A DNA stretch of 64,000 nt from Xanthobacter sp. YC-JY1 (GTDB lineage: Bacteria; Pseudomonadota; Alphaproteobacteria; Rhizobiales; Xanthobacteraceae). The notes beneath the pieces were generated by a model. It was not told the DNA's origin and did not search any database. It was given only the letters and a program-made list of their open reading frames with translations. The DNA is taken from positions 248,001 through 312,000 of the forward strand of contig NZ_CP032674.1 in the NCBI RefSeq assembly GCF_021730305.1, given 5' to 3'. Each line of letters starts with the position of its first letter. Position 1 is the stretch's first letter. The position numbers and the translations under genes were made by a program. Below are positions 1 through 64,000 of the stretch, piece by piece.

Positions 1-1061
1 AGCTGGATCAGCGCCTCAAGGATGCTGCGCGACTTCTCCGTGCCCCGGGACTGCACGATCAGCGCGCGGTCGACCTTCAGCTCGGTGATGGGCAGGCGGG
101 CCAGCTGGAGCAGCCCGCTCTGCCGCTGGCCCACATCGTCCAGGGCGATGCCAAATCCCGCCAGGCGCATCTGGGCGATCGCCATCATGGCATCGCTGGA
201 GGAGCCATAGAGCGCGTCCTCGGTCAGCTCCAGAATGACGTCGGCGGGGGAGAGCCCGGCATTGCGAACCGTGGTGGCGAGAAGGCTGGCGGCCTGGCGC
301 TCGGTCAGAACGTCGATGGGCATGTTGATGCTGACGGGGCCGCGAAGGCCGGCCGCCTGCCATGCCGCGGCGCCTCGCGCGGCGGTCTCGACCACGCGGA
401 GCGTGAGCCGTCGCATCAGATCCTGATTCACGCTTGCGGCCGCGATCACGGCAGATGGCGATATCCGGCCGAGGCCGGGCCACACGTCGCCGAGCAGCGC
501 CTCGGCTCCCGCGAAGGTGCGGTGGTCCGGGTGGCACTTGGGCTGGAACATCACCGGGACGGTGTCGGCTGCAAGGGAAGCTTCCACCGAGGCGATCACC
601 TGCGCCTCAGACGGCGCGCCGCCGGGGGTGCCGCGATCGAACTCCTGGGCCGCATCACCCCCGATGAGAGTCAGCAGCTCTTCGGGATCGAACGGCTTGT
701 GCAGCGTGCCAAGGACACGGATGTTGCTCATGCGCCCGGCCTCCGCGGCGGCCGCAATCACATCTACGTCACTTCCGCTGATGAGGACCACTTGAGGGCT
801 CAGCACGCAGCGACAGAGATTGCGCAGCACGTCCACGCCATCGATGCCCGGCATGTTCAGATCCAGCAGGAGAAGGTCGATCTGGCACATGAGGGCCGGG
901 GTCACAGTCTCCGGGTGGGAGGTATGATCCACTTTGTGACCGGCGAATGTGAGGTATTCGGCTAAGTCTTCCCGGAAGGCGTCGTCATCGTCGAGGATGA
1001 GGATCCGCCGAAGCTTCGCGCGTCCGGCACGATGATTGACCGGATCGCGTTCGGCCGACAT
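1..1061 (-). CDS. REC-EAL response regulator, C-terminus cut by window edge
   Basis: The frame is open from an ATG at 1061 to the window edge, giving 353 visible residues. Residues 18-135 form a receiver domain with an acidic pocket DDDD at 24-27, the phospho-acceptor Asp67 in LLLDLNMPG, and a Lys in the HKPF motif. An EAL domain (cyclic-di-GMP phosphodiesterase family) follows, with the GAEALLG signature, the SINMP stretch containing the metal-binding Asn, ELTED, and ALDDVG. The usual DDFGTG loop reads DDVGQR, so the loop 6 motif is altered although both Asp residues remain. It probably hydrolyses or senses cyclic-di-GMP in response to phosphorylation. It is transcribed away from the adjacent regulator/kinase pair, which may be its partner. 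The start is chosen because the receiver beta1 strand begins about 18 residues later. Confidence 0.85.
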   Translation of the reverse strand, partial: MSAERDPVNHRAGRAKLRRILILDDDDAFREDLAEYLTFAGHKVDHTSHPETVTPALMCQIDLLLLDLNMPGIDGVDVLRNLCRCVLSPQVVLISGSDVDVIAAAAEAGRMSNIRVLGTLHKPFDPEELLTLIGGDAAQEFDRGTPGGAPSEAQVIASVEASLAADTVPVMFQPKCHPDHRTFAGAEALLGDVWPGLGRISPSAVIAAASVNQDLMRRLTLRVVETAARGAAAWQAAGLRGPVSINMPIDVLTERQAASLLATTVRNAGLSPADVILELTEDALYGSSSDAMMAIAQMRLAGFGIALDDVGQRQSGLLQLARLPITELKVDRALIVQSRGTEKSRSILEALIQ

Positions 1062-1283
1062 GGAATCCCTCTTTCGCGGCGCCTGAATCTTTTAGATTGC
1101 CCAAGGCGTTCCGCTCTTGTCTTTTATATTTCACTCCGGTTGTCACAATGCAAGGCGGCAACTGGTCCGGATTTCGCTCCAAAACGGAATGAGTTGGCCT
1201 TGACGATGGGGCGGGCGAAGCGTGGAGTGCGGCGCAGTTCCGATAACCGCCAATCAATACCGTCCGAACAGGTCCGACGGCAG

Positions 1284-1667
1284 ATGAATCACGTTCTTAT
1301 CGTCGATGACGAACCGGAATATCTCGACGAACTTGTCGAGGCGCTGGCCTTTCGCGGCTTGTCCACCCGCTCGGTGGGGCGCGGGGCGGATGCGCTCGAC
1401 GTGCTCGCCCACGATCCCGATATCCGCGTGGTGCTCACTGATATGCGGATGCCGGACATGGACGGCGTCGCGCTGGTTGAAACGGTGCTCGGGCGATTCC
1501 CCACCCGCGATCTGCGCTTTCTGATGATGACGGGTCATGCCGCCGAGGCCGACATGGCGCGGGCCCGGGAGGTGGGCGTGTTGCAGTGTTTCCCGAAGCC
1601 GCTGGCCTTCGATGCCTTGTGCGATGCGCTGGTCGAGCTTGGAGGCGTCGCCGATGCCAACGCCTGA
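1284..1667 (+). CDS. single-domain response regulator
   Basis: The 127-residue product is a stand-alone receiver domain. It begins MNHVLIVDDEPEY, with the acidic pair at 8-9, phospho-acceptor Asp53 in TDMRMPDMDG, the switch Thr in MMTGH and the conserved Lys in PKPL. No output domain follows, so it probably acts by protein-protein contact or as a phosphorelay intermediate. The open frame runs further upstream, but that part has no receiver-like sequence, so the ATG at 1284 is taken. The last 14 bases overlap the start of the histidine kinase gene, which points to translational coupling and a cognate pair. The neighbouring REC-EAL protein on the other strand could be a second target. Confidence 0.88.
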   Translation: MNHVLIVDDEPEYLDELVEALAFRGLSTRSVGRGADALDVLAHDPDIRVVLTDMRMPDMDGVALVETVLGRFPTRDLRFLMMTGHAAEADMARAREVGVLQCFPKPLAFDALCDALVELGGVADANA

Positions 1668-3735
1668 CCTCCTCTCGCGCCCGGTCGGCCGGGGCTTCAA
1701 CCGCGTCACGCTGATGCTGGGGGGGCTCGTCTTCCTCGTCGGCGTCATTCCGCTCGTCGCGGCGCTGGTGCTGTTCCAACTGCACAGCCAGGCCGAGATG
1801 GAGAAGGCGGAGATCACGGCGCACCGCATGGCGACGTTGCTGATGCGCAGTTTCGAGCAGGCGGTGGAGCCCATCGACGCCCTGCTGCAGAATTTCGCCA
1901 GCGGCCACGACACCACCGCCGCACCCTACCAGATCTACGAGCAACTGAAGGATTTCAACGTCCCGGCCTCGCTGGTCCAGCTCGCCGTCACGGACAAGAA
2001 CGGGGTCATGGTCGCGACCAGCCTTGCTCCGCCCGGGCCGGAGAAGGTGGATCTCTCCGATCGCGAGCATATCCGCGTGCACATGGGCAAGGACCCGGCG
2101 AAGGGACAGCTCTTCATCAGCAAGCCCGTGCTCGGTCGCGTCTCCAAGAAATGGACCATCCAGCTCACCCGGCCGCTGAGCGACGCCCAGGGCCAGTTCG
2201 CCGGTGTGGTGGTCGCCTCCTATGCCATCAGCGACTTCATCGACTTCTACAAGCAACTGCGCACCGAGGAGGGCGAGCTGATTGCCCTGATGGGCACGGA
2301 CGGCATCGCCCGCGCCCGCGCCACCAGCAAGACCAGCTTCGGCGACGACATCTCCAAATCCGCGGCCTTCATCGCCGCCATGCAGAATGGTGGCGGAACC
2401 TATCATCAGGCGAGCACCATCGACGGCGTGGAACGGGTTGGCTACACCGTGCGATCCGGAAAGTATCCGATCCTCGTCTCCGTCGCCTATTCCACCGATT
2501 TTGTCCGTGGCCAGACGGCGGACTTCAAGGCGGCGATCTGGAGCACGGCGGCCGGCCTCTCCATCGCCCTCCTGGTGATGGTCGCGGTGGGCGGCAGTTA
2601 CCTGAACCTGCAGAAGCGGCTGGAGGCGCAGGAGGTACAGGCGCTCGCCCGACTGCGCGAAGCCAACGTTCTCGATGCCATCAGCCGGGTGCCCGGTGTC
2701 TCGGTGATGCATGTCACCCCGGACGGCGCCACCGAGATCGGCTCGCCGCCCGATGGCGCGCTCGGGTGCCTCATGCGCAACTATTTGGGCAGCCGACGCT
2801 TCCGCAACCTCGTTGAAGACCTGAGCGAGCCCCGCCACATCAACGAGCATCTCTCGGACGGCGAGACCGATGTCGAGGCCGAGATCGTCGTTGCACCCCT
2901 GCAGGGCATGGACAGGGGTGGCTCCGGTAGCCAGGAGGTGGTGGTCGTTGCGGTCGACCAGACCCAGCGGCGGATGGAGGAGCACAAGCTCTACCAGATG
3001 TCCAAGCTCGCCTCGCTGGGCGAGGTGGCGACGGGGCTCGCCCACGAGATCAACCAGCCGCTCGGCGTCATCCGCCTTGCCGCGTCCAACGCGCTCACCG
3101 GCATGAAGATGGGGCTGCCGCCGGAGCATCTCGTCTCCAAGCTCGACCGCATCGTGCAGCAGACCGTCCGCATGAGCCGCATCATCGACCATATGCGCAT
3201 CTTCGGCCGCAAGAGCGATGAGCACCTCCAGCCCTCCCGGCCGATCGATGCGGTCGAGGGCGCGCTGCAGGTGGTGGGGGCGCATCTGCGCCTCGACAAT
3301 GTCGAGGTCCGGACCACGCAGGGGCCGGACATCCCGCAGGTGCTGTGCCGGCAGGACCAGCTGGAACAGGTCATCATCAACCTGATCCAGAATGCCCGCG
3401 ATGCCATCGTCGAGCGCCGCGCCCGCACCGGCAAGGACTTCCCCGGCCTCATCCACCTCACCGTCGGCTCCGAGCCCGGCAAGGCGGGCCGGGTGCTGCG
3501 CATCCGCGTGGAAGACAATGGCGGCGGCATCCCCGACGACGTGCGGGAGCGCATCTTCCAGCCATTCTTCACCACAAAGCCGCCCGGCAAGGGCACGGGG
3601 CTCGGCCTTTCCGTGAGCTTCGGCATCATCCGCGACCATGGCGGCTCGCTCGGCGTGGAAAATGGTGAGGGCGGCGCGGTCTTCACCATCGAGCTGCCCG
3701 CGCTCGAGGAGGAGCAGGCGGCGAAGGCCGTCTGA
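1654..3735 (+). CDS. membrane sensor histidine kinase
   Basis: The product has 693 residues. One transmembrane helix lies at about 20-42, followed by a periplasmic region to about 290 that resembles double-Cache-like sensors (DxxHIRVHMG and a YAISDFIDFY stretch), and a second helix at about 292-315. A PAS-like cytoplasmic segment precedes the HisKA domain, where the H-box ATGLAHEINQP places the phospho-acceptor at His464. The HATPase domain has the N-box NLIQNARDA, G1 DNGGGIP and G2 GTGLGLS. The H-box/NQP arrangement resembles the DctB-like kinase group, which often senses small organic ligands. The ATG at 1654 overlaps the upstream regulator gene and leaves a short N-terminus before the first helix. 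The ligand is unknown. Confidence 0.9.
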   Translation: MPTPDLLSRPVGRGFNRVTLMLGGLVFLVGVIPLVAALVLFQLHSQAEMEKAEITAHRMATLLMRSFEQAVEPIDALLQNFASGHDTTAAPYQIYEQLKDFNVPASLVQLAVTDKNGVMVATSLAPPGPEKVDLSDREHIRVHMGKDPAKGQLFISKPVLGRVSKKWTIQLTRPLSDAQGQFAGVVVASYAISDFIDFYKQLRTEEGELIALMGTDGIARARATSKTSFGDDISKSAAFIAAMQNGGGTYHQASTIDGVERVGYTVRSGKYPILVSVAYSTDFVRGQTADFKAAIWSTAAGLSIALLVMVAVGGSYLNLQKRLEAQEVQALARLREANVLDAISRVPGVSVMHVTPDGATEIGSPPDGALGCLMRNYLGSRRFRNLVEDLSEPRHINEHLSDGETDVEAEIVVAPLQGMDRGGSGSQEVVVVAVDQTQRRMEEHKLYQMSKLASLGEVATGLAHEINQPLGVIRLAASNALTGMKMGLPPEHLVSKLDRIVQQTVRMSRIIDHMRIFGRKSDEHLQPSRPIDAVEGALQVVGAHLRLDNVEVRTTQGPDIPQVLCRQDQLEQVIINLIQNARDAIVERRARTGKDFPGLIHLTVGSEPGKAGRVLRIRVEDNGGGIPDDVRERIFQPFFTTKPPGKGTGLGLSVSFGIIRDHGGSLGVENGEGGAVFTIELPALEEEQAAKAV

Positions 3736-3882
3736 GGCCGCCCGGCGTGCCCTGTGCCGGGCATCCATGCCGGGCTGCAAGTACCTTACCCCGAAAGCTC
3801 ATCTCCGCCGCGCTTTGCCGCGGATCCGACGGGCACGCTGCGGCCTGATCTGCGCGCTGCGCTGCACCATCGAAACGTGCAT

Positions 3883-3914
3883 AATTAATCAGTGTTACAT
3901 CCTTTATGGATTTT
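3883..3914. promoter_or_regulatory. operator-like repeat, copy 1 (AATTAATCAGTGT)
   Basis: The 394-base gap between the kinase gene and the gene at 4130 contains two copies of AATTAATCAGTGT about 130 bases apart. Copy 1 continues TTACATCC, TTTAT, GGAT, so a small ATCC/GGAT inverted repeat follows the shared part. No gene is visible in the gap. A close variant lies in the dioxygenase promoter at 13463-13479, on the other strand. I read these as binding sites of one regulator; the protein is not known. Confidence 0.5.
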
Positions 3915-4012
3915 CGCCGATCAGCGAGGCGGCACGAATCTGCGCGATTTGCCAGCATTCAGCCCATATCGACGCCATTTTGCGGAATTCTGATGTGGCG
4001 CATTGACGGCCG

Positions 4013-4044
4013 AATTAATCAGTGTACTCCTATTAATGGAGTCC
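4013..4044. promoter_or_regulatory. operator-like repeat, copy 2, proximal to the 4130 gene
   Basis: This is the second copy of AATTAATCAGTGT, followed by ACTCC-TATTAAT-GGAGT, a 5-base inverted repeat. A TTGACG hexamer lies just upstream at 4003-4008, so the site probably overlaps the promoter of the small barrel-protein gene and the catabolic genes after it. Confidence 0.5.
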
Positions 4045-4129
4045 GCCGCAGGCGGGCGTCGCTGGAGCAGGCGTCGTCGGTCGCGTTGCGGTCGGGCTTG
4101 CCGTCTCCAGACGAAGAAGGGAGACAGGA

Positions 4130-4498
4130 ATGGCTCAGGAGCCGCTTGCCACCAAGGGCAACTACCTTCACATCTACGACTTCACCATCAATCCCGGTGT
4201 GGAGGAAGAGTTCATCCGCGAGTTCGAGGACTTCGACTATTCGGATGGAAACCCCATGCACAAGTCGTGGGCGCAGGTGAAGGACGGCGTTCTGCTTCGT
4301 GATGAAGAAAATCCGCTGCGCTTCTATCTGATCGCCGAGTGGAAGGACATCGAGGAGCACGCCAAGATCCGCAAGATCCTGGCCGAGGAGATCAAGCCCT
4401 CCTTCATCCGCCACATCGTCGGCGGCAAGTTCGTGCCGCGCTACGCCAAGGTCGTGTCGTCCACGCCTGACGAAATCCTGGCCAAGGCCGCCGGCTGA
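4130..4498 (+). CDS. small dimeric alpha-beta barrel (ABM-like) protein
   Basis: The product has 122 residues with no signal peptide or membrane segment. The pattern NYLHIYDFTINPGVEEEF, then PMHKSWAQV, then RFYLIAEWKDIEEHAKIR resembles the antibiotic biosynthesis monooxygenase/DUF fold (dimeric alpha-beta barrel). These proteins are small enzymes or accessory proteins acting on aromatic or polyketide-like compounds. A good ribosome binding site (AAGGGAG) precedes the ATG. It is the first gene after the paired AATTAATCAGTGT motifs and lies before the isomerase and TRAP genes, so a role in the same aromatic pathway is likely. The reaction is unknown. Confidence 0.65.
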   Translation: MAQEPLATKGNYLHIYDFTINPGVEEEFIREFEDFDYSDGNPMHKSWAQVKDGVLLRDEENPLRFYLIAEWKDIEEHAKIRKILAEEIKPSFIRHIVGGKFVPRYAKVVSSTPDEILAKAAG

Positions 4499-4505
4499 CG
4501 TTTCC

Positions 4506-4524
4506 GGGCGGCTTTGTGCCGCCC
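4506..4524 (+). terminator. hairpin after the ABM-like gene
   Basis: GGGCGGC and GCCGCCC form a perfect 7-bp stem with a TTTGT loop, starting seven bases after the stop codon. Only a short pyrimidine tract (TCTCTCC) follows, so termination may be partial. Confidence 0.5.
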
Positions 4525-4598
4525 TCTCTCCGGCGATGGCTCCGCGCCGTCGCCGTTCCTTGCGTGTGAAGAAAAAACAAAACTTCCAGAGTGCGCAG

Positions 4599-5234
4599 AT
4601 GGAACTCTACGGTTTCTTCCGGTCGTCCGCGTCCTACAGGGTGCGCATCGCGCTCGCCTTCAAGGGGCTGTCCGCGACGCCGCGCGCCGTCAGCCTGCCG
4701 AAGATGGAGCACAAGGCCGACGCCTTCGTGCGCCTCAATCCGCAGGGGCTGGTGCCGGCTCTGGTGGATGGCGCGCTGGTGCTCACCCAGTCGCTCGCCA
4801 TCATGGAATATCTGGAGGAGACGCAGCCCGAGCCTGCGCTGCTGCCGAAGGATCCCATCGAGCGGGCCTATGTCCGCGCCTTCAGCCAGGCCATCTGCTG
4901 CGACATCCATCCGCTCAACAATGTGCGTGTGCTCAAGCATCTCGACCGGCTCGGCCATGACGAGGCCGCGCGCAACGCCTGGTACGCCCACTGGATCGCG
5001 GAAGGCTTCCGCAGCCTCGAGGCGACGCTCGCGACGCGGGGCCTTGGCGGCCGGTTCGTGCTGGGGGATGCGCCCGGCATGGCGGACATCTGCCTCGTGC
5101 CGCAGGTGTTCAACGCCCAGCGCTTCAATTGCGACGTGACGCCCTATCCGCTGGTGATGGGCATTTACGAGAACTGCATGGCCCTCGATCGCTTCGAGGC
5201 CACGCACCCAAAGTATCTGTCTGACGTCGCTTAG
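4599..5234 (+). CDS. maleylpyruvate/maleylacetoacetate isomerase (zeta-class GST)
   Basis: The product has 211 residues. The N-terminal thioredoxin fold carries FFRSSASYRVRIALAF, the glutathione-activating Ser motif of zeta-class enzymes, then NPQGLVPAL and TQSLAIMEYLEE. The C-terminal half has the CDIHPLNN segment typical of maleylacetoacetate isomerase and glutathione-dependent maleylpyruvate isomerase (NagL type). The reaction is cis-trans isomerisation of maleyl to fumaryl intermediates after ring cleavage of gentisate or homogentisate. Together with the NagG/AndAc-like oxygenase and the fumarylpyruvate-hydrolase-like gene at 53411, the gentisate branch is the better guess. The open frame extends to 4536, but homology starts at the ATG at 4599. 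Confidence 0.85.
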   Translation: MELYGFFRSSASYRVRIALAFKGLSATPRAVSLPKMEHKADAFVRLNPQGLVPALVDGALVLTQSLAIMEYLEETQPEPALLPKDPIERAYVRAFSQAICCDIHPLNNVRVLKHLDRLGHDEAARNAWYAHWIAEGFRSLEATLATRGLGGRFVLGDAPGMADICLVPQVFNAQRFNCDVTPYPLVMGIYENCMALDRFEATHPKYLSDVA

Positions 5235-5235
5235 A

Positions 5236-5250
5236 TTAGAATAGTTCTTG
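5236..5250. promoter_or_regulatory. TTAGAATAGTTCTTG, Irr/ICE-like box upstream of TRAP genes
   Basis: This 15-mer contains GAA-N3-TTC with TTA/T flanks and resembles the iron control element bound by Irr in rhizobia (TTTAGAA-N3-TTCTAAA). It lies just after the isomerase stop codon and 55 bases before the TRAP small permease gene. The same GAATAGTTC core recurs before the heme oxygenase gene. The identification is tentative. Confidence 0.25.
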
Positions 5251-5304
5251 TTCCAGTTATAAAATTAATCGCCACTCACGTCCCCCTGCCCCGGGAGTAG
5301 AGGC

Positions 5305-5913
5305 ATGAAAGCTCTATTGTCCTTGTCGCGCTCCATCGACGCGCTCAATGTTTTCGTCGGCCGGGTGGCCTGCTGGGCCATCTTCGTCGCCATCCTCGTC
5401 TCGGCGGCCAATGCGGTGGTCCGCAAGATGTTCGGCGTGTCGTCCAATGCCTGGCTGGAACTGCAATGGTACCTGTTCGGCGCAGTCTTCATGCTTTGCG
5501 CGCCGTGGACGCTCCAGCTCAACGAGCACATCCGCATCGATATCGTGGCCTCGCGCCTCAGCCGGCGGGTGACCAACATCATCGAGATCGTCTGCATCGT
5601 CCTGTTCCTGATGGTGTTCTCCACGCTGATGGTGTGGCTCTCGGTGCCGTTCGTGTTCGACTCGCTGAAGTCGGGCGAGACCTCCACCAATGCCGGCGGG
5701 CTCATCCTGTGGCCGGCCAAGGCGCTGATCCTCATCGGCTTTGTGCTCTTGCTGCTGCAGGGCGTGAGCGAACTCATCAAGCGCATCGCCATCATGCGCG
5801 GCGACCTCGCCGAGGCGGCCGGGGCGGACCTGCACGAGGCCGAGGCGGAGCGCATCCTTCATGAACTCGCCAAGGTGGACCCGCGGATATCGGAAGGCGG
5901 CATGAGGCCCTGA
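5305..5913 (+). CDS. dctQ: TRAP transporter small permease (DctQ family)
   Basis: The product has 202 residues and four predicted membrane helices, at about 18-38, 50-68, 88-113 and 135-160. The family features W-LELQWYLFG and HIRIDI between helices 2 and 3 are present. DctQ subunits form the small membrane component of tripartite ATP-independent periplasmic transporters, which import organic acids by sodium or proton symport. The large permease and binding protein genes follow directly, giving a complete Q-M-P set in one direction. The tail after helix 4 (about 40 residues, acidic and charged) is longer than usual. The start follows a GGGAG-like ribosome site. Confidence 0.9.
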   Translation: MKALLSLSRSIDALNVFVGRVACWAIFVAILVSAANAVVRKMFGVSSNAWLELQWYLFGAVFMLCAPWTLQLNEHIRIDIVASRLSRRVTNIIEIVCIVLFLMVFSTLMVWLSVPFVFDSLKSGETSTNAGGLILWPAKALILIGFVLLLLQGVSELIKRIAIMRGDLAEAAGADLHEAEAERILHELAKVDPRISEGGMRP

Positions 5914-5967
5914 GGCCGCCACCCGACACGCCACCACCTTTCGCCCGCCCCGCCCGAGGCCGCCCCG

Positions 5968-7857
5968 ATGATCGAGTTCATTGCCCATAACCTCGCCCCC
6001 ATCATGTTTGCGACGCTGGTCGTATTCATGCTGCTGGGCTATCCCGTCGCCTTCGCGCTGGCCGCCAACGGGCTGCTGTTCTTCTTCATTGCCGTCGAGC
6101 TTTCGCCTTACGCGCCGGATGCGATTACCTTGTCCTGGCCGCTCCTCCAGGCGCTGCCGGAGCGGGTGTTCGGCACCATGGCCAACGAGGTGCTGCTCGC
6201 CATCCCCTTCTTCACGTTCATGGGGCTGGTGCTGGAACGCTCCGGCATGGCGGAAGACCTGCTGGAGACCATCGGCCAATTGTTCGGCACGGTGCGCGGC
6301 GGCCTTGCCTATGCGGTGATTTTCGTTGGCGCGCTCCTCGCCGCGACCACGGGCGTGGTGGCTGCCTCGGTGATCTCCATGGGGCTCATCTCGCTGCCCA
6401 TCATGCTGCGCTACGGCTACGATCGGCGCCTCGCCTCCGGCGTCATCGCCGCCTCCGGCACGCTTGCGCAGATCATCCCGCCCTCCCTCGTGTTGATCGT
6501 GATGGCCGACCAGCTCGGCCGCTCGGTGGGCGACATGTATGAGGGGGCCTTCCTGCCCGGGCTCGTGCTCTCCGGCCTCTACGCGCTGTTCGTGTTCGTG
6601 GTGACGATCGTGTCGCCCAAGTCGGCCCCCGGCCTGCCGCGGGAGGCGCTCACCTGCTGCGAGCCGTCCGGGGCGCGCGGCGTGTGGCAGCTCGGCGTTC
6701 TGGTCGCCTATTCGGCCGCCGTCGCCACGGTGGTGATGCGCGACACCGGCATCAAGGCGGGCGCGGACTATGCGATCCTCGCCATCTGCGTGGCGGTGGT
6801 GGTGGCCCTCGTCAGTGCCCTGCTCAACCGCTTCCTCGGTGCGCGCCGGCTGGTGCTCTCCGCCGTCCTCACCGCAGCCTTCGCCGGCGCCTATGTGATG
6901 CTGCGCGAGAGCGGACATCCGACGGCGGGGCTGATGGCGGACATCGTCGCCGCCGGTGCGCTCTACGCCTTCATCGCCGGCGGCGTCGAGCGCTTCACCG
7001 GCATGCCGCTGGTCTCGCGCATGGCCGAGCGCGTCACCTTCGTGATGGTGCCGCCGCTCCTGCTCATCTTCCTGGTGCTCGGCACCATCTTCCTCGGCGT
7101 GGCGACGCCGACGGAGGGCGGCGCCATGGGTGCGGTGGGCGCCATGGTGCTTGCCGCGCTGAAGCGCCGTCTGGAGAAGAACCCCGCGCGCTTTTCGCTC
7201 TCCATCCTCACCCAGGCGACGCAGACGACGGCCAAGCTCTCCGCCTTCGCCATCTTCATCGTGGTCGGCGCGCGTGTGTTCTCGCTCACCTTCTACGGCA
7301 TCAACGGCCATCTGTGGGTGGAGCACCTGCTCACCAGCCTGCCGGGCGGGCAGATGGGCTTCCTGCTGTTCATCAACGCGCTGATCTTCGTCCTCGCCTT
7401 CTTCCTCGATTTCTTCGAGCTCGCCTTTATCGTAGTGCCCCTGCTGGCGCCGGCGGCGGACAAGCTCGGCATCGACCTCATCTGGCTCGGGGTGATGCTG
7501 GGGGTGAACATGCAGACCTCCTTCATGCACCCTCCCTTCGGCTTCGCCCTCTTCTATTTGCGCTCGGTGGCGCCGAAGACTGCCTATCTCGACCGCCTCA
7601 CCGGCAAGCGCATGGAGCCGGTGACCTCGGCGCAGATCTACTGGGGCGCCATCCCCTTCGTGGTGATCCAGCTGGTGATGGTCGGCCTCATCGCCGCCTT
7701 CCCCGGAATGGTGATGCACTACAAGTCGTCGGCCCCCACAGCCGATCCCGCCGCCGCCCAGCGCCAGCTCGACAGCCTCGATGCTCCCGCCAGCGGCCTC
7801 GGCCTGCCCTCCATGCCCGGCCTCGACGATTTGCCGAAGCCCGGAGCCGGGCTCTGA
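5968..7857 (+). CDS. dctM: TRAP transporter large permease (DctM family, long form)
   Basis: At 629 residues this is well above the usual 425-440 of DctM proteins. The conserved N-terminal part is present (LGYPVAFALA, LLAIPFFTFMG, ATTGVVAASVISMG, SGTLAQIIPPS), and the C-terminal part has GVATPTEGGAMGAVGA, FLDFFELAFIVVPLL and QTSFMHPPFGFALFY. Between them, at about residues 215-350, lies an inserted hydrophobic region with several extra predicted helices (LVAYSAAVATVVM and following). The last about 50 residues are soluble and Ala/Pro rich. Long TRAP permeases of this kind usually pair with TakP-like binding proteins, as here. It forms the transport pore together with the small permease. Confidence 0.9.
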   Translation: MIEFIAHNLAPIMFATLVVFMLLGYPVAFALAANGLLFFFIAVELSPYAPDAITLSWPLLQALPERVFGTMANEVLLAIPFFTFMGLVLERSGMAEDLLETIGQLFGTVRGGLAYAVIFVGALLAATTGVVAASVISMGLISLPIMLRYGYDRRLASGVIAASGTLAQIIPPSLVLIVMADQLGRSVGDMYEGAFLPGLVLSGLYALFVFVVTIVSPKSAPGLPREALTCCEPSGARGVWQLGVLVAYSAAVATVVMRDTGIKAGADYAILAICVAVVVALVSALLNRFLGARRLVLSAVLTAAFAGAYVMLRESGHPTAGLMADIVAAGALYAFIAGGVERFTGMPLVSRMAERVTFVMVPPLLLIFLVLGTIFLGVATPTEGGAMGAVGAMVLAALKRRLEKNPARFSLSILTQATQTTAKLSAFAIFIVVGARVFSLTFYGINGHLWVEHLLTSLPGGQMGFLLFINALIFVLAFFLDFFELAFIVVPLLAPAADKLGIDLIWLGVMLGVNMQTSFMHPPFGFALFYLRSVAPKTAYLDRLTGKRMEPVTSAQIYWGAIPFVVIQLVMVGLIAAFPGMVMHYKSSAPTADPAAAQRQLDSLDAPASGLGLPSMPGLDDLPKPGAGL

Positions 7858-7900
7858 CCCCGATTTGCCGACCGACGCCGACCAGTCAAAAATAAGGGGA

Positions 7901-8995
7901 ATGACAATGAAGAGACGGACCTTCCTGACCCAGATCGCCGCCGGCTCCGCGGCGACCATGGTGGCCGCGCCGGCCATCGCCCAGAGCCAGCCCACGGTGA
8001 AGTGGCGCATGGCGACGAGCTGGCCGAAGAGCCTCGACACCATCTACGGCTCGGCCGTCGCCATGTGCCAGCGCATCGGCGAGCTGACCGAAGGCAAGTT
8101 CGAGGTGATGCCCTTCGCCGGCGGCGAGATCGTCGGCGCGACGCAGGTGTTCGACGCCACCAAGAACAAGACGGTGGAGTGCTCCCACACCCTCACCTCC
8201 TTCTTCACCGGCAAGAACCCGGCCTATGCCTTCGACGGCGGCATCGCCTTCGGCACCAATGCCCGGCAGCAGAATGCGTGGTATTATTACGGTGGCGGCA
8301 AGGCGCTGATCCAGGAGCTGTTCGGCAAGGAGAACATGGTCTCCTTCCCCTGTGGCAACACCGGCGTGCAGATGGGCGGCTGGTATCGCAAGGAGATCAA
8401 GACCGTCGAGGATCTGCAGGGCCTCAAGATGCGCATCGCCGGCCTCGGCGGCCGCATTCTGAGCAAGCTCGGCGCGGTGCCGCAGCAGATCGCGCCCGGC
8501 GACATCTATCCCTCGCTGGAGCGTGGCACCATCGACGCGGCCGAGTGGATCGGCCCCTATGACGACGAGAAGCTCGGCTTCAACAAGGTTGCGAAATACT
8601 ACTACACGCCCGGCTGGTGGGAGGGCAGCGCCCAGATCACCACGCTGACCAACAAGGAAGCCTGGGACGCGCTGCCGCCCGGCTTCAAGGCCGCCTTCGA
8701 GACCGCCGCCACCGAGCAGAACCTGATGATGCTCGCGAACTACGACACCAAGAACCCCGAGGCGCTGCGCCGCCTCCTGGCCGCCGGCGTCGAGCTGCGC
8801 GCCTTCCCGCAGCCGGTGATGGAGGCTGTCTACAAGGCGACCCTCGACACCTTCGCGGAACTCGCCGCCTCGAACCCCGATTTCAAGAAGATCTACGAGC
8901 CGTGGAAGACCTTCCTGAACGAATCCAACGCCTGGATGCGCGTGGCGGACTTCCGCCTCGACTCCTTCCGCTTCTCCGCCCCCAAGTGGCCGTGA
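7901..8995 (+). CDS. TRAP substrate-binding protein, TakP-like, Tat-exported
   Basis: The product has 364 residues. The N-terminus MTMKRRTFLTQIAAG followed by an Ala-rich stretch to AIAQ is a twin-arginine-type signal, so the protein is probably folded or cofactor-loaded before export. The mature part has TSWPKSLDTIYG, AWYYYGGGKALIQELFG, TGVQMGGWYRKEI, LKMRIAGLGG and ERGTIDAAEWIGPYDDEKLG, typical of the DctP family and closest to TakP, the alpha-keto acid binder. The ligand is probably a keto or hydroxy acid; identity cannot be read from sequence. AAGGGGA precedes the chosen ATG; the longer open frame overlaps the permease gene and lacks homology. Confidence 0.9.
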   Translation: MTMKRRTFLTQIAAGSAATMVAAPAIAQSQPTVKWRMATSWPKSLDTIYGSAVAMCQRIGELTEGKFEVMPFAGGEIVGATQVFDATKNKTVECSHTLTSFFTGKNPAYAFDGGIAFGTNARQQNAWYYYGGGKALIQELFGKENMVSFPCGNTGVQMGGWYRKEIKTVEDLQGLKMRIAGLGGRILSKLGAVPQQIAPGDIYPSLERGTIDAAEWIGPYDDEKLGFNKVAKYYYTPGWWEGSAQITTLTNKEAWDALPPGFKAAFETAATEQNLMMLANYDTKNPEALRRLLAAGVELRAFPQPVMEAVYKATLDTFAELAASNPDFKKIYEPWKTFLNESNAWMRVADFRLDSFRFSAPKWP

Positions 8996-9025
8996 GCGGA
9001 GCCGTCGCGACCTGAGAACGATGCG

Positions 9026-9046
9026 GGGCGGCGGTCTCTGCCGCCC
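9026..9046 (+). terminator. hairpin between TRAP and Mo-hydroxylase genes
   Basis: GGGCGGC and GCCGCCC pair in a 7-bp stem around a 7-base loop. There is no T-tract, so this may be an attenuating or processing hairpin that separates transporter and enzyme expression. Confidence 0.4.
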
Positions 9047-9072
9047 TGCCAGCCCAAGATTGAGGGGACGCC

Positions 9073-11475
9073 ATGTCCGTCGACCAGGACACTCGGGATC
9101 ATGAAACCCATCCCGCCGTCAGCGGCGAAGGCATCGGCGCCCGCGTCCGCCGCAAGGAGGATGCGCGCCACCTGATGGGCCGCGGCCGCTTCGCCGGCGA
9201 CATCCGCATGCCCGGCATGAGCGACGTCGCCTTCCTGCGCAGCCCGGTGGCCCACGCGCGCATTCTCTCCGTCACCAAGCCGCAGGGGCGGGAGGGGGAG
9301 GTGTTCACCTCGGCCGACTGCGCTGATGTCGCCGACATCATCACCCGCTCCACCATCCCCGGCTACAAGCTCTCCGCCCATCCGCCGCTGGCGCGCGACA
9401 AGGTGCGCTTTGTCGGCGACATCGTCGCCATGGCCTATGCGCCCACCCGCGCCGAGGCGGAAGACATCTGCGAAGCCACCCTCTTCGACTATGAGGAACT
9501 GCCCGCCATCGTCGATTGCGACAGCGGCCGCGCCCCCGGCGCCGCGCTTCTGCATGAGGCGTGGGGCGACAACCTGTTCCTTGAAACCAGTTTCGATTCC
9601 GGTGGCATCGAGGAGGTCGCCCGCACCGCCGCGGTGAAGGTGGAGAAGCGCTTCCGCACCGGCCGCCAGTGCATGCACCCGATGGAGGGCAAGGGGCTGG
9701 TGGCGTGGTGGGATTTCCAGAACGACACGCTGGTGGTGAACACCTCCACCCAGGTGCCGCACATGATCCGCGCCGGCCTTGCCGAGACGCTGGGCCTGCC
9801 GGAAGCGCAGATCCGCATCGCCCCGCCGGACGTGGGCGGCGGCTTCGGCTACAAGTGCCTGCTCCAGCCAGAGGAAGTGCTGGTGGCGTGGCTGGCGATG
9901 ACGCTGAAGCGGCCCTTCCGCTGGATCGAGGACCGACGCGAGCATCTCACCGCCGGTGCCAATGCCCGCGAGCATGAATATGTCATCACCGCCTATGCGG
10001 ACGCGCGCGGCAAGCTGCTCGCCCTCGATGCGGAAGTGGCGGTGAATGTGGGCGCCTATTCGGTGTGGCCCTTCACCGCGTGCCTGGAGGCGGCGCAGGC
10101 GGGCGGCAATCTGCCGGGGCCGTACATCTGGCCCCACTATCGCTGCAAGACCTTTTCGGTGGCCACCAACAAGCCGCCCTTCGCCCCCTATCGCGGCGTG
10201 GCGCGGCCGGGCGTGTGCTTCGCCATGGAGCTGACCATCGATGCGGTTGCCGCCGCCGTGGGCCGCGAGGCGGTGGACGTGCGGGCGGAGAACCTCGTGC
10301 CCGCCTCGGCAATGCCCTATCTGAACATCACCAAGAAATTCTACGACAGCGGCGACTATCCGGCCTCGCTCGCCACCGCCCGTGAGATGATCGGCTTCGA
10401 CGCCATCCGCGCCCGGCAGCAGGCGGGGGAAAAGGACGGCCGGCGCATCGGCGTCGGCTTCTCCACCTATACCGAGCAGTCCGCCCACGGCACCAAGGTG
10501 TTCGCCTCCTGGGGCACGCCGCTCGTGCCCGGCTACGAGCAGGCCACCATCCGCCTGAACCCGGACGGCAGCGCCGACGTGAAGGCGGGCATCCACACCA
10601 TCGGCCAGGGGCTTGAGACGACGCTGGCGCAGGTGGCGAGCGAGATCCTCACGCTGCCCATCGCGCAGATCCGCGTGACGCTGGGCGACACCGCGACCAC
10701 GCCCTTCTCCACCGGCGCCTATGCCTCGCGCGGCATGGTCATGGCCGGCGGGGCCGTCTCCAAGGCGGCGCAGAAGCTGGCGGAGAAGGTGAAGGCGCTG
10801 GCCGCCCACCTCATGCAATGCGCGGCCGAACAGGTGCGGTTCGAGGGCGGCGCCATCCACGGGCCAACCGGATCCGTGACCTTCTCCGAGATCGCCCGCG
10901 CCTGGTATCGCACCCCCGAGGTTCTGCCCGATGCAGTGGATACCGGCGGCCTGGAAGTGACCGAGGGCTACAAACCGGACGTGGACACGGGCCTCTTCTC
11001 CTACGCCACCCACGCCGCCCTCGTGGCCGTGGACGTGAAGACCGGCGCCACGGAAATCCTCGACTATGTGGTGGTGGAGGATTGCGGGCGCATGGTGAAC
11101 CCCATGATCGTCGAGGGGCAGGCCTATGGTGGCGTCGCCCAGGGAATCGGCACGGCGCTGTTCGAGGAAAGCACCTACGATTCCGAGGGCCAGCCGCTCG
11201 CTTCCACCCTCGTGGACTATCTGCTGCCCGGCCCCACCGAGCTGCCCAAGGTGCGCATCGCCCACACCGAGACGCTGTCGCCCTTCTCCGCCCACGGCAT
11301 CAAGGGCGTGGGAGAGGGCGGCGCCATCGCCCCGGCCGGCGCCATCGTGAACGCCATCAACGATGCGCTGAAGGGGCTCGGCGCCACCCTGTGCGAGATT
11401 CCCGCGACGCCGGAGCGGGTGCTCGCGGCCCTCGCCGAGGCGCGACGCACCACCTCCGGACGGAGCGCCGCATGA
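9073..11475 (+). CDS. molybdenum hydroxylase large subunit (xanthine dehydrogenase family)
   Basis: The 800-residue product has the aldehyde oxidase/xanthine dehydrogenase a/b hammerhead domain (about 20-140) followed by the molybdopterin-binding domain. GGGFGYKCLLQPEE, FAPYRGVARPG, TIGQGLETTLAQVASEIL and GVGEGGAIAPAGA are recognisable; the last carries the catalytic Glu748. The AYxCSFR loop of true CO dehydrogenase is absent, so despite CoxL-like annotation in databases it should hydroxylate an aromatic or heterocyclic compound or an aldehyde using water. It binds Mo-pterin (probably the cytosine dinucleotide form) in the cytoplasm. The next two genes overlap by four bases each and supply the FAD and iron-sulfur subunits. 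The substrate is unknown; N-heterocycles or aromatic acids fit the neighbourhood. Confidence 0.9.
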   Translation: MSVDQDTRDHETHPAVSGEGIGARVRRKEDARHLMGRGRFAGDIRMPGMSDVAFLRSPVAHARILSVTKPQGREGEVFTSADCADVADIITRSTIPGYKLSAHPPLARDKVRFVGDIVAMAYAPTRAEAEDICEATLFDYEELPAIVDCDSGRAPGAALLHEAWGDNLFLETSFDSGGIEEVARTAAVKVEKRFRTGRQCMHPMEGKGLVAWWDFQNDTLVVNTSTQVPHMIRAGLAETLGLPEAQIRIAPPDVGGGFGYKCLLQPEEVLVAWLAMTLKRPFRWIEDRREHLTAGANAREHEYVITAYADARGKLLALDAEVAVNVGAYSVWPFTACLEAAQAGGNLPGPYIWPHYRCKTFSVATNKPPFAPYRGVARPGVCFAMELTIDAVAAAVGREAVDVRAENLVPASAMPYLNITKKFYDSGDYPASLATAREMIGFDAIRARQQAGEKDGRRIGVGFSTYTEQSAHGTKVFASWGTPLVPGYEQATIRLNPDGSADVKAGIHTIGQGLETTLAQVASEILTLPIAQIRVTLGDTATTPFSTGAYASRGMVMAGGAVSKAAQKLAEKVKALAAHLMQCAAEQVRFEGGAIHGPTGSVTFSEIARAWYRTPEVLPDAVDTGGLEVTEGYKPDVDTGLFSYATHAALVAVDVKTGATEILDYVVVEDCGRMVNPMIVEGQAYGGVAQGIGTALFEESTYDSEGQPLASTLVDYLLPGPTELPKVRIAHTETLSPFSAHGIKGVGEGGAIAPAGAIVNAINDALKGLGATLCEIPATPERVLAALAEARRTTSGRSAA

Positions 11476-12293
11476 AGCCCGCCGCCTTCGACCTCACCCT
11501 CGCGACCTCCCTCGATCAGGCGCTCTCCGTGCTGGCAGGGGAGGGGACAAAGCTCGTCTCCGGCGGCTGCTCGCTGGGGCCGATGCTGAACCTGCGGCTG
11601 GCCCGCCCCGCCGCGCTCGTGGACCTGCGCCGCGTCAGCGAGCTGCGTACCCTTGAGGGCAGCGCGACCCATCTCGACATCGGCGCCGGCTGGACCCATG
11701 CGGAGATCGAGGACGGCGTGGTGCCGGACGTGACGGCCGGCCTCATGCGCCGCGTCGCGCACGGCATCGCCTATCGCGCGGTGCGCAATCGCGGGACCAT
11801 AGGGGGCAGCATCGCCCATGCGGACCCGGCGGCGGACTGGATCAGCACCATGACCGTGCTGGGCGCGACGCTCCTCATTCGCGGGCGCAGCGGCACGCGG
11901 GCCTGCGCCATGGCCGACTTCATGCTGGCGGCCTACACCACCACGCTGGGGGCGGACGAGATCATCACCGCCATCCGCGTGCCGGTGCTCTCCGCCGGGG
12001 CGAAGACGGGCTACCACAAGGTGTGCCGCAAGACCGGCGAGTTTGCCCAGGCCATCGGCGCCGTTGTGGTGGATGCCGAGCGGGGCCTCGTCCGGGTGGT
12101 GGCGGGCGCCGTGGAGGCGCCGCCGCTGGTGCTGGCCGGGGCCGGTGAACGCCTCAAGGCCGGGGACATTGCGGGGGCGCGCGCCGCCGCCCAGGACGAA
12201 ATCGAGGCCGTGCTGGCGGGCCATCCGGAGGCGTTCCGCGCGCTCCATCAGGTGGCCGTGGACCGCGCCTTCAGCGATGCGGGGCTCGCATGA
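11472..12293 (+). CDS. molybdenum hydroxylase FAD-binding subunit
   Basis: The product has 273 residues and matches the CoxM-like medium subunit. It has KLVSGGCSLGPMLNLRLARP for the first FAD-binding loop and AYRAVRNRGTIGGSIAHADPAADW for the second, then the CO-dehydrogenase flavoprotein C-terminal domain with TGYHKVCRKTGEFA. It passes electrons from the iron-sulfur subunit to NAD or another acceptor. The ATG overlaps the stop of the large-subunit gene as ATGA, and the gene's own stop overlaps the next start in the same way, so the three subunits are translationally coupled. Confidence 0.9.
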   Translation: MKPAAFDLTLATSLDQALSVLAGEGTKLVSGGCSLGPMLNLRLARPAALVDLRRVSELRTLEGSATHLDIGAGWTHAEIEDGVVPDVTAGLMRRVAHGIAYRAVRNRGTIGGSIAHADPAADWISTMTVLGATLLIRGRSGTRACAMADFMLAAYTTTLGADEIITAIRVPVLSAGAKTGYHKVCRKTGEFAQAIGAVVVDAERGLVRVVAGAVEAPPLVLAGAGERLKAGDIAGARAAAQDEIEAVLAGHPEAFRALHQVAVDRAFSDAGLA

Positions 12294-13417
12294 ACGCCAT
12301 CACCCTCACCGTCAACGGCCAGCGCCTGTCCCGTCAGGTAGAGCCGCGCACCCATCTCGCCGATTTCCTGCGCGAGGAACTGAACCTCACCGGCACGCAC
12401 CTCGGCTGCGAGCAGGGGGTGTGCGGCGCCTGCACCGTGCTCATCGACGGCAAGCCCCAGCGCTCCTGCATCGCCTCCGCCGCCGCCTGCGACGGGGCGG
12501 ACATCCGCACCATCGAGGGGTTCGATGCCGATCCGCTGATGGCGGAACTGCGCGAGGCCTTCTCCGCCCACCATGCCCTGCAATGCGGCTTCTGCACGCC
12601 AGGCATGCTCATCTCCTCGCGGGACATCGTGAGCCGCCTCGGCGAAAGCTCCGAGCGCACGGTGCGTGAGGAACTGAGCGGCAATCTCTGCCGCTGCACC
12701 GGCTATGTGGGCATCGTGAACGCCGTGTGCGCCGTCTCGGCCGGCAAGTCTCCGGCGGCGCAGGCGGAAGTGGTCGGCATCGCGGCGGCTGCCGCGCCCG
12801 CCCCGGTGGTCGCAGCGGCGTCCGCTGTGAAAGCGGCGTCGGCGCCGGCGGCGGTTGGTGCCGGCGGCAGCGAGATCCGCCAGAGCCTCACCGTGGATGC
12901 CGCGCCGGAGGTGGTCTGGCCGGCGCTGAAGGACATCCACCTCATCGCCCGCTGCCTGCCCGGTGCCGAGGTCACGGCCTTCGACGGGGAGCGGCTGGAG
13001 GGCCGCATGGTCGTCACCTTCGGCCCCATCAAGGCGGCCTTCGGCGGCGACGCGACGGTGGCCTTCGACGATGCCGCCCGCACCGGCCTCGTCAACGGCT
13101 CAGGTCGCGACACCGGCTCCGGCTCAAAAGCCCACGGCGAGATCGCCTTCGCCCTGAAGCCGGCCGGCACGGGCAGCGCCATCGACCTCTCCCTGCGCTA
13201 CCGCATCTCCGGCCCCCTCGCCCAGTTCTCGCGGGGGGCGCTGGTGCAGAACCTGGTCGCGCACCTGACAGGGGTGTTCGCCACCAATCTCGCCGCCGCC
13301 CTGAAGGGCGAGGCGCCGACCGCTCCGGCGGGGCTTTCGGCACTGGGCATTTTTAAAGTGGTGCTGGCAACGTGGGGTGAACGGGTGAAAACCTGGGTGA
13401 AACGCCCCCCGAACTGA
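12290..13417 (+). CDS. molybdenum hydroxylase 2Fe-2S subunit fused to CoxG-like SRPBCC domain
   Basis: The product has 375 residues in two parts. Residues 1-155 are a standard small subunit with a plant-type [2Fe-2S] cluster (Cys40, 45, 48, 60) and a second cluster (Cys99, 102, 134, 136; QCGFCTPGM and LCRCTGY). After an Ala/Pro-rich linker (about 160-195), residues 197-350 form a CoxG/SRPBCC-type domain (SLTVDAAPEVVWPALKDI, CLPGAEVTAFDG, MVVTFGPIKAAFGG). In CO dehydrogenase operons CoxG is a separate membrane-recruiting or maturation protein. The fusion ends with a hydrophobic then basic tail (FKVVLATWGERVKTWVK), which could attach the enzyme to the membrane. No internal start signal is seen at the linker, so the fusion seems genuine. 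Confidence 0.88.
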   Translation: MNAITLTVNGQRLSRQVEPRTHLADFLREELNLTGTHLGCEQGVCGACTVLIDGKPQRSCIASAAACDGADIRTIEGFDADPLMAELREAFSAHHALQCGFCTPGMLISSRDIVSRLGESSERTVREELSGNLCRCTGYVGIVNAVCAVSAGKSPAAQAEVVGIAAAAAPAPVVAAASAVKAASAPAAVGAGGSEIRQSLTVDAAPEVVWPALKDIHLIARCLPGAEVTAFDGERLEGRMVVTFGPIKAAFGGDATVAFDDAARTGLVNGSGRDTGSGSKAHGEIAFALKPAGTGSAIDLSLRYRISGPLAQFSRGALVQNLVAHLTGVFATNLAAALKGEAPTAPAGLSALGIFKVVLATWGERVKTWVKRPPN

Positions 13418-13443
13418 TACCGAACGTTTGAATGCCGGGTGCC

Positions 13444-13479
13444 TTGTCGCCCGAAAATAGAAAGTATACTGATTAAATT
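13444..13479 (+). promoter_or_regulatory. candidate promoter/operator of the oxygenase operon
   Basis: AGTATACTGATTAAATT at 13463-13479 is, on the other strand, AATTTAATCAGTATACT. It matches the AATTAATCAGTGTACT motif at 4013 except for one inserted T and one substitution. Its AGTATACT core is a perfect 8-base palindrome. TATACT (13465-13470) could serve as a -10 box with TTGTCG at 13444, though the 15-base spacing is short. The site lies about 25 bases before the oxygenase ORF, whose ribosome site is GGGAGG. Confidence 0.5.
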
Positions 13480-13503
13480 CGCCGGAAACGGTGGGAGGAC
13501 GCG

Positions 13504-16380
13504 ATGGGCTTCAGGAAGGTGGCGGAACTCGACGCGCTGCGCGACGGCGGCGTCACCGGCGTCGAGGTGGACGGTGTTCCTATCGCCTTGTTTCGTATGG
13601 GAAATGAGGTCCACGCCACCCACGGCATCTGCACCCACGCGCTGGCTTTCCTGAAGGACGGCTATGTGGAGGACGGCACCATCGAGTGCCCCCTCCACCA
13701 GGGCGTCTTCGACATCCGCACGGGCCGCGCTTTGTGCGCCCCCCTGACCCGAGACCTCGCCACCTACGCCGCCAAGGTGGAGGGCGGCGCGGTGCTCGTC
13801 GATCTCGACAGAGCCAGCGACAGCCCCGCTGCGGAGGGTGAGGCGGATGCCGACCAAGTGATTGAAATCAAAAGTGTCGAGCCACTTCCTCTGGTGATCG
13901 CCGGCGCTGGGCAGGCGGCGGCCGCTGCCATCCGCGCGGCCCGGGCGGCCGGCTTTTCCGCGCCGATCCACCTCGTCGGCGCCGAGCCGCATCTGCCCTA
14001 TGAACGGCCTCCGCTCTCCAAGGAAGCGCTGGGCGACGCCTTCGATCCCGCGTCCGCCTGCCGCCTCCCGCCCGCCGACGTGGCGGCGCTGGGCGTGACC
14101 TTCCATCCCGGCGTGCGTGTCGCCGCCGTCGATGCGGAGGGACGTATCGCAACCCTCTCGGATGGAACGGAAATTCCCTACGCCGCCCTCCTCATCGCCA
14201 CCGGTGGTGCGGCCCGGCGGCTCGGTGTTCCCGTCGACGATCTGCCCGGCGTGCATCACCTCAGAACTCTTGAGGATGCACAATCCATCGCCGCCTCCCT
14301 TGCATCCGCACGCACCGTTGCCGTGGTCGGCGGCGGCTTCATCGGGCTGGAGCTCGCCTCCGCAGCGCGTGCCCGCGGCCTTAAGGTGGTGCTGCTGGAG
14401 CGTGAGGACGAACTGATGTCGCGCCTCCTGCCGCCGGCCCTTGGCGCGGCCTTCCGCCGGCTCGCGCAAGCCAATGGCGTCGATGTCCGGCGCGATGTCG
14501 CGGTCGAGGCCATCACTGCGCGGGACGGGGCTCTGGCTCTCGCGACCACGGCGGGCGAAATCGTCGCTGACACTGTTCTGGTGGGCGTCGGCCTTGTGCC
14601 GGAGACCGAGCTTGCGGCCCTTGCCGGCTGCGAGGTGGCGGGCGGCATCGTGGTGGATTCTGCCGGCCGCACCTCCGTCGAGGGCATATGGGCGGCTGGC
14701 GATTGCGCGCTCCATCATGCGCCGCTCAACGGCCGGCGCGGGCGGCTCGAAAGCTGGCAGAATGCCGAGGAGCAGGGCGCCGCCGCCGGCCGCAGCATCG
14801 CCGGCGACGACACCATCCGCGCAGAGAAGGCGCCCTGGTTCTGGACTGACCAGTTCGGCCTCAATATCCAGATGCTGGGCGTGCCGGCCACCAGCGACGA
14901 GGTGGCCCTGAGCGGCACCGACGGCGCTGCCGGCGCTGTCTACCGCACCCTCGCGGACGGGCGCGTCACCGCCGTGATCGCTTTCTCTGATGCCGCCGCC
15001 ATCCGCGCCGCCCGCGCGGAATTGGCGTCCGACACCCCCTTCGACCTTGCCGCCCACGGCGCGCGTCTTCTTGCGCCGGGAGAATTCGAACCCACGCCGA
15101 TCGATCCCGAGGAGGACGACATGAGCGCGAGCCCCGACTTCCAGTTCGCCAAGAAATACGTATGGCCGCAGGAAGGCCTCTCCATCATCCCGGATTGGGT
15201 CTACACGGACGAGACCGTGTACCAGCGCGAGGTGGAGCGCATCTTCCACGGTCGCACATGGAATTTCGTCGCGCTGGAATGCGAGATCGAGAATCCCGGC
15301 GACTTCATCCGGTCCAATGTTGGCCCCACCCCCGTGGTGGTGGCCCGTGCGGAAGATGGGACGATCCACGTCTTCGAGAACCGCTGCGCCCATCGCGCGG
15401 CCGAGTTCTGCCGGGATTTGTCGGGCAATGCGAAGGAGTTCGTCTGCCCCTATCACCAGTGGTCCTACGACCTGAAGGGCAACCTCGTGGGCGTGCCCTT
15501 CCGCCGTGGGGTGGACGGCAAGGGCGGCATGCCGAAGGACTTCAAGCCGGCCGACCATGGCCTGAAGCAGCTTCACGTCACCACCCATCGCGGCGTCGTC
15601 TTCGCCTCCTATGCGGACGGCATGGAGAGCTTCCCGGACTATCTCGGCCCCGAGGTGCTGCGCGAGTTCGAGGCCACCTTCGACGGCCGCAAGCCCAAGT
15701 TGCTCGGCCATTACCGCCATAGCCTGCCGGGCAACTGGAAGCTCTATCACGAGAACCTCAAGGACCCCTATCACGCGACCCTTCTGCACACCTTCCTGGT
15801 CACGTTCGGCCTGCTGGTGGCGGGCAACAAGTCGCTGATGCTGGCGGACCCTTCCGGCCGGCACGGGGTGATGGCCTCCGCCAAGTCGGACACCACCCAT
15901 ATCGACGCCGACAAGAAGAAGGAAATGCGCGCCTACAAGGAGGGAATGACCCTCGAGGAGCCGCGCTTCATGGACTTCATCGACGAGTTCGACAGTCCCT
16001 GGTCCGTCACCATGGCGACCATCTGGCCGAACCTCATCGTGCAGCGGGAGATGAACACGCTGGGCATCCGCCATATCGTGCCGACCGGTCCGAACGAGTT
16101 CATCATGAAATGGACCATGTTCGGCTTCGAAGGGGACGACGAGGAGATGACCCGCCATCGCCTGCGCCAGGGCAACCTCATGGGGCCGGCCGGCTTCCTT
16201 GGGCTGGAGGACAACGAGGCCATCAAGTTTGTGCAGGATGGCATGCTCGGCGTGCCGGGCGGCGAGCATCTCGTAAAGCTCGATCCCGGCACCGAGGCGG
16301 GCACCGCCGATACGCTCATTTCGGAAGCGGCCATCCGTGCCATGTACCGCCACTGGCGCGACGCCATGGGCATCGCCTGA
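13504..16380 (+). CDS. Rieske ferredoxin-ferredoxin reductase-oxygenase alpha subunit in one frame
   Basis: This single frame of 958 codons joins three proteins that are normally separate. Residues 1-105 are a Rieske ferredoxin (Cys43/His45 and Cys62/His65). Residues about 125-530 are an FAD/NADH ferredoxin reductase (VIAGAGQAAAAA, YERPPLSKE, VVGGGFIGLELA, VEGIWAAGDCA). Residues 540-958 are a ring-hydroxylating oxygenase alpha subunit; counted from Met540 its Rieske ligands are Cys89, His91, Cys109, His112 and the mononuclear iron site is Asp215/His218/His223 (KDPYHATLLH). The alpha part resembles salicylate 5-hydroxylase NagG and anthranilate dioxygenase AndAc. The junction at codon 540 has a strong Shine-Dalgarno sequence 5 bases before an ATG (15121), with no stop before it. 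Both a full-length fusion and a free alpha subunit are therefore possible. The beta subunit gene follows. Confidence 0.88.
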   Translation: MGFRKVAELDALRDGGVTGVEVDGVPIALFRMGNEVHATHGICTHALAFLKDGYVEDGTIECPLHQGVFDIRTGRALCAPLTRDLATYAAKVEGGAVLVDLDRASDSPAAEGEADADQVIEIKSVEPLPLVIAGAGQAAAAAIRAARAAGFSAPIHLVGAEPHLPYERPPLSKEALGDAFDPASACRLPPADVAALGVTFHPGVRVAAVDAEGRIATLSDGTEIPYAALLIATGGAARRLGVPVDDLPGVHHLRTLEDAQSIAASLASARTVAVVGGGFIGLELASAARARGLKVVLLEREDELMSRLLPPALGAAFRRLAQANGVDVRRDVAVEAITARDGALALATTAGEIVADTVLVGVGLVPETELAALAGCEVAGGIVVDSAGRTSVEGIWAAGDCALHHAPLNGRRGRLESWQNAEEQGAAAGRSIAGDDTIRAEKAPWFWTDQFGLNIQMLGVPATSDEVALSGTDGAAGAVYRTLADGRVTAVIAFSDAAAIRAARAELASDTPFDLAAHGARLLAPGEFEPTPIDPEEDDMSASPDFQFAKKYVWPQEGLSIIPDWVYTDETVYQREVERIFHGRTWNFVALECEIENPGDFIRSNVGPTPVVVARAEDGTIHVFENRCAHRAAEFCRDLSGNAKEFVCPYHQWSYDLKGNLVGVPFRRGVDGKGGMPKDFKPADHGLKQLHVTTHRGVVFASYADGMESFPDYLGPEVLREFEATFDGRKPKLLGHYRHSLPGNWKLYHENLKDPYHATLLHTFLVTFGLLVAGNKSLMLADPSGRHGVMASAKSDTTHIDADKKKEMRAYKEGMTLEEPRFMDFIDEFDSPWSVTMATIWPNLIVQREMNTLGIRHIVPTGPNEFIMKWTMFGFEGDDEEMTRHRLRQGNLMGPAGFLGLEDNEAIKFVQDGMLGVPGGEHLVKLDPGTEAGTADTLISEAAIRAMYRHWRDAMGIA
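15109..15123 (+). promoter_or_regulatory. internal ribosome binding site and ATG for a free alpha subunit
   Basis: GAGGAGG at 15109-15115 lies five bases before an in-frame ATG at 15121. The downstream 419 codons form a complete oxygenase alpha subunit with the normal N-terminus length. The upstream reductase part has its usual length by this point, so this looks like an old gene boundary that lost its stop codon but kept its start signals. Confidence 0.6.
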
Positions 16381-16392
16381 GGAGGTGCGAAC

Positions 16393-16914
16393 ATGCTGAA
16401 CCCTGCAAGCGCCAACGCGCCTTCCCGTGACGATCTTATCGATGCGCTGCTGCTGAAGGCCGAGGTGGAGGCCTTCAACGAGGCCTATGCCTCCGCGCTC
16501 GACGAGCAGCGCCTCGCGGACTGGGCCGAGATGTTCACCGTCAATGGCTTCTACAACATCATCTCGCGCGAGAACTACGACCGGAAGCTGCCGGTGGGCC
16601 TCATCTATTGCGAGAACCGCGGCATGATCCGCGACCGCGCCTTCGCGCTGGAAAAGACCGCCATGTTCGCGCCGCGCTACCTGCGGCACATGGTCGGCAA
16701 CATCAAGGTCGCGGAGGCCGCGGACGGCAGCATCGATGCCACGGCGAACTACGTGGTGTTCCAGGTGCTGTTCGACCGGCCGGATGCGACCATCCATCAG
16801 GTGGGGCGCTACATCGACCGCTTCGTGCGGGAGGAGGGGGGCCTCAAGCTCGCCTCGCGCATCTGCATCTATGACAGCCTGCTCATCGACAACGCCTTGT
16901 GCATCCCGGTGTGA
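16393..16914 (+). CDS. ring-hydroxylating oxygenase beta subunit
   Basis: The product has 173 residues and the NTF2-like fold of oxygenase small subunits. LLLKAEVEAFNEAYASALDE at the N-terminus, the WAEMFTVNGFYNIISREN segment, and RDRAFALEKTAMFAPRYLRHMVGNIKV are family features. It is a structural partner of the alpha subunit in an (alpha-beta)3 assembly and carries no metal. The sequence pattern is closer to NagH/AndAd-type small subunits (salicylate or anthranilate substrates) than to biphenyl-type subunits. It lies 12 bases after the alpha stop codon, preceded by GAGGAGGTG, so it is in the same operon. Confidence 0.88.
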   Translation: MLNPASANAPSRDDLIDALLLKAEVEAFNEAYASALDEQRLADWAEMFTVNGFYNIISRENYDRKLPVGLIYCENRGMIRDRAFALEKTAMFAPRYLRHMVGNIKVAEAADGSIDATANYVVFQVLFDRPDATIHQVGRYIDRFVREEGGLKLASRICIYDSLLIDNALCIPV

Positions 16915-16916
16915 GC

Positions 16917-18338
16917 ATGGAACGGAACCGGGGAGAAGGCGAAGTCGTGCGCCTTGCTGCAGCTCATTCGGCCGGCACGCGGCGGGTGACGGAAACCGTG
17001 GAAGGGGCGCTGGCACGTGCGGAGGCGGCCCAGGCGGGCTTCAACTGCTTCGCCGCCATTGATGGCGCTGGGGCCCGCGCCGCTGCGGCGGATATGGACG
17101 CCCGCATCGCTGCTGGACAGGTGCCGGGGCCGCTCACCGGTGTGCCGGTCTCGGTCAAGGACATCCTGGACTGTGCCGGCCTGCCGACACGCTGGGGCTC
17201 GCTGCTGTTCGCCGAGGCGCAGCCCGCGGCCTCGGACATCGCGGCCGTGTCGCGGCTCAGGGCGGCCGGCGCCATCATCATCGGCAAGACGACGACGACG
17301 GAATTTGCCCATTCGCCAATCGGCTCGTCGCCCCTGACTGGACTGACGCTCAACCCCTTCGCGTCGGGGCTGACCTGCGGTGGCTCCTCCTCCGGCGCCG
17401 GGACGAGCGTCGCTCTGGGGGTGACGCCTGTATCGCTCGCCACCGATGCCGGCTGCTCCAGCCGCCTGCCGGCCGCCGCGACGGGGACCTATGGCTTCAA
17501 GCCCACCCTCGGCCTCGTGCCCCACGAGCGGGTGCCGGATGCGTTCGGCAGCTTCATCCATCTCGGGCTGATCGCCCGCAGCGTGGCCGACATCGCGGCG
17601 ACGCTGCCGGTGATCGCAGGACCGTCGCCGGCTGACCCCTGGAGTCTGCGGGCGCCGCCACTCGCCCCGGCCGCGGCAGGTCTGGAGGGCTCCCGCGTGC
17701 TCCTGTGGATGCGCGCCGGCAATGCCCGCGTCTCGCGCGAGGTCGAGGCCGCGACCCGGGTGGCGGCGCAGGCGCTGGAGCGTCTCGGCGCAGAGGTGGT
17801 CGAGGAGGACTACGCCCTCGCCGCGCCCGATCCGATCTGGAGCACCCTGCAGCAGACCAACTGGGCGCTGCGTTTCGCCTCGACCTCCGCAGACGATTTC
17901 GCGCGGCTGTCGCCGGCGTTGCGGGCCGGGATCGAGGCCGCGCGGGGCTTCAGCGCGCTCGATCTGATGCGGGCGCAGGTGGCCCGTGCCCAGTTGTTCC
18001 GGGGCGTTCAGGCGAAGTTCGCGCAGTACGACTTCATCCTGACCCCCTGCCTGTCAGCCCCGCTGGTGGCGGCGGACTTCGACCTTTCGGAGCCGCTGGT
18101 GATCGACGGCGAGGCGGTCGGTCCGCTTCGGGCGGAATGGACATCGGCCCTGTCCCTGTTCGACCTGTCCGGCCACCCCGCGCTCGCCGTTCCCGTCGGG
18201 CTTGCGGAAAATGGCGGTCCGCTCGCCGTCCAACTGGTGGGACGGTGGAACGCCGACATGGCGCTGCTTTCGGCTGCTGCGGGACTTGCGGCTCAGATCC
18301 CCGCTCCGGTCTGTCCCGCCGCGGCGCTTTCCGTCTGA
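16917..18338 (+). CDS. amidase signature family hydrolase
   Basis: The product has 473 residues from the ATG at 16917 (a GTG at 16899 is a possible earlier start). The catalytic triad of the amidase signature family is complete: Lys81 in SVKDILD, cis-Ser157 in CGGSSSGAG and nucleophile Ser181 in TDAGCSSR, with the usual 24-residue spacing between the two serines. The usual TDTGGSIR reads TDAGCSSR, a mild variant. It should hydrolyse an amide to acid and ammonia, or act as a related esterase. It begins two bases after the beta-subunit stop, so it belongs to the oxygenase operon. It may release an aromatic acid such as salicylate or anthranilate from an amide for the oxygenase; that link is inference. 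Confidence 0.87.
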   Translation: MERNRGEGEVVRLAAAHSAGTRRVTETVEGALARAEAAQAGFNCFAAIDGAGARAAAADMDARIAAGQVPGPLTGVPVSVKDILDCAGLPTRWGSLLFAEAQPAASDIAAVSRLRAAGAIIIGKTTTTEFAHSPIGSSPLTGLTLNPFASGLTCGGSSSGAGTSVALGVTPVSLATDAGCSSRLPAAATGTYGFKPTLGLVPHERVPDAFGSFIHLGLIARSVADIAATLPVIAGPSPADPWSLRAPPLAPAAAGLEGSRVLLWMRAGNARVSREVEAATRVAAQALERLGAEVVEEDYALAAPDPIWSTLQQTNWALRFASTSADDFARLSPALRAGIEAARGFSALDLMRAQVARAQLFRGVQAKFAQYDFILTPCLSAPLVAADFDLSEPLVIDGEAVGPLRAEWTSALSLFDLSGHPALAVPVGLAENGGPLAVQLVGRWNADMALLSAAAGLAAQIPAPVCPAAALSV

Positions 18339-18342
18339 GACG

Positions 18343-18370
18343 TCCCGCAGCCGGGTGGCCGGCTGCGGGA
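18343..18370. terminator. hairpin terminator between convergent amidase and ABC binding-protein genes
   Basis: TCCCGCAGCC and GGCTGCGGGA form a perfect 10-bp stem with an 8-base loop in the 40 bases between two convergent genes. It can serve both directions. Confidence 0.6.
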
Positions 18371-18378
18371 GATGCGTC

Positions 18379-19395
18379 CTATTTCCCGGATGCGATCCGG
18401 CTCGACAGATTGGTATCGATCAAGTCGTTGGTGAAATAGCTGGGCGCAGCCTGACCTGCAGGCACCAGCCCGCCTTCCGCCAGCACGTCCAGCGCCTTGG
18501 TCCAATCGGCCTCGGCCATGATGCCCATGGGCTTGTCCTGGGTGGCCGGGGTGGAGACGAAGCCCTTCAGCACGTCGATCTGCTGACGCAGGATGGCCGG
18601 ATTGAGCTTGGCGTTGGGTCGCGCCTCCACGATGGCGGCAACGGCCTCATCCTCGTGTCCGTTCATGATGTAGGTCCACATGCCGGCAACGATGCTCGAG
18701 AAGCGGCGCAGGGCGTCGGCCTTGGCCGCGATGCTCTTCTCCGTCGCGAACAGGCCGAAGCTGGGGAAGGCCAGTCCATAGGTCGTGAAATTGATGGTGT
18801 TGGACGGGCGCTGCGCATTCACCACCGGCAGGATGAAGGGCACGGTGGAGAAGACCCCGTCCGAGCGTCCCGCCATGTAGGTGCCGCCCTTTGCGGACGC
18901 ATCCACGGCCACCAGTTCCACGTCCGAGCGCTTCAGGCCGCCCGCGGCCAGGAAGCGATCGATGAAGGGGGCCTCCAGCGAGCCCGCGGTGAAGGCGAGC
19001 TTCTTGCCCTTCAGGTCGGCCGGACCGTTGATGCCGCTGTCTTTCGGAACGAGGAGGCCGATGTCGTTCTGGCGTATGAAGCCGGCGATGGCCTTCACCG
19101 GCAATCCCTTGGCGCGGGCGATCGCCATGGGGGCGAGAGACGCATGGCCCACGTCATATTCGCCATTGCCGACGATCTGCACGGTGGACACGGAGCCGAT
19201 ACCATCCACCAGCTCCACGTCGAGCCCGTTCGCGGCGAACAGGCCTTTCTTTGCGGCAAGGTGGAACGGGGCATGGTTACCCCATGGCGTCCAGTCGAGC
19301 CGTACGCGGATCACATCTGCTGCATGTGCTGGGAGGGTAATCAGCATACAGCTCATAATTGATGCAAGGAGGGCCGGGGCAGACAGTCCAAACAT
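18379..19395 (-). CDS. ABC transporter substrate-binding protein (NMT1/SsuA-like)
   Basis: The product has 338 residues starting at the ATG at 19395. A cleavable signal peptide (hydrophobic core then LPAHAAD) precedes a periplasmic binding domain of the NMT1/THI5-SsuA type: RVRLDWTPWGNHAPFHLAAKKGLFAANGLDVEL, NGEYDVGHASLAPM, and AFIDRFL-like helices. Relatives bind thiamine precursors, taurine/alkanesulfonates, nitrate or aromatic acids. No permease or ATPase gene is next to it. It is convergent with the amidase and divergent from the MarR gene, so it is probably under MarR control. The open frame runs further upstream through the regulatory region, but those residues are unrelated to the family. 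Confidence 0.85.
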   Translation of the reverse strand: MFGLSAPALLASIMSCMLITLPAHAADVIRVRLDWTPWGNHAPFHLAAKKGLFAANGLDVELVDGIGSVSTVQIVGNGEYDVGHASLAPMAIARAKGLPVKAIAGFIRQNDIGLLVPKDSGINGPADLKGKKLAFTAGSLEAPFIDRFLAAGGLKRSDVELVAVDASAKGGTYMAGRSDGVFSTVPFILPVVNAQRPSNTINFTTYGLAFPSFGLFATEKSIAAKADALRRFSSIVAGMWTYIMNGHEDEAVAAIVEARPNAKLNPAILRQQIDVLKGFVSTPATQDKPMGIMAEADWTKALDVLAEGGLVPAGQAAPSYFTNDLIDTNLSSRIASGK

Positions 19396-19460
19396 CGGAT
19401 TGATCCTTTTCTGATAGCGCTTCCAGTGTTCTTGCCTCACGGGAAAAGCCCGTATCGAGC

Positions 19461-19485
19461 GTGATACAATGTGGTACACTGCACG
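19461..19485. promoter_or_regulatory. candidate MarR-region operator with CAGTGTAC core
   Basis: The divergent region between the binding-protein gene and the MarR gene contains GTGATACAATGTGGTACACT followed by GCACG. On the other strand it includes CAGTGTAC, the core of the repeated AATTAATCAGTGTAC motif at 4013. The rest of the motif does not match, so this is only a candidate site. Confidence 0.3.
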
Positions 19486-19662
19486 AAACGTGCCCTTGGT
19501 GGGAAGGCTCTTCCAGAGCGGGATTCGACGAGAGGTGCTGGCGCTTGCCGGCGTGGCGGTGGTTGTGCTCCCATCCTTTCCGGCCAAGGCGTTATGCAGC
19601 GCAGTGCAGTCTCGCGCCGCCGTTCGAGAAAGATGGAAGGTGAGGCCTTGAAGGGGAAGGAC

Positions 19663-20352
19663 ATGACGGCTTCCGGCGCCTTGGACGCAACCGCCGCCCG
19701 TGGTCGGGATGCGGGACGCCGGCGAAGGGGGGCGCAGAAGGCCCAGGAGATCGGACAGTCCCCCGAGCAGGAGCCGGCACGTGCGCGGAACAGAGCGGCT
19801 TCGTCCGTTCGCGCGGATGCTGAGCCCCGGGAGATGCCTGCCGCTCGCGATGGTTCTTCGCCGACCATGCCGCTCTGGGAGCGCCCTGGCTATCTCGTGC
19901 GCCGGCTGCACCAGATCCACTCCGCCATCTTCCTGGAGGAGTGCAAGGCCTTCAACATCACGCCCGTGCAGTACGGCCTGATGACCACGTTGCTCCAGCA
20001 TTCCGGCAGCGACCAGCGCACCATCGGCGTCGAGGTGGGCATCGACCGCACCAACGTCGCTGACGTGCTGGAACGGCTTTCCGAGCGCGGCCTCGTCCGC
20101 CGCGAGCGGTCGGAGACGGACCGGCGCGCCATGAACGCCTTCCTCACCGAGCAGGGGCGGGCGCTAGTGGGCGAGATGTACAGCGCCATGGTTCGCGCCC
20201 AGCAGCGCCTGCTGGAGCCGCTTGATCCGGAGTATCGCTCGGCCTTCCTCGCCATGCTGACCCAGCTGGTGGAGGGCAACAATCACTACAGCCGCGCGGA
20301 GCTGAAGGCCGATTTCAAGGTCCGCCGCCGTCGCGGCCGGGAAGAGGATTGA
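19663..20352 (+). CDS. MarR family transcriptional regulator with long N-terminal extension
   Basis: The product has 229 residues. Residues about 70-215 form a winged-helix MarR domain: LVRRLHQIHSAIFLEECKAF, ITPVQYGLMTTLL, IGVEVGIDRTNVADVLERLSERGLVRRERSETDRRAM. The first about 65 residues are an Arg/Ala/Glu-rich, low-complexity extension not found in typical 150-residue MarR proteins. The start is the ATG preceded by AAGGGGAAGG; upstream ATGs exist in the same frame without a good ribosome site. MarR proteins near aromatic genes usually release DNA on binding the substrate or its CoA ester. Likely targets are its own promoter, the divergent ABC gene and possibly the oxygenase operon. Confidence 0.82.
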   Translation: MTASGALDATAARGRDAGRRRRGAQKAQEIGQSPEQEPARARNRAASSVRADAEPREMPAARDGSSPTMPLWERPGYLVRRLHQIHSAIFLEECKAFNITPVQYGLMTTLLQHSGSDQRTIGVEVGIDRTNVADVLERLSERGLVRRERSETDRRAMNAFLTEQGRALVGEMYSAMVRAQQRLLEPLDPEYRSAFLAMLTQLVEGNNHYSRAELKADFKVRRRRGREED

Positions 20353-20449
20353 ACGGCAGGCCGAGGTCTGACCCGTTCGTCCCAAGTCGGGCAATGAAAT
20401 CAGTGGGCGGGCCTCGTGCCATCGGCTCTTCTTGACACACCCCGAACGC

Positions 20450-21925
20450 TCAGCCCTTCCGTCGTCCGATCATCAGGTCGGCGACGAAGCGGGCGAAGCG
20501 GCCGTAGGGCGGTCCCAGCCATTCCAGCACGTTGACCGGGCCCGCGACATGCACCGCCCGTGCATGGGAGAGGCGCAGGAAGCCGTCGCGGCCATGATAG
20601 GCGCCCATGCCGCTCGGTCCGACGCCGCCGAAGGGCAGCCCCTCCTGCGCCACGTGCAGCAATGTGCCGTTCACTGTCACGCCGCCCGATGTCGCGCCGC
20701 CGAGCAGCTTTTCGCGCATGGCGCGGTCATGGGTGAAGCAATAGAGCGCCAGAGGCCGCTCCCGCGCGACGATGAAGGCCAGGGCGTCGTCGAGGTTCTG
20801 GTAGGGGACGATGGGTAAGACCGGACCGAAGATCTCCTCCCGCAGGAGCACGCTGTCCGGCGGGGCATCCAGCACGATGCTGGGCGGAAAGCGCCCCCTC
20901 TCTCCCTCGATCCCATGCACGAAGGTGCGCGCCCCGCCCACGCGGGCCTCCTCGACGGCTGCAGCAAGCCACTGGAAGTGTCGCGGCTCGATGACGGCGG
21001 TATAGTCGGTATTGTCCTCGATGGCCGGCCAGGCGCGCCGGACCTCTGCGAGGATGGCCTCAGCGAGTTCCTCGGTCTTGTCGTGGGGTGCCAGCACATA
21101 GTCCGGCGCCACGCAGGTCTGGCCCGCGTTCAGGAACTTGCCGAGCGCGATGCTGCGCGCGGCGGCGGCGAGGGGATAGTCCGGGCAGACGATGGCCGGT
21201 GACTTGCCGCCCAGCTCCAGCGTTACGGGCGTGAGGTTCGGTGCCGCAGCGGCCAGAACCTTGCGGGCGACAGCGCCGGAGCCGGTGAAGACGATATGAT
21301 CGAACGGCAGGGCGCAGAAGGCCGACGCAACCTCCGGCCCTCCGGTGACGACCGCGACGCGATCCGCGGGAAAGGCCTCGCCTATCAGGCGCGCCAGCAG
21401 GGCGGAGAAGCAGGGCGTCAGCTCGGACGGCTTCAGCAGCGCCCGGTTGCCGGCGGCGAGCGCATCCACCAGCGGCGAGAGCGTGAGCAGCAGGGGATAG
21501 TTCCAGGGCGACAGGATGCCGACGACCCCCAGCGGCTCGTGCCGCACATAGGCGCGGGACGGCAGGAACTGCCATGCCACAAGCCGCCGCTCCGGACGCA
21601 TCCAGCGGGCGAGATGGCGCCGGGCGTGGCGCACGGCGCCGAGCAGCGGCACCGCTTCGAGAAGTTCCGTCTCGGCAACCGCCCGCCCGCCGAAATCCTG
21701 CGAGATGGCCTGGGCGATCTCGGAAAGATGGCTGCGCACCATCGTTTCCAGCGCCGACAAGGCCTGCCGGCGGGCCTCGGCCGGTGGGGGAGGCTCTTGC
21801 CGCGAGGCGTGTCGCTGGGCGGCGAAGAGCTGAGCCATAAGGGCCAGCGGGGTGTCGCCCTGCGGCGGATGGGGCTCCGTCCCTTCCGTCGGGGTCTGCT
21901 CCGCCGTTCGGCCTGGCCCGCTCAC
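20450..21925 (-). CDS. aldehyde dehydrogenase (coniferyl-aldehyde dehydrogenase-like)
   Basis: The product has 491 residues. LSPWNYPLLLTLSPLVDALAAGN, VFTGSGAVARKVL, the catalytic Glu region VTLELGGKSP and the catalytic Cys in LNAGQTCVAPDYVL are present, with EEIFGPVLPI near the end. The short class-3-like form with a C-terminal hydrophobic helix (LGPPYGRFARFVADLMIG) resembles coniferyl aldehyde dehydrogenase CalB and fatty/aromatic aldehyde dehydrogenases. It oxidises an aldehyde to the acid with NAD(P). I take the GTG at 21925 as start because CCGGAGAATG precedes it; an ATG at 21838 is the alternative. It diverges from the ABC binding-protein gene and may share the TetR-type operator at 22063. 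Confidence 0.85.
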   Translation of the reverse strand: MSGPGRTAEQTPTEGTEPHPPQGDTPLALMAQLFAAQRHASRQEPPPPAEARRQALSALETMVRSHLSEIAQAISQDFGGRAVAETELLEAVPLLGAVRHARRHLARWMRPERRLVAWQFLPSRAYVRHEPLGVVGILSPWNYPLLLTLSPLVDALAAGNRALLKPSELTPCFSALLARLIGEAFPADRVAVVTGGPEVASAFCALPFDHIVFTGSGAVARKVLAAAAPNLTPVTLELGGKSPAIVCPDYPLAAAARSIALGKFLNAGQTCVAPDYVLAPHDKTEELAEAILAEVRRAWPAIEDNTDYTAVIEPRHFQWLAAAVEEARVGGARTFVHGIEGERGRFPPSIVLDAPPDSVLLREEIFGPVLPIVPYQNLDDALAFIVARERPLALYCFTHDRAMREKLLGGATSGGVTVNGTLLHVAQEGLPFGGVGPSGMGAYHGRDGFLRLSHARAVHVAGPVNVLEWLGPPYGRFARFVADLMIGRRKG

Positions 21926-22040
21926 GCCATTCTCCGGATTCTCGCCCCCGCAGGGTGCAGATTGTAGGCCCACAAGGCTCGAGATCAGCGACAAAATTTG
22001 CAGGTACGATTTTCCGCACACCGCCGCCTCGGAAGGGCAT

Positions 22041-22077
22041 TTGACAGGTCACGTGTCGGACGTAACTATATGGTTAG
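22041..22077 (+). promoter_or_regulatory. promoter with TetR-type operator (TAACTATATGGTTA)
   Basis: TTGACA at 22041-22046 is followed after 16 bases by TAACTA, and the palindrome-like TAACT-ATAT-GGTTA (22063-22076) covers the -10 position. It is one of four copies of TAACY-N4-RGTTA in this catabolic block. It drives the ABC binding-protein gene at 22202 and may also affect the divergent aldehyde dehydrogenase gene. Confidence 0.65.
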
Positions 22078-22201
22078 ATAATCGAGGCCGAACCCCTCCG
22101 CACGGTGGGGCGGCCGCCCGTTCCAACCACCCGCCAAGGTGGTGGAACGGAGACAATCAACAAGGCTCGCCAAGATGCGAGCGCGTGAGCGGGAGGATAG
22201 A

Positions 22202-23197
22202 ATGGCGCTTGGGAAGACATTCGGCGCATGGGCTCTGGGTGCCGCGAGCATATTGCTGTGCAGCACCCTCTCAGCTGCCGCAGCGGACAAGGTGACGCTG
22301 CTGCTGAACTGGTACAATTACGGCGAACACGCCCCCTTCTATCTCGGTATCGAGAAAGGCTATTTCCCAGCGGAAGGCATTGAGCTTTCCGTGGAGGAGG
22401 GGCGCGGCTCCGGGGCGACCGTGCAGGCGGTGGCGGCGGGGTCGGCGACGTTCGGCTATGCGGATTTCGGCACCATGGTGAAGGCGGCCGTCAAGGGCGC
22501 CCCCATCAAGGCCGTGGGCATCATGCTGCAGAAAAGCCCCATGGCCGTGCAAGGTTTTGCGGACAAGAACATCCGCACTCCCAAGGACATGATTGGTAAG
22601 ACTGTCGTCTATACGCCAGGCGACAGCTTTTCCCAGCTGTGGCCGGCCCTTCTGAAGGTTAACGGCATCCAGGACAACCAGGTGAAGGTCATCACCGGTG
22701 ATGCCGCCACCAAGCGCAATGCTGTGATTTCCGGCCAGGCCGACTTCCTCCTCGGCAACGTCAACGACCAGAAACCGCTGATCGAGGAAGCCACCGGAAA
22801 GCCTGTCTACGCAATGCTTTTCGCCGATTTCGGCGTCAATACGGTGAACGGCTCCGTCATCGTGCGGCCGGATCTTCTGGAGAAAAACCCCGACCTGGCC
22901 AAGCGTTTCCTGCGCGCGCTGCAGAAGTCCATCGCCGAAGCCAAGTCAAATCCGCAGGCTGCCGTGGATGCCATGCTGAAGGTGAACCCCAAGGCCGGCA
23001 AACGCGAGACTCTTCTTGCCAGCTGGACTGTGACCCTGCCGCTTCTCCACACCGCCCTCACCGAGAAGAAGCCGCCCCTGTGGACGGACCCCAAGGATAT
23101 TTCCGGCACGCTGGATATACTCAGCAAATACTCCGGCGTGGAGCTTGATCCCGCCCAGGGCGGCAAGTTCTACACCAACGATTTCCTGCCGAACTGA
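22202..23197 (+). CDS. ABC transporter substrate-binding protein (NMT1/THI5-like)
   Basis: The product has 331 residues, with a signal peptide ending near LSAAAAD. The mature domain starts KVTLLLNWYNYGEHAPFYLG, then GIELSVEEGRGSGATVQAVA, FGYADFGTMVKAAVKG and VITGDAATKRNAVISGQADF. This is the SsuA/THI5/NMT1 binding fold and a paralog-like relative of the protein at 18379. No permease or ATPase gene is in the window, so it must use components encoded elsewhere. GGGAGG precedes the ATG at 22202. A strong promoter overlapped by the TetR-type operator lies 125 bases upstream, so substrate-responsive induction is likely. Confidence 0.87.
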   Translation: MALGKTFGAWALGAASILLCSTLSAAAADKVTLLLNWYNYGEHAPFYLGIEKGYFPAEGIELSVEEGRGSGATVQAVAAGSATFGYADFGTMVKAAVKGAPIKAVGIMLQKSPMAVQGFADKNIRTPKDMIGKTVVYTPGDSFSQLWPALLKVNGIQDNQVKVITGDAATKRNAVISGQADFLLGNVNDQKPLIEEATGKPVYAMLFADFGVNTVNGSVIVRPDLLEKNPDLAKRFLRALQKSIAEAKSNPQAAVDAMLKVNPKAGKRETLLASWTVTLPLLHTALTEKKPPLWTDPKDISGTLDILSKYSGVELDPAQGGKFYTNDFLPN

Positions 23198-23277
23198 CCG
23201 CGATGTCGGTGCTGTCAGGCCCCCTTTCACCGGGGGAATCGGTGCCGTTCGGCAGCCTGTCAGCTGAATCGAAACGG

Positions 23278-23298
23278 CCCCCGCCCGCAAGGCGGGGG
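23278..23298 (+). terminator. GC-rich hairpin after the ABC binding-protein gene
   Basis: CCCCCGCC and GGCGGGGG form an 8-bp stem with a CGCAA loop, 80 bases after the stop codon. No T-tract follows. Confidence 0.45.
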
Positions 23299-23332
23299 CA
23301 GGCGCGCCTCAAATCGCGCTCCGAAAACCACC

Positions 23333-23346
23333 TAACCGGATAGTTA
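23333..23346. promoter_or_regulatory. TetR-type operator (TAACCGGATAGTTA)
   Basis: This is copy two of TAACY-N4-RGTTA, 15 bases before the AroE-like start codon. Extended by one base each side it is, on the other strand, GTAACTATCCGGTTAG, which differs from the copy at 22062-22077 at only two spacer positions. Confidence 0.65.
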
Positions 23347-23360
23347 CTGCAGGAGCCCCC

Positions 23361-24164
23361 ATGGTCGCCGGCACCGCCCGCCTCTATGCCATCATCGGCG
23401 ATCCCGTCGGCCATGTGCGCACGCCGCTCGTGTTCAATGCGTATTTCGCCGAGCACGGCATCGATGCCGTCTGCGTGCCCATCCACATCCGCCCGGACCA
23501 ACTCGAAACCGCCATGGCGGGTCTCAAGGCCATCGCCAATCTGGATGGCTTCATCGTCACGGCGCCGCACAAGGCGCGGGTGGCGGGCATTGTAGACCGG
23601 CTGGTGGGGGACGGGGATAAGGTGGGCGCGGTGAACACGGTACGGCGGGAGGCGGATGGCACCTTCACCGGCACCATGCTGGATGGACACGGCTTCGTCG
23701 CCGGCCTCGCCAAGGCGGGCTGGGGGCCGCAGGGCAAATCCGTCTACATCGCCGGTGCCGGCGGGGCGGCGAGCGCCATTGCCTTCGCGCTGGCGGGGGC
23801 GGGCATGGCGCGGCTCACGATCTTCGATCGCACGCCCGCCATGGGGCAGGCGCTGCTTAAGCGGGTGAAGGCGGCCTACCCGCACATCGAGACGGCCTTC
23901 GGCACGCGCGACCCCTCCGGCCATGATCTGGCGGTGAATGCGACGCCGCTGGGCCTTGAGCCCTCCGATCCCTTCTCCTTCGATGTGGAGAAGGCGGACC
24001 CGGAAACCCTCGTCGCCGAGGTGCTGATGAAGCCGGAGACGACGGCCCTGCTCCACGCCGCCGCCGCGCGCGGCTGCGCCATCCACCAAGGCAAGCACAT
24101 GCTGGATGGCCAGCGCGACCTGATGATGGCCTATTTCGGCCTCGCCCCGCAGACCACGCCATGA
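23361..24164 (+). CDS. shikimate dehydrogenase-like oxidoreductase (AroE family)
   Basis: The product has 267 residues. The two-domain AroE fold is clear: YAIIGDPVGHVRTPLVFN, VTAPHK with catalytic Lys71, VGAVNTV, and the dinucleotide-binding AGAGGAASAIAFALA. Asp108 in MLDGHGF matches the second catalytic residue. The substrate-binding HSxSP motif of AroE reads HVRTP, so both carboxylate-binding serines are changed, to Val and Thr. The Thr position is also seen in quinate-type enzymes. This, plus overlap with a catabolic hydratase gene and a TetR-type operator 15 bases upstream, argues for a catabolic role (quinate- or shikimate-like compound) and not aromatic amino acid biosynthesis. The exact substrate is open. 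Confidence 0.8.
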   Translation: MVAGTARLYAIIGDPVGHVRTPLVFNAYFAEHGIDAVCVPIHIRPDQLETAMAGLKAIANLDGFIVTAPHKARVAGIVDRLVGDGDKVGAVNTVRREADGTFTGTMLDGHGFVAGLAKAGWGPQGKSVYIAGAGGAASAIAFALAGAGMARLTIFDRTPAMGQALLKRVKAAYPHIETAFGTRDPSGHDLAVNATPLGLEPSDPFSFDVEKADPETLVAEVLMKPETTALLHAAAARGCAIHQGKHMLDGQRDLMMAYFGLAPQTTP

Positions 24165-24952
24165 AGACGGAAGACGCCGCCCGCCTCGCCGGCCTGCTGC
24201 ACGCGGCGCGGCAGGACGCGCGCCTTGTGGACCTCTTGGCGGAGCTGCCCGCCGACACCCTTCTGCCCGCGACGCCGGAGGAGGCCTATCAGGTGCAGGC
24301 CGAGATCGTCCGCCTGTCCGGCGAGACCATCCGCGGCTGGAAGGTCACGGCGCTGAAGGAAGAAGACCGCGCGGCCTATGGCGGCACGCGGCCGGTGGCC
24401 GGGCCGCTGCTCTCCGGCTGGGTGTTTCCGTCGCCTGCGGAGGTGCCGCTCTCCCGCTTCGTCGCGCCTCTCTTGGAATGCGAATTCGCCTTCCTGCTGG
24501 GCCGAGACCTGCCCCCGCGCGAAACGCCCTACACGCAGGAGGAGATCGCGGATGCGGTGGCCGCGCTGCTCCCCGCCTTCGAGATCGCCGATGGCCGCGT
24601 GCCCCCGGATGCCCCCGGCGCCCTGCGCCTCGCCGACAGCATGGGCAACGGCGCCTTCATCCCCGGCCCGCCGGTGACCGACTGGCGCGCCCTCGACCGC
24701 GCCGGCCCCGTCACGCTCTTCATCGATGGCATCGAGATCGAGACCGGCAGCGGCGTCCGCATCCTCGGCGACCCGCTCAAGGCCGTCCAGCACCTCGCCA
24801 ACGCCCAGCCCTTGTGCGCGCCCTTGCGGGCGGGGCAGATCGTGACCACCGGCACGGCGACGGCGCCGGTGCGGTTGGAGCGCGCGGGCCGGGTGGAGGC
24901 GGATTTCGGGGCGGTGGGGAGGGTGGGGGCTGGTCTATGGTCAACAACTTAG
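24161..24952 (+). CDS. 2-keto-4-pentenoate hydratase/decarboxylase-like protein
   Basis: The product has 263 residues of the MhpD/DmpE/DmpH hydratase-decarboxylase family within the FAH fold: EEAYQVQAEIVRLSGETIRGWKV, PLLECEFAFLLGRDLP, PAFEIADGR with the metal-binding acidic residues, ADSMGNGAFIPG, and LRAGQIVTTGTAT. Such enzymes add water to 2-oxo-dienoates after meta-cleavage. The ATG overlaps the AroE-like stop codon (ATGA), so the two are coupled. The C-terminus is unusual: after GRVGAG the chain ends LWSTT where relatives end in a GSVSVRF-like strand. The change coincides with the start of the AT-rich segment, so the last codons are probably derived from inserted DNA. Confidence 0.82.
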   Translation: MKTEDAARLAGLLHAARQDARLVDLLAELPADTLLPATPEEAYQVQAEIVRLSGETIRGWKVTALKEEDRAAYGGTRPVAGPLLSGWVFPSPAEVPLSRFVAPLLECEFAFLLGRDLPPRETPYTQEEIADAVAALLPAFEIADGRVPPDAPGALRLADSMGNGAFIPGPPVTDWRALDRAGPVTLFIDGIEIETGSGVRILGDPLKAVQHLANAQPLCAPLRAGQIVTTGTATAPVRLERAGRVEADFGAVGRVGAGLWSTT

Positions 24953-25011
24953 GCTTGTATTTACGCGCAGACTCGGGCAGTTTTTTGCGCCATCTTCTGC
25001 TCGGATTCACG

Positions 25012-26541
25012 ATGACTGAACGCGCAAACCCACTTCGTCGACTTGAATTGCCCCGCCGGTGGGAATTTCTTGCGGAGCGGGCCGCGAAGGCGGAGGTGGA
25101 CCCTAGCGAGGTTGTAGAGCGTGTCGACGACGCGGCTCTTCGGATTGACGCTCTGCTTCGGCGCACGCGCGATGGCGGAGGAGGTGTCATCGAAGTGATA
25201 TACGGTCTGTCCGGGTCAGGGAAGACAACGTTTCTACAAACTCTTCCTCGTTTTTTTGAGGGTGTCAGAGTGGTTAGTTTCCCCAAAGAGAGCCCTCTGT
25301 CTGATCTTCCAAAATTCGTAAAAAATGGCGTGATTCCGGGAGATGATAAGAGCAGGATTGTGTTGATAGATCGGCGCGATAACCCTACGGCTGCCGAGCT
25401 CGCAATGGTTGAGGAGGTGTTTGGAGAGCTTCTGAACACTTTTCGTGAGCCGGGGGGTGATGCGGTGGTTCTTTGGCCGATCACTAAGCCTGAAAGTGCA
25501 GATCATATCTCCACTACAGCATGGTCAGTCGGACGAGATTCGATGGCTGACGCCGATTCGAGCGGTCAATTCCATTTCAAAGGAATTGGAAAGAATCGAT
25601 ATTTTGATCTTGCTGACAATACTAGCCGTACTTTAACAGGCGATGGATTGGAGGCGTTTGGTATAACGCGGGAGGCGGCGGTAGAGGTTATTCCAAAGTG
25701 CGATACGATCTCCGATTTTTATTCAAAAGTAACGGCAATATCGAATCAAAATAGAGACGAAACTTGGTCAATTCTCAAGAAAAAATCAGTATCTCATCTT
25801 TGGATTGTGTTGCCGGGTGATGACGTGAAGATACTGAATGCAACCGCAGATGCGCTCACACAAGGAATTAAAAGCAAAATAGATATAGATAAAGTCGGAG
25901 AAATGATCGATCGACCGGATCAGGAGGCGCTATATGTGGCAGATTGGAAAAGTAGGCGCGGGCAATTAGCCCATTTATTGCGCGCAATCGATGTTCGACT
26001 TTTTGGGTTGCCACCGAATGTTTCGCTGGCGGCTGTTCGTTCTTTCGGCGATGATGCGTTGAAGGCTCGGTTGAAGCAGCCCGCTACAAATCTTGAGCAG
26101 TCGAAGCAAGCCATGAAATCCTGCCGATTGTACAAATCAATTTTGGATCAAGTTGGAATAGAGACATCCCCATATGCCGGCCCACGACAATTGAGCAAGG
26201 AAACCGTTGACGAATTCCTTCGGATTCAGGTCGCTGCGTCTAAGGATGATAAGCCGCTAAACAAGGCTCTTGGTCAATTAATAGCGGTTTGTCTTTCGGA
26301 AGACGCTCCATCATTGAAGGTAATAAGCGAAAAAAAATCGCTTCCGGGAAGCTCGTTGCAGCCAGATATCCAAATTGAGTTGGGCGATGGCGAGTACATA
26401 TGCCTAGAGCCAACTTGGCGAACGAGCGGTGTTGGCGTGGCTGGTGAAATCAAGCAGGCGCAAAATACCCTTTCGGAGGCGCACTTGAAGAAGTATGTTC
26501 TCGAAAAGGCCACGCAGTACGTTAAAGATATGGGGCTGTAA
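25012..26541 (+). CDS. P-loop ATPase-like protein of unknown function, AT-rich, probably acquired
   Basis: The product has 509 residues and belongs to no family I recognise. Residues 61-74 carry a Walker A motif, VIYGLSGSGKTTF with Lys71, and SRIVLIDRRD at 115-122 looks like a Walker B strand. The middle (about 150-430) is mixed alpha/beta without obvious motifs. The last about 60 residues (PDIQIELGDGEYICLEPTW and a helical tail) could be a nuclease-like alpha/beta core, but no complete PD-(D/E)XK motif is visible. Base composition and codon use (many AAA, ATA, TTA, TCG-poor codons) differ sharply from both neighbours. An in-frame ATG at 24937 is an alternative start. It sits alone between catabolic genes. 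A defence-type ATPase is possible but unproven. Confidence 0.75.
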   Translation: MTERANPLRRLELPRRWEFLAERAAKAEVDPSEVVERVDDAALRIDALLRRTRDGGGGVIEVIYGLSGSGKTTFLQTLPRFFEGVRVVSFPKESPLSDLPKFVKNGVIPGDDKSRIVLIDRRDNPTAAELAMVEEVFGELLNTFREPGGDAVVLWPITKPESADHISTTAWSVGRDSMADADSSGQFHFKGIGKNRYFDLADNTSRTLTGDGLEAFGITREAAVEVIPKCDTISDFYSKVTAISNQNRDETWSILKKKSVSHLWIVLPGDDVKILNATADALTQGIKSKIDIDKVGEMIDRPDQEALYVADWKSRRGQLAHLLRAIDVRLFGLPPNVSLAAVRSFGDDALKARLKQPATNLEQSKQAMKSCRLYKSILDQVGIETSPYAGPRQLSKETVDEFLRIQVAASKDDKPLNKALGQLIAVCLSEDAPSLKVISEKKSLPGSSLQPDIQIELGDGEYICLEPTWRTSGVGVAGEIKQAQNTLSEAHLKKYVLEKATQYVKDMGL

Positions 26542-26638
26542 TTCTGCAGTTTCGGTTGAGCCACTCCAAGTGGTTAATCGTTGTCGGTTGAATGGCGTCC
26601 GACTTGCCATCAAGGTGGTTTTTGAGGAACCCCACCCC

Positions 26639-28321
26639 TCAAAACCGCCCCTCCCGCCCCTCCTGAAACGCCGCAATCCCCTCCTGCCGGCCCCGGTCGC
26701 TCATGCAGATCACGTGCAGTTCGTTCTCGTGGCGGATGCCGGCCTCCAGCGGCATGGAGAGGGCGGCGCGGGTGGCGGCTTTGACGGCCTGGGTGGCGAG
26801 GGGGCTGAAGGTGGCGATGCGCTGGGCCAGCGCCGTGGCGTGCGCGTCGAGGGCGTCGTCTTCAATCACCTCCTCCACGAGGCCGATGGCGCGCGCGCGC
26901 TCCGCATCGATGGTGTCGCCGGAGAGCAGCAGGCGCATGGCCTGCCCGTAGCCCACGAGGCGCGGCAGCATCTGGGAGGCGCCGCCGCCGCCCACCCAGC
27001 CGCGCGTCACCTCCGGCGCGCCGAATTTCGCGGATGTGCCGGCGATGCGGATGTCCGCCCCAAGCGCGATCTCCAGCCCCCCGCCCAGCACCCAGCCGCG
27101 CAGCAGCGCGATGACGGGCTTGCGCATGTCGCGCACCACGGCGGCATATTCCACGCGGTTGCGGAAGGCCCAGAGGTCGGTGATCTCGCCGAGGGCGTTC
27201 ATGTCCGAGCCGGCGGAAAACGCCTTCTCCCCGCCGCCGGTCAGCAGCACCACCCGCACCTGTTCGTCCGCATCCAGCGCCGCGCAGGCCGCCGCGAGGT
27301 CGCGGGCCATGGCGGGGGTGATGGCATTGTGCTTGCGCGGCCGGTCGATGACGAGGCGCGCCACCGCCCCCTCGTGGGTGACGCGGATGGCGCCGTCCGT
27401 GCCGGGGTCGCTCATGCTTCTTCTCCCATGCGCGCGGGCGGCGGAGCGGCGCTCCACCTCCTCGAAGATGGCGGAGACATCGCGGTCCGTGCCGCCATGG
27501 GCCATCATGTCCGTGAACAGGCCGGCGAGCGTGTCGAGCAAGGTGAGGCTCAGCCCCATCTCGCCCGCCAGCGCCTGCGCGGTCTTCAGGTCCTTCAGCT
27601 GATACTGCGCCGGGGAGCCGGGCACGAAATCCCGCGCCGCCATGCGCGCGCCGTGGAGGTTCAGCACCTTGGAGTCGCCGAAGCCGCCCATCAGCGCCGT
27701 GCGCAGGTTTTTAAGGTCCGCACCGCCCTTCGCGGCGAAGGCGAACGCCTCGGCGACGCCGGCCATGGCCGCGCCGACGATGATCTGGTTGGCGAGCTTG
27801 GCGAGCTGCCCCGTCCCCACCGGCCCGATGCGCGTCGCCCGCCCCATGGGGGCGAAGAGGGGGGAGAGGTCCGCGATGGTGGCTTCATCGCCCCCCGCGA
27901 GGATGGCGAGGGTGCCCTCCCGCGCCCCCACCTCGCCACCGGAGACGGGCGCATCCACGTAAGAGATGCCCCGCGCGGCGGCTTGCGCGGCCTGCGCCCG
28001 GCAGGTCTCCACGGGAATGGAGCTCATCACCACCAGCGACGCGCCCGGTTTCAGGGCATCGAGGACGGCGCCGGAGAACAGCACCTCGTCGATCACCGCG
28101 CCGGTGGAGAGCATCACCACCGCCGCCTCCGCCCCCTTGAGCGCTTGGGCGGGCGTCTCGGCGATGGTGGCGCCGCAGGCGAGCAGCGGCTCCGCCTTCG
28201 CCCGGCTGCGGTTCCAGGCGGCGACATGGAAGCCGGCCTGCGCGAGCCGCCGCGCCATGTGCCCGCCCATGATGCCGGTGCCGAGGAAGGCGATCCGCGC
28301 CCCCGGTGCGATCTCCGCCAT
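26639..28321 (-). CDS. 3-hydroxyisobutyrate dehydrogenase-like/enoyl-CoA hydratase in one frame
   Basis: This 560-codon frame joins two enzymes. Residues 1-300 are a beta-hydroxyacid dehydrogenase (FLGTGIMGGHMARRLAQAG, VDAPVSGGEVGA, GPVGTGQLAKLANQ with the catalytic Lys). Residues 303-560 are a crotonase-fold enoyl-CoA hydratase (RPRKHNAITPAM, FSAGSDMNALGE, GWVLGGGLEIALGADIRIA, FGAPEVTRGWVGGGGA). The usual crotonase Glu residues are only partly kept. The second part begins with an ATG at 27415 preceded by GGGAGAAG and no stop codon separates the parts, so a free hydratase (26639-27415) may also be made. Both activities fit oxidation of a hydroxy or enoyl acid. The gene follows the OYE-type gene by 18 bases in the same direction, under the operator at 29885. 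Confidence 0.85.
   Translation of the reverse strand: MAEIAPGARIAFLGTGIMGGHMARRLAQAGFHVAAWNRSRAKAEPLLACGATIAETPAQALKGAEAAVVMLSTGAVIDEVLFSGAVLDALKPGASLVVMSSIPVETCRAQAAQAAARGISYVDAPVSGGEVGAREGTLAILAGGDEATIADLSPLFAPMGRATRIGPVGTGQLAKLANQIIVGAAMAGVAEAFAFAAKGGADLKNLRTALMGGFGDSKVLNLHGARMAARDFVPGSPAQYQLKDLKTAQALAGEMGLSLTLLDTLAGLFTDMMAHGGTDRDVSAIFEEVERRSAARAHGRRSMSDPGTDGAIRVTHEGAVARLVIDRPRKHNAITPAMARDLAAACAALDADEQVRVVLLTGGGEKAFSAGSDMNALGEITDLWAFRNRVEYAAVVRDMRKPVIALLRGWVLGGGLEIALGADIRIAGTSAKFGAPEVTRGWVGGGGASQMLPRLVGYGQAMRLLLSGDTIDAERARAIGLVEEVIEDDALDAHATALAQRIATFSPLATQAVKAATRAALSMPLEAGIRHENELHVICMSDRGRQEGIAAFQEGREGRF
27413..27427 (-). promoter_or_regulatory. internal ribosome binding site and ATG for a free enoyl-CoA hydratase
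   Basis: Read on the minus strand, GGGAGAAGAAGC precedes an in-frame ATG (27415-27413). The downstream 258 codons are a full-length enoyl-CoA hydratase. As in the oxygenase ORF, the start signals of a second gene are kept while the upstream stop codon is missing. Confidence 0.5.
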
Positions 28322-28339
28322 GGCGTCCTCCCGGATGAC

Positions 28340-29815
28340 TTAAGCGGTCTTCGCCGCCTTCTTCACCGCCGCGAGCTGCTTGAACTCTTCGGATTTCTTG
28401 TAGAACGCATCCAGCGGATAGCAGCCGGAGACGATGCCGTTGCGCGGCGCCGAGGTGCAGTCGGAGAAGGTGCGGCACACCTTCTTCTTCTGGAAGGCGC
28501 GGCCGTGCAGCACGTCCAGCGGCAGATCGGGATAGGAGAGCACCATGCGGCCGAGGCCGACGAAATCCGTCCAGCCCTGCCGCACAACCGCCTGCGCCAC
28601 GTTGGGCAGGAATTCCTGCAGATAGGTGTAGCCGGAGCCGATGAGGGTAAAGTCCGGGAAGCGTCCCTTCAGCGCCCGCACCACCTCCAGATGGCGCATC
28701 ACGCCCAGCAGCGGGTCTTCCGGCGGCTGGTAGCCGTCGGAGGGCGGATAGCTCGCCGGCCGCGTGACATGGGGATTGTAATAGGGGCTGCCGAGCGTGA
28801 CGTTGACGAGGTGGATGTCCAGCGCCCGCAGCACCTCGAACATCTCGAAGGTTTCGTTGAGGTCGTAGGCCGTGGGGTCGCCCGCATCGGTGCCGAAGCC
28901 GTAGACATAGGGCAAAGCGCCGGCCGCGTTCTCCGGCACGCCGGGGCCGAGGATGCCCGGCACGCTCGCCGCCGGATCGGGCCGGTAGGCGATGAGGTCG
29001 ATGGCCGAGAGGCGCACGCCGAACTTCAGCCCCGGGCAGGCGGCGCGGATGCCGGCGGCCAGTTCGCGCAGGAAGCGGGTGCGGTTCTCCAGCGATCCGC
29101 CGAAGACGCCGGGACGGGTGCGGGCGGAGAGGAATTCGTGGCCGAGATAGCCGTGGCAGTGCTTCAGGTCCACGAAGTCGAAGCCGCAGGCTTGGGCGCG
29201 CTTCGCGGCGGTGATGTAATCGTCGATCAGCCGCCAGATGTCGTCGTCCGACATCACCGGATACTCCTCCGGAATGCCGAACTTCCGGTCGAGCACCGGG
29301 TGGCGGTAGAGGATCATCTGCTCGAACTTGCGATTGTCGTTCGGCTTGCAGAAGCGGCCGGAATGGGTGAGCTGGAGGCCGATGACGAGGTTGTCGTCAT
29401 TGCCGGTGGCCTCCCTGTGGGCCTCGATCACCGTCTCGCGCAGACCGGCGATGGCCGGCTGCGTCGCCTCGGTCATCACCAGCTGGAGCGGGTTGGCGCG
29501 CCCGTCATGGCGCACGGCCACCGCCTCGCCGCCATAGATGAGCTTCGCCCCGCTCTCGCCGAACCGCCGCCAGCGCCGCTTCGTGTTCTCGGTGGGGGCG
29601 CCCTCGCGGGTGCCGTCCCAGCCCTCCATGGGGTGGATGGCGAAGCGGTTGCCGATGGTCATGCCGTCCACGGTCAGCGGCGCGGCCAGCGGCTGGTCGG
29701 GGCCGTGGGCGACGATGTCGTCGCAGGGCATGTTTGCGCCCAGCTCGGCGAGATGCGCGCGAAAGCCGGCGACGCCGGAGAAGGACGTGATCTTCGGGAA
29801 ATCCCCATACTTCAT
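28340..29815 (-). CDS. NADH:flavin oxidoreductase / 2-enoate reductase-like (old yellow enzyme family)
   Basis: The product has 491 residues. It has an FMN-binding TIM barrel of the OYE family: [60 protein letters not shown], and a C-terminal [13 protein letters not shown] / [14 protein letters not shown] Cys-containing tail ([12 protein letters not shown]) matches the start of an iron-sulfur region as in 2,4-dienoyl-CoA or 2-enoate reductases, but the usual C-terminal FAD/NADH domain is absent. It may take electrons from another protein. It should reduce an activated C=C bond. AAGGAG lies 7 bases before the ATG at 29815. It is the first gene of a two-gene operon with the dehydrogenase/hydratase fusion. 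Confidence 0.85.
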
Positions 29816-29884
29816 GGAGGGCTCCTTGGGGTGTTTCTCGGGGCGTTTCGGATGCGAGCCTTGCGGCGGGCGTTCTTGTTTATG

Positions 29885-29922
29885 TAACTGGTTAGTTAAT
29901 ATGGGTAAGGCGGGGCTGTCAA
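29885..29922 (-). promoter_or_regulatory. promoter with TetR-type operator (TAACTGGTTAGTTA)
   Basis: On the minus strand TTGACA (29922-29917) and TTAACT (29899-29894) are spaced 17 bases, a near-consensus sigma-70 promoter. The perfect palindrome TAACT-GGTT-AGTTA at 29885-29898 overlaps the -10 box, 70 bases before the reductase start codon. This is the arrangement of a repressor site. Confidence 0.7.
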
Positions 29923-29980
29923 TGCGGGTGGCGTGGGGAGGATGCAGGCGGGAACGGTGCGGCGTGAGGCGCCAGCCGTG

Positions 29981-30100
29981 CTCCCTCTGCCCTTGCGGGA
30001 GAGGGTTGGGGTGAGGGGTGTTCCTGCCGCTTTCCCACTGTGGGGATTGCAGCGTCGGCCCCCTCACCCCCGGCCCCTCTCCCGCAAGGGGAGAGGGGAG
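29981..30100. repeat. inverted pair of CTCTCCCGCAAGGG-type intergenic repeats
   Basis: CCCTTGCGGGAGAGGGTTGG and a following GGTGAGGGG at 29990-30019 are mirrored by CCCTCACCCC, CGGCCCCTCTCCCGCAAGGG at 30061-30090. Repeats of this CTCTCCC-GCAAGGG-GAGAG type are common intergenic elements in proteobacteria. Together with the next repeat they fill most of the 568-base gap before the TetR gene, which has no coding potential. Confidence 0.6.
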
Positions 30101-30140
30101 ATCGCTAGGGCATCGAGGGATGGCATTTCCCCTGAGGCGC

Positions 30141-30310
30141 CGTCATGCCCGGGCTTGTCCCGGGCATCCACGTCGGGCGGAGGGGACGATGCGTGGAAGG
30201 CGTTCCCGGCCGGTCCACGTGGATGGCCGGAACCCGCATGTTTGCGGGTTCGGTTCCCAGGGGCGGAAGTCGGCAACAGCCGACTTCCGGGACAAGACCG
30301 GCCATGACGG
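30141..30310. repeat. composite REP-like palindromic element A
   Basis: The element begins CGTC then ATGCCCGGG-CTTGT-CCCGGGCAT (perfect 9-bp stem, 30145-30167) and ends with GGGACAAGACCGGCCATGAC, an inverted version. Inside are further perfect hairpins: AACCCGCA-TGTT-TGCGGGTT (30231-30250) and GGAAGTCGGC-AACA-GCCGACTTCC (30265-30288). Two related composite elements lie at 33740 and 43697, all between genes. Confidence 0.65.
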
Positions 30311-30383
30311 CTTGGGGGTCAACGAGGCCGAGCCGCACAACCGCAGGCGCTTCTACCCAGACGCTCCGAGGCCTCCCGCCCCC

Positions 30384-31067
30384 TCACACCCTCTCGATAT
30401 ACCGCGTCACCACATCCACCACGTGCCGGCGCCGCGCCGCGCGCTCGTCGGGGGTGGCGAGGTCGCGGCCGAAGGCGGTGGAGAGGGTGGGGTTGTTGGA
30501 GAAGTAGAAATAGCTGACGGCGGAGATGGTCAGATAGAGGTGCAGCGGGTCGATGCCGGCCCGCAGCGTGCCGTCGGCCGCGCCCCGCGCGAGGATGGCT
30601 TCCAGCCGGGCGATGAGGGAAATCTGCATCTCGCGCAGGCGAAGCGAGCGGCGCAGATATTCGCCGCCGAGCAAATTCTCGCTGTTGAGCAGCGGAATGA
30701 GGTGGGGGTGCTGGGCGGGATAGTCGAACTTGAATTCCGCGAGGCAGGTGATGGCCGCAAGCGGCGCCATGGCTTCCAGCGCCAGCTCGGCCTCCGCGAC
30801 GCGCATGTCGGTATAGACGCGCTCCAGCACCGCCAGATAGAGGTCTTCCTTGCTGCCGAAGTAATAATAGATCATGCGCTTGTTGGCGCCGGCCTCCTCG
30901 GCCACCACGTCCACCCGCGCGCCGGCGAGGCCCTTGGCGGCGAATTCCGCCTCGGCGGCCTCAAGGATGTTCAGCCGCGTCTTGTCCGCATCCCGCGTCG
31001 CCGCCTCGCGCTGCGGGGCGGCGGTGGTGGAGCGGGCCGCCTTGCGGGCGGGAGGGGATGCGGGCAT
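30384..31067 (-). CDS. TetR family transcriptional regulator
   Basis: The product has 227 residues from the ATG at 31067; a TTG at 31124 overlapping the CoA-transferase stop codon (TTGA) would add 19. The N-terminal helix-turn-helix reads TRLNILEAAEAEFAAKGLAG, VDVVAEEAGANKRMIYYYFG, a standard TetR DNA-binding domain; SKEDLYLAVLERVY follows. The C-terminal domain resembles the TetR_C_6/NfxB-like ligand domain found in pyrimidine- and aromatic-catabolism regulators. It is cotranscribed after the CoA-transferase gene. The four TAACY-N4-RGTTA palindromes in promoters of this block are its likely operators, including that of its own operon (32799), which would give autoregulation. Confidence 0.87.
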   Translation of the reverse strand: MPASPPARKAARSTTAAPQREAATRDADKTRLNILEAAEAEFAAKGLAGARVDVVAEEAGANKRMIYYYFGSKEDLYLAVLERVYTDMRVAEAELALEAMAPLAAITCLAEFKFDYPAQHPHLIPLLNSENLLGGEYLRRSLRLREMQISLIARLEAILARGAADGTLRAGIDPLHLYLTISAVSYFYFSNNPTLSTAFGRDLATPDERAARRRHVVDVVTRYIERV

Positions 31068-31120
31068 CGCAGGGTCCGGAACTGGCAACGAAACAGGAAA
31101 CGTGACGAGCGCGCGCCCGC

Positions 31121-32725
31121 TCAAGCGCTGAGTCTTGCGCCGGGCCCGCGCGGCGAACGTTGCGACACGGCGAGCCGCTGTTCAAGTCCGATCGATTGCG
31201 GATGGAACAATGCCAGATCCATCAGTCGCAGATCGGGCGCGATATCAGGGCGGAAATCCATGTGCGCGAGCACGTCGCGCTCCAGATCGATGCCGGGGGC
31301 GATCTCGATCAGCTCCAGCCGGCCGGAGGCGCCGCGCCGGAACACCGCGCGCTCGGTGACATAGAGCGCCTCCTGCCCGATGCCGGCGGCATAGGCGCCG
31401 CTATAGGTGAGCTGCTGGAGGCGATCGACGAACTTCAAGTCCCGTCCCTCCTTGCGGATCACCGTCTGGCCGTCCGGCCAGGACATGTCGAGCCCGCCCG
31501 AGGTGAAGGTGCCGGAGAAGACCACCTTCTTGGCGTTCTGCGAGATGTTGATGAAGCCGCCGGGGCCGATGATGCGGTCCGAGAAGCGCGAGACGTTCAC
31601 CGAGCCCTGCGCATCCACTTCGGCGAAGGACAGGAAGGCGATGTCCAGCCCGCCGCCGTCGTAGAAATCGAACTGGTAGGGCTGGTCGATCATGGCGTGG
31701 AAGTTGCGGCTGGCGCCCACCTCGTTGCCGCTCGCCGGCGCGCCGCCGATGAGGCCCTGCTCGTTGGTGAGGGTGATGGCATCGAGGCAGCCTTCCTCCG
31801 CCGCCACGGTGGCGATGCCGGTGGAGATGCCGGAGCCGAGATTGCACACCGCCCCCGCATAAAGCTCGAGCGCCGCGCGCCGGGCGATGACCTTGCGCGG
31901 ATCGAACGGCAAGGGCGCGATGGCGGAGAGCGGGATCTTCAACTCGCCCGCATAGGCGGGATTGTAGTCCGAGACATAGGTCTGCATCTGGCCGGGATCG
32001 ACCACCACGACGTCCACCAGGATGCCCGGGATCTTCACCATCTTGGGGTTCAGCGTGCCGCGCCGGGCGAGGCGCTTCACCTGCACGATGACGATGCCAC
32101 CGGCGCGCTTGGTCGCCTGCGCCATGGAGATCATCTCGCCGAAGATGGCCTCCTGCTCCATGGAAATGTTGCCGTCCTCGTCCGCCGTGGTGCCGCGCAG
32201 GAAGGCGATGTTGGGTACGAAGGGCTTGTAGAACAGCCATTCCCGGCCGGCGAGCTGAACCACTTCCACCAGGTCTTCGGTGGCCGAGGGGCTTTGCCGT
32301 CCGCCGCCGAGGCGCGGGTCGATGAAGGTGTTGAGGCCCACATGGGTCACGAGGCCCGGGCGGCCGGAGGCCATCTCGCGGGTGAGCTGGGAGAGCGCGC
32401 CCTGCGGCAGGGTATAGGCCTCGACGCGGTCCTCCAGCGCCATCTTCTCCACCGGCGGGGAATCCACCAGCGTGCCGCAGACCACGCGCTTCAGCAGGCC
32501 GTCATGGGCGAGGTGGCCGACGCCGCGGGTCTTGCGGTCGCCGAGGCCCACGGGATGCACGGTGGTGATGCCGCGCGGCGCGCCTTCCTTCAGGAAGCGC
32601 TCGGCCACGGCTGCGATCAGGGTGTCCGGCACTGCATGGCCGCCGCCCGAGCCGCCGATGAGGAGGGTGTCGCCACTCTCCACGAGCCGCGCTGCCTCGT
32701 CCGCGCTGAGCACGCGCATCGCCAT
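31121..32725 (-). CDS. family I CoA-transferase (acetate/propionate CoA-transferase-like)
   Basis: The product has 534 residues, a fused alpha-beta form similar to YdiF/propionate CoA-transferase. The alpha half has GDTLLIGGSGGGHAVPDTLI and HVGLNTFIDPRLGGG; the beta half has NLGSGISTG and the active-site Glu in LTNEQGLIGGAPASGNE, followed by FDFYDGGGLDIAFLSFAEVD. It transfers CoA from a donor such as acetyl-CoA or succinyl-CoA to a carboxylic acid, which would feed the enoyl-CoA hydratase of this block. Its promoter (TTGACG-N17-TATAAC on the minus strand) is overlapped by the TetR-type operator. The TetR gene follows with overlapping ends. Confidence 0.88.
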   Translation of the reverse strand: MAMRVLSADEAARLVESGDTLLIGGSGGGHAVPDTLIAAVAERFLKEGAPRGITTVHPVGLGDRKTRGVGHLAHDGLLKRVVCGTLVDSPPVEKMALEDRVEAYTLPQGALSQLTREMASGRPGLVTHVGLNTFIDPRLGGGRQSPSATEDLVEVVQLAGREWLFYKPFVPNIAFLRGTTADEDGNISMEQEAIFGEMISMAQATKRAGGIVIVQVKRLARRGTLNPKMVKIPGILVDVVVVDPGQMQTYVSDYNPAYAGELKIPLSAIAPLPFDPRKVIARRAALELYAGAVCNLGSGISTGIATVAAEEGCLDAITLTNEQGLIGGAPASGNEVGASRNFHAMIDQPYQFDFYDGGGLDIAFLSFAEVDAQGSVNVSRFSDRIIGPGGFINISQNAKKVVFSGTFTSGGLDMSWPDGQTVIRKEGRDLKFVDRLQQLTYSGAYAAGIGQEALYVTERAVFRRGASGRLELIEIAPGIDLERDVLAHMDFRPDIAPDLRLMDLALFHPQSIGLEQRLAVSQRSPRGPGARLSA

Positions 32726-32798
32726 GCCGATCCTCCCCTGCCAGTCCTGCCCATGCCGCGGTGCCGCCGGGCCTTCTGGCGCTGAGCTCCGTCTTGCT

Positions 32799-32841
32799 TA
32801 ACTCACTAGTTAGTTATATGTCTGGATCCGTCCATCGTCAA
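32799..32841 (-). promoter_or_regulatory. promoter with TetR-type operator (TAACTCACTAGTTA)
   Basis: On the minus strand TTGACG (32841-32836) and TATAAC (32818-32813) are 17 bases apart, directly followed by the perfect palindrome TAACT-AGTG-AGTTA (32812-32799). It lies between the divergent CoA-transferase/TetR operon and the ferredoxin reductase gene, so it may control both. Confidence 0.7.
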
Positions 32842-32917
32842 TTCGCCCCGTGCCCCGCGGGCGCGCCCTTGCGCGCGTCCGGCGCCGTGCGCGTGGCCTT
32901 AAGCCATCGGATCGTCC

Positions 32918-33691
32918 ATGAGCAATTTCGAGACGCAGGAAGTGCTCAGCGTCCATCACTGGACCGACACCCTGTTCAGCTTCCGCACCACCCGCAGCCC
33001 GGCGCTGCGCTTCATCAACGGCCAGTTCACCATGATCGGGCTGGAGGTGGAGGGCCGCCCGCTGGTGCGCGCCTATTCCATCGTCTCGCCCAACTATGAC
33101 GAGGAGCTGGAATTCTTCTCCATCAAGGTCCAGAACGGCCCGCTCACCTCGCGCCTCCAGCATCTGAAGGTGGGCGACCGCATCCTGGTGGGGAAGAAGC
33201 CCACGGGCACCCTCATCCACGACAATCTCCTGCCCGGCCGTACCCTCTATCTGCTCGGCACCGGCACGGGGCTCGCGCCCTTCCTCAGCATCATCCGCGA
33301 TCCCGACACCTATGCGCGCTTCGACAAGGTGGTGCTGGCCCACGGCTGCCGCACGGTGGAGGAGCTGGCCTATTCCGACTACCTCACGAAGGAGCTGCCG
33401 GAAGACCCCTTCCTCGGCGAGGAGGTGCGCGAGCGGCTGATTTATTATCCCACCGTCACCCGCGAGCCGTTCCGCAACCAGGGCCGGCTCACCGACCTGA
33501 TGACCTCCGGCAAGTTCTTCACCGACATCGGCCTGCCGCCCCTCGACAAGGCGCACGACCGGGTGATGCTGTGCGGCAGCCCCGCCATGATCGCCGACAT
33601 CCGCGGCCTGCTCGATGCGCAGGGCTTCGCCGAGGGCAGCATGTCCGAGCCGGGGCATTATGTGATCGAGAAGGCGTTCGTGGAGAAGTAG
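32918..33691 (+). CDS. fpr: ferredoxin-NADP+ reductase
   Basis: The product has 257 residues, the usual size of bacterial Fpr. The FAD-binding domain carries GQFTMIGLEVEGRPLVRAYS with the RAYS motif, and the NADP domain has YLLGTGTGLAPFLSIIRD and VMLCGSPAMIADI. The C-terminus ends GHYVIEKAFVEK, typical of the alphaproteobacterial subclass. It exchanges electrons between NADPH and ferredoxin or flavodoxin in the cytoplasm. It diverges from the CoA-transferase operon over the TetR-type operator, so it may supply electrons to the OYE-type reductase, which lacks its own NADH domain. That pairing is inference. Confidence 0.92.
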   Translation: MSNFETQEVLSVHHWTDTLFSFRTTRSPALRFINGQFTMIGLEVEGRPLVRAYSIVSPNYDEELEFFSIKVQNGPLTSRLQHLKVGDRILVGKKPTGTLIHDNLLPGRTLYLLGTGTGLAPFLSIIRDPDTYARFDKVVLAHGCRTVEELAYSDYLTKELPEDPFLGEEVRERLIYYPTVTREPFRNQGRLTDLMTSGKFFTDIGLPPLDKAHDRVMLCGSPAMIADIRGLLDAQGFAEGSMSEPGHYVIEKAFVEK

Positions 33692-33739
33692 GGGGCGCCG
33701 GCGAACTGCTGCCGCTCGCACGGCTCTCATCCCGCCGTC

Positions 33740-33842
33740 ATCCCCCGGCTTGTCCGGGGGATCCACCCCGCCGCAGGAAGGGTGCTCCTCCAGACGGAGC
33801 CGCCCCGGCCGTTCCGTGGATCGCCCGCACGAGGCGGGCGAT
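33740..33842. repeat. composite REP-like palindromic element B
   Basis: ATCCCCCGG-CTTGT-CCGGGGGAT (33740-33762) and ATCGCCCGC-ACGAG-GCGGGCGAT (33820-33842) are perfect 9-bp hairpins in opposite orientation, flanked by GTC...GAC ends as in elements A and C. It occupies the gap between the ferredoxin reductase and GST genes. Confidence 0.65.
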
Positions 33843-33948
33843 GACGGCCTTGAAAGGCGGGCGCGGGTGCGGACGAAGCGGAGATGGCTGCGCAAGCCAA
33901 GCGTGACGGCTTCCGCCCCCCTGTCACGCTTCTTGCTTGGCCGTCCCC

Positions 33949-34584
33949 ATGGCCATGAAATTCTACATGACGCCCGGGTCCTGCTCCACGGGCATCCACA
34001 TCCTGCTCGAGACGCTGGAACTGCCGTTCGAGGCGTGGATCATCAACATCCCCGCCGGCGACCACCTGCGTCCCGACTATCTCAAGATCAACCCGCGCGG
34101 CACCATCCCGACGCTGGTGCCGGATGGCGGCGAACCCTTGTGCGACTTCAGGTCCATCGCCTTGTGGCTCGCCCGCACCTATCCGCGCGGCAAGCTCCTG
34201 CCGGAGGATCCGGCGCTGGCGGCGCAGGCCGAAGAGCTGATGAATTTCGCCATCGGCCAGCTGCACGGCGAGGGCTTCACCCGCGTGTTCGTGGCCGAGC
34301 GCTATGTCGCGCCGGAAGACAGCGGACGTCTGAAAGACGACGTGACCTCACACGGCCGGGAGATCGTGACACAGGGGTTCGACATCATCGAACGCCGCCT
34401 GCCGGCCGAGGGCTTCGCCGTGGGCGATCGCTTCTCCATCGCCGATGCGGCGCTGTTCTATAACGAGTTCTGGGCCGACCGCACCGGCATCCCCATGCCG
34501 CCCAAGGTGAAGGCCCACTACCAGCGCTTGCGCGCCCGCCCCGTGGTGCGTCAGGTGCTGGCCGAGGAGGGCTACCGGACCTGA
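33949..34584 (+). CDS. glutathione S-transferase (beta-class-like)
   Basis: The product has 211 residues. The N-terminus MKFYMTPGSCSTGIHILLE matches the beta-class motif, with the Cys that forms a mixed disulfide with glutathione; INPRGTIPTLV and DFRSIALWLA complete the thioredoxin fold. The helical C-terminal domain has GEGFTRVFVAERY and FAVGDRFSIADAALFYNEFW. It probably conjugates or reduces electrophiles, or acts as a peroxidase; the substrate is unknown. ATG codons at 33949 and 33955 are both possible, and a TTG at 33937 is in frame. It is distinct from the zeta-class isomerase at 4599. Confidence 0.85.
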   Translation: MAMKFYMTPGSCSTGIHILLETLELPFEAWIINIPAGDHLRPDYLKINPRGTIPTLVPDGGEPLCDFRSIALWLARTYPRGKLLPEDPALAAQAEELMNFAIGQLHGEGFTRVFVAERYVAPEDSGRLKDDVTSHGREIVTQGFDIIERRLPAEGFAVGDRFSIADAALFYNEFWADRTGIPMPPKVKAHYQRLRARPVVRQVLAEEGYRT

Positions 34585-34651
34585 GCGGAATCCGGCGGGA
34601 TATTTGCTCTGTGTCAGCACCCCGTCGCCACCATGCGGCTATCGTAGCGTC

Positions 34652-37474
34652 ATGCTGCCGATCGCCGTTGCTTCGTCCGAGCCCTACCGACAGTCCGCCG
34701 AAGCGGTGCTTGCCGTGCTGGGCAGCGACGCCGAGCGCGGCCTCTCCGCCGCCGAGGCGGAGCGGCGGCAGGCGGCCTTCGGCCCGAACCTGATCGCCAC
34801 CGCCCCGCCGCGCAGCGGATGGCGGCGGTTCCTCGACCAGTTCGCCAGCGCCCTCGTCCTCATGCTCATCGCCGCCGGCGCCATCTCGGCTGCCATATGG
34901 CTGCATGAGCGCGGGACGCCGCTGCCCTACGAGGCGCTCGCCATCTTCTCCATCGTGCTCCTTAACGCCGCCATGGGCTATGTGCAGGAGGCGCGGGCGG
35001 AGCGCGCCGCAGCGGCACTGCGGCGGCTTTCGGCGGCCCATGCGCGGGTCATACGCGACGGCGAAACCCTGTCCATCGACGCGGCCGCGCTCGTGCCCGG
35101 CGATGTCATCCTCGTGGCGGAAGGCGACACCATTCCCGCCGACGGCCGCCTCCTGCAGGCCACCGCGCTGCAGACGGTGGAGGCGGCGCTCACCGGCGAG
35201 AGCGTGCCCACCGCGAAGGACGTGGCGGCGCTGCCGGACGGGGCCGAGCCGGCGGACCGCGCCAACATGGTGTGGAGCGGCACCCATGCGGTCTATGGCC
35301 ACGGCCGGGCGGTGGTGACGGCGGTCGGCATGCAGACACTGATGGGGCGCATCGCCGGCCTCATCGAGAAGGCGCCGCAGGACGAGACGCCCCTCCAGCG
35401 GGAACTGGAACGGGTCGGCCGGGTGCTTGGCGTCGTCGTCCTCGCCATCGCCGGCGCGGTCATCGGCACCATCCTCCTCATGGAGGGCGTGCGCGACCTG
35501 CCACAGGTGTTGAATGTGCTGATCCTCGGCGTCGCCCTCGCCGTCGCCGCGGTGCCGGAGGGCCTGCCGGCGGTGGTGACGGCGGTGCTGTCGCTGGGCA
35601 TGCAGCGCATGGCCCGCAACAAGGCCATCGTGCGCCGCCTCGCCGCCGTGGAGACGCTGGGCTCGGCCACGGTGATCGCCTCCGACAAGACCGGGACGCT
35701 GACCCGCAACGAGATGACCGTGCGTCGGGTGGTGACGGCAAGCGGCAGCGTCGCGCTCACCGGCACCGGCTATGCCCCCGACGGCGCGCTGGAATTTCCC
35801 GATGCGCCCGCCGACCGGCCGGCACTGGAGCAGGAGGTCGAGCGCGCGCTCATCGCCGCCGAGCGGGCCAACAATGCCATCCTTCACGAAGGCGCCGATG
35901 GTTTCGTGGTGCATGGCGACCCCACGGAAGGTGCGCTCATCGTCGCCGCGCGCAAGGCGGGCCTCAGCGCCCCGGCCCTCGATGCGCGCTTCGCCCGGCT
36001 GGGCGAGGTGCCCTTCTCGTCCGAGCGCAAGCTCATGAGCACGCTGCACAGCGACGCGGAACGGCCCTCCCACCTCATCCTCGTCACCAAGGGCGCGCCG
36101 GACGTGCTCCTTGCCCACTGCACCGGCGAGCTTCGGGGCGAGGCCGAGGTGCCGCTCGGCGAGGCGCGCCGCGCCGCCATCCTTGCCGCCAATGACGCGC
36201 TTGCCGGCGAGGCGCTGCGCACCCTGGGCGTCGCCTATCGGGCCTTGCCGGCCCCTGACCTCGCGGATGGCGCCGTCACCGCGGAGCACGAGCGCGACCT
36301 CGTCTTCATCGGCCTCATCGGCATGATGGACCCGCCCCGGCCCGAGGCGCGGGCGGCGGTGGCGCAGGCCCATGCCGCGGGCATCCGCACGCTCATGATG
36401 ACCGGAGACCATCCGGCCACCGCCACCGTCATCGCCCGCGAGGTGGGCATTCCGGTGGACGCCGGGGTCGTGACCGGGGCCCGCATCGCCGCTTTGGATG
36501 AGGCCGGGCTGGACCGGGTGGTCGCGCAGGCGTCCGTCTATGCCCGTGTCGATCCCGAGCACAAGCTGAGGATCGTCGCGGCCCTCCGCCGGGCCGGCGA
36601 GACGGTCGCCGTGACCGGCGACGGGGTGAACGACGCGCCGGCCCTCAAGGCGGCGGACATCGGCATCGCCATGGGCACCACCGGCACGGACGTGTCGAAG
36701 GAGGCGGCCGACATGGTGCTGGCGGACGACAACTTCGCCACCATCGTGCGCGCCGTCGCCGAAGGCCGGGCGATCTTCGCCAATATCCGCAAGTTCCTGC
36801 GCTACCTGCTGTCGTCCAACATCGGCGAGGTGATGACCATGGTCCTCGGCCTGCTCCTCGCCGGGCGCATCGGCCTTTCGGCCGCGGCCGAGGCGGCGGG
36901 CGGGGGCGTGGCGTTGCCGCTGCTCGCCACCCAGATTCTCTGGATCAACCTCGTGACCGACGGCGCGCCCGCGCTCGCCCTCGGCATCGATCCGGCCGAT
37001 GGAGACGTGATGACGCGCCCGCCGCGCCGGCGGGGCGAGGGCGTCATCACCGGCACCATGTGGGCGGGCATCGTCTTCGTCGGCGCGGTGATGGCGGGGG
37101 GCACGCTTTTCGTCATCGACCTGTCCTTGCCGGGCGGGCTCGTGGAGGGGCAGGGCACGCTGGCCTATGGCCAGACCATGGCCTTCACCACCCTTGTCCT
37201 GTTCCAGCTGTTCAATGTCTTCAACGCGCGCTCCGACACCGCGAGCGCCTTCGTGCGGCCCTTGGCCAACCGCTGGCTCATCGCCGCCGTGGCCGGCTCG
37301 CTCCTCCTCCATGCGCTGGTGCTCTATTTGCCGGCGCTGCAGCAGGCCTTCTCGACCGTTCCGCTCTCCGCGCGCGACTGGCTGTTGTGCACGGCGGTGG
37401 CAAGCTCGGTCATTTGGACGCGCGAGCTGTGGAAGCTCGCCGCGCGGGCGCTCCGGCGCAGGCGCGGGGTCTGA
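34652..37474 (+). CDS. P-type cation-transporting ATPase (P2A-like)
   Basis: The product has 940 residues. An N-terminal cation-ATPase domain (GLSAAEAERRQAAFGPN) precedes the membrane domain; the actuator TGES motif is in LTGESVPTAKD; VAAVPEGLPAVV is the P2-type transmembrane motif; the phosphorylated Asp345 is in SDKTGTLT; MMTGDHPATA and TGDGVNDAPALK form the hinge. The PEGLP sequence and domain order match Ca2+/Mn2+ or Na+ exporting P2 pumps and not heavy-metal pumps, since there is no CPC and no N-terminal metal-binding domain. It sits at the head of a cluster with the PhoU-like and PPDK-like genes in the same direction. The ion is not certain. Confidence 0.9.
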   Translation: MLPIAVASSEPYRQSAEAVLAVLGSDAERGLSAAEAERRQAAFGPNLIATAPPRSGWRRFLDQFASALVLMLIAAGAISAAIWLHERGTPLPYEALAIFSIVLLNAAMGYVQEARAERAAAALRRLSAAHARVIRDGETLSIDAAALVPGDVILVAEGDTIPADGRLLQATALQTVEAALTGESVPTAKDVAALPDGAEPADRANMVWSGTHAVYGHGRAVVTAVGMQTLMGRIAGLIEKAPQDETPLQRELERVGRVLGVVVLAIAGAVIGTILLMEGVRDLPQVLNVLILGVALAVAAVPEGLPAVVTAVLSLGMQRMARNKAIVRRLAAVETLGSATVIASDKTGTLTRNEMTVRRVVTASGSVALTGTGYAPDGALEFPDAPADRPALEQEVERALIAAERANNAILHEGADGFVVHGDPTEGALIVAARKAGLSAPALDARFARLGEVPFSSERKLMSTLHSDAERPSHLILVTKGAPDVLLAHCTGELRGEAEVPLGEARRAAILAANDALAGEALRTLGVAYRALPAPDLADGAVTAEHERDLVFIGLIGMMDPPRPEARAAVAQAHAAGIRTLMMTGDHPATATVIAREVGIPVDAGVVTGARIAALDEAGLDRVVAQASVYARVDPEHKLRIVAALRRAGETVAVTGDGVNDAPALKAADIGIAMGTTGTDVSKEAADMVLADDNFATIVRAVAEGRAIFANIRKFLRYLLSSNIGEVMTMVLGLLLAGRIGLSAAAEAAGGGVALPLLATQILWINLVTDGAPALALGIDPADGDVMTRPPRRRGEGVITGTMWAGIVFVGAVMAGGTLFVIDLSLPGGLVEGQGTLAYGQTMAFTTLVLFQLFNVFNARSDTASAFVRPLANRWLIAAVAGSLLLHALVLYLPALQQAFSTVPLSARDWLLCTAVASSVIWTRELWKLAARALRRRRGV

Positions 37475-37615
37475 GCGGCCTGTCGTCGATTTGTCAGATG
37501 CCCGTCGTAGACCGGGGCGCCGAAAGTCCCACGCAGCCTTTCGACACCCGGCGCCTGCCCGCGTGGCCGGCGCACGGGCGGGCTGTGCATTTCAGGTGAC
37601 GGGGAGGCGGAAGAC

Positions 37616-39574
37616 ATGGAGAAGACCCTGATCGTCGAGGCGCTCGGCGAAGGCGGGTTGCTGCTCCCGGCGCGGCTGGAACGCGCGCTCGCCGCCAATG
37701 ACCGCGCCAAGCTGCGCATGACCGCCTTGCAGGACGCCGCCGCCCGCGCCCGCGCGCCCGCCACCCCCGGTCGCCCGCTGGACGCCGAGGCGCGCGCCGC
37801 CGGCCTGTCCTGCGACGGGCTCGACGCGGCCATCGCCAGCGCCCGGCTGCTCGATGGCGGCGGCTATCAGGTCAGCGGCGCCGGTCGTCTCACGCAGGCG
37901 ATCCTCGACGATATCGCCGCCATGGCCGATCCGCTGGAGGTGGCGGGGGATGGCGGCGCCGAGGGCTTCGCCACGCGCCTTGCCGCTTTGCGCACGGCGT
38001 TCGGCGCGGGCACGGACGACATTCTTTCCGTCGACATCCTTTCCGAGGCCGATCTGGTGCGCCTGACCAGTGCCCGGCGCGGCGGGGCGGACAGCGCCCA
38101 TCTCCTGGTCATGGACCTGCACAAGGCGCTGAACCGCCTTTCCGCCGCCCTCTCGGCCGAGACGGTGGCGGGCGCGCGGACGCTGGGCATCGCGGAGGCG
38201 GACAAGCCGCGCATCGCCGCCTTCATGGCGGGGCTTGCGCAGACGCGCCGGTTGATCTTCGGCCATCCCGGCCTCGACACCACGGCGAGCCGCAGCGGGA
38301 CGCGCCTCGTGATCCAGAACGACATCGGCACCACCGATGCCCATGTCATCATCATCGCCGTGGACGGGCTCGCGGCCACCGTCACCTATACGGACGTGCA
38401 CCGCTCCCGCGCCAAATTCTTCATCTCCCTGTTTTCGGATGCCGGGGCCGAATGGACACCGCTGGCCGAGCGCACGGCGGCGGGCATTGCCGGCGGGGCG
38501 GCTTTCCACCTCGTCACCGGCCGCTTCGTCGCGACCGACGCGGAGGCGCTGGACGGCTTCCTTTCGGCCGTGGGCCGCAACATCGTCTTCCTCATCGACT
38601 GGAACAAGGCGCGCAAGGCGCTCCAGACCTTCGTGGACAAGCCCACCGCCATCGCCCTGCTGCGCACCGCCGCGCGCGGCGCCATCGGCCATCGCGGCTT
38701 TCTGGAGATGGGCGGGCCGGAACTGGTGTTCGATGCCGTGCGCCGCAGCGCCGAGGGGCGGGTGCCCTATGGGGCGCGGCTCGACCGGGTGCTGGGGCGC
38801 GAGGGCGCGGCGCGCTTCCTCGCCGAGGTGCTGCGCCTTTCCAGCGAGGGGTTGGCCGCCGGCCGCTCGGCCCGGCTCATCCGAGACGAGGTGCGGGCGG
38901 AACTGGCGCGCAGTTTCGGCTCGGTGGAGGAAGAGATGCTGGCCGTGGTGCTGCGCCAGCTGGGCATCGCCCGCATGCTGGCCGGCGCGGTGGCGGGCGT
39001 GCTCGATGCCCCCGCGGACCTTTCCGATGCCGCCCGCGATGCGCTGCGCAGCCGGGCCAAGCGGCTGGAGGAGAAGGCCGACCGGCAGATCGTCGGCGCC
39101 CGCGAGCGGGCGAGCGGCCCGTTCGGTCAGGGCGGGCGCTTCCTGCCCGTGGCGGATGCCGCCGAGCAGGCGGTGGATGCGTTCGAGGAGGCCGCCTTCC
39201 TCGCCAGCGCCGCGCGGCTGAAGCCCGGCGCCGCCGTGCCGCCCCTGCGCGATCTCGCTGCCGGCGCGGTGGTCTGCTGCTCCGACCTCGTGCGGGCGGT
39301 GGCTGCCGCCAGCGAGGGCTCGGCCGGCCGGCGGGAGGATGTGACCGACACGCTGGAAGCCATCGACGCCGTGACCGAGGGCGAGCGCCGAGCCGATGCC
39401 GCCCATCGCCGGGTGCAGGAAGCCGTGCTGGCCTTGGGCGCCGGCGATCCCCTCGACGCCGGGGCGCTTGTCGCGACCCTTGAGCTGGCCCGCGCCATCG
39501 AGGGCGCCACCGACGAACTGGCCCGCGCCGCCCTCGCGCTGCGCGCCTCGGTGCTGGAGGAGATGGCCCCGTGA
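37616..39574 (+). CDS. unknown protein with PhoU/DUF47-like helical C-terminus
   Basis: The product has 652 residues without signal peptide or membrane helices. The N-terminal about 300 residues are unfamiliar (LLVMDLHKALNRL, RLVIQNDIGTTDAHVIIIAV, TYTDVHRSRAKFFISLF). The C-terminal about 250 residues are nearly all helical with charged heptads (RAKRLEEKADRQIV, AVDAFEEAAFLAS, VTDTLEAIDAVTEGERRADAA), like DUF47/PhoU-type phosphate-transport regulators. GGGGAGG precedes the ATG. Its stop overlaps the start of the PPDK-like gene by four bases, so the two proteins are probably made together and interact. A role in phosphate or phospho-transfer control is a guess from fold resemblance and context. 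Confidence 0.7.
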   Translation: MEKTLIVEALGEGGLLLPARLERALAANDRAKLRMTALQDAAARARAPATPGRPLDAEARAAGLSCDGLDAAIASARLLDGGGYQVSGAGRLTQAILDDIAAMADPLEVAGDGGAEGFATRLAALRTAFGAGTDDILSVDILSEADLVRLTSARRGGADSAHLLVMDLHKALNRLSAALSAETVAGARTLGIAEADKPRIAAFMAGLAQTRRLIFGHPGLDTTASRSGTRLVIQNDIGTTDAHVIIIAVDGLAATVTYTDVHRSRAKFFISLFSDAGAEWTPLAERTAAGIAGGAAFHLVTGRFVATDAEALDGFLSAVGRNIVFLIDWNKARKALQTFVDKPTAIALLRTAARGAIGHRGFLEMGGPELVFDAVRRSAEGRVPYGARLDRVLGREGAARFLAEVLRLSSEGLAAGRSARLIRDEVRAELARSFGSVEEEMLAVVLRQLGIARMLAGAVAGVLDAPADLSDAARDALRSRAKRLEEKADRQIVGARERASGPFGQGGRFLPVADAAEQAVDAFEEAAFLASAARLKPGAAVPPLRDLAAGAVVCCSDLVRAVAAASEGSAGRREDVTDTLEAIDAVTEGERRADAAHRRVQEAVLALGAGDPLDAGALVATLELARAIEGATDELARAALALRASVLEEMAP

Positions 39575-41166
39575 AGAACCAGGCCCCCCACACGCACCCC
39601 ATCGCCTTCATCGGCACCGGCGGCACCACCGCGCCTTTGACGGCGCACGACTTCGGCTCCAAGGCCGCTCAGCTCTGGCGCATGAACGCGCTGGGGCTCG
39701 ACGTGCCGCCCGCCTTTGTGCTCTCCACCACGCTCTGCGGCGAGCGGCGCGAGGGCGTGGTGCGGCGCCTGCTGGAGGAGGGCCTCGGCTTTCTCGAAGC
39801 CGCCTCCGGCCGGCGCTTCGGCGACCGCCGCCGCCCGCTCCTCGTCTCCGTGCGCTCCGGCGCGGAAAAGTCCATGCCGGGGATGCTGGAGACCGTGCTG
39901 GACGTGGGCATGACCGCCGAGACCGCGCGCGGTCTCATGCGCCTCCACGGCAACCCGCGCCTCGCCTTCGACTGCCATCGCCGCTTCATCGAGGGCTGGT
40001 GCGAGGTGGTGGCCGGCCTGCCCCGCGCGCCGTTCGAGCAGCTACAGCGCGATCTCATCGCCGCCGAGCAGGCGGGCAGCGAGCAGGGGCTGGACCCGGA
40101 GGCGCTGGAGCGCCTCGCCACGCGCTATCTGGACCTTGCCCGCGACGGCTATGGCGCGATCGTGCCCGCCGACCCGCGCGACCAGCTTGCCGAGGCGGTA
40201 GAGGCGGTGTTCCGCTCCTGGGCGGCGCCGAAAGCGATCGAATATCGCCGGCTGAACCATCTGGAGCATCTGGCCGGCACGGCGGTGACGGTGCAGGCCA
40301 TGGTGTTCGGCAATGCCGGCGTGCGCTCGGGCTCGGGCGTCGCCTTCTCGCGCAATCCGGCGAGCGGGGCGCCGGGCCTCTATGCCGACCTCCTGTTCGA
40401 TGCGCAGGGGGAGGATGTGGTGTCCGGCCGCCGCCAGCCGGTGGGGCTCGACCGGCTCGGCGCGGTGCTGCCCGACGTCGCCGCCGCTCTGGCCGAGGGC
40501 GTCGCCGCGCTGGAGCGGCATTATCGCGACGTGCAGGACGTGGAATTCACCTTCGAGGAGGGCCGCCTCTATTTCCTCCAGACCCGCGCCGCCAAGCGCA
40601 CGCCGCGCGCCGCGCTCAAGATCGCGGTGGACATGGTGGCGGAAGGCGCCATCACCCCGGCCGAGGGGCTGGCGCTGCTCGAAGGCGTGGACCTTTCCGC
40701 TGTCGCCGCCACCCGCTTCTCCGGCGATGCGGAGCCGGTGGCGCACGGCGTCGCCGCCTCGCCCGGCACGGTCAGCGGCCGGGTGGCGTTCGACGAGGAG
40801 GGCGCCCGCCGCCTCGCAGGGGCGGGCGATCCGGTGATCCTGCTGCGCCCGGATGTGGCGACCGACGATATCGCCGCGCTTGCGCTGGCGGCGGGCATCC
40901 TCACCAGCATCGGCGGGCGCACCGCCCATGCCGCCGTGGTGGCGCGCCAGCTCGGCCGGGCCTGTGTGGTCGGCTGCGCCGCGCTGGTCATCGATGCCGC
41001 CGCCCGCCGCGCCCGCCTCGGCGCCGCGACGCTGGCGGAGGGCGACTGGCTGTCCCTCGACGGCGAGGCGGGAAGTGTCTTCCTTAGCCGGCGCGCCGTG
41101 GTGTCCGAGCAGCCGGAGGCGGAGCTTGCGGCGGTGAACCGCTGGCGGGCGGCCGTGCCGGCGTGA
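39571..41166 (+). CDS. truncated PPDK-like protein: ATP-grasp plus phosphohistidine domain only
   Basis: The product has 531 residues. The N-terminal about 350 residues match the nucleotide-binding part of pyruvate phosphate dikinase (DFGSKAAQLWRMNALGLDVPPAFVLST, SVRSGAEKSMPGMLETVLDVG, VFGNAGVRSGSGVAFSRNP, VQDVEFTFEEGRLYFLQTR). Residues 380-505 match the swivelling phosphohistidine domain, with His453 in GGRTAHAAVVARQLG. The C-terminal PEP/pyruvate TIM barrel, about 340 residues in PPDK, is missing. The protein could autophosphorylate on His from ATP but cannot make PEP on its own. The normal acceptor may be the PhoU-like partner or a third protein. The genome needs another full PPDK or PEP synthase for the standard reaction. 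Confidence 0.85.
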   Translation: MKNQAPHTHPIAFIGTGGTTAPLTAHDFGSKAAQLWRMNALGLDVPPAFVLSTTLCGERREGVVRRLLEEGLGFLEAASGRRFGDRRRPLLVSVRSGAEKSMPGMLETVLDVGMTAETARGLMRLHGNPRLAFDCHRRFIEGWCEVVAGLPRAPFEQLQRDLIAAEQAGSEQGLDPEALERLATRYLDLARDGYGAIVPADPRDQLAEAVEAVFRSWAAPKAIEYRRLNHLEHLAGTAVTVQAMVFGNAGVRSGSGVAFSRNPASGAPGLYADLLFDAQGEDVVSGRRQPVGLDRLGAVLPDVAAALAEGVAALERHYRDVQDVEFTFEEGRLYFLQTRAAKRTPRAALKIAVDMVAEGAITPAEGLALLEGVDLSAVAATRFSGDAEPVAHGVAASPGTVSGRVAFDEEGARRLAGAGDPVILLRPDVATDDIAALALAAGILTSIGGRTAHAAVVARQLGRACVVGCAALVIDAAARRARLGAATLAEGDWLSLDGEAGSVFLSRRAVVSEQPEAELAAVNRWRAAVPA

Positions 41167-41305
41167 GGCTCCTGGCCGTCGACCCATCAGCGGGCCTCAT
41201 GGATCGCACCTCAAACTCTCATTAGGCCGCGTGGATTGTGCGGGGTAGCCTGTGGCCGATTCCGGACAGGCATGGGCACATCCGCGGCATGACGACCTAC
41301 ACGGC

Positions 41306-42253
41306 ATGAGTACGCACACGGCTCCATCCCAGACGACGGGCCCGCAGACGGCGGGCGCGCCGATCTCCACCGCGCGCTATGTGGCGGGGGCGCTGTTCGG
41401 ACTGGCGAGCGTCACCATCTGGGCAGGGTGGATGTCCATCACCCGGCTCGGCGTCACCTCGTCGCTCGGCGTCTTCGACGTCACCATGCTGCGCTACGCC
41501 ACCGCCGGCCTCGTGCTGCTGCCCGTGCTGCTGCGCCACGGGCTGGGGCTCGACAAGGCGAAGCCCTGGCAGCTTCTGGTGATGATCATCGGCGCCGGTG
41601 CGCCCTATGCGGTGGTGGCCGGCTTCGGCCTGCGCACCACGCCGGCGGGGCAGGCGGGGGTGCTCATTCCCGGCGTCATGCCCCTGTTCGTGGCGCTGAT
41701 CTCGGCCGTGGCCCTGCGCGAGCGGTTCAGCATGCAGCGGCGGGTGGGCTATGCGCTGATCCTCGCCAGCGTGGCGCTGATCGCCGGGGTGGGGGCGGTG
41801 GCTTCCGGGCTGGGCTCGGGCATCGGCCACCTCCTGTGCATGGCCGGCGCTTTCATGTGGGCCAGCTATGCGGTGGCGCTGCGCAAGAGCGGGCTCGGCG
41901 CGCTCCATGCGGTGGCGGTGGTGTCGGTGGGCTCGGCGGTGCTCTATCTGCCCTTGTACGCCATGGTGCACGGCTTCACCGTGCTCGATGCGCCGCTGCG
42001 CGATGTGGTCTTCCAGGCGGTCTATCAGGGCGTCTTCGCCACCGTGATCTCGCTGTTCCTGTTCGCCCGCTCGGTGGCGCTGCTGGGCGCCTCGGCGGGC
42101 GCGGCCTTCGGCGCCTGCGTGCCGGTGATGGCGGCGCTCATGGCCATTCCCATCCTCGGCGAAGTTCCCTCCGGCACGGACTGGCTGGGCATCTTCGCCG
42201 CCACCATCGGCGTCTATCTCGCGAGCGGGGGACCACTCCCCCGCCGCGCCTGA
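41306..42253 (+). CDS. EamA/DMT family transporter
   Basis: The product has 315 residues with ten predicted membrane helices in two EamA repeats. AGWMSITRLGVTSSLGVFDVTMLRYATAGLVLLP marks the first and MWASYAVALRKSGLGALHAVA the second. Typical repeat-end motifs are GVLIPGVMPLFVALIS and GACVPVMAALMAIPILGE. Proteins of this family export amino acids, purines or other metabolites, mostly by proton antiport. The ATG at 41306 gives the usual short cytoplasmic N-terminus; the frame is open from 41252. It is convergent with the LivK-type gene. The substrate is unknown. Confidence 0.88.
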   Translation: MSTHTAPSQTTGPQTAGAPISTARYVAGALFGLASVTIWAGWMSITRLGVTSSLGVFDVTMLRYATAGLVLLPVLLRHGLGLDKAKPWQLLVMIIGAGAPYAVVAGFGLRTTPAGQAGVLIPGVMPLFVALISAVALRERFSMQRRVGYALILASVALIAGVGAVASGLGSGIGHLLCMAGAFMWASYAVALRKSGLGALHAVAVVSVGSAVLYLPLYAMVHGFTVLDAPLRDVVFQAVYQGVFATVISLFLFARSVALLGASAGAAFGACVPVMAALMAIPILGEVPSGTDWLGIFAATIGVYLASGGPLPRRA

Positions 42254-42275
42254 GCGGCGAGGCAACTTAAGACCG

Positions 42276-42299
42276 CCCCGGCGCGGCTAAGCGCCGGGG
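42276..42299. terminator. hairpin between convergent EamA and LivK-type genes
   Basis: CCCCGGCGC and GCGCCGGGG form a perfect 9-bp stem with a 6-base GGCTAA loop within the 82 bases separating two convergent genes. Confidence 0.6.
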
Positions 42300-42335
42300 G
42301 CAACCCCAAGACCACCCGCCGCGCGTGAGGCGGCC

Positions 42336-43547
42336 TCAGTTGGCCGCGTGCTGGCGCACCAGCGGGCAGCCGCCCTCGGCCAGCGGGCGGAACGCCTCGT
42401 CGCCGGGGATGGTGCGGATGAGCTTCAGATAATCCCACGGATACTTCTGCTCGGCCGGCGTCTTCACCTGCAGCAGATAGAGATCGTGGACCATGCGGCC
42501 ATCCTCGCGGATGCGCCCGCCGTGGGAGAAGAAGTCGTCCACCGGCGTCGCCTTCATCTGCGCCGCCACGGTGGCGGTGTCGGTGGTGCCGGCGGCCTTC
42601 ACCGCCTTCAGGTAATGCAGGATGGCCGAATAGGTGCCGGCCTGGCCCATGGTGGGCATGGCCTTGTGGCGCTCATAGAAGCGCTTGGACCAGGCGCGGG
42701 TCTCGTCGTTCAGATCCCAGTAGAAACCCTGGGTGAGAATGAGGCCCTGCGCCGTCTGCAGGCCGATGGCGTGGATGTCGGTGATGTGCAGATAGAGCCC
42801 GGCGAGCTTGATGCCCGACTGGGGGATGCCGAACTCGTTGGCCTGCTTGATGGCGTTCACCGTGTCGCTGCCGGCATTGGCGAAGGCGATGAGCTTGGCG
42901 CCCGAGCCCTGTCCTTGGAGCAGGAAGGAGGAGAAGTCGGCGGTGCCCTGCGGGTGCTTCACGCTGCCCACCACCTTGCCGCCGCCCTTTTCCACCGCCT
43001 TCGCCGTATCGCGCTCCAGCGCCGTGCCGAAGGCATAGTCGGCGGTGACGAAGAACCACGGCCCGTCCTTGGCCAGCGAGGCGCCAGTGCCGGCGGCCAG
43101 CGCATAGGTGTCGTAGGTCCAGTGGATGCCGGTGGGCGCGCAGGCCTTGCCGGTGAAATCGGACGAGCCGCCGGTGGAGGCGAGCACCAGCTTGTTCTTG
43201 GTGCGGCCGATCTCCTGCACCGCCAGCAGCACGGAGGAGGTGGGGATGTCGGCGATGACGTCCACCCCGTCCTCGTCGATCCAGCGGGTGACGATGGCCG
43301 AGCCCACATCCGGCTTGTTCTGGTGGTCGCCGGCGATGATCTCTACCGGACGGCCCAGCACGCTGCCGCCGAAATCCTCCACCGCCATCTTCGCCGCGAT
43401 GACCGAGCCGGGGCCGGCCATGTCGGCATAGATGCCGGACTGGTCGTTCAGCACGCCGATGCGCAGGGGCTTGGGGTCCGCAGCAAAAGCCGGCGAAAGG
43501 GACAGCAGCGTCGCCGTAATGGCGGCGAAAGGCAGGGACAGGCGCAT
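42336..43547 (-). CDS. branched-chain amino acid-type ABC substrate-binding protein
   Basis: The product has 403 residues starting at the ATG at 43547. A signal peptide ends near SPAFAAD. The mature domain begins LRIGVLNDQSGIYADMAGPGSVIAAKMAVEDFGG and has DEDGVDVIADIPTSSVLLAVQEI, TGIHWTYDTYALAAGTG and VTADYAFGTALERDTAKAVEKGG, typical of the LivK/HAAT family (periplasmic type I binding fold). Members near aromatic genes often bind aromatic acids, amides or urea. No ABC permease or ATPase is nearby, so this is the third orphan binding protein of the window. Confidence 0.88.
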   Translation of the reverse strand: MRLSLPFAAITATLLSLSPAFAADPKPLRIGVLNDQSGIYADMAGPGSVIAAKMAVEDFGGSVLGRPVEIIAGDHQNKPDVGSAIVTRWIDEDGVDVIADIPTSSVLLAVQEIGRTKNKLVLASTGGSSDFTGKACAPTGIHWTYDTYALAAGTGASLAKDGPWFFVTADYAFGTALERDTAKAVEKGGGKVVGSVKHPQGTADFSSFLLQGQGSGAKLIAFANAGSDTVNAIKQANEFGIPQSGIKLAGLYLHITDIHAIGLQTAQGLILTQGFYWDLNDETRAWSKRFYERHKAMPTMGQAGTYSAILHYLKAVKAAGTTDTATVAAQMKATPVDDFFSHGGRIREDGRMVHDLYLLQVKTPAEQKYPWDYLKLIRTIPGDEAFRPLAEGGCPLVRQHAAN

Positions 43548-43696
43548 GAAACGGGACTCCGCGCGGGAAGGGGCAATTCGGGCGCGGAGTATCACCACAA
43601 AATTGAGGGATTCAATCAATTATCGGAAAGGAGCGGGGTATTCTTTAGTTGCACATTATGATGATGTTAATATAGGCGCCGATGGCGTTCTCGCGA

Positions 43697-43810
43697 GCCG
43701 TCATGGCCGGGCTTGTCCCGGCCATCCACGTGGTGAGGCCGGGCACCCCCTCCGGCCATTCTGCGATCGGCCCGACGTGGATGCCCGGGACAATCCCGGG
43801 CATGACGGTG
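43697..43810. repeat. composite REP-like palindromic element C
   Basis: ATGGCCGGG-CTTGT-CCCGGCCAT (43703-43725) and ATGCCCGGG-ACAAT-CCCGGGCAT (43781-43803) are perfect 9-bp hairpins in opposite orientation with GCCGTC and GACGG ends. ATCCACGT and ACGTGGAT follow and precede them, giving an overall inverted layout like element A. It lies between the LivK-type and sodC genes. Confidence 0.65.
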
Positions 43811-43849
43811 GTGTCAGTCGATCCGTCCGACGTACCTCATTCAGCGCCC

Positions 43850-44431
43850 TTACGGCTTGAACGCCGCGCAGGCGATGCGGGCGCCGGCGCCGCCGATGGG
43901 CTGGGTGATGAAGTCGTCGGGGCTGGCGTGGATCACCAGCGCGAAGCCGCCCGGCTGGCCGAGGCCGTCCTTGTCGGTGAGGCCGGTGGTGCTCGACACC
44001 TCGGCATTCATCGAGCCGTCGGCATTGGCATAGATGTTCGGCAGGTCGCCCTGGTCCGGGCCGTTGGGATTGAGCAGGCCGTGGGCCTTGTCGTGGTGGT
44101 TCACGTGGCCCTTGGAATCCATGAACTTGGCGGTGTCGGAGCAGTTCGCCACCTGATGGAAGTGGATGCCGTGCCAGCCGTGCGGCAGCGCGCCGGCGGC
44201 AAGCGCCACGCGCACGATGGTGACGCGCTCCGTGCCGGTGGCGGTGGCGGAGCCGATGGTCTTGCCTTCGTTGTTGATGATGTCGGCCTTTACCACCTTC
44301 GCGGCGGGCGCAGCCGCCGGGGCCTGGGCGAGAGCCGGCGCGATGAAGAACGGGCCGGTGAGGAGCGCGGCGAGAAGGGGAAGGGAGCGCGTGGCCCGAA
44401 CGGAGCAGGCAGAAGTGGTGACCGGACGCAT
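43850..44431 (-). CDS. sodC: periplasmic Cu/Zn superoxide dismutase
   Basis: The product has 193 residues with a signal peptide ending near APALAQ. Copper ligands lie in GWHGIHFHQVANC and the bridging His in the GHVNHHDKAHG region. GPDQGDLPNIYANADG contains the zinc-binding Asp, and ALVIHASPDD supplies the last copper His. Cys residues in HQVANCSD and ARIACAAF can form the structural disulfide. The enzyme dismutates superoxide in the periplasm. The zinc loop (KAHGLLNPNGPDQGD) is slightly different from common SodC loops, but the ligands appear intact. Confidence 0.92.
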   Translation of the reverse strand: MRPVTTSACSVRATRSLPLLAALLTGPFFIAPALAQAPAAAPAAKVVKADIINNEGKTIGSATATGTERVTIVRVALAAGALPHGWHGIHFHQVANCSDTAKFMDSKGHVNHHDKAHGLLNPNGPDQGDLPNIYANADGSMNAEVSSTTGLTDKDGLGQPGGFALVIHASPDDFITQPIGGAGARIACAAFKP

Positions 44432-44828
44432 GGACGTTCCTCCTCGGGCCGGACGGCGCGCCGGCCTCAGCGACGAGCCTACATCAAGGCTGCGGCGAAC
44501 TCGACCGCGCCGCAGCCGGCCCGCCCTTGCCTATCTCCGCGCCGGGCCGAACGTTCCGAGTGTTGATTGGAATTTTTCCAGCAAAGCTTGCGTTGCGGCG
44601 GCTGCCGTCTCTAGGGCGCAAAGCTGGCCTCGCCGGCCGTTTGATGTAATGATGTCGCAAGCATTGATTTCCACATCGGAGAGCTGCGGCGATGACTTGC
44701 CACTGCGGTCGCAGACGCTGCTGCCTAACCTTGCGAGATGCCGCGTATCCGCCTAGACAGATTCGGACTGTGCCTATTCTGGCGGATCATCTGTTTTGAT
44801 CGAGAATAGTTCAAATATTGAGGCTGCC
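44432..44828. promoter_or_regulatory. 397-base upstream region of sodC and heme oxygenase, with GAATAGTTC box
   Basis: No gene is seen in this gap between divergent genes. At 44801-44815 lies CGAGAATAGTTCAAA, whose GAATAGTTC core equals that at 5239-5247. GAA-N3-TTC resembles the rhizobial Irr-bound iron control element, and heme oxygenase genes are often iron regulated. The flanks fit poorly. Confidence 0.3.
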
Positions 44829-45434
44829 ATGACCACCGCCGAACTCGACCGCTCCCCCGCCCGCGCTGAAAGCCGCGCCTCGGCGCTGAAGGCCCTCACC
44901 CATGCCGCCCATGAGCGGCTGGACAGCGCCATCATGGCCGGGCGGCCGTTCGAGAGCCGGGAGCGCTATGGCCGCTTCCTCGCGGTGCAGTATCTGTTTC
45001 ATCGCGACATCGCCGCGCTCTATGACAGCCCGGCCCTCGGCGCGCTGCTGCCCGATCTGCCCGGCCGTCGGCGGCTCGCCGACATCGCTGCCGATCTCGC
45101 CGATCTCGGCCTTCCCGTGCCCGCACCGGGCGATGCCCCCGCCCTCGGCCCCAATGCGCCGCTGCCGGAGGCGCTCGGCTGGCTCTATGTGGCGGAGGGA
45201 TCGAACCTCGGCGCCGCCTTCCTGCTGAAGGCCGCCGCCGCCCTCGGCCTCGACGAGCGCTTCGGCGCCCGCCACCTCGCCGCCGCGCCCGAGGGGCGGG
45301 GCCTCCACTGGAAGACTTTCGTCGCCGCCCTCGATGCGGTGCCGCTCTCGGCCGAGGAGGAGGCGCGCGCCGCCAAGGGCGCGGAAGCGGCGTTCGGGCG
45401 GGTGGCCTCCTACGTGGGCGATCATTTCGCCTGA
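44829..45434 (+). CDS. biliverdin-producing heme oxygenase
   Basis: The product has 201 residues. The proximal His is in LKALTHAAHERLDSAIM and the distal-helix motif is LYVAEGSNLGAAFLL, both typical of the bacterial HemO/BphO family. It opens heme to biliverdin, CO and iron in the cytoplasm, either for iron recovery or for a bilin chromophore. No bacteriophytochrome or heme-uptake gene is in the window. The ATG at 44829 is preferred over 44796, since the first 11 residues of the longer form are not conserved-looking. Confidence 0.85.
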   Translation: MTTAELDRSPARAESRASALKALTHAAHERLDSAIMAGRPFESRERYGRFLAVQYLFHRDIAALYDSPALGALLPDLPGRRRLADIAADLADLGLPVPAPGDAPALGPNAPLPEALGWLYVAEGSNLGAAFLLKAAAALGLDERFGARHLAAAPEGRGLHWKTFVAALDAVPLSAEEEARAAKGAEAAFGRVASYVGDHFA

Positions 45435-45511
45435 GTTTCCCGCAGGCACTCTTTACGGCATAGCCATCGCTTGCCTAGTCTCGCCGCGCTCGGGGGAGCG
45501 GGGAGGGGACC

Positions 45512-48154
45512 ATGGGGGACGGGGTGCTGTCGCGCCGTGCATTCGTTGCGGGGATCTCGGCCGGCCTTGCGGGCGCCACGCAGGCGTCGGCGGCACAGGG
45601 GGGGATCGATCCGAAGCGGGTGGCGCGCATCGCCATCCATCCCGCCATCGGCGTGGCGCGGGTGGGCAACAGCAAGGACGCCTTTTATTTCGGCCCCGAA
45701 GTGCCCGGCGGCGTGCCGGTCGGTCCCTTCAAGGACGAGGCCGGCGCCATGGCCCGGCAGGCCGCCCGCTTCCGCCTCTTCGCCTATGACGCGCAGGGCC
45801 GCGTGCTGGGCGAGGTGACGGCGCGCGAGGCTGAAATAAGCTGGACGCTGACCGTCGCCAACACCAAGGCGCTCTGGTACGGCATCGACATTCCCTTCGA
45901 CCTGCCCGGCGCCCCCGCCGCCGGCCGCCGCAACGCCAAGGTGGCGGACCGCGCCAGCCTCGCCATCGTTCCCGGTCCGCGCACCGTGGCCGGGCCGGGG
46001 GCCAGGCCCCAGCGGCTCGATGGTGGGGCCTTTCAGGGCCAGTCGGTCAATCTCGGCGAGGTGATGACCGACGCCGCCGGCCACCTCGTGGTGATGCCCG
46101 CCTCCGGCCGCTGCCACCCCGCCCCCGATGCCCCGCCCATGAGCGGCTATGCCGACAATGACGGCTGGGCCGACGACACCGGCGACGGTCCGGTGGATGC
46201 GGTGGTGCGCATGGGCGGCCGGGAATTCCGCGCCGATCCCGCATGGCTCATCAGCGTCGGCCCCAATTACGCGCCGGCCATCGCGACCAGCCTCGTCACG
46301 CTCTACGACGTGGTGGAGGCGACGCTGGTGGGCGCCGGCGTCCGCAAGGCGCCGCCCACCGTGTTCGAGGATCACGTCTGGCCGGTCTTCGCGCGCCTCT
46401 CCGATCTGCAATGGGTGAATGCCGGCTTCCTCGCCAAATTCGGCTTCGGATCGCCCCGGGACTTCGCGCGCCCCGCCTTGCGCGCCCGCCTTGCGGATGC
46501 CTCGCCGGCCAATGCCGCCTTCCGGGCCGAAATCCTCGCGCTGTTCCGCGACCCCGCCTCCCCCGAGGTGCGGCCGGATCTCGAACCGCAGCTCTATGGC
46601 GACCATCTGGTGCTGCCGCCCGATGTCATCGAGCCGCGCCAGTGGATGACGCTGACGCCGCTGCAATATGCCCATCTGCGCAACTGGGCGGCCGGCCACT
46701 TCACCCTCGGCCGCCCGGCCCGCGCGGGACGGCTGGAGGGGATCGCCCTCGGCGGCCAGCCAGCGGCGCTGGACCGCGCGGCGCTGGAGGCCTGCGTCGG
46801 CGGGCCGTTCCATCCGGGGCAGGAATTCCCGTGGATCGCCCGGGTGCCGTGGATCTGGACGGCGGACATGCGCCTCGTCTCCACCGCCCGCGCGGTGGAC
46901 CTCACCGATTACGGGCCCGACATGACCTCGCCGGAGGCCTTGTCCAAGTCCGGCCCGCTCTCCCGCCTCGGGCCGGGCGGCATCACCCAGTGGCTGGGCC
47001 TGCCGTGGCAGGCGGACTGGTCGAGCTGCCGCTCGGGCTACCAGTCCTCCATCTCCCCCGTTCTGCCCGCCTTCTGGCCGGCGCGGGTGCCCAATACGGT
47101 GCTGTCGGAAGCGGACTACGAGGTGGTGATGGACACCGCCCGCGCCATCGATGAGCGGCGCGCCGCCTTCGCCCGCCGCCGCGACTGGGAACGCTTCATC
47201 AGCGCGCCGACCCGCCCGCCGGTGCTTGCCGCCATGGCGCAGGACTGGTTCCGCCTCGGCGTCGTCGCCGACCGCCCCGGCCCCAGCGACGGCAGCTTCC
47301 CGGCGCGCATGAAGGTGGAGACCCTGGTGGGCTTCGCCCGCGAGCCGGATGCGAGCTACGGCGCCAACACGCTCTATCCGCAGGTGGCCACCTTCCCGCT
47401 GGTGGTGGCCAATTCCGACGACAACAGCCTGCGCCTCGTGGATGCCGAGGGGGCGGTGACGGTGATGGCCCTGTCCGCCCCGCTGGAGCGGCCGGAGGGC
47501 ATGACGCGCAATCTCGACGGCAATCTCTACGTCTCCTGCATGAATGCCGGCTTCGTGCGGCGGGTGACGCCCAAGGGCGAGGTCTCCCTGTTCGCGGAGG
47601 GCTTCTCCCAGCCCATGGGCATCGCCGGCGACCGGCAGGGCAACCTCTATGTGGCCAACTGGGTGGAGAAGGGCTTCGTCTCCGTCATCACGCCGGACGG
47701 GAAGAGCCGCGTGCTGGTGCCGCCGGAGGCGGGGCTGGTCTCGCCCATCGGCGTCGTGGTGGCGCCAGACGGCGCGCTGCTGGTGAGCTGGGGCGGCACC
47801 TCGGTGGCGCGCATCAACGCGACCACGGGCGAAATCCTCAACCCCAACTGGCTCACCGGCTTCCGCAATCCCCGCCAGATGGCCTACGACACCTCCTATC
47901 GCCTCTATGTGGCGGACCAGCTGGAGAATGCCGTGCGGCGCTTCGATCCGCTCGGCACGCCCATCCCGCTCATCCTGCGCGGGGCGGAGCTGACCATGCC
48001 GTTCGGCCTCGCCTTCGACCTCAAGGGCGATCTCTACACGTCGCAGACGCGGGGGCGGCTCATCAAGAAGGTGCAGCTGAAGGGCGAGGTGGGCATCGTC
48101 TCCGACTTCGCCGACGGCTTGCCCAATCCGGGCGGTCTCGTTTTCATCGGATGA
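45512..48154 (+). CDS. LodA-like quinone-cofactor amino-acid oxidase fused to a beta-propeller
   Basis: The product has 880 residues. A twin-arginine-like signal (SRRAFVAGISAGLAGATQASA) starts the chain. Residues about 35-570 match the LodA/GoxA family: IAIHPAIGVARVGNS, GYADNDGWADDTGDGPVDA, ACVGGPFHPGQEFPW with Cys428, and LGLPWQADWSSC with Trp499. This Cys-Trp pair forms the cysteine tryptophylquinone cofactor. These enzymes oxidise amines or amino acids such as lysine (epsilon) or glycine with O2, giving H2O2. Residues about 625-880 form an NHL/SMP-30-like beta-propeller (EGMTRNLDGNLYVSCMN, MGIAGDRQGNLYVANW). LodA of Marinomonas lacks such a domain. The stop codon overlaps the flavoprotein gene start. 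Confidence 0.85.
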   Translation: MGDGVLSRRAFVAGISAGLAGATQASAAQGGIDPKRVARIAIHPAIGVARVGNSKDAFYFGPEVPGGVPVGPFKDEAGAMARQAARFRLFAYDAQGRVLGEVTAREAEISWTLTVANTKALWYGIDIPFDLPGAPAAGRRNAKVADRASLAIVPGPRTVAGPGARPQRLDGGAFQGQSVNLGEVMTDAAGHLVVMPASGRCHPAPDAPPMSGYADNDGWADDTGDGPVDAVVRMGGREFRADPAWLISVGPNYAPAIATSLVTLYDVVEATLVGAGVRKAPPTVFEDHVWPVFARLSDLQWVNAGFLAKFGFGSPRDFARPALRARLADASPANAAFRAEILALFRDPASPEVRPDLEPQLYGDHLVLPPDVIEPRQWMTLTPLQYAHLRNWAAGHFTLGRPARAGRLEGIALGGQPAALDRAALEACVGGPFHPGQEFPWIARVPWIWTADMRLVSTARAVDLTDYGPDMTSPEALSKSGPLSRLGPGGITQWLGLPWQADWSSCRSGYQSSISPVLPAFWPARVPNTVLSEADYEVVMDTARAIDERRAAFARRRDWERFISAPTRPPVLAAMAQDWFRLGVVADRPGPSDGSFPARMKVETLVGFAREPDASYGANTLYPQVATFPLVVANSDDNSLRLVDAEGAVTVMALSAPLERPEGMTRNLDGNLYVSCMNAGFVRRVTPKGEVSLFAEGFSQPMGIAGDRQGNLYVANWVEKGFVSVITPDGKSRVLVPPEAGLVSPIGVVVAPDGALLVSWGGTSVARINATTGEILNPNWLTGFRNPRQMAYDTSYRLYVADQLENAVRRFDPLGTPIPLILRGAELTMPFGLAFDLKGDLYTSQTRGRLIKKVQLKGEVGIVSDFADGLPNPGGLVFIG

Positions 48155-49209
48155 GCTGCGATCTGCTCGTGGCGGGTGCCGGCCCGGCCGGTTCCGCCGC
48201 CGCCATCGCCGCGGCGGGGCGTGGGCTGAGGGTGGTGCTGCTCCACGATGCGCGCGGCCAGGCGTGGCCCGGGGAGAGCCTGCCGCCGGGCATGGCAGGG
48301 CTGGTGGACGCCGCCTTCGGCCCGGGGCTGCTCGACGAGGACCGCCACCTCGTGGCCTACGGCACCCGATCCTGCTGGGGCAGCGACGATCTCATCGAGA
48401 CGGATTTCCTGGCCAATCCCCTCGGTGGCGGCTGGCTGCTCGACCGCGCCCGCTTCGATGCCGACGCCCGCGCCCGTGCCGAAGCGGCAGGCGCGATGTT
48501 GGTCACGGGGCGGATGGAGGGCATCGTCGCCGCGCCGGACGGATGGGATGTGACGCTCAGGGACGGCCGGCGCCTTGCCGCGCGCTTCGTGCTCGACGCC
48601 ACCGGCCGGGCCGCCGCCGTGGCGCGGCACGTCGGCTCGGGGCGGGAGGCTTTCGACCGTCAGGTGGCGCTGGTGGCGACGCTGGATGATGCCGACCCCT
48701 ATCGCGGCACGAGCGTGGAGGCGGTGGCGGACGGCTGGTGGTACACGACGCCGCTGCCGGGCGGCCGGCGCGTCCTCGCCTTCCTCACGGATGCCGACCT
48801 GCTCGGGGATGGCGTCGCCGGCTGGGCGCGGCGCCTCGGGGAGACGTTTCACATGCGGCGGCTGGCGGGGGCGGGCGCCGGCGCGGTGGTGCCCCGCACC
48901 TCTCCGGCCGAGACCGCCGCCGGGCGCAGCCTCCACGGCCCGCGCTGGTGCGCGGCGGGGGATGCGGCCATGACGTTCGATCCCCTCTCCTCGCAGGGCA
49001 TCTCCGCCGCCATTCTCATGGGCGCGCGGGCCGGCGGGCTGGTGGCGCAGGCGCTGGCGGGGGAGGGCGCGGCCTTCGCGGACTGGGCAGAGGATTACCG
49101 GACGCTGCAAGGCGAGACGGCCGACCTCGGCCGCCATTACGCGCTGATGGAAACCCGCTGGCGCGACGCGCCCTTCTGGTCCCGCCGCCGTTCGGCCGGA
49201 CCCCTTTGA
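48151..49209 (+). CDS. LodB-like FAD-dependent maturation protein
   Basis: The product has 352 residues. CDLLVAGAGPAGSAAAIAAA is an FAD-binding motif, FVLDATGRAA and WCAAGDAAMTFDPLSSQGISAAILMG are the group A flavoprotein motifs, and GESLPPGM is characteristic of LodB/halogenase-like proteins. LodB is needed to form the quinone cofactor in LodA. The ATG overlaps the end of the LodA-like gene by four bases, so the pair is coupled exactly as in lodAB operons. It acts in the cytoplasm, which fits Tat export of the finished oxidase. Confidence 0.87.
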   Translation: MSCDLLVAGAGPAGSAAAIAAAGRGLRVVLLHDARGQAWPGESLPPGMAGLVDAAFGPGLLDEDRHLVAYGTRSCWGSDDLIETDFLANPLGGGWLLDRARFDADARARAEAAGAMLVTGRMEGIVAAPDGWDVTLRDGRRLAARFVLDATGRAAAVARHVGSGREAFDRQVALVATLDDADPYRGTSVEAVADGWWYTTPLPGGRRVLAFLTDADLLGDGVAGWARRLGETFHMRRLAGAGAGAVVPRTSPAETAAGRSLHGPRWCAAGDAAMTFDPLSSQGISAAILMGARAGGLVAQALAGEGAAFADWAEDYRTLQGETADLGRHYALMETRWRDAPFWSRRRSAGPL

Positions 49210-49257
49210 ATTTCCAGCTTTGCCGTGCTCCATTGCGGCAAATGGGGAGAACGTGCC

Positions 49258-50829
49258 TTGGTTCCTGACGTGACCGTCCTGGTGGTGGGGGCCGGGCCCA
49301 CCGGGCTGCTGCTCGGCGCTGAACTGAAACGCCGGGGCGTGGACAGCCTCATCATTGATGCCCACGACGCGCCGATGGCGTGGGACCGCGCCACCGTGGT
49401 GCATCCGCGCTCCATCGAGGTGTTCGATCATCTCGGCATCGCCGCGCCGCTCCTCGCCGCCGGGGTGAAGCAGCGCATCGCCCGCATCCATGCGGATGGC
49501 GCGGTGCTGGGCGAGATCGACCTCGGCCTGGCCGGCAGCCGCTACGGCTACAATATCGGCATCTCCGAGGAGGTGACCGAGCAGATCCTCACCGAATATC
49601 TCGCCCGGCTCGGCGGCGGGGTGACGCGCGGCACCAAGCTTGTGGACCTGGAGTCGCATGGCGACGGCGTGGTCGCCATGCTGGAGAATGGCGGCGAGAC
49701 GAAGGTGATCCGCGCCCGCTGGGTGGTGGGCTGCGACGGCCACCGCAGCGCCGTGCGCAGCCTCGCCGGCATCGGGCAGGACGGCCATCCCATCGAGGAG
49801 CCGTGGGCGGTGTTCGACGCCACCGTCACCGATTTCCCGCACGCCTTCGAGGCGACCTACGCCTATCTGGACGACGTCCCCCTCATCCTCACCGCGCTGC
49901 CGAACCAACGCTGGCGCGCTTATGTGCGGCCGAGCGGGCCGGACAGCGATCTGGTGGCGGACGCCTCGGTCCCCCTCGCGCGCTATCTGCCGGCGTCGCG
50001 CTTCGTGGATGTGGCCAATCCCGTCCGCTTCCAGTGCTACACGCGGGTGGCGCAGAAATACCGGTCCGGCCGCCTGCTGCTGGCGGGCGATGCCGCCCAC
50101 ACCTGCAGCCCCATCCAGGGGCACGGCATGAACAGTGGCATCCAGGACGCCTTCAATCTCGCCTGGAAGCTGGCTCTGGTGGCGCAGGGCCATTGCGCCG
50201 ACACCCTGCTCGACAGCTACGAGGCCGAGCGCCGGCCTGTGGCCCAGCGCATCACCGCCTCGGGCGACGAGGCGGACAGCGCCCAGATGCTGAAGGACGC
50301 CGCCGACCGTCAGGCACGCAACGCCATCATCCGCGAGGTGCTCGCCGATCCCAAGACGCGCCACCATGAGGCGGTGGCCGAGGCCGAGCTGGACGTGGAC
50401 TATGCGGGCTCGCCCATCGTGGTGGGGGAGGCGGGTCCGGGATTGGCCCCCGGCCAGCGCCTGCCGGACCGCATCGCGGTGGGCACGGCGGACGGCGAGG
50501 CGATGATGCTGGACGATCTCGTCAACCGCACCGGCCACACCATCCTGCTGCTCGGCGGCGAGCGGGCGAGCGGCGAAAAGGTCGCCAGCCTCTATCAGGC
50601 GCTGGCCGAGCGCAGCGCCGCCCCGCTCTATGGCGCCAGCTTCGCGGCGGCGGTGGCCGGCGGCGGGCCGGGCGTCGCCAGCCTGTCCGCTGATGATGCC
50701 GCGCGGCTGGGCATCTCCTGCATGACCCTGCTGGTGGTGCGGCCGGACGGCCATATCGGGCTGCGTGCCGATTCGGGGCACGAAACGGCGCTCACCGCCT
50801 ATGGCTTGAAGCTGGGTCTGCGGCGGTAA
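49258..50829 (+). CDS. FAD-dependent aromatic monooxygenase (PheA/MhpA-like)
   Basis: The product has 523 residues. VLVVGAGPTGLLLGAELKRRG is the FAD-binding site, RWVVGCDGHRSAVRS the DG motif and LLLAGDAAHTCSPIQGHGMNSGIQDAFNLAWKL the GD motif. The C-terminal thioredoxin-like domain (residues about 380-520) is typical of phenol, 3-(3-hydroxyphenyl)propionate and pentachlorophenol hydroxylases. It hydroxylates a phenolic ring using NAD(P)H and O2. A TTG at 49258 preceded by GGGGAGAA is the best start; a GTG at 49225 is also in frame. It lies 48 bases after the LodB-like gene and may be in the same operon. The substrate is unknown. Confidence 0.85.
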   Translation: MVPDVTVLVVGAGPTGLLLGAELKRRGVDSLIIDAHDAPMAWDRATVVHPRSIEVFDHLGIAAPLLAAGVKQRIARIHADGAVLGEIDLGLAGSRYGYNIGISEEVTEQILTEYLARLGGGVTRGTKLVDLESHGDGVVAMLENGGETKVIRARWVVGCDGHRSAVRSLAGIGQDGHPIEEPWAVFDATVTDFPHAFEATYAYLDDVPLILTALPNQRWRAYVRPSGPDSDLVADASVPLARYLPASRFVDVANPVRFQCYTRVAQKYRSGRLLLAGDAAHTCSPIQGHGMNSGIQDAFNLAWKLALVAQGHCADTLLDSYEAERRPVAQRITASGDEADSAQMLKDAADRQARNAIIREVLADPKTRHHEAVAEAELDVDYAGSPIVVGEAGPGLAPGQRLPDRIAVGTADGEAMMLDDLVNRTGHTILLLGGERASGEKVASLYQALAERSAAPLYGASFAAAVAGGGPGVASLSADDAARLGISCMTLLVVRPDGHIGLRADSGHETALTAYGLKLGLRR

Positions 50830-50835
50830 TCCGCC

Positions 50836-51453
50836 TCACGCGGCGGCGGCGGTGCGCCAGGCGGAGAGAATCTCCTCCGCGTCGGCCACCTCCACCTGAA
50901 TGGACAAGCGCTGCGACAGCATGGCGAGCACGGCGTCGTGCCCGGCATCGGAGGAGGAGCAGACCGCATCGCGGGCCACCACCACGCGGTAGCCGTAGTC
51001 CACCGCATCGAACAGGGTGGCGAGGATGCAGACATCCGTCTCCGCGCCCGACAGCACCAGCGTGTCGGCGCCCAGATGCGCGAGGGTCGGCAGCAGGGTG
51101 GGGGACGAAAACGCCGAATAGCGCGTCTTGTCGATGAGCCGCGCCGGCGGCGTGAAGCGCTTGAGCTCCGGCACCAGCTCCAGAAGCGCCGGCGCCAGCT
51201 CCTGCCGCGTCACTTCGCGCCACTTGCTGTAGAGGTGGCGCCAGCTTCCGGGCAGCGCTTCCGCGGTGTGGCGCGGAATGAAGCGGGTGAACAACGTGCG
51301 CCCGGGGGCGCGGCCGGCGAGTTCGACGATGACCGGCAGGATGCGCGGTGTCCACGGCGCCGGCCAGGGGCCGCCGGGGCCGAACAAGTGCTGCATGTCC
51401 ACGCACAGATGCGCCGTGCGCGGGCAGATGGCGCCTCTCAGACCCTGTCCCAT
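50836..51453 (-). CDS. isochorismatase-like cysteine hydrolase
   Basis: The product has 205 residues. The catalytic triad of the family is visible: Asp in LCVDMQHLFG, Lys in IDKTRYSAF and Cys in GAETDVCILATLFDAVDYGY. Members hydrolyse nicotinamide, N-carbamoyl compounds, biuret or isochorismate. It starts directly after the stop of a small gene (GAGGAG-TGA-ATG), so the two form a coupled operon. It is convergent with the monooxygenase gene, six bases apart. The substrate cannot be inferred. Confidence 0.87.
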   Translation of the reverse strand: MGQGLRGAICPRTAHLCVDMQHLFGPGGPWPAPWTPRILPVIVELAGRAPGRTLFTRFIPRHTAEALPGSWRHLYSKWREVTRQELAPALLELVPELKRFTPPARLIDKTRYSAFSSPTLLPTLAHLGADTLVLSGAETDVCILATLFDAVDYGYRVVVARDAVCSSSDAGHDAVLAMLSQRLSIQVEVADAEEILSAWRTAAAA

Positions 51454-51657
51454 TCACTCCTCCGGCGGCGGTCCGGCCTCGCCCGGCCGTCCGGTGGGCT
51501 GATCCGCCCCGCGGGCGCCGATGCCGACCATGGCGGCTTCCTCGGTCGCATAGGGGCCGCCGGCAGGGGTGCCGTCCGGGGTGACCGCCCACCAGCCGGG
51601 CATGACGCCGAGGCGGGTCGCGTCGGCCTTCGAAATGAGTCGCGGTTCGAGCGTCAT
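51454..51657 (-). CDS. small conserved-looking hypothetical protein
   Basis: The product has 67 residues: an N-terminal LISKADATRLGVMPGWWAVTPDG segment that could form a short helix-turn unit with aromatic residues, and a Gly/Pro-rich acidic tail. I do not recognise the family. The stop codon is directly next to the start of the isochorismatase-like gene and carries its ribosome site (GAGGAG), which supports a real gene in one operon. It diverges from the ACP gene. Confidence 0.55.
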   Translation of the reverse strand: MTLEPRLISKADATRLGVMPGWWAVTPDGTPAGGPYATEEAAMVGIGARGADQPTGRPGEAGPPPEE

Positions 51658-51836
51658 GGCGTCTCCTCGCTGCCCGCAACCGGCGGGCTTGTCCGGCTCA
51701 ACGGCACGGCGCGGGGGCGGGTTCCGGCACCGGACGCCGCGACAGGTGGACAGCCCCGGTGCTGCTGTGCATTTTAGCCCCTCCCGGAGGGGGTGACGGC
51801 GGCGCCGCCGCCGTGGACCGGGTACGGAGAAGTTGC

Positions 51837-52124
51837 GTGGCGGAATTCAGCGGACGCAGGGCCGAAATCCTCGCGGTCATCGCAGAAGAGGCATCCATCG
51901 ATCCGGCCATCATCGACGCCGAGACCAGCGTCGCGGACCTCGGGATCGGGTCGCTCGATCTGGTGGAGCTGATCTTCAAGATCGAGGAGCGCTTCGGTAT
52001 CGAGGTGCCGTCCCATGGCGTACTGGAAAGCAATGACGTGAAGGTCTTCGCCTTGCTCGAAGCCGTCGAGCAGCTCATCGACGCCAGGAGCGGCAAGGTT
52101 TCCACGGCGCAGCCGGCACGATGA
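51837..52124 (+). CDS. acyl carrier protein
   Basis: The product has 95 residues from a GTG start preceded by GGAGAAG. The phosphopantetheine site is Ser39 in DLGIGSLDLVELIFKIEERFGIEV. The C-terminal tail after helix 4 is longer than in AcpP. The stop overlaps the ketosynthase start by four bases. Dedicated ACP-ketosynthase pairs serve specialised lipid or polyketide products, including rhizobial NodF/NodE and aryl-polyene or signalling lipids. It is not the housekeeping ACP, which is normally in the fabG-acpP-fabF cluster. Confidence 0.85.
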   Translation: MAEFSGRRAEILAVIAEEASIDPAIIDAETSVADLGIGSLDLVELIFKIEERFGIEVPSHGVLESNDVKVFALLEAVEQLIDARSGKVSTAQPAR

Positions 52125-53326
52125 GCCGCAGGGTCGCCATCACCGGCATCGGCGCCGTTTCCGCGCTCGGCCTCGGCATTCCCGTCCATCTCGCCGCCTT
52201 GCGCGAGGGGCGCGGCGGTATCGGGCCGCTCACGCTGGTGCCGCCCGAGCAGGTGAAGACGCGGGTGGTCGGGGAGGTGCCGGGCTACGCCGCCGAAGCG
52301 CACTTCAACCCGCGACAGATTTCCACGATCGACCGGTCCGGCCAGTTCGCCTTGCTGGCGGCAGCGGAAGCGATGGATGCGGCGGCCGGCGCCACCGAGG
52401 GCGTATCGCCGCAGAAGGCCGGCGTCATCTTCGGCGCGGCGGTTGGCTGTCAGACTTTGGAAGAGGGCTATGTGCGCATCCTGCGCGACGGCGCCCGCCC
52501 GCTGCCCTTCACGGTGCCGCGCGTGATGCCCTCGTCCGCGGCAAGCCAGATTTCCATGGCCTACCACATCACCGGGCCGAGCTTCAGCACCGCCTCGGCC
52601 TGCTCCTCCGCCTCCCACGCCATCGGCCTTGCCTTCCAGATGATCCGCGGCGGGATGCTGGACATGGCCGTGACCGGCGGCTGCGAGGCCCCGCTGACGC
52701 TGGGCATGGTGAAGAGCTGGGAAGCCTTGCGCGTGCTGGCGGCGGACACCTGCCGCCCGTTCTCGAAGGACCGCAGCGGGCTGGTGCTGGGTGAAGGCGC
52801 GGCCGTGCTGGTGCTGGAGGAGATGGAGCGGGCCCGCGCCCGTGGCGCCACCATCCTCGGCGAGGTGCTCGGCTTCGGCATGACCGCCGATGGCGCGGAC
52901 CTGACGGCGCCCGACGCGTCGAGCACCGCCCGTGCCATTTCCGCCGCCCTCGAAGATGCGGGGCTCGATGCCGGCGCGGTGGATTACGTCGCGGCGCACG
53001 GCACCGGCACGGTGCTGAACGACAAGACCGAGACCACGTCGCTGCGCACGGTGCTGGGCGAGAGGCTGGCCAAGGTGCCGGTGTCATCGCTGAAATCCAT
53101 GACCGGCCATTGCTTCGGCGCCTCGGGGGCGCTGGGCGTCACGGCGGCGCTGCTCGGCATGCGCAACGGCTTCCTGCCGCCCACGCTGAATTTCCGCGAG
53201 CCCGATCCCGAGTGCGACGTGGATTGCGTGCCCAACGCCCCGCGGGCGGCCTCGGCGGAAATCGCCCTGGTGAATGCCTTCGCCTTCGGCGGCCTGAACG
53301 CGGTGCTCGCGATCAGGGCCGCCTGA
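52121..53326 (+). CDS. beta-ketoacyl-ACP synthase (FabF/NodE-like)
   Basis: The product has 401 residues and the full Cys-His-His triad: Cys161 in STASACSSASHA, His293 in AAHGTGTVLND and His330 in MTGHCFGASG. It condenses malonyl-ACP with an acyl primer. The sequence is FabF-type but shorter at the N-terminus and coupled to its own ACP, as in NodE systems. No chain-initiating, ketoreductase or acyltransferase partner is next to it, so it must borrow FAS II enzymes. The product is unknown. Confidence 0.87.
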   Translation: MSRRVAITGIGAVSALGLGIPVHLAALREGRGGIGPLTLVPPEQVKTRVVGEVPGYAAEAHFNPRQISTIDRSGQFALLAAAEAMDAAAGATEGVSPQKAGVIFGAAVGCQTLEEGYVRILRDGARPLPFTVPRVMPSSAASQISMAYHITGPSFSTASACSSASHAIGLAFQMIRGGMLDMAVTGGCEAPLTLGMVKSWEALRVLAADTCRPFSKDRSGLVLGEGAAVLVLEEMERARARGATILGEVLGFGMTADGADLTAPDASSTARAISAALEDAGLDAGAVDYVAAHGTGTVLNDKTETTSLRTVLGERLAKVPVSSLKSMTGHCFGASGALGVTAALLGMRNGFLPPTLNFREPDPECDVDCVPNAPRAASAEIALVNAFAFGGLNAVLAIRAA

Positions 53327-53367
53327 CGCCGCCCGGCGGGTCGCTGAGGCGCCCCACCGGCCAGCCG

Positions 53368-53392
53368 AGGCCCGTGACGCTTTCACGGGCCT
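53368..53392. terminator. hairpin between convergent ketosynthase and FAH genes
   Basis: AGGCCCGTGA and TCACGGGCCT form a perfect 10-bp stem with a 5-base CGCTT loop between two convergent genes. Confidence 0.65.
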
Positions 53393-53410
53393 GTTCACCG
53401 ACCTTGCCGA

Positions 53411-54100
53411 TCAGTCCACCGTCAGGCAGATCTCGCCGACGCCCTCGACGCCACCTTCCAGCACGTCACCCTTGTGCACGGGCCCGACGCCCGCCGGGGT
53501 GCCGGCGAAGATGAGGTCGCCGGGGGCGAGGCGGAACAGGGTGGAGAGGGTCGCGATCATCTCCGGCACCTTCCAGATCATCTGGTTGAGGTTGCCTTCC
53601 TGCTTCATCCGGTCGTTGATCTTCAGGAAGATGCGGCCGGTGCCGGGGTGCCCGGCGGTGGCCACCGGCAGGATGGCCGAGCAGGGGGCGGATTCCTCGA
53701 AGGCCTTGCCGGTTTCCCACGGGCGGCCGAGCTTCTTCGCCTCGCCCTGCAGATCGCGCCGCGTCAGATCGAGGCCGACGCCGTAGCCGAACACATGGTC
53801 GAGCGCGCGCTCCACCGGGATGTCCTCGCCGCCTTCCTTCAGCGCCACCACCAGCTCCACCTCGTGGTGCAGGTCCTTGGTGAGCTTGGGATAGGAGATG
53901 GTCGAGCCCGAGCGCACCAGCGTGTCCGGATTCTTCTGGAAGAAGAAGGGCGGCTCCTTGTTGGGGTCGTGGCCCATCTCCACCGCGTGGTCGGCGAAGT
54001 TGCGGCCGACGCAATAGATGCGGTGCACCGGGAAGACCGCGTCGCTGCCGACGATGGGCAGATGCGGATGGGGCTGGGGCTGGAAGACGTAGCTGGCCAT
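53411..54100 (-). CDS. fumarylacetoacetate hydrolase family protein (fumarylpyruvate hydrolase-like)
   Basis: The product has 229 residues from the ATG at 54100, preceded by GGAG. HRIYCVGRNFADHAVEMGHDPNKEPPFFFQK is close to the NagK-type fumarylpyruvate hydrolase N-terminus. The metal-binding acidic residues are in HHEVELVVAL and GYGVGLDLTRRD, and FAGTPAGVGPVHKGD is the C-terminal family motif. The reaction is hydrolysis of fumarylpyruvate to fumarate and pyruvate, the last step of the glutathione-dependent gentisate pathway. This matches the zeta-class isomerase at 4599, although the two genes are 48 kb apart. Acylpyruvase activity is the alternative. Confidence 0.85.
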   Translation of the reverse strand: MASYVFQPQPHPHLPIVGSDAVFPVHRIYCVGRNFADHAVEMGHDPNKEPPFFFQKNPDTLVRSGSTISYPKLTKDLHHEVELVVALKEGGEDIPVERALDHVFGYGVGLDLTRRDLQGEAKKLGRPWETGKAFEESAPCSAILPVATAGHPGTGRIFLKINDRMKQEGNLNQMIWKVPEMIATLSTLFRLAPGDLIFAGTPAGVGPVHKGDVLEGGVEGVGEICLTVD

Positions 54101-54203
54101 GGGGCGCTCCGGATGTTCGGCGTCCTGCATAGGGCGCCGCCGCCGGGGAGAAAAGGGCGAAACGTCGCAGCGCGGGCCGGCGGCGCCGGAGCATGGCGCG
54201 GAA

Positions 54204-54225
54204 GCTATATTCAAACTAATATAGC
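54204..54225. promoter_or_regulatory. perfect inverted repeat GCTATATT-N6-AATATAGC
   Basis: The 8-base arms flank CAAACT in the divergent region between the FAH-family and luciferase-like genes. The AT-rich arms in a GC-rich genome and the position between divergent promoters suggest an operator. No regulator gene is adjacent. Confidence 0.5.
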
Positions 54226-54287
54226 GTTATTTCATGCGGGGTGCCGGCCGCAAGCGGGCGCCCTCTCATTCCGCTCCGGGGATTGCC

Positions 54288-55271
54288 ATGCGACTGGGCC
54301 TCTTCTGCACCTATGAAAACCCCCGGCAGGACTACGCCTCCGCCTATGCCGAGCAGACCGCGCTGGTCGAGCGGGTGGAGGATCTCGGCTTCGAGGAAGC
54401 GTGGATCGCCGAACATCATTTCAATCCGCAGGCGGCGAGCCCCTCCTGCCTCGCCATCCTCGCTTATCTCGCCGGCCGCACCACGCGCATCCGGCTCGGC
54501 GCCGCGGCGGTGCTGCTGCCGCTGCATCATCCCGTGGGCGTGGCTGAAGACGCGGCCACGGTGGACATCCTCTCCGGCGGGCGGCTCGAACTCGGCGTCG
54601 GTCGCGGCGGCCCCTTTCCCCTGCACGAGCAGCATTTCGGCGTGGCCGGGGCGGAGAGCCGCGGCCGGATGCTGGAAGCGCTCGATCTTGTCGCCGCGCT
54701 GCTGGAGGGCGGACCGGTGACCCGCGAGGGGACCTTCTTCAAGGTCAACGGCCTTGAGCTGGTGCCGCGTCCGGTTCAGGCGCCCGTGCCCATCCACATC
54801 GCCTCGGCGACGGCCGAGACGGTGGCCCTCGCCGCCCGGCGCGGCTACGGCATCATGGCGGCGCCGCCCTTTCCCCTCACCGGCATCACGGAGAGCGTCA
54901 GGCAGTATCGCGCCGCCGCCCCGGAGGCGGGACGATGCCTCACTCTCCTGCGCTTCCTCCACCTCGCCGACAGCCGGGCGCAGGCGCAGGCGGAGGCGCG
55001 GGCCTTCCTCGCTCCGTTCGTCGAGCGCATGAAGGCGACCACGGAAAAGGTGCGCCCGGACTGGGCGCCGTGGTTCGACCTCGATCGGATGATCGCGGAT
55101 TCGCTCATCGGAACGGAGGCGGACGTGACCGATCAGGTGGCTGCGCTGGAGCGCGAGCTGGCGCCGCGTTCGCTGGTCCTGAAGCCGCTGGCGCCGGCCT
55201 TCGACAAGCGGATGGCGGACCTGGAGGCATTCGCCCTCCGCATCCGCCCGCAGCTTTCCCTCGCAGCCTAG
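54288..55271 (+). CDS. LLM-class flavin-dependent oxidoreductase
   Basis: The product has 327 residues of the bacterial luciferase-like fold: [75 protein letters not shown]. It uses reduced FMN from a partner reductase to oxidise a small organic molecule, or F420/FMN as hydride carrier. The ATG at 54288 fits the conserved N-terminus. Its TAG stop shares the CTAG palindrome at 55268-55271 with the stop of the convergent cmk gene. The substrate is unknown. Confidence 0.85.
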
Positions 55272-55888
55272 CCCCGGCGCGCCTCGACGATGGCGAGCGC
55301 CGCCGTGAAGGCGGCCTCGATGCCGAGGTCGGAGGTGTCGAGCAGCACGGCGTCATCCGCCTTGAGGAGCGGCGCGCTGGAGCGGCCGGAATCGCGCTCG
55401 TCGCGCTTCAGGATGTCCGCCAGAACCGCGTCATAGGAGATATCCTCTCCCCGTCCCAGCAGCTCGCGGAAGCGCCGCTCGGCCCGCACGTCCGGCCGCG
55501 CGGTGACGAACAGCTTGGCGGGGGCGTCCGGGCAGATGACGGTGCCGATGTCGCGCCCATCCAGCACTGCGCCGCCCGGCTGGCTGGCGAACCGGCGCTG
55601 GAGGTCGAGCAGCGCCGCGCGCACGCCCGGCCGCGCCGCCACCACGGACGCGCCTTCGCCCAGTTCCGCCGTGCGCAGGGCTTCGGGATCGAGGTCCGCC
55701 ACATCCAGCGTCTGCGCGGCCTGTTCGGATGCCGCCTCGTCGCCGAGCCGGCCCAGCGCGATGCATCGCGCGGCCACTGCCCGGTAGAGCAGGCCGGTGT
55801 CCAGATGCGGCAGGCCGTAATAAGCAGCGAGCCGCCGGGCCAGCGTACCCTTGCCGGACGCGGCCGGCCCGTCGATGGCGATGACCAT
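55268..55888 (-). CDS. cmk: cytidylate kinase
   Basis: The product has 206 residues. The P-loop [50 protein letters not shown] and [12 protein letters not shown] are the signature motifs of bacterial CMP kinase. It phosphorylates CMP and dCMP with ATP for nucleotide recycling. It lies 10 bases after aroA in the same operon. In many alphaproteobacteria rpsA follows cmk; here a luciferase-like gene is convergent instead. Confidence 0.95.
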
Positions 55889-55898
55889 GGCCGCCCCG

Positions 55899-57377
<1,479 letters not shown>

Positions 57378-57474
57378 TCACGCTGTTGCGACGCCATGAT
57401 GATCTGCCCTTGACAGGGGGCGGGCGAAACGCCAATGGAGCACGCTCCTTATACAGCTCCCGAGGAACTTTGCC

Positions 57475-57870
57475 GTGGCGAAGCCCGAACTCGGCACCAA
57501 GCGCATCTGTCCTGTCACGGGGCGCAAGTTTTACGACCTCAACAAGGACCCCATCGTGTCGCCGTTCACGGGGGAATCCTATCCAAGGTCCTATTTTGAA
57601 CCCGCAGCCCGCGGCGCCAGCCGCGCCGAGCCGCGTGCAGCCGTCGCCGAAGAGGCGGATGGCGAGGAGGCCGAGGCCGAGGTCATCAGCCTCGAGGAAG
57701 CCGACGAGGAAGCCGCCGCCCCCGCCAAGGTGGTGGTCGGCGACGACGTGGACGTGGACGACGACATCGAGGCCGGTGACGACGACACGTTCCTCGAAGA
57801 AGACGAAGATGATGGGGACGATGTCTCCGATCTGATCGGTGAGGGCCTCGAAGACGACGAAGAGGCTTGA
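57475..57870 (+). CDS. TIGR02300-type acidic protein
   Basis: The product has 131 residues and starts at a GTG. The first 45 residues, PELGTKRICPVTGRKFYDLN, KDPIVSPFTGESYPRSYFE, are the conserved zinc-ribbon-like part of this alphaproteobacterial family; the rest is very acidic low-complexity sequence (DDVDVDDDIEAGDDDTFLEE). Function is unknown. Its place next to aroA and a tRNA-Ala gene is common in alphaproteobacteria and supports the taxonomic reading. Confidence 0.9.
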   Translation: MAKPELGTKRICPVTGRKFYDLNKDPIVSPFTGESYPRSYFEPAARGASRAEPRAAVAEEADGEEAEAEVISLEEADEEAAAPAKVVVGDDVDVDDDIEAGDDDTFLEEDEDDGDDVSDLIGEGLEDDEEA

Positions 57871-58026
57871 TACCCGACGCGGCCTGTGCTTTAAGGCCGC
57901 TCTCGCTCGGCGGACGTGAGTCGCCGGGCACCCCGCCGCGGGACTTCCCGGCGCGCTAACTGGCTCTCCTGCCGAGGTTTTTCGACCTTGGTGATCGAGC
58001 GGAAAGTGCGCAGCCCGCGGCCCGGT

Positions 58027-58102
<76 letters not shown>

Positions 58103-58481
58103 AATTTCTACCCGGCCTGAAGCACCCAGCAGGCTTTTCCGGGTCTTTCTCCCGCCCGTGACATCCCAGCCGTCGGTCCCGCAGGGTCGCCACCCCAATC
58201 AGGTGCGGTCCACGCGATTCGATGTGGCTCGTTGAGGCGCCGTCACGGCTTCCGCGAATCATCGTCCGATTCGCGTGCGTCCCTTCCGCGAATCATCCAT
58301 CCCGCGCCCGCGCTCTCCAGAGCTGCAAGGGCGACACGCTTCCAGGTTGTGCCGACGCCCGTGCGCCTCCTGCACGCCCGTTGCGCCAGCGGGGGGTACC
58401 TGCCAGCCTCAACAAGAGTTATCCCCACCTTCGCCGCCGACCGGTCCGCCCGCCCCAGCGTCATCGATCGAGGTCCAGCCC
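58103..58481. other. 379-base gap between tRNA-Ala and the GGDEF gene
   Basis: No gene, RNA or repeat that I can support is seen. The downstream frame is open from 58275, but codons before 58482 show no domain-like pattern and are rich in Pro/Ser/Arg, so I treat them as leader sequence. Confidence 0.5.
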
Positions 58482-59486
58482 GTGTGGTCACCCCCCGCCG
58501 CCCCCGCCAACGAGGCCGACCGCCTCGCCGTCCTTGCGACATGCGGCCTCATGGATAGCCCGCCGGACGAACGATTCGACCGCCTGACTCGGCTGGCCCG
58601 CCGGCTCTACGGGGCGGACGTCGCCTTCCTCGGCCTCATCGACGCGACCCACCAGTGGCAGAAATCGCGCACGTCGGATCTCGTGCCGGCGAGCGTCCCC
58701 CGGCGCGACACCGTCTGCAACGTGATGGTGAACAGCGGCGCGCCGCTGGTGATCGGCGACATGGCGTGCGATCCGCGCCTCGCCGGCCATCCCGCCGTGG
58801 CGCACCTGCCGCTGCGTTTCTATGCCGGCGCGCCGCTGATGGTGGCGCCCGAACTGGTCATCGGCTCGCTGTGCGTGATGGGGCGGGAGGCGCGGGACCA
58901 GGAGGCCTTCGATTTCGGCCCGCTGCTGGACCTCGCGGCGGTGGCCGCGGACGAGGTGGAGCTGCTGCGCCTCAATCTCGACCTCGCGCGCAAATCGCAG
59001 GTGGATGACCTCACCGGCCTGCTCAACCGGCGCAGCTTCGACGAGGCGATGGAGCGCGCGGTGCGCCGGGCCCAGCGCCTCGCCGGCCCGCTGTCGCTGC
59101 TGGTGATCGATGTCGACCACTTCAAGGTGGTCAACGACCTGTGGGGCCATCAGGCGGGGGATGCGGTGCTGGCCGCCATCGGCGGCGTGCTGGCGCGGCA
59201 GCCGGCCCGCGCGCAGGACACGGCGGCGCGCTATGGCGGCGAGGAATTCGCGGTGATCCTGCCCGATACCGACGAGGCCGGCTGCGATGCTGTGGGGGCC
59301 GCGCTGCTGGCGGCGCTGCGGGCGGAGAACATTCCCCACCCCTCCGGCGGCCGGGTGACGGCGAGCATCGGCGGGGCCACCGCGCGGGGCGAGAATCTCG
59401 ACGACCTGTTCGCGGCGGCGGATGCCGCGCTCTACGCGGCAAAGGACGGCGGCCGCGATCTCTATTGCCGCAGCGTCGTGGGCTGA
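58482..59486 (+). CDS. GAF-GGDEF diguanylate cyclase
   Basis: The product has 334 residues from a GTG at 58482 (the frame is open from 58275, so the start is uncertain). Residues about 20-165 form a GAF domain of the type often seen before GGDEF: DERFDRLTRLARRLYGADVAFLGLID, CNVMVNSGAPLVIGDMACDPRLAGHP, RFYAGAPLM. Residues 170-330 are the GGDEF domain with DDLTGLLNRRSFDEAM, the VDHFKVVNDLWGHQAGD nucleotide site and an intact YGGEEF active site. There is no membrane helix. It should make cyclic-di-GMP in the cytoplasm. An RxxD inhibitory site is not evident. It opposes the REC-EAL protein functionally, but the genes are far apart. Confidence 0.87.
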   Translation: MWSPPAAPANEADRLAVLATCGLMDSPPDERFDRLTRLARRLYGADVAFLGLIDATHQWQKSRTSDLVPASVPRRDTVCNVMVNSGAPLVIGDMACDPRLAGHPAVAHLPLRFYAGAPLMVAPELVIGSLCVMGREARDQEAFDFGPLLDLAAVAADEVELLRLNLDLARKSQVDDLTGLLNRRSFDEAMERAVRRAQRLAGPLSLLVIDVDHFKVVNDLWGHQAGDAVLAAIGGVLARQPARAQDTAARYGGEEFAVILPDTDEAGCDAVGAALLAALRAENIPHPSGGRVTASIGGATARGENLDDLFAAADAALYAAKDGGRDLYCRSVVG

Positions 59487-59502
59487 CCGGCCCGGCGACG
59501 GT

Positions 59503-59532
59503 GGCGGCGGGAGAAGGCCCGCCGCCGTTTTT
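59503..59532. terminator. intrinsic terminator between GGDEF gene and ilvD
   Basis: GGCGGCGGG and CCCGCCGCC form a perfect 9-bp stem with an AGAAGG loop, followed by GTTTTTA. It lies between convergent genes and on the plus strand is a textbook rho-independent terminator. Confidence 0.85.
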
Positions 59533-59534
59533 AC

Positions 59535-61388
59535 TCAGCGGCGGATGCTGTTCACGTCGCGCACCGCGCCGCGGGCGGCGGAGGTGGTGAGGGCGGCGTA
59601 GGCCTGGAGGGCCTGGGAGACGACGCGCTTGCGGTTCTCCGGCTTCCAGGCGGCGGCACCCTTGGCTTCCATGGCGGCACGGCGCTCGGCCAGCACCTCG
59701 TCGGACACCGCCACGCGGATCACCCGGTTCGGGATATCGATCTCGATGGTGTCACCCTCTTCCACGAGGCCGATGGCGCCGCCTTCCGCCGCTTCCGGCG
59801 AGCAATGGCCGATGGACAGGCCCGAGGAGCCGCCCGAGAAGCGCCCGTCGGTGACCAGCGCGCACGCCTTCCCGAGGCCCTTCGACTTCAGATAGGAGGT
59901 CGGATACAGCATCTCCTGCATGCCCGGCCCGCCGCGCGGCCCCTCATAGCGGATCAGAACCACGTCGCCGGGCTGGATGCGCCCGGTGGAGAGGATGGCC
60001 TCCACCGCCGCGTCCTGGCTCTCGAAGATGCGCGCCTTGCCGGTGAACTTCAGGATGGATGCGTCCACGCCCGCCGTCTTCACGATGCAGCCGTCCAGCG
60101 CGATGTTGCCGTAGAGCACGGCGAGGCCGCCGTCCTTGGAATAAGCGTGCTCCACATTGCGGATGACACCGGCCTCGCGGTCGAGGTCGAGGTCGTCCCA
60201 GCGGCGGGACTGGCTGAACGCCACCTGGGTGGGCACGCCGCCGGGCGCGGCGCGGAAGAAGGTGCCGACGCTCTCGCTCTTGGTGCGCACCACGTCCCAG
60301 CGGTCCAGCGCATCGGCCATGGTCGGCGCGTGCACGGTGGGCAGATCGGTGTGGATGAGGCCGCCGCGATCCAGCTCGCCGAGGATGGCCATGATGCCGC
60401 CGGCGCGGTGCACGTCCTCCATATGGATGTTGGCGACAGCGGGGGCGACCTTGCACAGCACCGGCACCTTGCGCGACAGCCGGTCGATGTCCGCCATGGT
60501 GAAGGGCACTTCGCCCTCGTTGGCGGCGGCCAGCAGGTGCAGCACCGTATTGGTGGAGCCGCCCATGGAGATGTCCAGCGTCATGGCGTTCTCGAACGCC
60601 TTGAACGAGGCGATGGACCGCGGCAGCACGCCGGCATCGTCCTGCTCGTAATAGCGGCGGGCGAGATCGACGATGAGGTGGCCGGCCTCCACGAACAGCC
60701 GCTCGCGGTCGGCATGGGTGGCGAGCACCGAGCCGTTGCCGGGCAGCGCGAGGCCCAGCGCCTCGGTGAGGCAGTTCATGGAATTGGCGGTGAACATGCC
60801 CGAGCACGAGCCACAGGTGGGGCAGGCGGACCGCTCCATCACCGTCACGTCGGCGTCCGACACTTTGTCGTCGGCGGCGGCGATCATGGCGTCGATGAGG
60901 TCCACCTTCTTCTCGCCGGTGGAGAGCAGCACCTTGCCGGCCTCCATGGGGCCGCCCGAGACGAACACGGCCGGGATGTTGAGGCGCATGGCGGCCATCA
61001 GCATGCCGGGGGTGATCTTGTCGCAATTGGAGATGCAGACCATGGCGTCGGCGCAGTGGGCGTTGACCATGTATTCCACGCTGTCGGCGATGATCTCGCG
61101 GGACGGCAGGGAATAGAGCATGCCGTCATGGCCCATGGCGATGCCGTCATCCACCGCGATGGTGTTGAACTCCTTGGCGACGCCGCCGGCCTTCTCGATC
61201 TCGCGCGCCACCAGCTGGCCGAGGTCCTTGAGGTGCACGTGGCCGGGCACGAACTGGGTGAAGGAATTCACCACCGCGATGATCGGCTTGCCGAAATCGC
61301 CGTCCTTCATGCCGGTGGCGCGCCACAGGCCGCGGGCGCCGGCCATGTTGCGACCGTGGGTGGACGTGCGGGAGCGGTATTGGGGCAT
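59535..61388 (-). CDS. ilvD: dihydroxy-acid dehydratase
   Basis: The product has 617 residues from the ATG at 61388, equal to the usual length. [20 protein letters not shown], the cluster-binding Cys in [10 protein letters not shown] and [24 protein letters not shown], and SDGRFSG-type [17 protein letters not shown] are diagnostic. It removes water from dihydroxy-isovalerate and -methylvalerate in branched-chain amino acid synthesis and carries an oxygen-sensitive [4Fe-4S] or [2Fe-2S] cluster. An upstream in-frame GTG at 61418 would add ten residues. It is monocistronic here. Confidence 0.95.
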
Positions 61389-61682
61389 ATCCTCGCGGGC
61401 CTCGTTCTTGCGGCGCACCGGTCTCGTCGGCGCGTCTCGTGGTCGTGTCGGGCTCCGCGTCGGCGGGCTGTGGCCGCCTGCGTCCGGAGCTTTCGCGCCG
61501 TCTTAGTGCGGCCGGGGCTCCGGGGAAAGCCCTTTCCCTTGAGACACTAGCATGGAGAAGGGCCTGTAGCGGACACGAAGGCGGGAGGGCGCTCCCTCCC
61601 GCTCAAGCTGTCGCAGCCCGCCTGCGTTTGCCGCGCCGGCGAAGTCGGCTATGTCCCCCTCCGGTAGTGACGAGGATCAGGA

Positions 61683-63095
61683 ATGGACGGGGACACCTTC
61701 CGCCATTGGGCGCACGAGGCGGCGACCTTCGCGGCGGACTATCGCGAGACGCTCCGGGACCAGCCCGTCCGCGCCCGCACGAAGCCCGGCGAGATCGCCG
61801 CCCAGCTTCCCCAAAGTCCGCCGGAAGAGGCGGAGCCCATGGCGGCCCTGTTCGAGGATTTCCGGCGCATCATCGTACCGGGCATGACCCACTGGCAGCA
61901 TCCGCGCTTCTTCGCCTACTTTCCCGCCAACGCCAGCCCCGCCAGCGTGATCGCGGAGATGCTCTCCTCCGCCATGGGGGCGCAATGCCTGCTGTGGCAG
62001 ACCTCGCCGGCCGCGACCGAGCTGGAAGGCGTGGCGCTGGACTGGCTGCGCCAGGCGGTGGGCCTGCCGGCGGATTTCACCGGCGTCATCCAGGATTCCG
62101 CCTCCTCCGCCACCCTCTGCGCCTTCCTCACCATGCGCGAGCGGGCGCTGGGCTTCACCGGCAACGCCACCGGCCTCGCCGGGCGCGAGCGGCTCAGGGT
62201 CTATGCGTCGGCGGAAGTCCATACCTCCATCGACCGGGCGGCGTGGGTGTCCGGCATCGGTGCTGACAACCTCATCCGGATACCGACCAAGGGTCCGCTG
62301 CGGGGCATGGACCCGGCCGCCCTGGAGGTCGCCATCGCCGCCGACCGCGCCGCCGGGCACCGGCCGGCCGGACTCGTTCTCTGCATCGGTGGAACCGGCA
62401 CCGGCGCCATCGATTCCCCACCCGAACTCATTCGAATCGCGCATCGGCATGGCCTGTTCGTGCATGCCGATGCGGCATGGGCGGGCACGGCGATGATCTG
62501 CCCCGAGTTCCGCGATCTGTGGGCGGGGGTGGAGGCGGCGGACAGCATCGTGCTCAATCCGCACAAATGGCTGGGCGTGCAGTTCGACTGCTCCGCCCAT
62601 TACCTCAAAAGCGTGGACGACCACCTGCGCACCCTGTCCATCCAGCCGGAGTATCTGAAGACCCACGGCCACGACGACATCACCAATTACAGCGAATGGA
62701 CGGTGCAGCTCGGCCGCCGCTTCCGCGCGCTGAAGCTCTGGTTTGTCCTGCGTGCGCATGGACTTAACGGGCTTCGGGAGATGCTGCGCAACCATGTGCG
62801 CTGGTCGCAGGCCCTGGCCGGCAGGCTCGCGGCGGAACCGGGATTTGCGCTGGCGAGCACGCCGGTGCTGTCCCTCTTCACCTTCCGCCACGACCCCGGC
62901 GACGGGCGCGACCTCGACGCCCACATGCTGGCGATTCTCACCGCCATTAATGACGGCGGCGCCCTCTATCTCACCCCCACCCGCATCGACGGGCATCTGG
63001 CCATCCGCTTCCAGGCGGGGGCAATTGAGACGACGGAAGGCGACGTGGACGCCGCCTTCCAAATCATCCGCGACACGGCCAGGGCCTTGTCCTGA
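61683..63095 (+). CDS. PLP-dependent aromatic-L-amino-acid decarboxylase-like protein (group II)
   Basis: The product has 470 residues. THWQHPRFFAYFPANASPASVIAEML, VIQDSASSATLCAFL, HTSIDRAAWVSGIG, FVHADAAWAGTA and the PLP lysine motif LNPHKWLGVQFDCSA are typical of aromatic amino acid/tyrosine decarboxylases. The reaction is loss of CO2 from an aromatic amino acid to give the amine; related enzymes are aldehyde synthases or act on other amino acids. Many rhizobia carry this gene without known role. It is convergent with the DUF6456 gene, one base apart at the stops. Confidence 0.9.
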   Translation: MDGDTFRHWAHEAATFAADYRETLRDQPVRARTKPGEIAAQLPQSPPEEAEPMAALFEDFRRIIVPGMTHWQHPRFFAYFPANASPASVIAEMLSSAMGAQCLLWQTSPAATELEGVALDWLRQAVGLPADFTGVIQDSASSATLCAFLTMRERALGFTGNATGLAGRERLRVYASAEVHTSIDRAAWVSGIGADNLIRIPTKGPLRGMDPAALEVAIAADRAAGHRPAGLVLCIGGTGTGAIDSPPELIRIAHRHGLFVHADAAWAGTAMICPEFRDLWAGVEAADSIVLNPHKWLGVQFDCSAHYLKSVDDHLRTLSIQPEYLKTHGHDDITNYSEWTVQLGRRFRALKLWFVLRAHGLNGLREMLRNHVRWSQALAGRLAAEPGFALASTPVLSLFTFRHDPGDGRDLDAHMLAILTAINDGGALYLTPTRIDGHLAIRFQAGAIETTEGDVDAAFQIIRDTARALS

Positions 63096-63096
63096 C

Positions 63097-63675
63097 TTAA
63101 CTTTCGGCCTCCGCAGTCTCCGGCGCCTGCCACGCCCGCATCCTGGCCCGGTCGCGGCCGGTGGCCGAGGCGGAAATCCCGTAATGGGCGGCGAGGCGGT
63201 CGAGGGCGAGGCACAGTACCACCTTGGCGGTGCGCGCCGGCCATCGGCGCTCCCGCTCCACCGTCTCCAACCCCTTGAGAAAGCAGCAGACGTCCAGCAA
63301 TACGCCGGACAATTCCGGCCCCACCGCAGTGAGCGCGCGGGAGACCCGGAGCTTGGCCGCCAGCACCATGTCGGTGAAAGCTTCCGGTGTACCGGCCCCC
63401 GACACCTCGCTCCAGCGGCTGGTGACGCGGGGGGTAAGATTGGCCCGGGTGAAATCGGCCCGGAGCCGCTCTCCCGCCTGCAACTGGGCCGCATCCACCA
63501 TAGTCCGGCCGTCCTTGCCCTGCCGCCGCGCCAGCCAGGCGAGCGGGCTTTCCGCCGGGTTGAAGCCCGGTTTGTCCGCCGCCGGCTTGGCTGCGGCCCG
63601 GCGTCGGCCCCGACCGGAAGGGCGGGCGGAAGACGCTGATTTTACGCCGCTTTCGCCTGCAGATCCCGTCACCAT
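63097..63675 (-). CDS. DUF6456-type protein
   Basis: The product has 192 residues from the ATG at 63675. An Arg/Lys/Ala-rich N-terminal part is followed by ESPLAWLARRQGKDGRTMVDAAQLQAGERLRADFTRANLTPRVTSRW and VSRALTAVGPELSGVLLDVCCFLKGLETVERERRWPARTAKVVLCLALDRLAAHYG, which matches the DUF6456 proteins of Hyphomicrobiales. Function is unknown; a helix-rich, perhaps DNA-associated fold is suggested by its constant partner, the DnaA-like HTH gene, whose stop lies two bases before this start. Confidence 0.85.
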   Translation of the reverse strand: MVTGSAGESGVKSASSARPSGRGRRRAAAKPAADKPGFNPAESPLAWLARRQGKDGRTMVDAAQLQAGERLRADFTRANLTPRVTSRWSEVSGAGTPEAFTDMVLAAKLRVSRALTAVGPELSGVLLDVCCFLKGLETVERERRWPARTAKVVLCLALDRLAAHYGISASATGRDRARMRAWQAPETAEAES

Positions 63676-63677
63676 GG

Positions 63678-64000
63678 TCACGCCTCCGCCGCCCAGCGCA
63701 GGCAGGCTTCCAGCCGGCCGACCTTCTGGTCGAACGCCGTCGCGTCCCGCAATTCCTCGATGCGCCGGCAGGCATGGGCGACGGTGGAGCGATCCCGGCC
63801 GAACGCCGCCGCCACCGCCGCCTGAGGCAGACCCAGCCCCACATGGGCGAGATACATGGCGAGCTGCCGCGCGAGGGCCACCGGCGCGGTCGAGCGACTG
63901 TGCGCCAGCAAGGCGTCCACGGTCATTCCGGCATCGGCCGCCGCCACCGCGACGGCCAGATGCCAGCAGGGTTTCGGGCGGGTCGGACGGCACCCCCGGG
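63678..64000 (-). CDS. DnaA domain IV-like helix-turn-helix protein, N-terminus cut by window edge
   Basis: The frame is open to the window edge, with 106 codons visible. PVALARQLAMYLAHVGLGLPQAAVAAAFGRDRSTVAHACRRIEELRD is the DnaA box-binding domain IV pattern (the signature GRDRSTVAHA), but there is no AAA+ domain in the visible part and the size of the family (about 120-180 residues) leaves no room for one. Members probably bind DnaA-box-like DNA or act as small regulators. The visible N-terminal residues (CWHLAVAVAAADAGMTVDALLAHS) match the family, so the true start is beyond 64000. It is coupled to the DUF6456 gene. Confidence 0.85.
   Translation of the reverse strand, partial: RGCRPTRPKPCWHLAVAVAAADAGMTVDALLAHSRSTAPVALARQLAMYLAHVGLGLPQAAVAAAFGRDRSTVAHACRRIEELRDATAFDQKVGRLEACLRWAAEA

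Follow-up and report, generated by a model that had tools for sequence, protein, structure and literature searches.

An old and widespread fusion of Rieske ferredoxin, ferredoxin reductase and oxygenase alpha subunit, with a conserved start signal for a predicted free alpha

The window, by which we mean the whole 64,000-nt stretch analysed here, belongs to a genome made up of a single contig (5.39 Mb) and carries one open reading frame in which a Rieske ferredoxin, a ferredoxin reductase and the alpha subunit of a Rieske oxygenase follow one another (FRA). The gene for the beta subunit is separate. The features referred to in the text are the following.

4017..4036, plus strand: second copy of the operator-like motif, before the ABM-like ORF
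4536..5234, plus strand: maleylacetoacetate-isomerase-like (MaiA-like) GST; TIGR01262 255 bits, cut-off 171
9073..11475, plus strand: molybdenum hydroxylase large subunit
11472..12293, plus strand: molybdenum hydroxylase FAD subunit; start set from the counterpart at L021 3969-4790
12290..13417, plus strand: molybdenum hydroxylase 2Fe-2S subunit; the ORF also encodes a CoxG-type domain
13455..13474, minus strand: operator-like motif AATCAGTATACT, upstream of the fusion
13504..16380, plus strand: fused gene FRA; 958 aa, ATG start, no internal stop
13504..13815, plus strand: Rieske ferredoxin domain, about residues 1-104; Pfam Rieske 6-88, AndAb model 4-100 (below cut-off)
13816..13881, plus strand: linker 1 (ferredoxin-reductase); internal start not above background
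13882..15051, plus strand: GR-type FAD/NADH ferredoxin reductase domain, about residues 127-516; Pfam, sequence and fold matches
15052..15120, plus strand: linker 2 (reductase-alpha); length varies, in frame in 34/34 fusions compared
15110..15123, plus strand: internal Shine-Dalgarno (SD) AGGAGG at 15110-15115 and ATG at 15121, candidate start of a 419-aa free alpha
15121..16377, plus strand: oxygenase alpha domain (Rieske cluster and mononuclear iron), residues 540-958
16069..16071, plus strand: codon of Arg856 (Arg317 of alpha), aligning with NagG R323 and TPADO R309
16393..16914, plus strand: oxygenase beta subunit, 173 aa, separate gene
16899..18338, plus strand: amidase; ORF start, true start may differ

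A reading made earlier from this sequence alone (the sequence-only reading) had placed ferredoxin, reductase and alpha in one 958-codon frame with all cofactor motifs intact, and both statements hold. Pfam places Rieske domains in two stretches of the product, Pyr_redox_2 at residues 130-425, Reductase_C at 445-516 and Ring_hydroxyl_A at 738-956, and the reductase domain resembles BphA4, TodA and putidaredoxin reductase both by sequence and by fold. Across 32 aligned fusions the Rieske ligands of the ferredoxin (C43/H45/C62/H65) and of alpha (C628/H630/C648/H651), the glycines of the FAD and NAD sites (G134/G136 and G276/G278) and the iron-site region (D754/H757/H762 and D903, whose individual roles at the iron site we presume) are invariant. 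With a Rieske ferredoxin CxH...CxxH motif, a GR-type reductase bearing Reductase_C, the alpha ligands and a beta subunit, the locus has the make-up of a three-component Rieske oxygenase with GR-type reductase and Rieske ferredoxin, which we take to be the class named IIB, except that the parts which should be separate polypeptides lie in one frame. The ATG at 13504 has GGGAGG upstream of it, and a 1272-aa antisense ORF overlaps the fused gene. Because the DNA is GC-rich, a long open frame is by itself weak evidence, and the case for the fusion is built on homologues.

The proposal that the same fusion be sought in related genomes proved fruitful, for it was found at 59 of 122 related loci, a set that includes duplicates (the same gene from two collections). 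A further 30 of these loci have three separate genes, 11 have ferredoxin and alpha in one frame without a reductase (FA), and 22 have an alpha with neither of them found upstream; the loci were collected using the fusion as query, and the in-frame state belongs to the definition of the FRA class. None of the 122 shows a fusion of just two adjacent parts with the remaining one next to them. Full-length matches in one frame were obtained from 4 of 14 genomes of the same genus (82-100% identity), from 16 of 391 sampled in the family and from 6 of 385 sampled in the class, the window's own genome being counted each time; the relative with 94% identity is Xanthobacter aminoxidans. The contig scan gave 198 matching stretches, of which 175 encode a relative, and the best 80 of those 175 were kept. 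As judged from these homologues, the fusion is old and widespread, spanning several other genera besides Xanthobacter. A reductase-alpha fusion in Caballeronia SBC2 was apparent only, since reading the genes showed them to be separate. The FA fusions L067, L068, L069, L070, L074 and L079 come from alphaproteobacterial MAGs, from soil judging by their names. The record of locus L047 is titled Mesoflavibacter (Bacteroidota), and its fusion groups with that of the alphaproteobacterial L105; it is perhaps a mislabelled MAG.

In a midpoint-rooted tree of 77 alphas, which has several long outer branches, a single clade (support 100/98) unites 33 FRA, 5 FA and 7 lone alphas, and the 19 separate-gene rows lie outside it. 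The plain reading of this topology is a single origin of the fusion, after which either the reductase alone or both arms were lost. FA rows stand in three places within the clade (L068 was removed from the tree as near-identical), and the FA label takes three changes on the tree or, alternatively, one gain and two losses. No reductase match was found in the fetched DNA of 15 FA or lone-alpha loci, several with short flanks, and none of the 45 rows of the clade is re-split, some flanks again being short.

The stretch between reductase and alpha was compared in 34 fusions, all less than 90% identical to each other but related. It takes 14 different lengths (45-82 residues between measured columns), every one of them in frame, and column identity at residues 521-540 is 0.26. 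Over 19 disjoint pairs, dN/dS was 0.12 for the ferredoxin, 0.47 for linker 1, 0.16 for the reductase, 0.315 for linker 2, 0.40 for the alpha tail (residues 540-552) and 0.04 for alpha. The 14 in-frame lengths of linker 2, together with its dN/dS of about 0.32, argue that the fused frame is translated, and these comparisons indicate that the frame is under selection.

At codon 540 the sequence-only reading had noted a strong ribosome site and an ATG, and so it proved: AGGAGG stands 5 nt ahead of the ATG at 15121 with an SD dG of -11.8, the best among the internal ATGs of the fused gene, the 19 others in frame having a median of -2.9 and none matching it. The fusions were scored as having a start where SD dG was -6 or lower at most 30 codons before the alpha anchor, a threshold chosen after the value of the window gene was already known. 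SD and ATG are found at the alpha junction of 28 of the 34 fusions, against 64 of 853 same-size windows elsewhere in those frames; with GTG admitted as well as ATG, the counts are 33/34 and 156/853. The alpha junction differs from background with p 1e-19. The ferredoxin-reductase junction, which is a gene border in split operons, passes in 5/34 and cannot be told from background (p 0.19), the paired comparison of the two junctions giving p 7e-7. Among the 28 genes with ATG, the alpha ATG ranks top by SD in 19, where 1.3 would be expected, and the SD cores before alpha fall in all three codon phases (7/13/13). The start region of alpha is also less folded than that of other internal ATGs (-12.0 vs -18.4 kcal/mol) and less folded than the control junction, which may in part reflect base composition (GC 0.60 vs 0.67).

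The signal is not uniform. Five of the 33 passing starts are GTG, a class that raises the background strongly (to the 156/853 given above), and that of L105 is doubtful because it lies 28 codons before the anchor, within the end of the reductase. L047, the sister of L105, fails the test, and the Paracoccus fusion L139, which lies outside the 34, has an ATG with an SD dG of -5.9, just under the threshold. FA fusions, which have lost the reductase on the reading given above, pass in 2 of 6 cases, 1 with ATG (Fisher p 0.0008, on related sequences). When the seven codons before the start were recoded synonymously, an SD of equal strength arose with a median p of 0.25 (below 0.05 in 2/34), so that much of the internal SD stems from the linker peptide; the signal is carried by peptide and start codon jointly, not by codon choice alone. 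At L139 13489-14736 (plasmid NZ_CP067132.1), the listed alpha CDS has the internal ATG as its first codon, although the fused frame stays open ahead of it. The gene table of this plasmid lists no CDS there, but it is known to have gaps.

How the fused frame is used can be read in several ways. A sequencing or assembly error joining separate genes, of the kind the sequence-only reading had named as its possible undoing (a missed stop or frameshift near 15090-15120), has practically no chance of being right, for the same frame recurs in four same-genus genomes and in many others, and the homologues refute it. It is very improbable, too, that the open frame is an incidental stop loss with no role, reductase and alpha working as separate chains through cleavage or separate starts. 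Lone alphas and FA forms do lie inside the clade, and because they do, the fused reductase must be dispensable in some lineages; yet the frame has been held through 14 linker lengths, the linker has a dN/dS of 0.32, and 0 of 45 rows have re-split. We consider it unlikely that the full-length fusion is the sole product and that a glutamate-rich linker and a former gene start have left the internal SD and ATG as a by-product. Such a by-product would fit the ease with which a similar SD arises on synonymous recoding, as well as the doubtful GTG cases and the failing L047 and L139, but it leaves unexplained why SD and ATG persist in 28/34 fusions against 64/853, in three phases and despite a linker identity of 0.26, and why the ferredoxin-reductase border keeps no signal above background.

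We therefore prefer, as probable, the interpretation that the locus encodes a natural self-sufficient Rieske oxygenase together with a co-made free alpha, giving alpha3-beta3 hexamers with a variable number of tethered arms. That the cell might make both a full-length fusion and a free alpha had been suggested at the outset, and the suggestion gains support from a candidate start kept in 33/34 fusions (28 with ATG). Our working hypothesis is that NADH would reduce the FAD of the reductase domain, and that the Rieske ferredoxin domain, tethered by two flexible linkers, would pass single electrons to the Rieske cluster of alpha, at whose iron site an aryl or pyridine carboxylate would be hydroxylated. 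Initiation at the internal ATG would in addition yield free alpha; fusion, free alpha and beta would then assemble into alpha3-beta3 hexamers in which part of the alphas bear an arm. We infer such mixed hexamers, with both products and their stoichiometry, and the sharing of one arm among several active sites of a hexamer is an idea that would follow from them. On balance we lean towards a programmed internal initiation, by which one gene would give two products and translation would set the number of arms per hexamer, the start having decayed after loss of the reductase. In an AlphaFold model from 32 fusions (mean pLDDT 69.2, pTM 0.50), confidence is good for the greater part of the reductase and for some of the ferredoxin, and poor across much of alpha. 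The pLDDT falls below 50 at residues 107-126 (linker 1) and 527-569 (linker 2); the model fits flexible tethers and has no bearing on docking.

Among solved structures the nearest alpha is that of NagG/NagH salicylate 5-hydroxylase (PDB 7c8z, E 6.5e-123), whose beta matches too. NagG/NagH is served by separate electron-transfer proteins. The anthranilate 1,2-dioxygenase AndA has the same kinds of component as the fusion, but its genes are separate, and membership of AndA was rejected with all components under the curated cut-offs: 398 bits against 750 for the AndAc NCBIfam equivalog, then 287/650, 115.5/150 and, for beta, 141/230 bits. The presence of MarR, amidase and oxygenase prompted a comparison with the indole-3-acetate (iad) locus, as described in the available parts of PMC9613470 and PMC12633357; this was rejected because IadD (PDB 9o71) is a distant match to alpha, the best stretch covering residues 27-224 alone (E 3.4e-32). 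By gene context the nearest relatives are hydroxypicolinate oxygenases of the PicB type, NagG and AndAc being more distant. PicB1B2B3B4, which we infer to be ferredoxin, reductase, alpha and beta, is the 6-hydroxypicolinate 3-monooxygenase of the pic clusters of Alcaligenes faecalis JQ135 and Bordetella bronchiseptica RB50 (PMC10142695, in the part available), and its alpha shares the active-site arginine, Arg856 here (PMC9060491, excerpted). The window enzyme, likened to PicB through gene context and the published description, differs in being fused. Of the earlier proposal of a new layout for the NagG/AndAc-type group, the one-chain layout thus stands, as old, widespread and with a frame under selection, whereas the fusion is not peculiar to the window genome and the PicB type is nearer by context than NagG/AndAc.

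By alignment, Arg856 of alpha is the carboxylate-binding arginine characteristic of aryl-carboxylate Rieske oxygenases, and it is invariant in 32 fusions. The accessible text of PMC9060491 gives this active-site arginine as shared by NagG, TphA2, AndAc and the alpha of the pic hydroxypicolinate 3-monooxygenase, and describes R309 of TPADO and R323 of NagG as binding the substrate carboxylate. Given this arginine, an aryl or pyridine carboxylate is the probable substrate. For many of the relatives the surrounding genes suggest hydroxypicolinate; they do so less clearly for the window gene, for which it is a first guess. Within the fetched flanks, 18 of the 29 split loci and 12 of the 38 fused ones show at least one PicC/D/E/F/G-like neighbour, and 16/29 and 11/38 show at least two; the roles of the pic genes are those given in the portion of PMC10142695 at hand. 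A broad set of annotated pic-like neighbours surrounds the fusion on the Paracoccus seriniphilus plasmid (L139). The 348-residue protein among the pic-like neighbours is presumably PicD, from its position and from its name in L139, leucyl aminopeptidase. The 64-kb window holds no PicC-G, though a molybdenum hydroxylase, TRAP and MarR are present in it. With PicD as query at E 1e-15, 5 of 10 genomes match, the genome that holds the window (G000) giving no match, and of four Xanthobacter genomes G011 alone matches, partially and weakly; a PicC-like protein (at 50%) is encoded elsewhere in G000, outside the window.

Other neighbours recur as well. In the subgroup of the window the amidase family adjoins 12/38 fusions and the MaiA-like GST family 13/38, and an ABM-like small protein is found near 17/38. 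The ABM-like family occurs in 27 of the 81 contexts compared (17 FRA, 6 lone alpha, 3 FA and the window), often beside the MaiA-like GST, and perhaps belongs to another lower pathway. In the window itself, a 122-aa ORF at 4130-4498 gives a sub-threshold ABM match. The operator-like motif ATCAGTRTACT has two exact copies in the window, a count reached by 1 of 100 shuffles, and the two are perhaps sites of a shared regulator.

Self-sufficient P450s (BM3 and CYP116B, including CYP116B46), as far as the extracts available describe them, are like the fusion in joining reductase and oxygenase in a natural single chain. They are haem enzymes with a fold unrelated to that of Rieske oxygenases. For the latter, the accessible part of a 2025 review (PMC12445004) states that no self-sufficient enzyme has been identified and describes artificial fusions as weakened in both activity and coupling, and our literature search, confined to related Rieske oxygenase families and to partial texts, found no natural fusion. 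The fused Rieske oxygenase is, on the evidence of its homologues, genuine, old and widespread, with a kept start signal for a predicted free alpha. Rieske oxygenases are wanted as biocatalysts, a use hampered by their separate redox partners. An old, widespread natural fusion family would offer evolution-tested linkers and reductase-free natural variants for comparison, and with it one could test directly if the number of electron arms on each trimer is set by translation.
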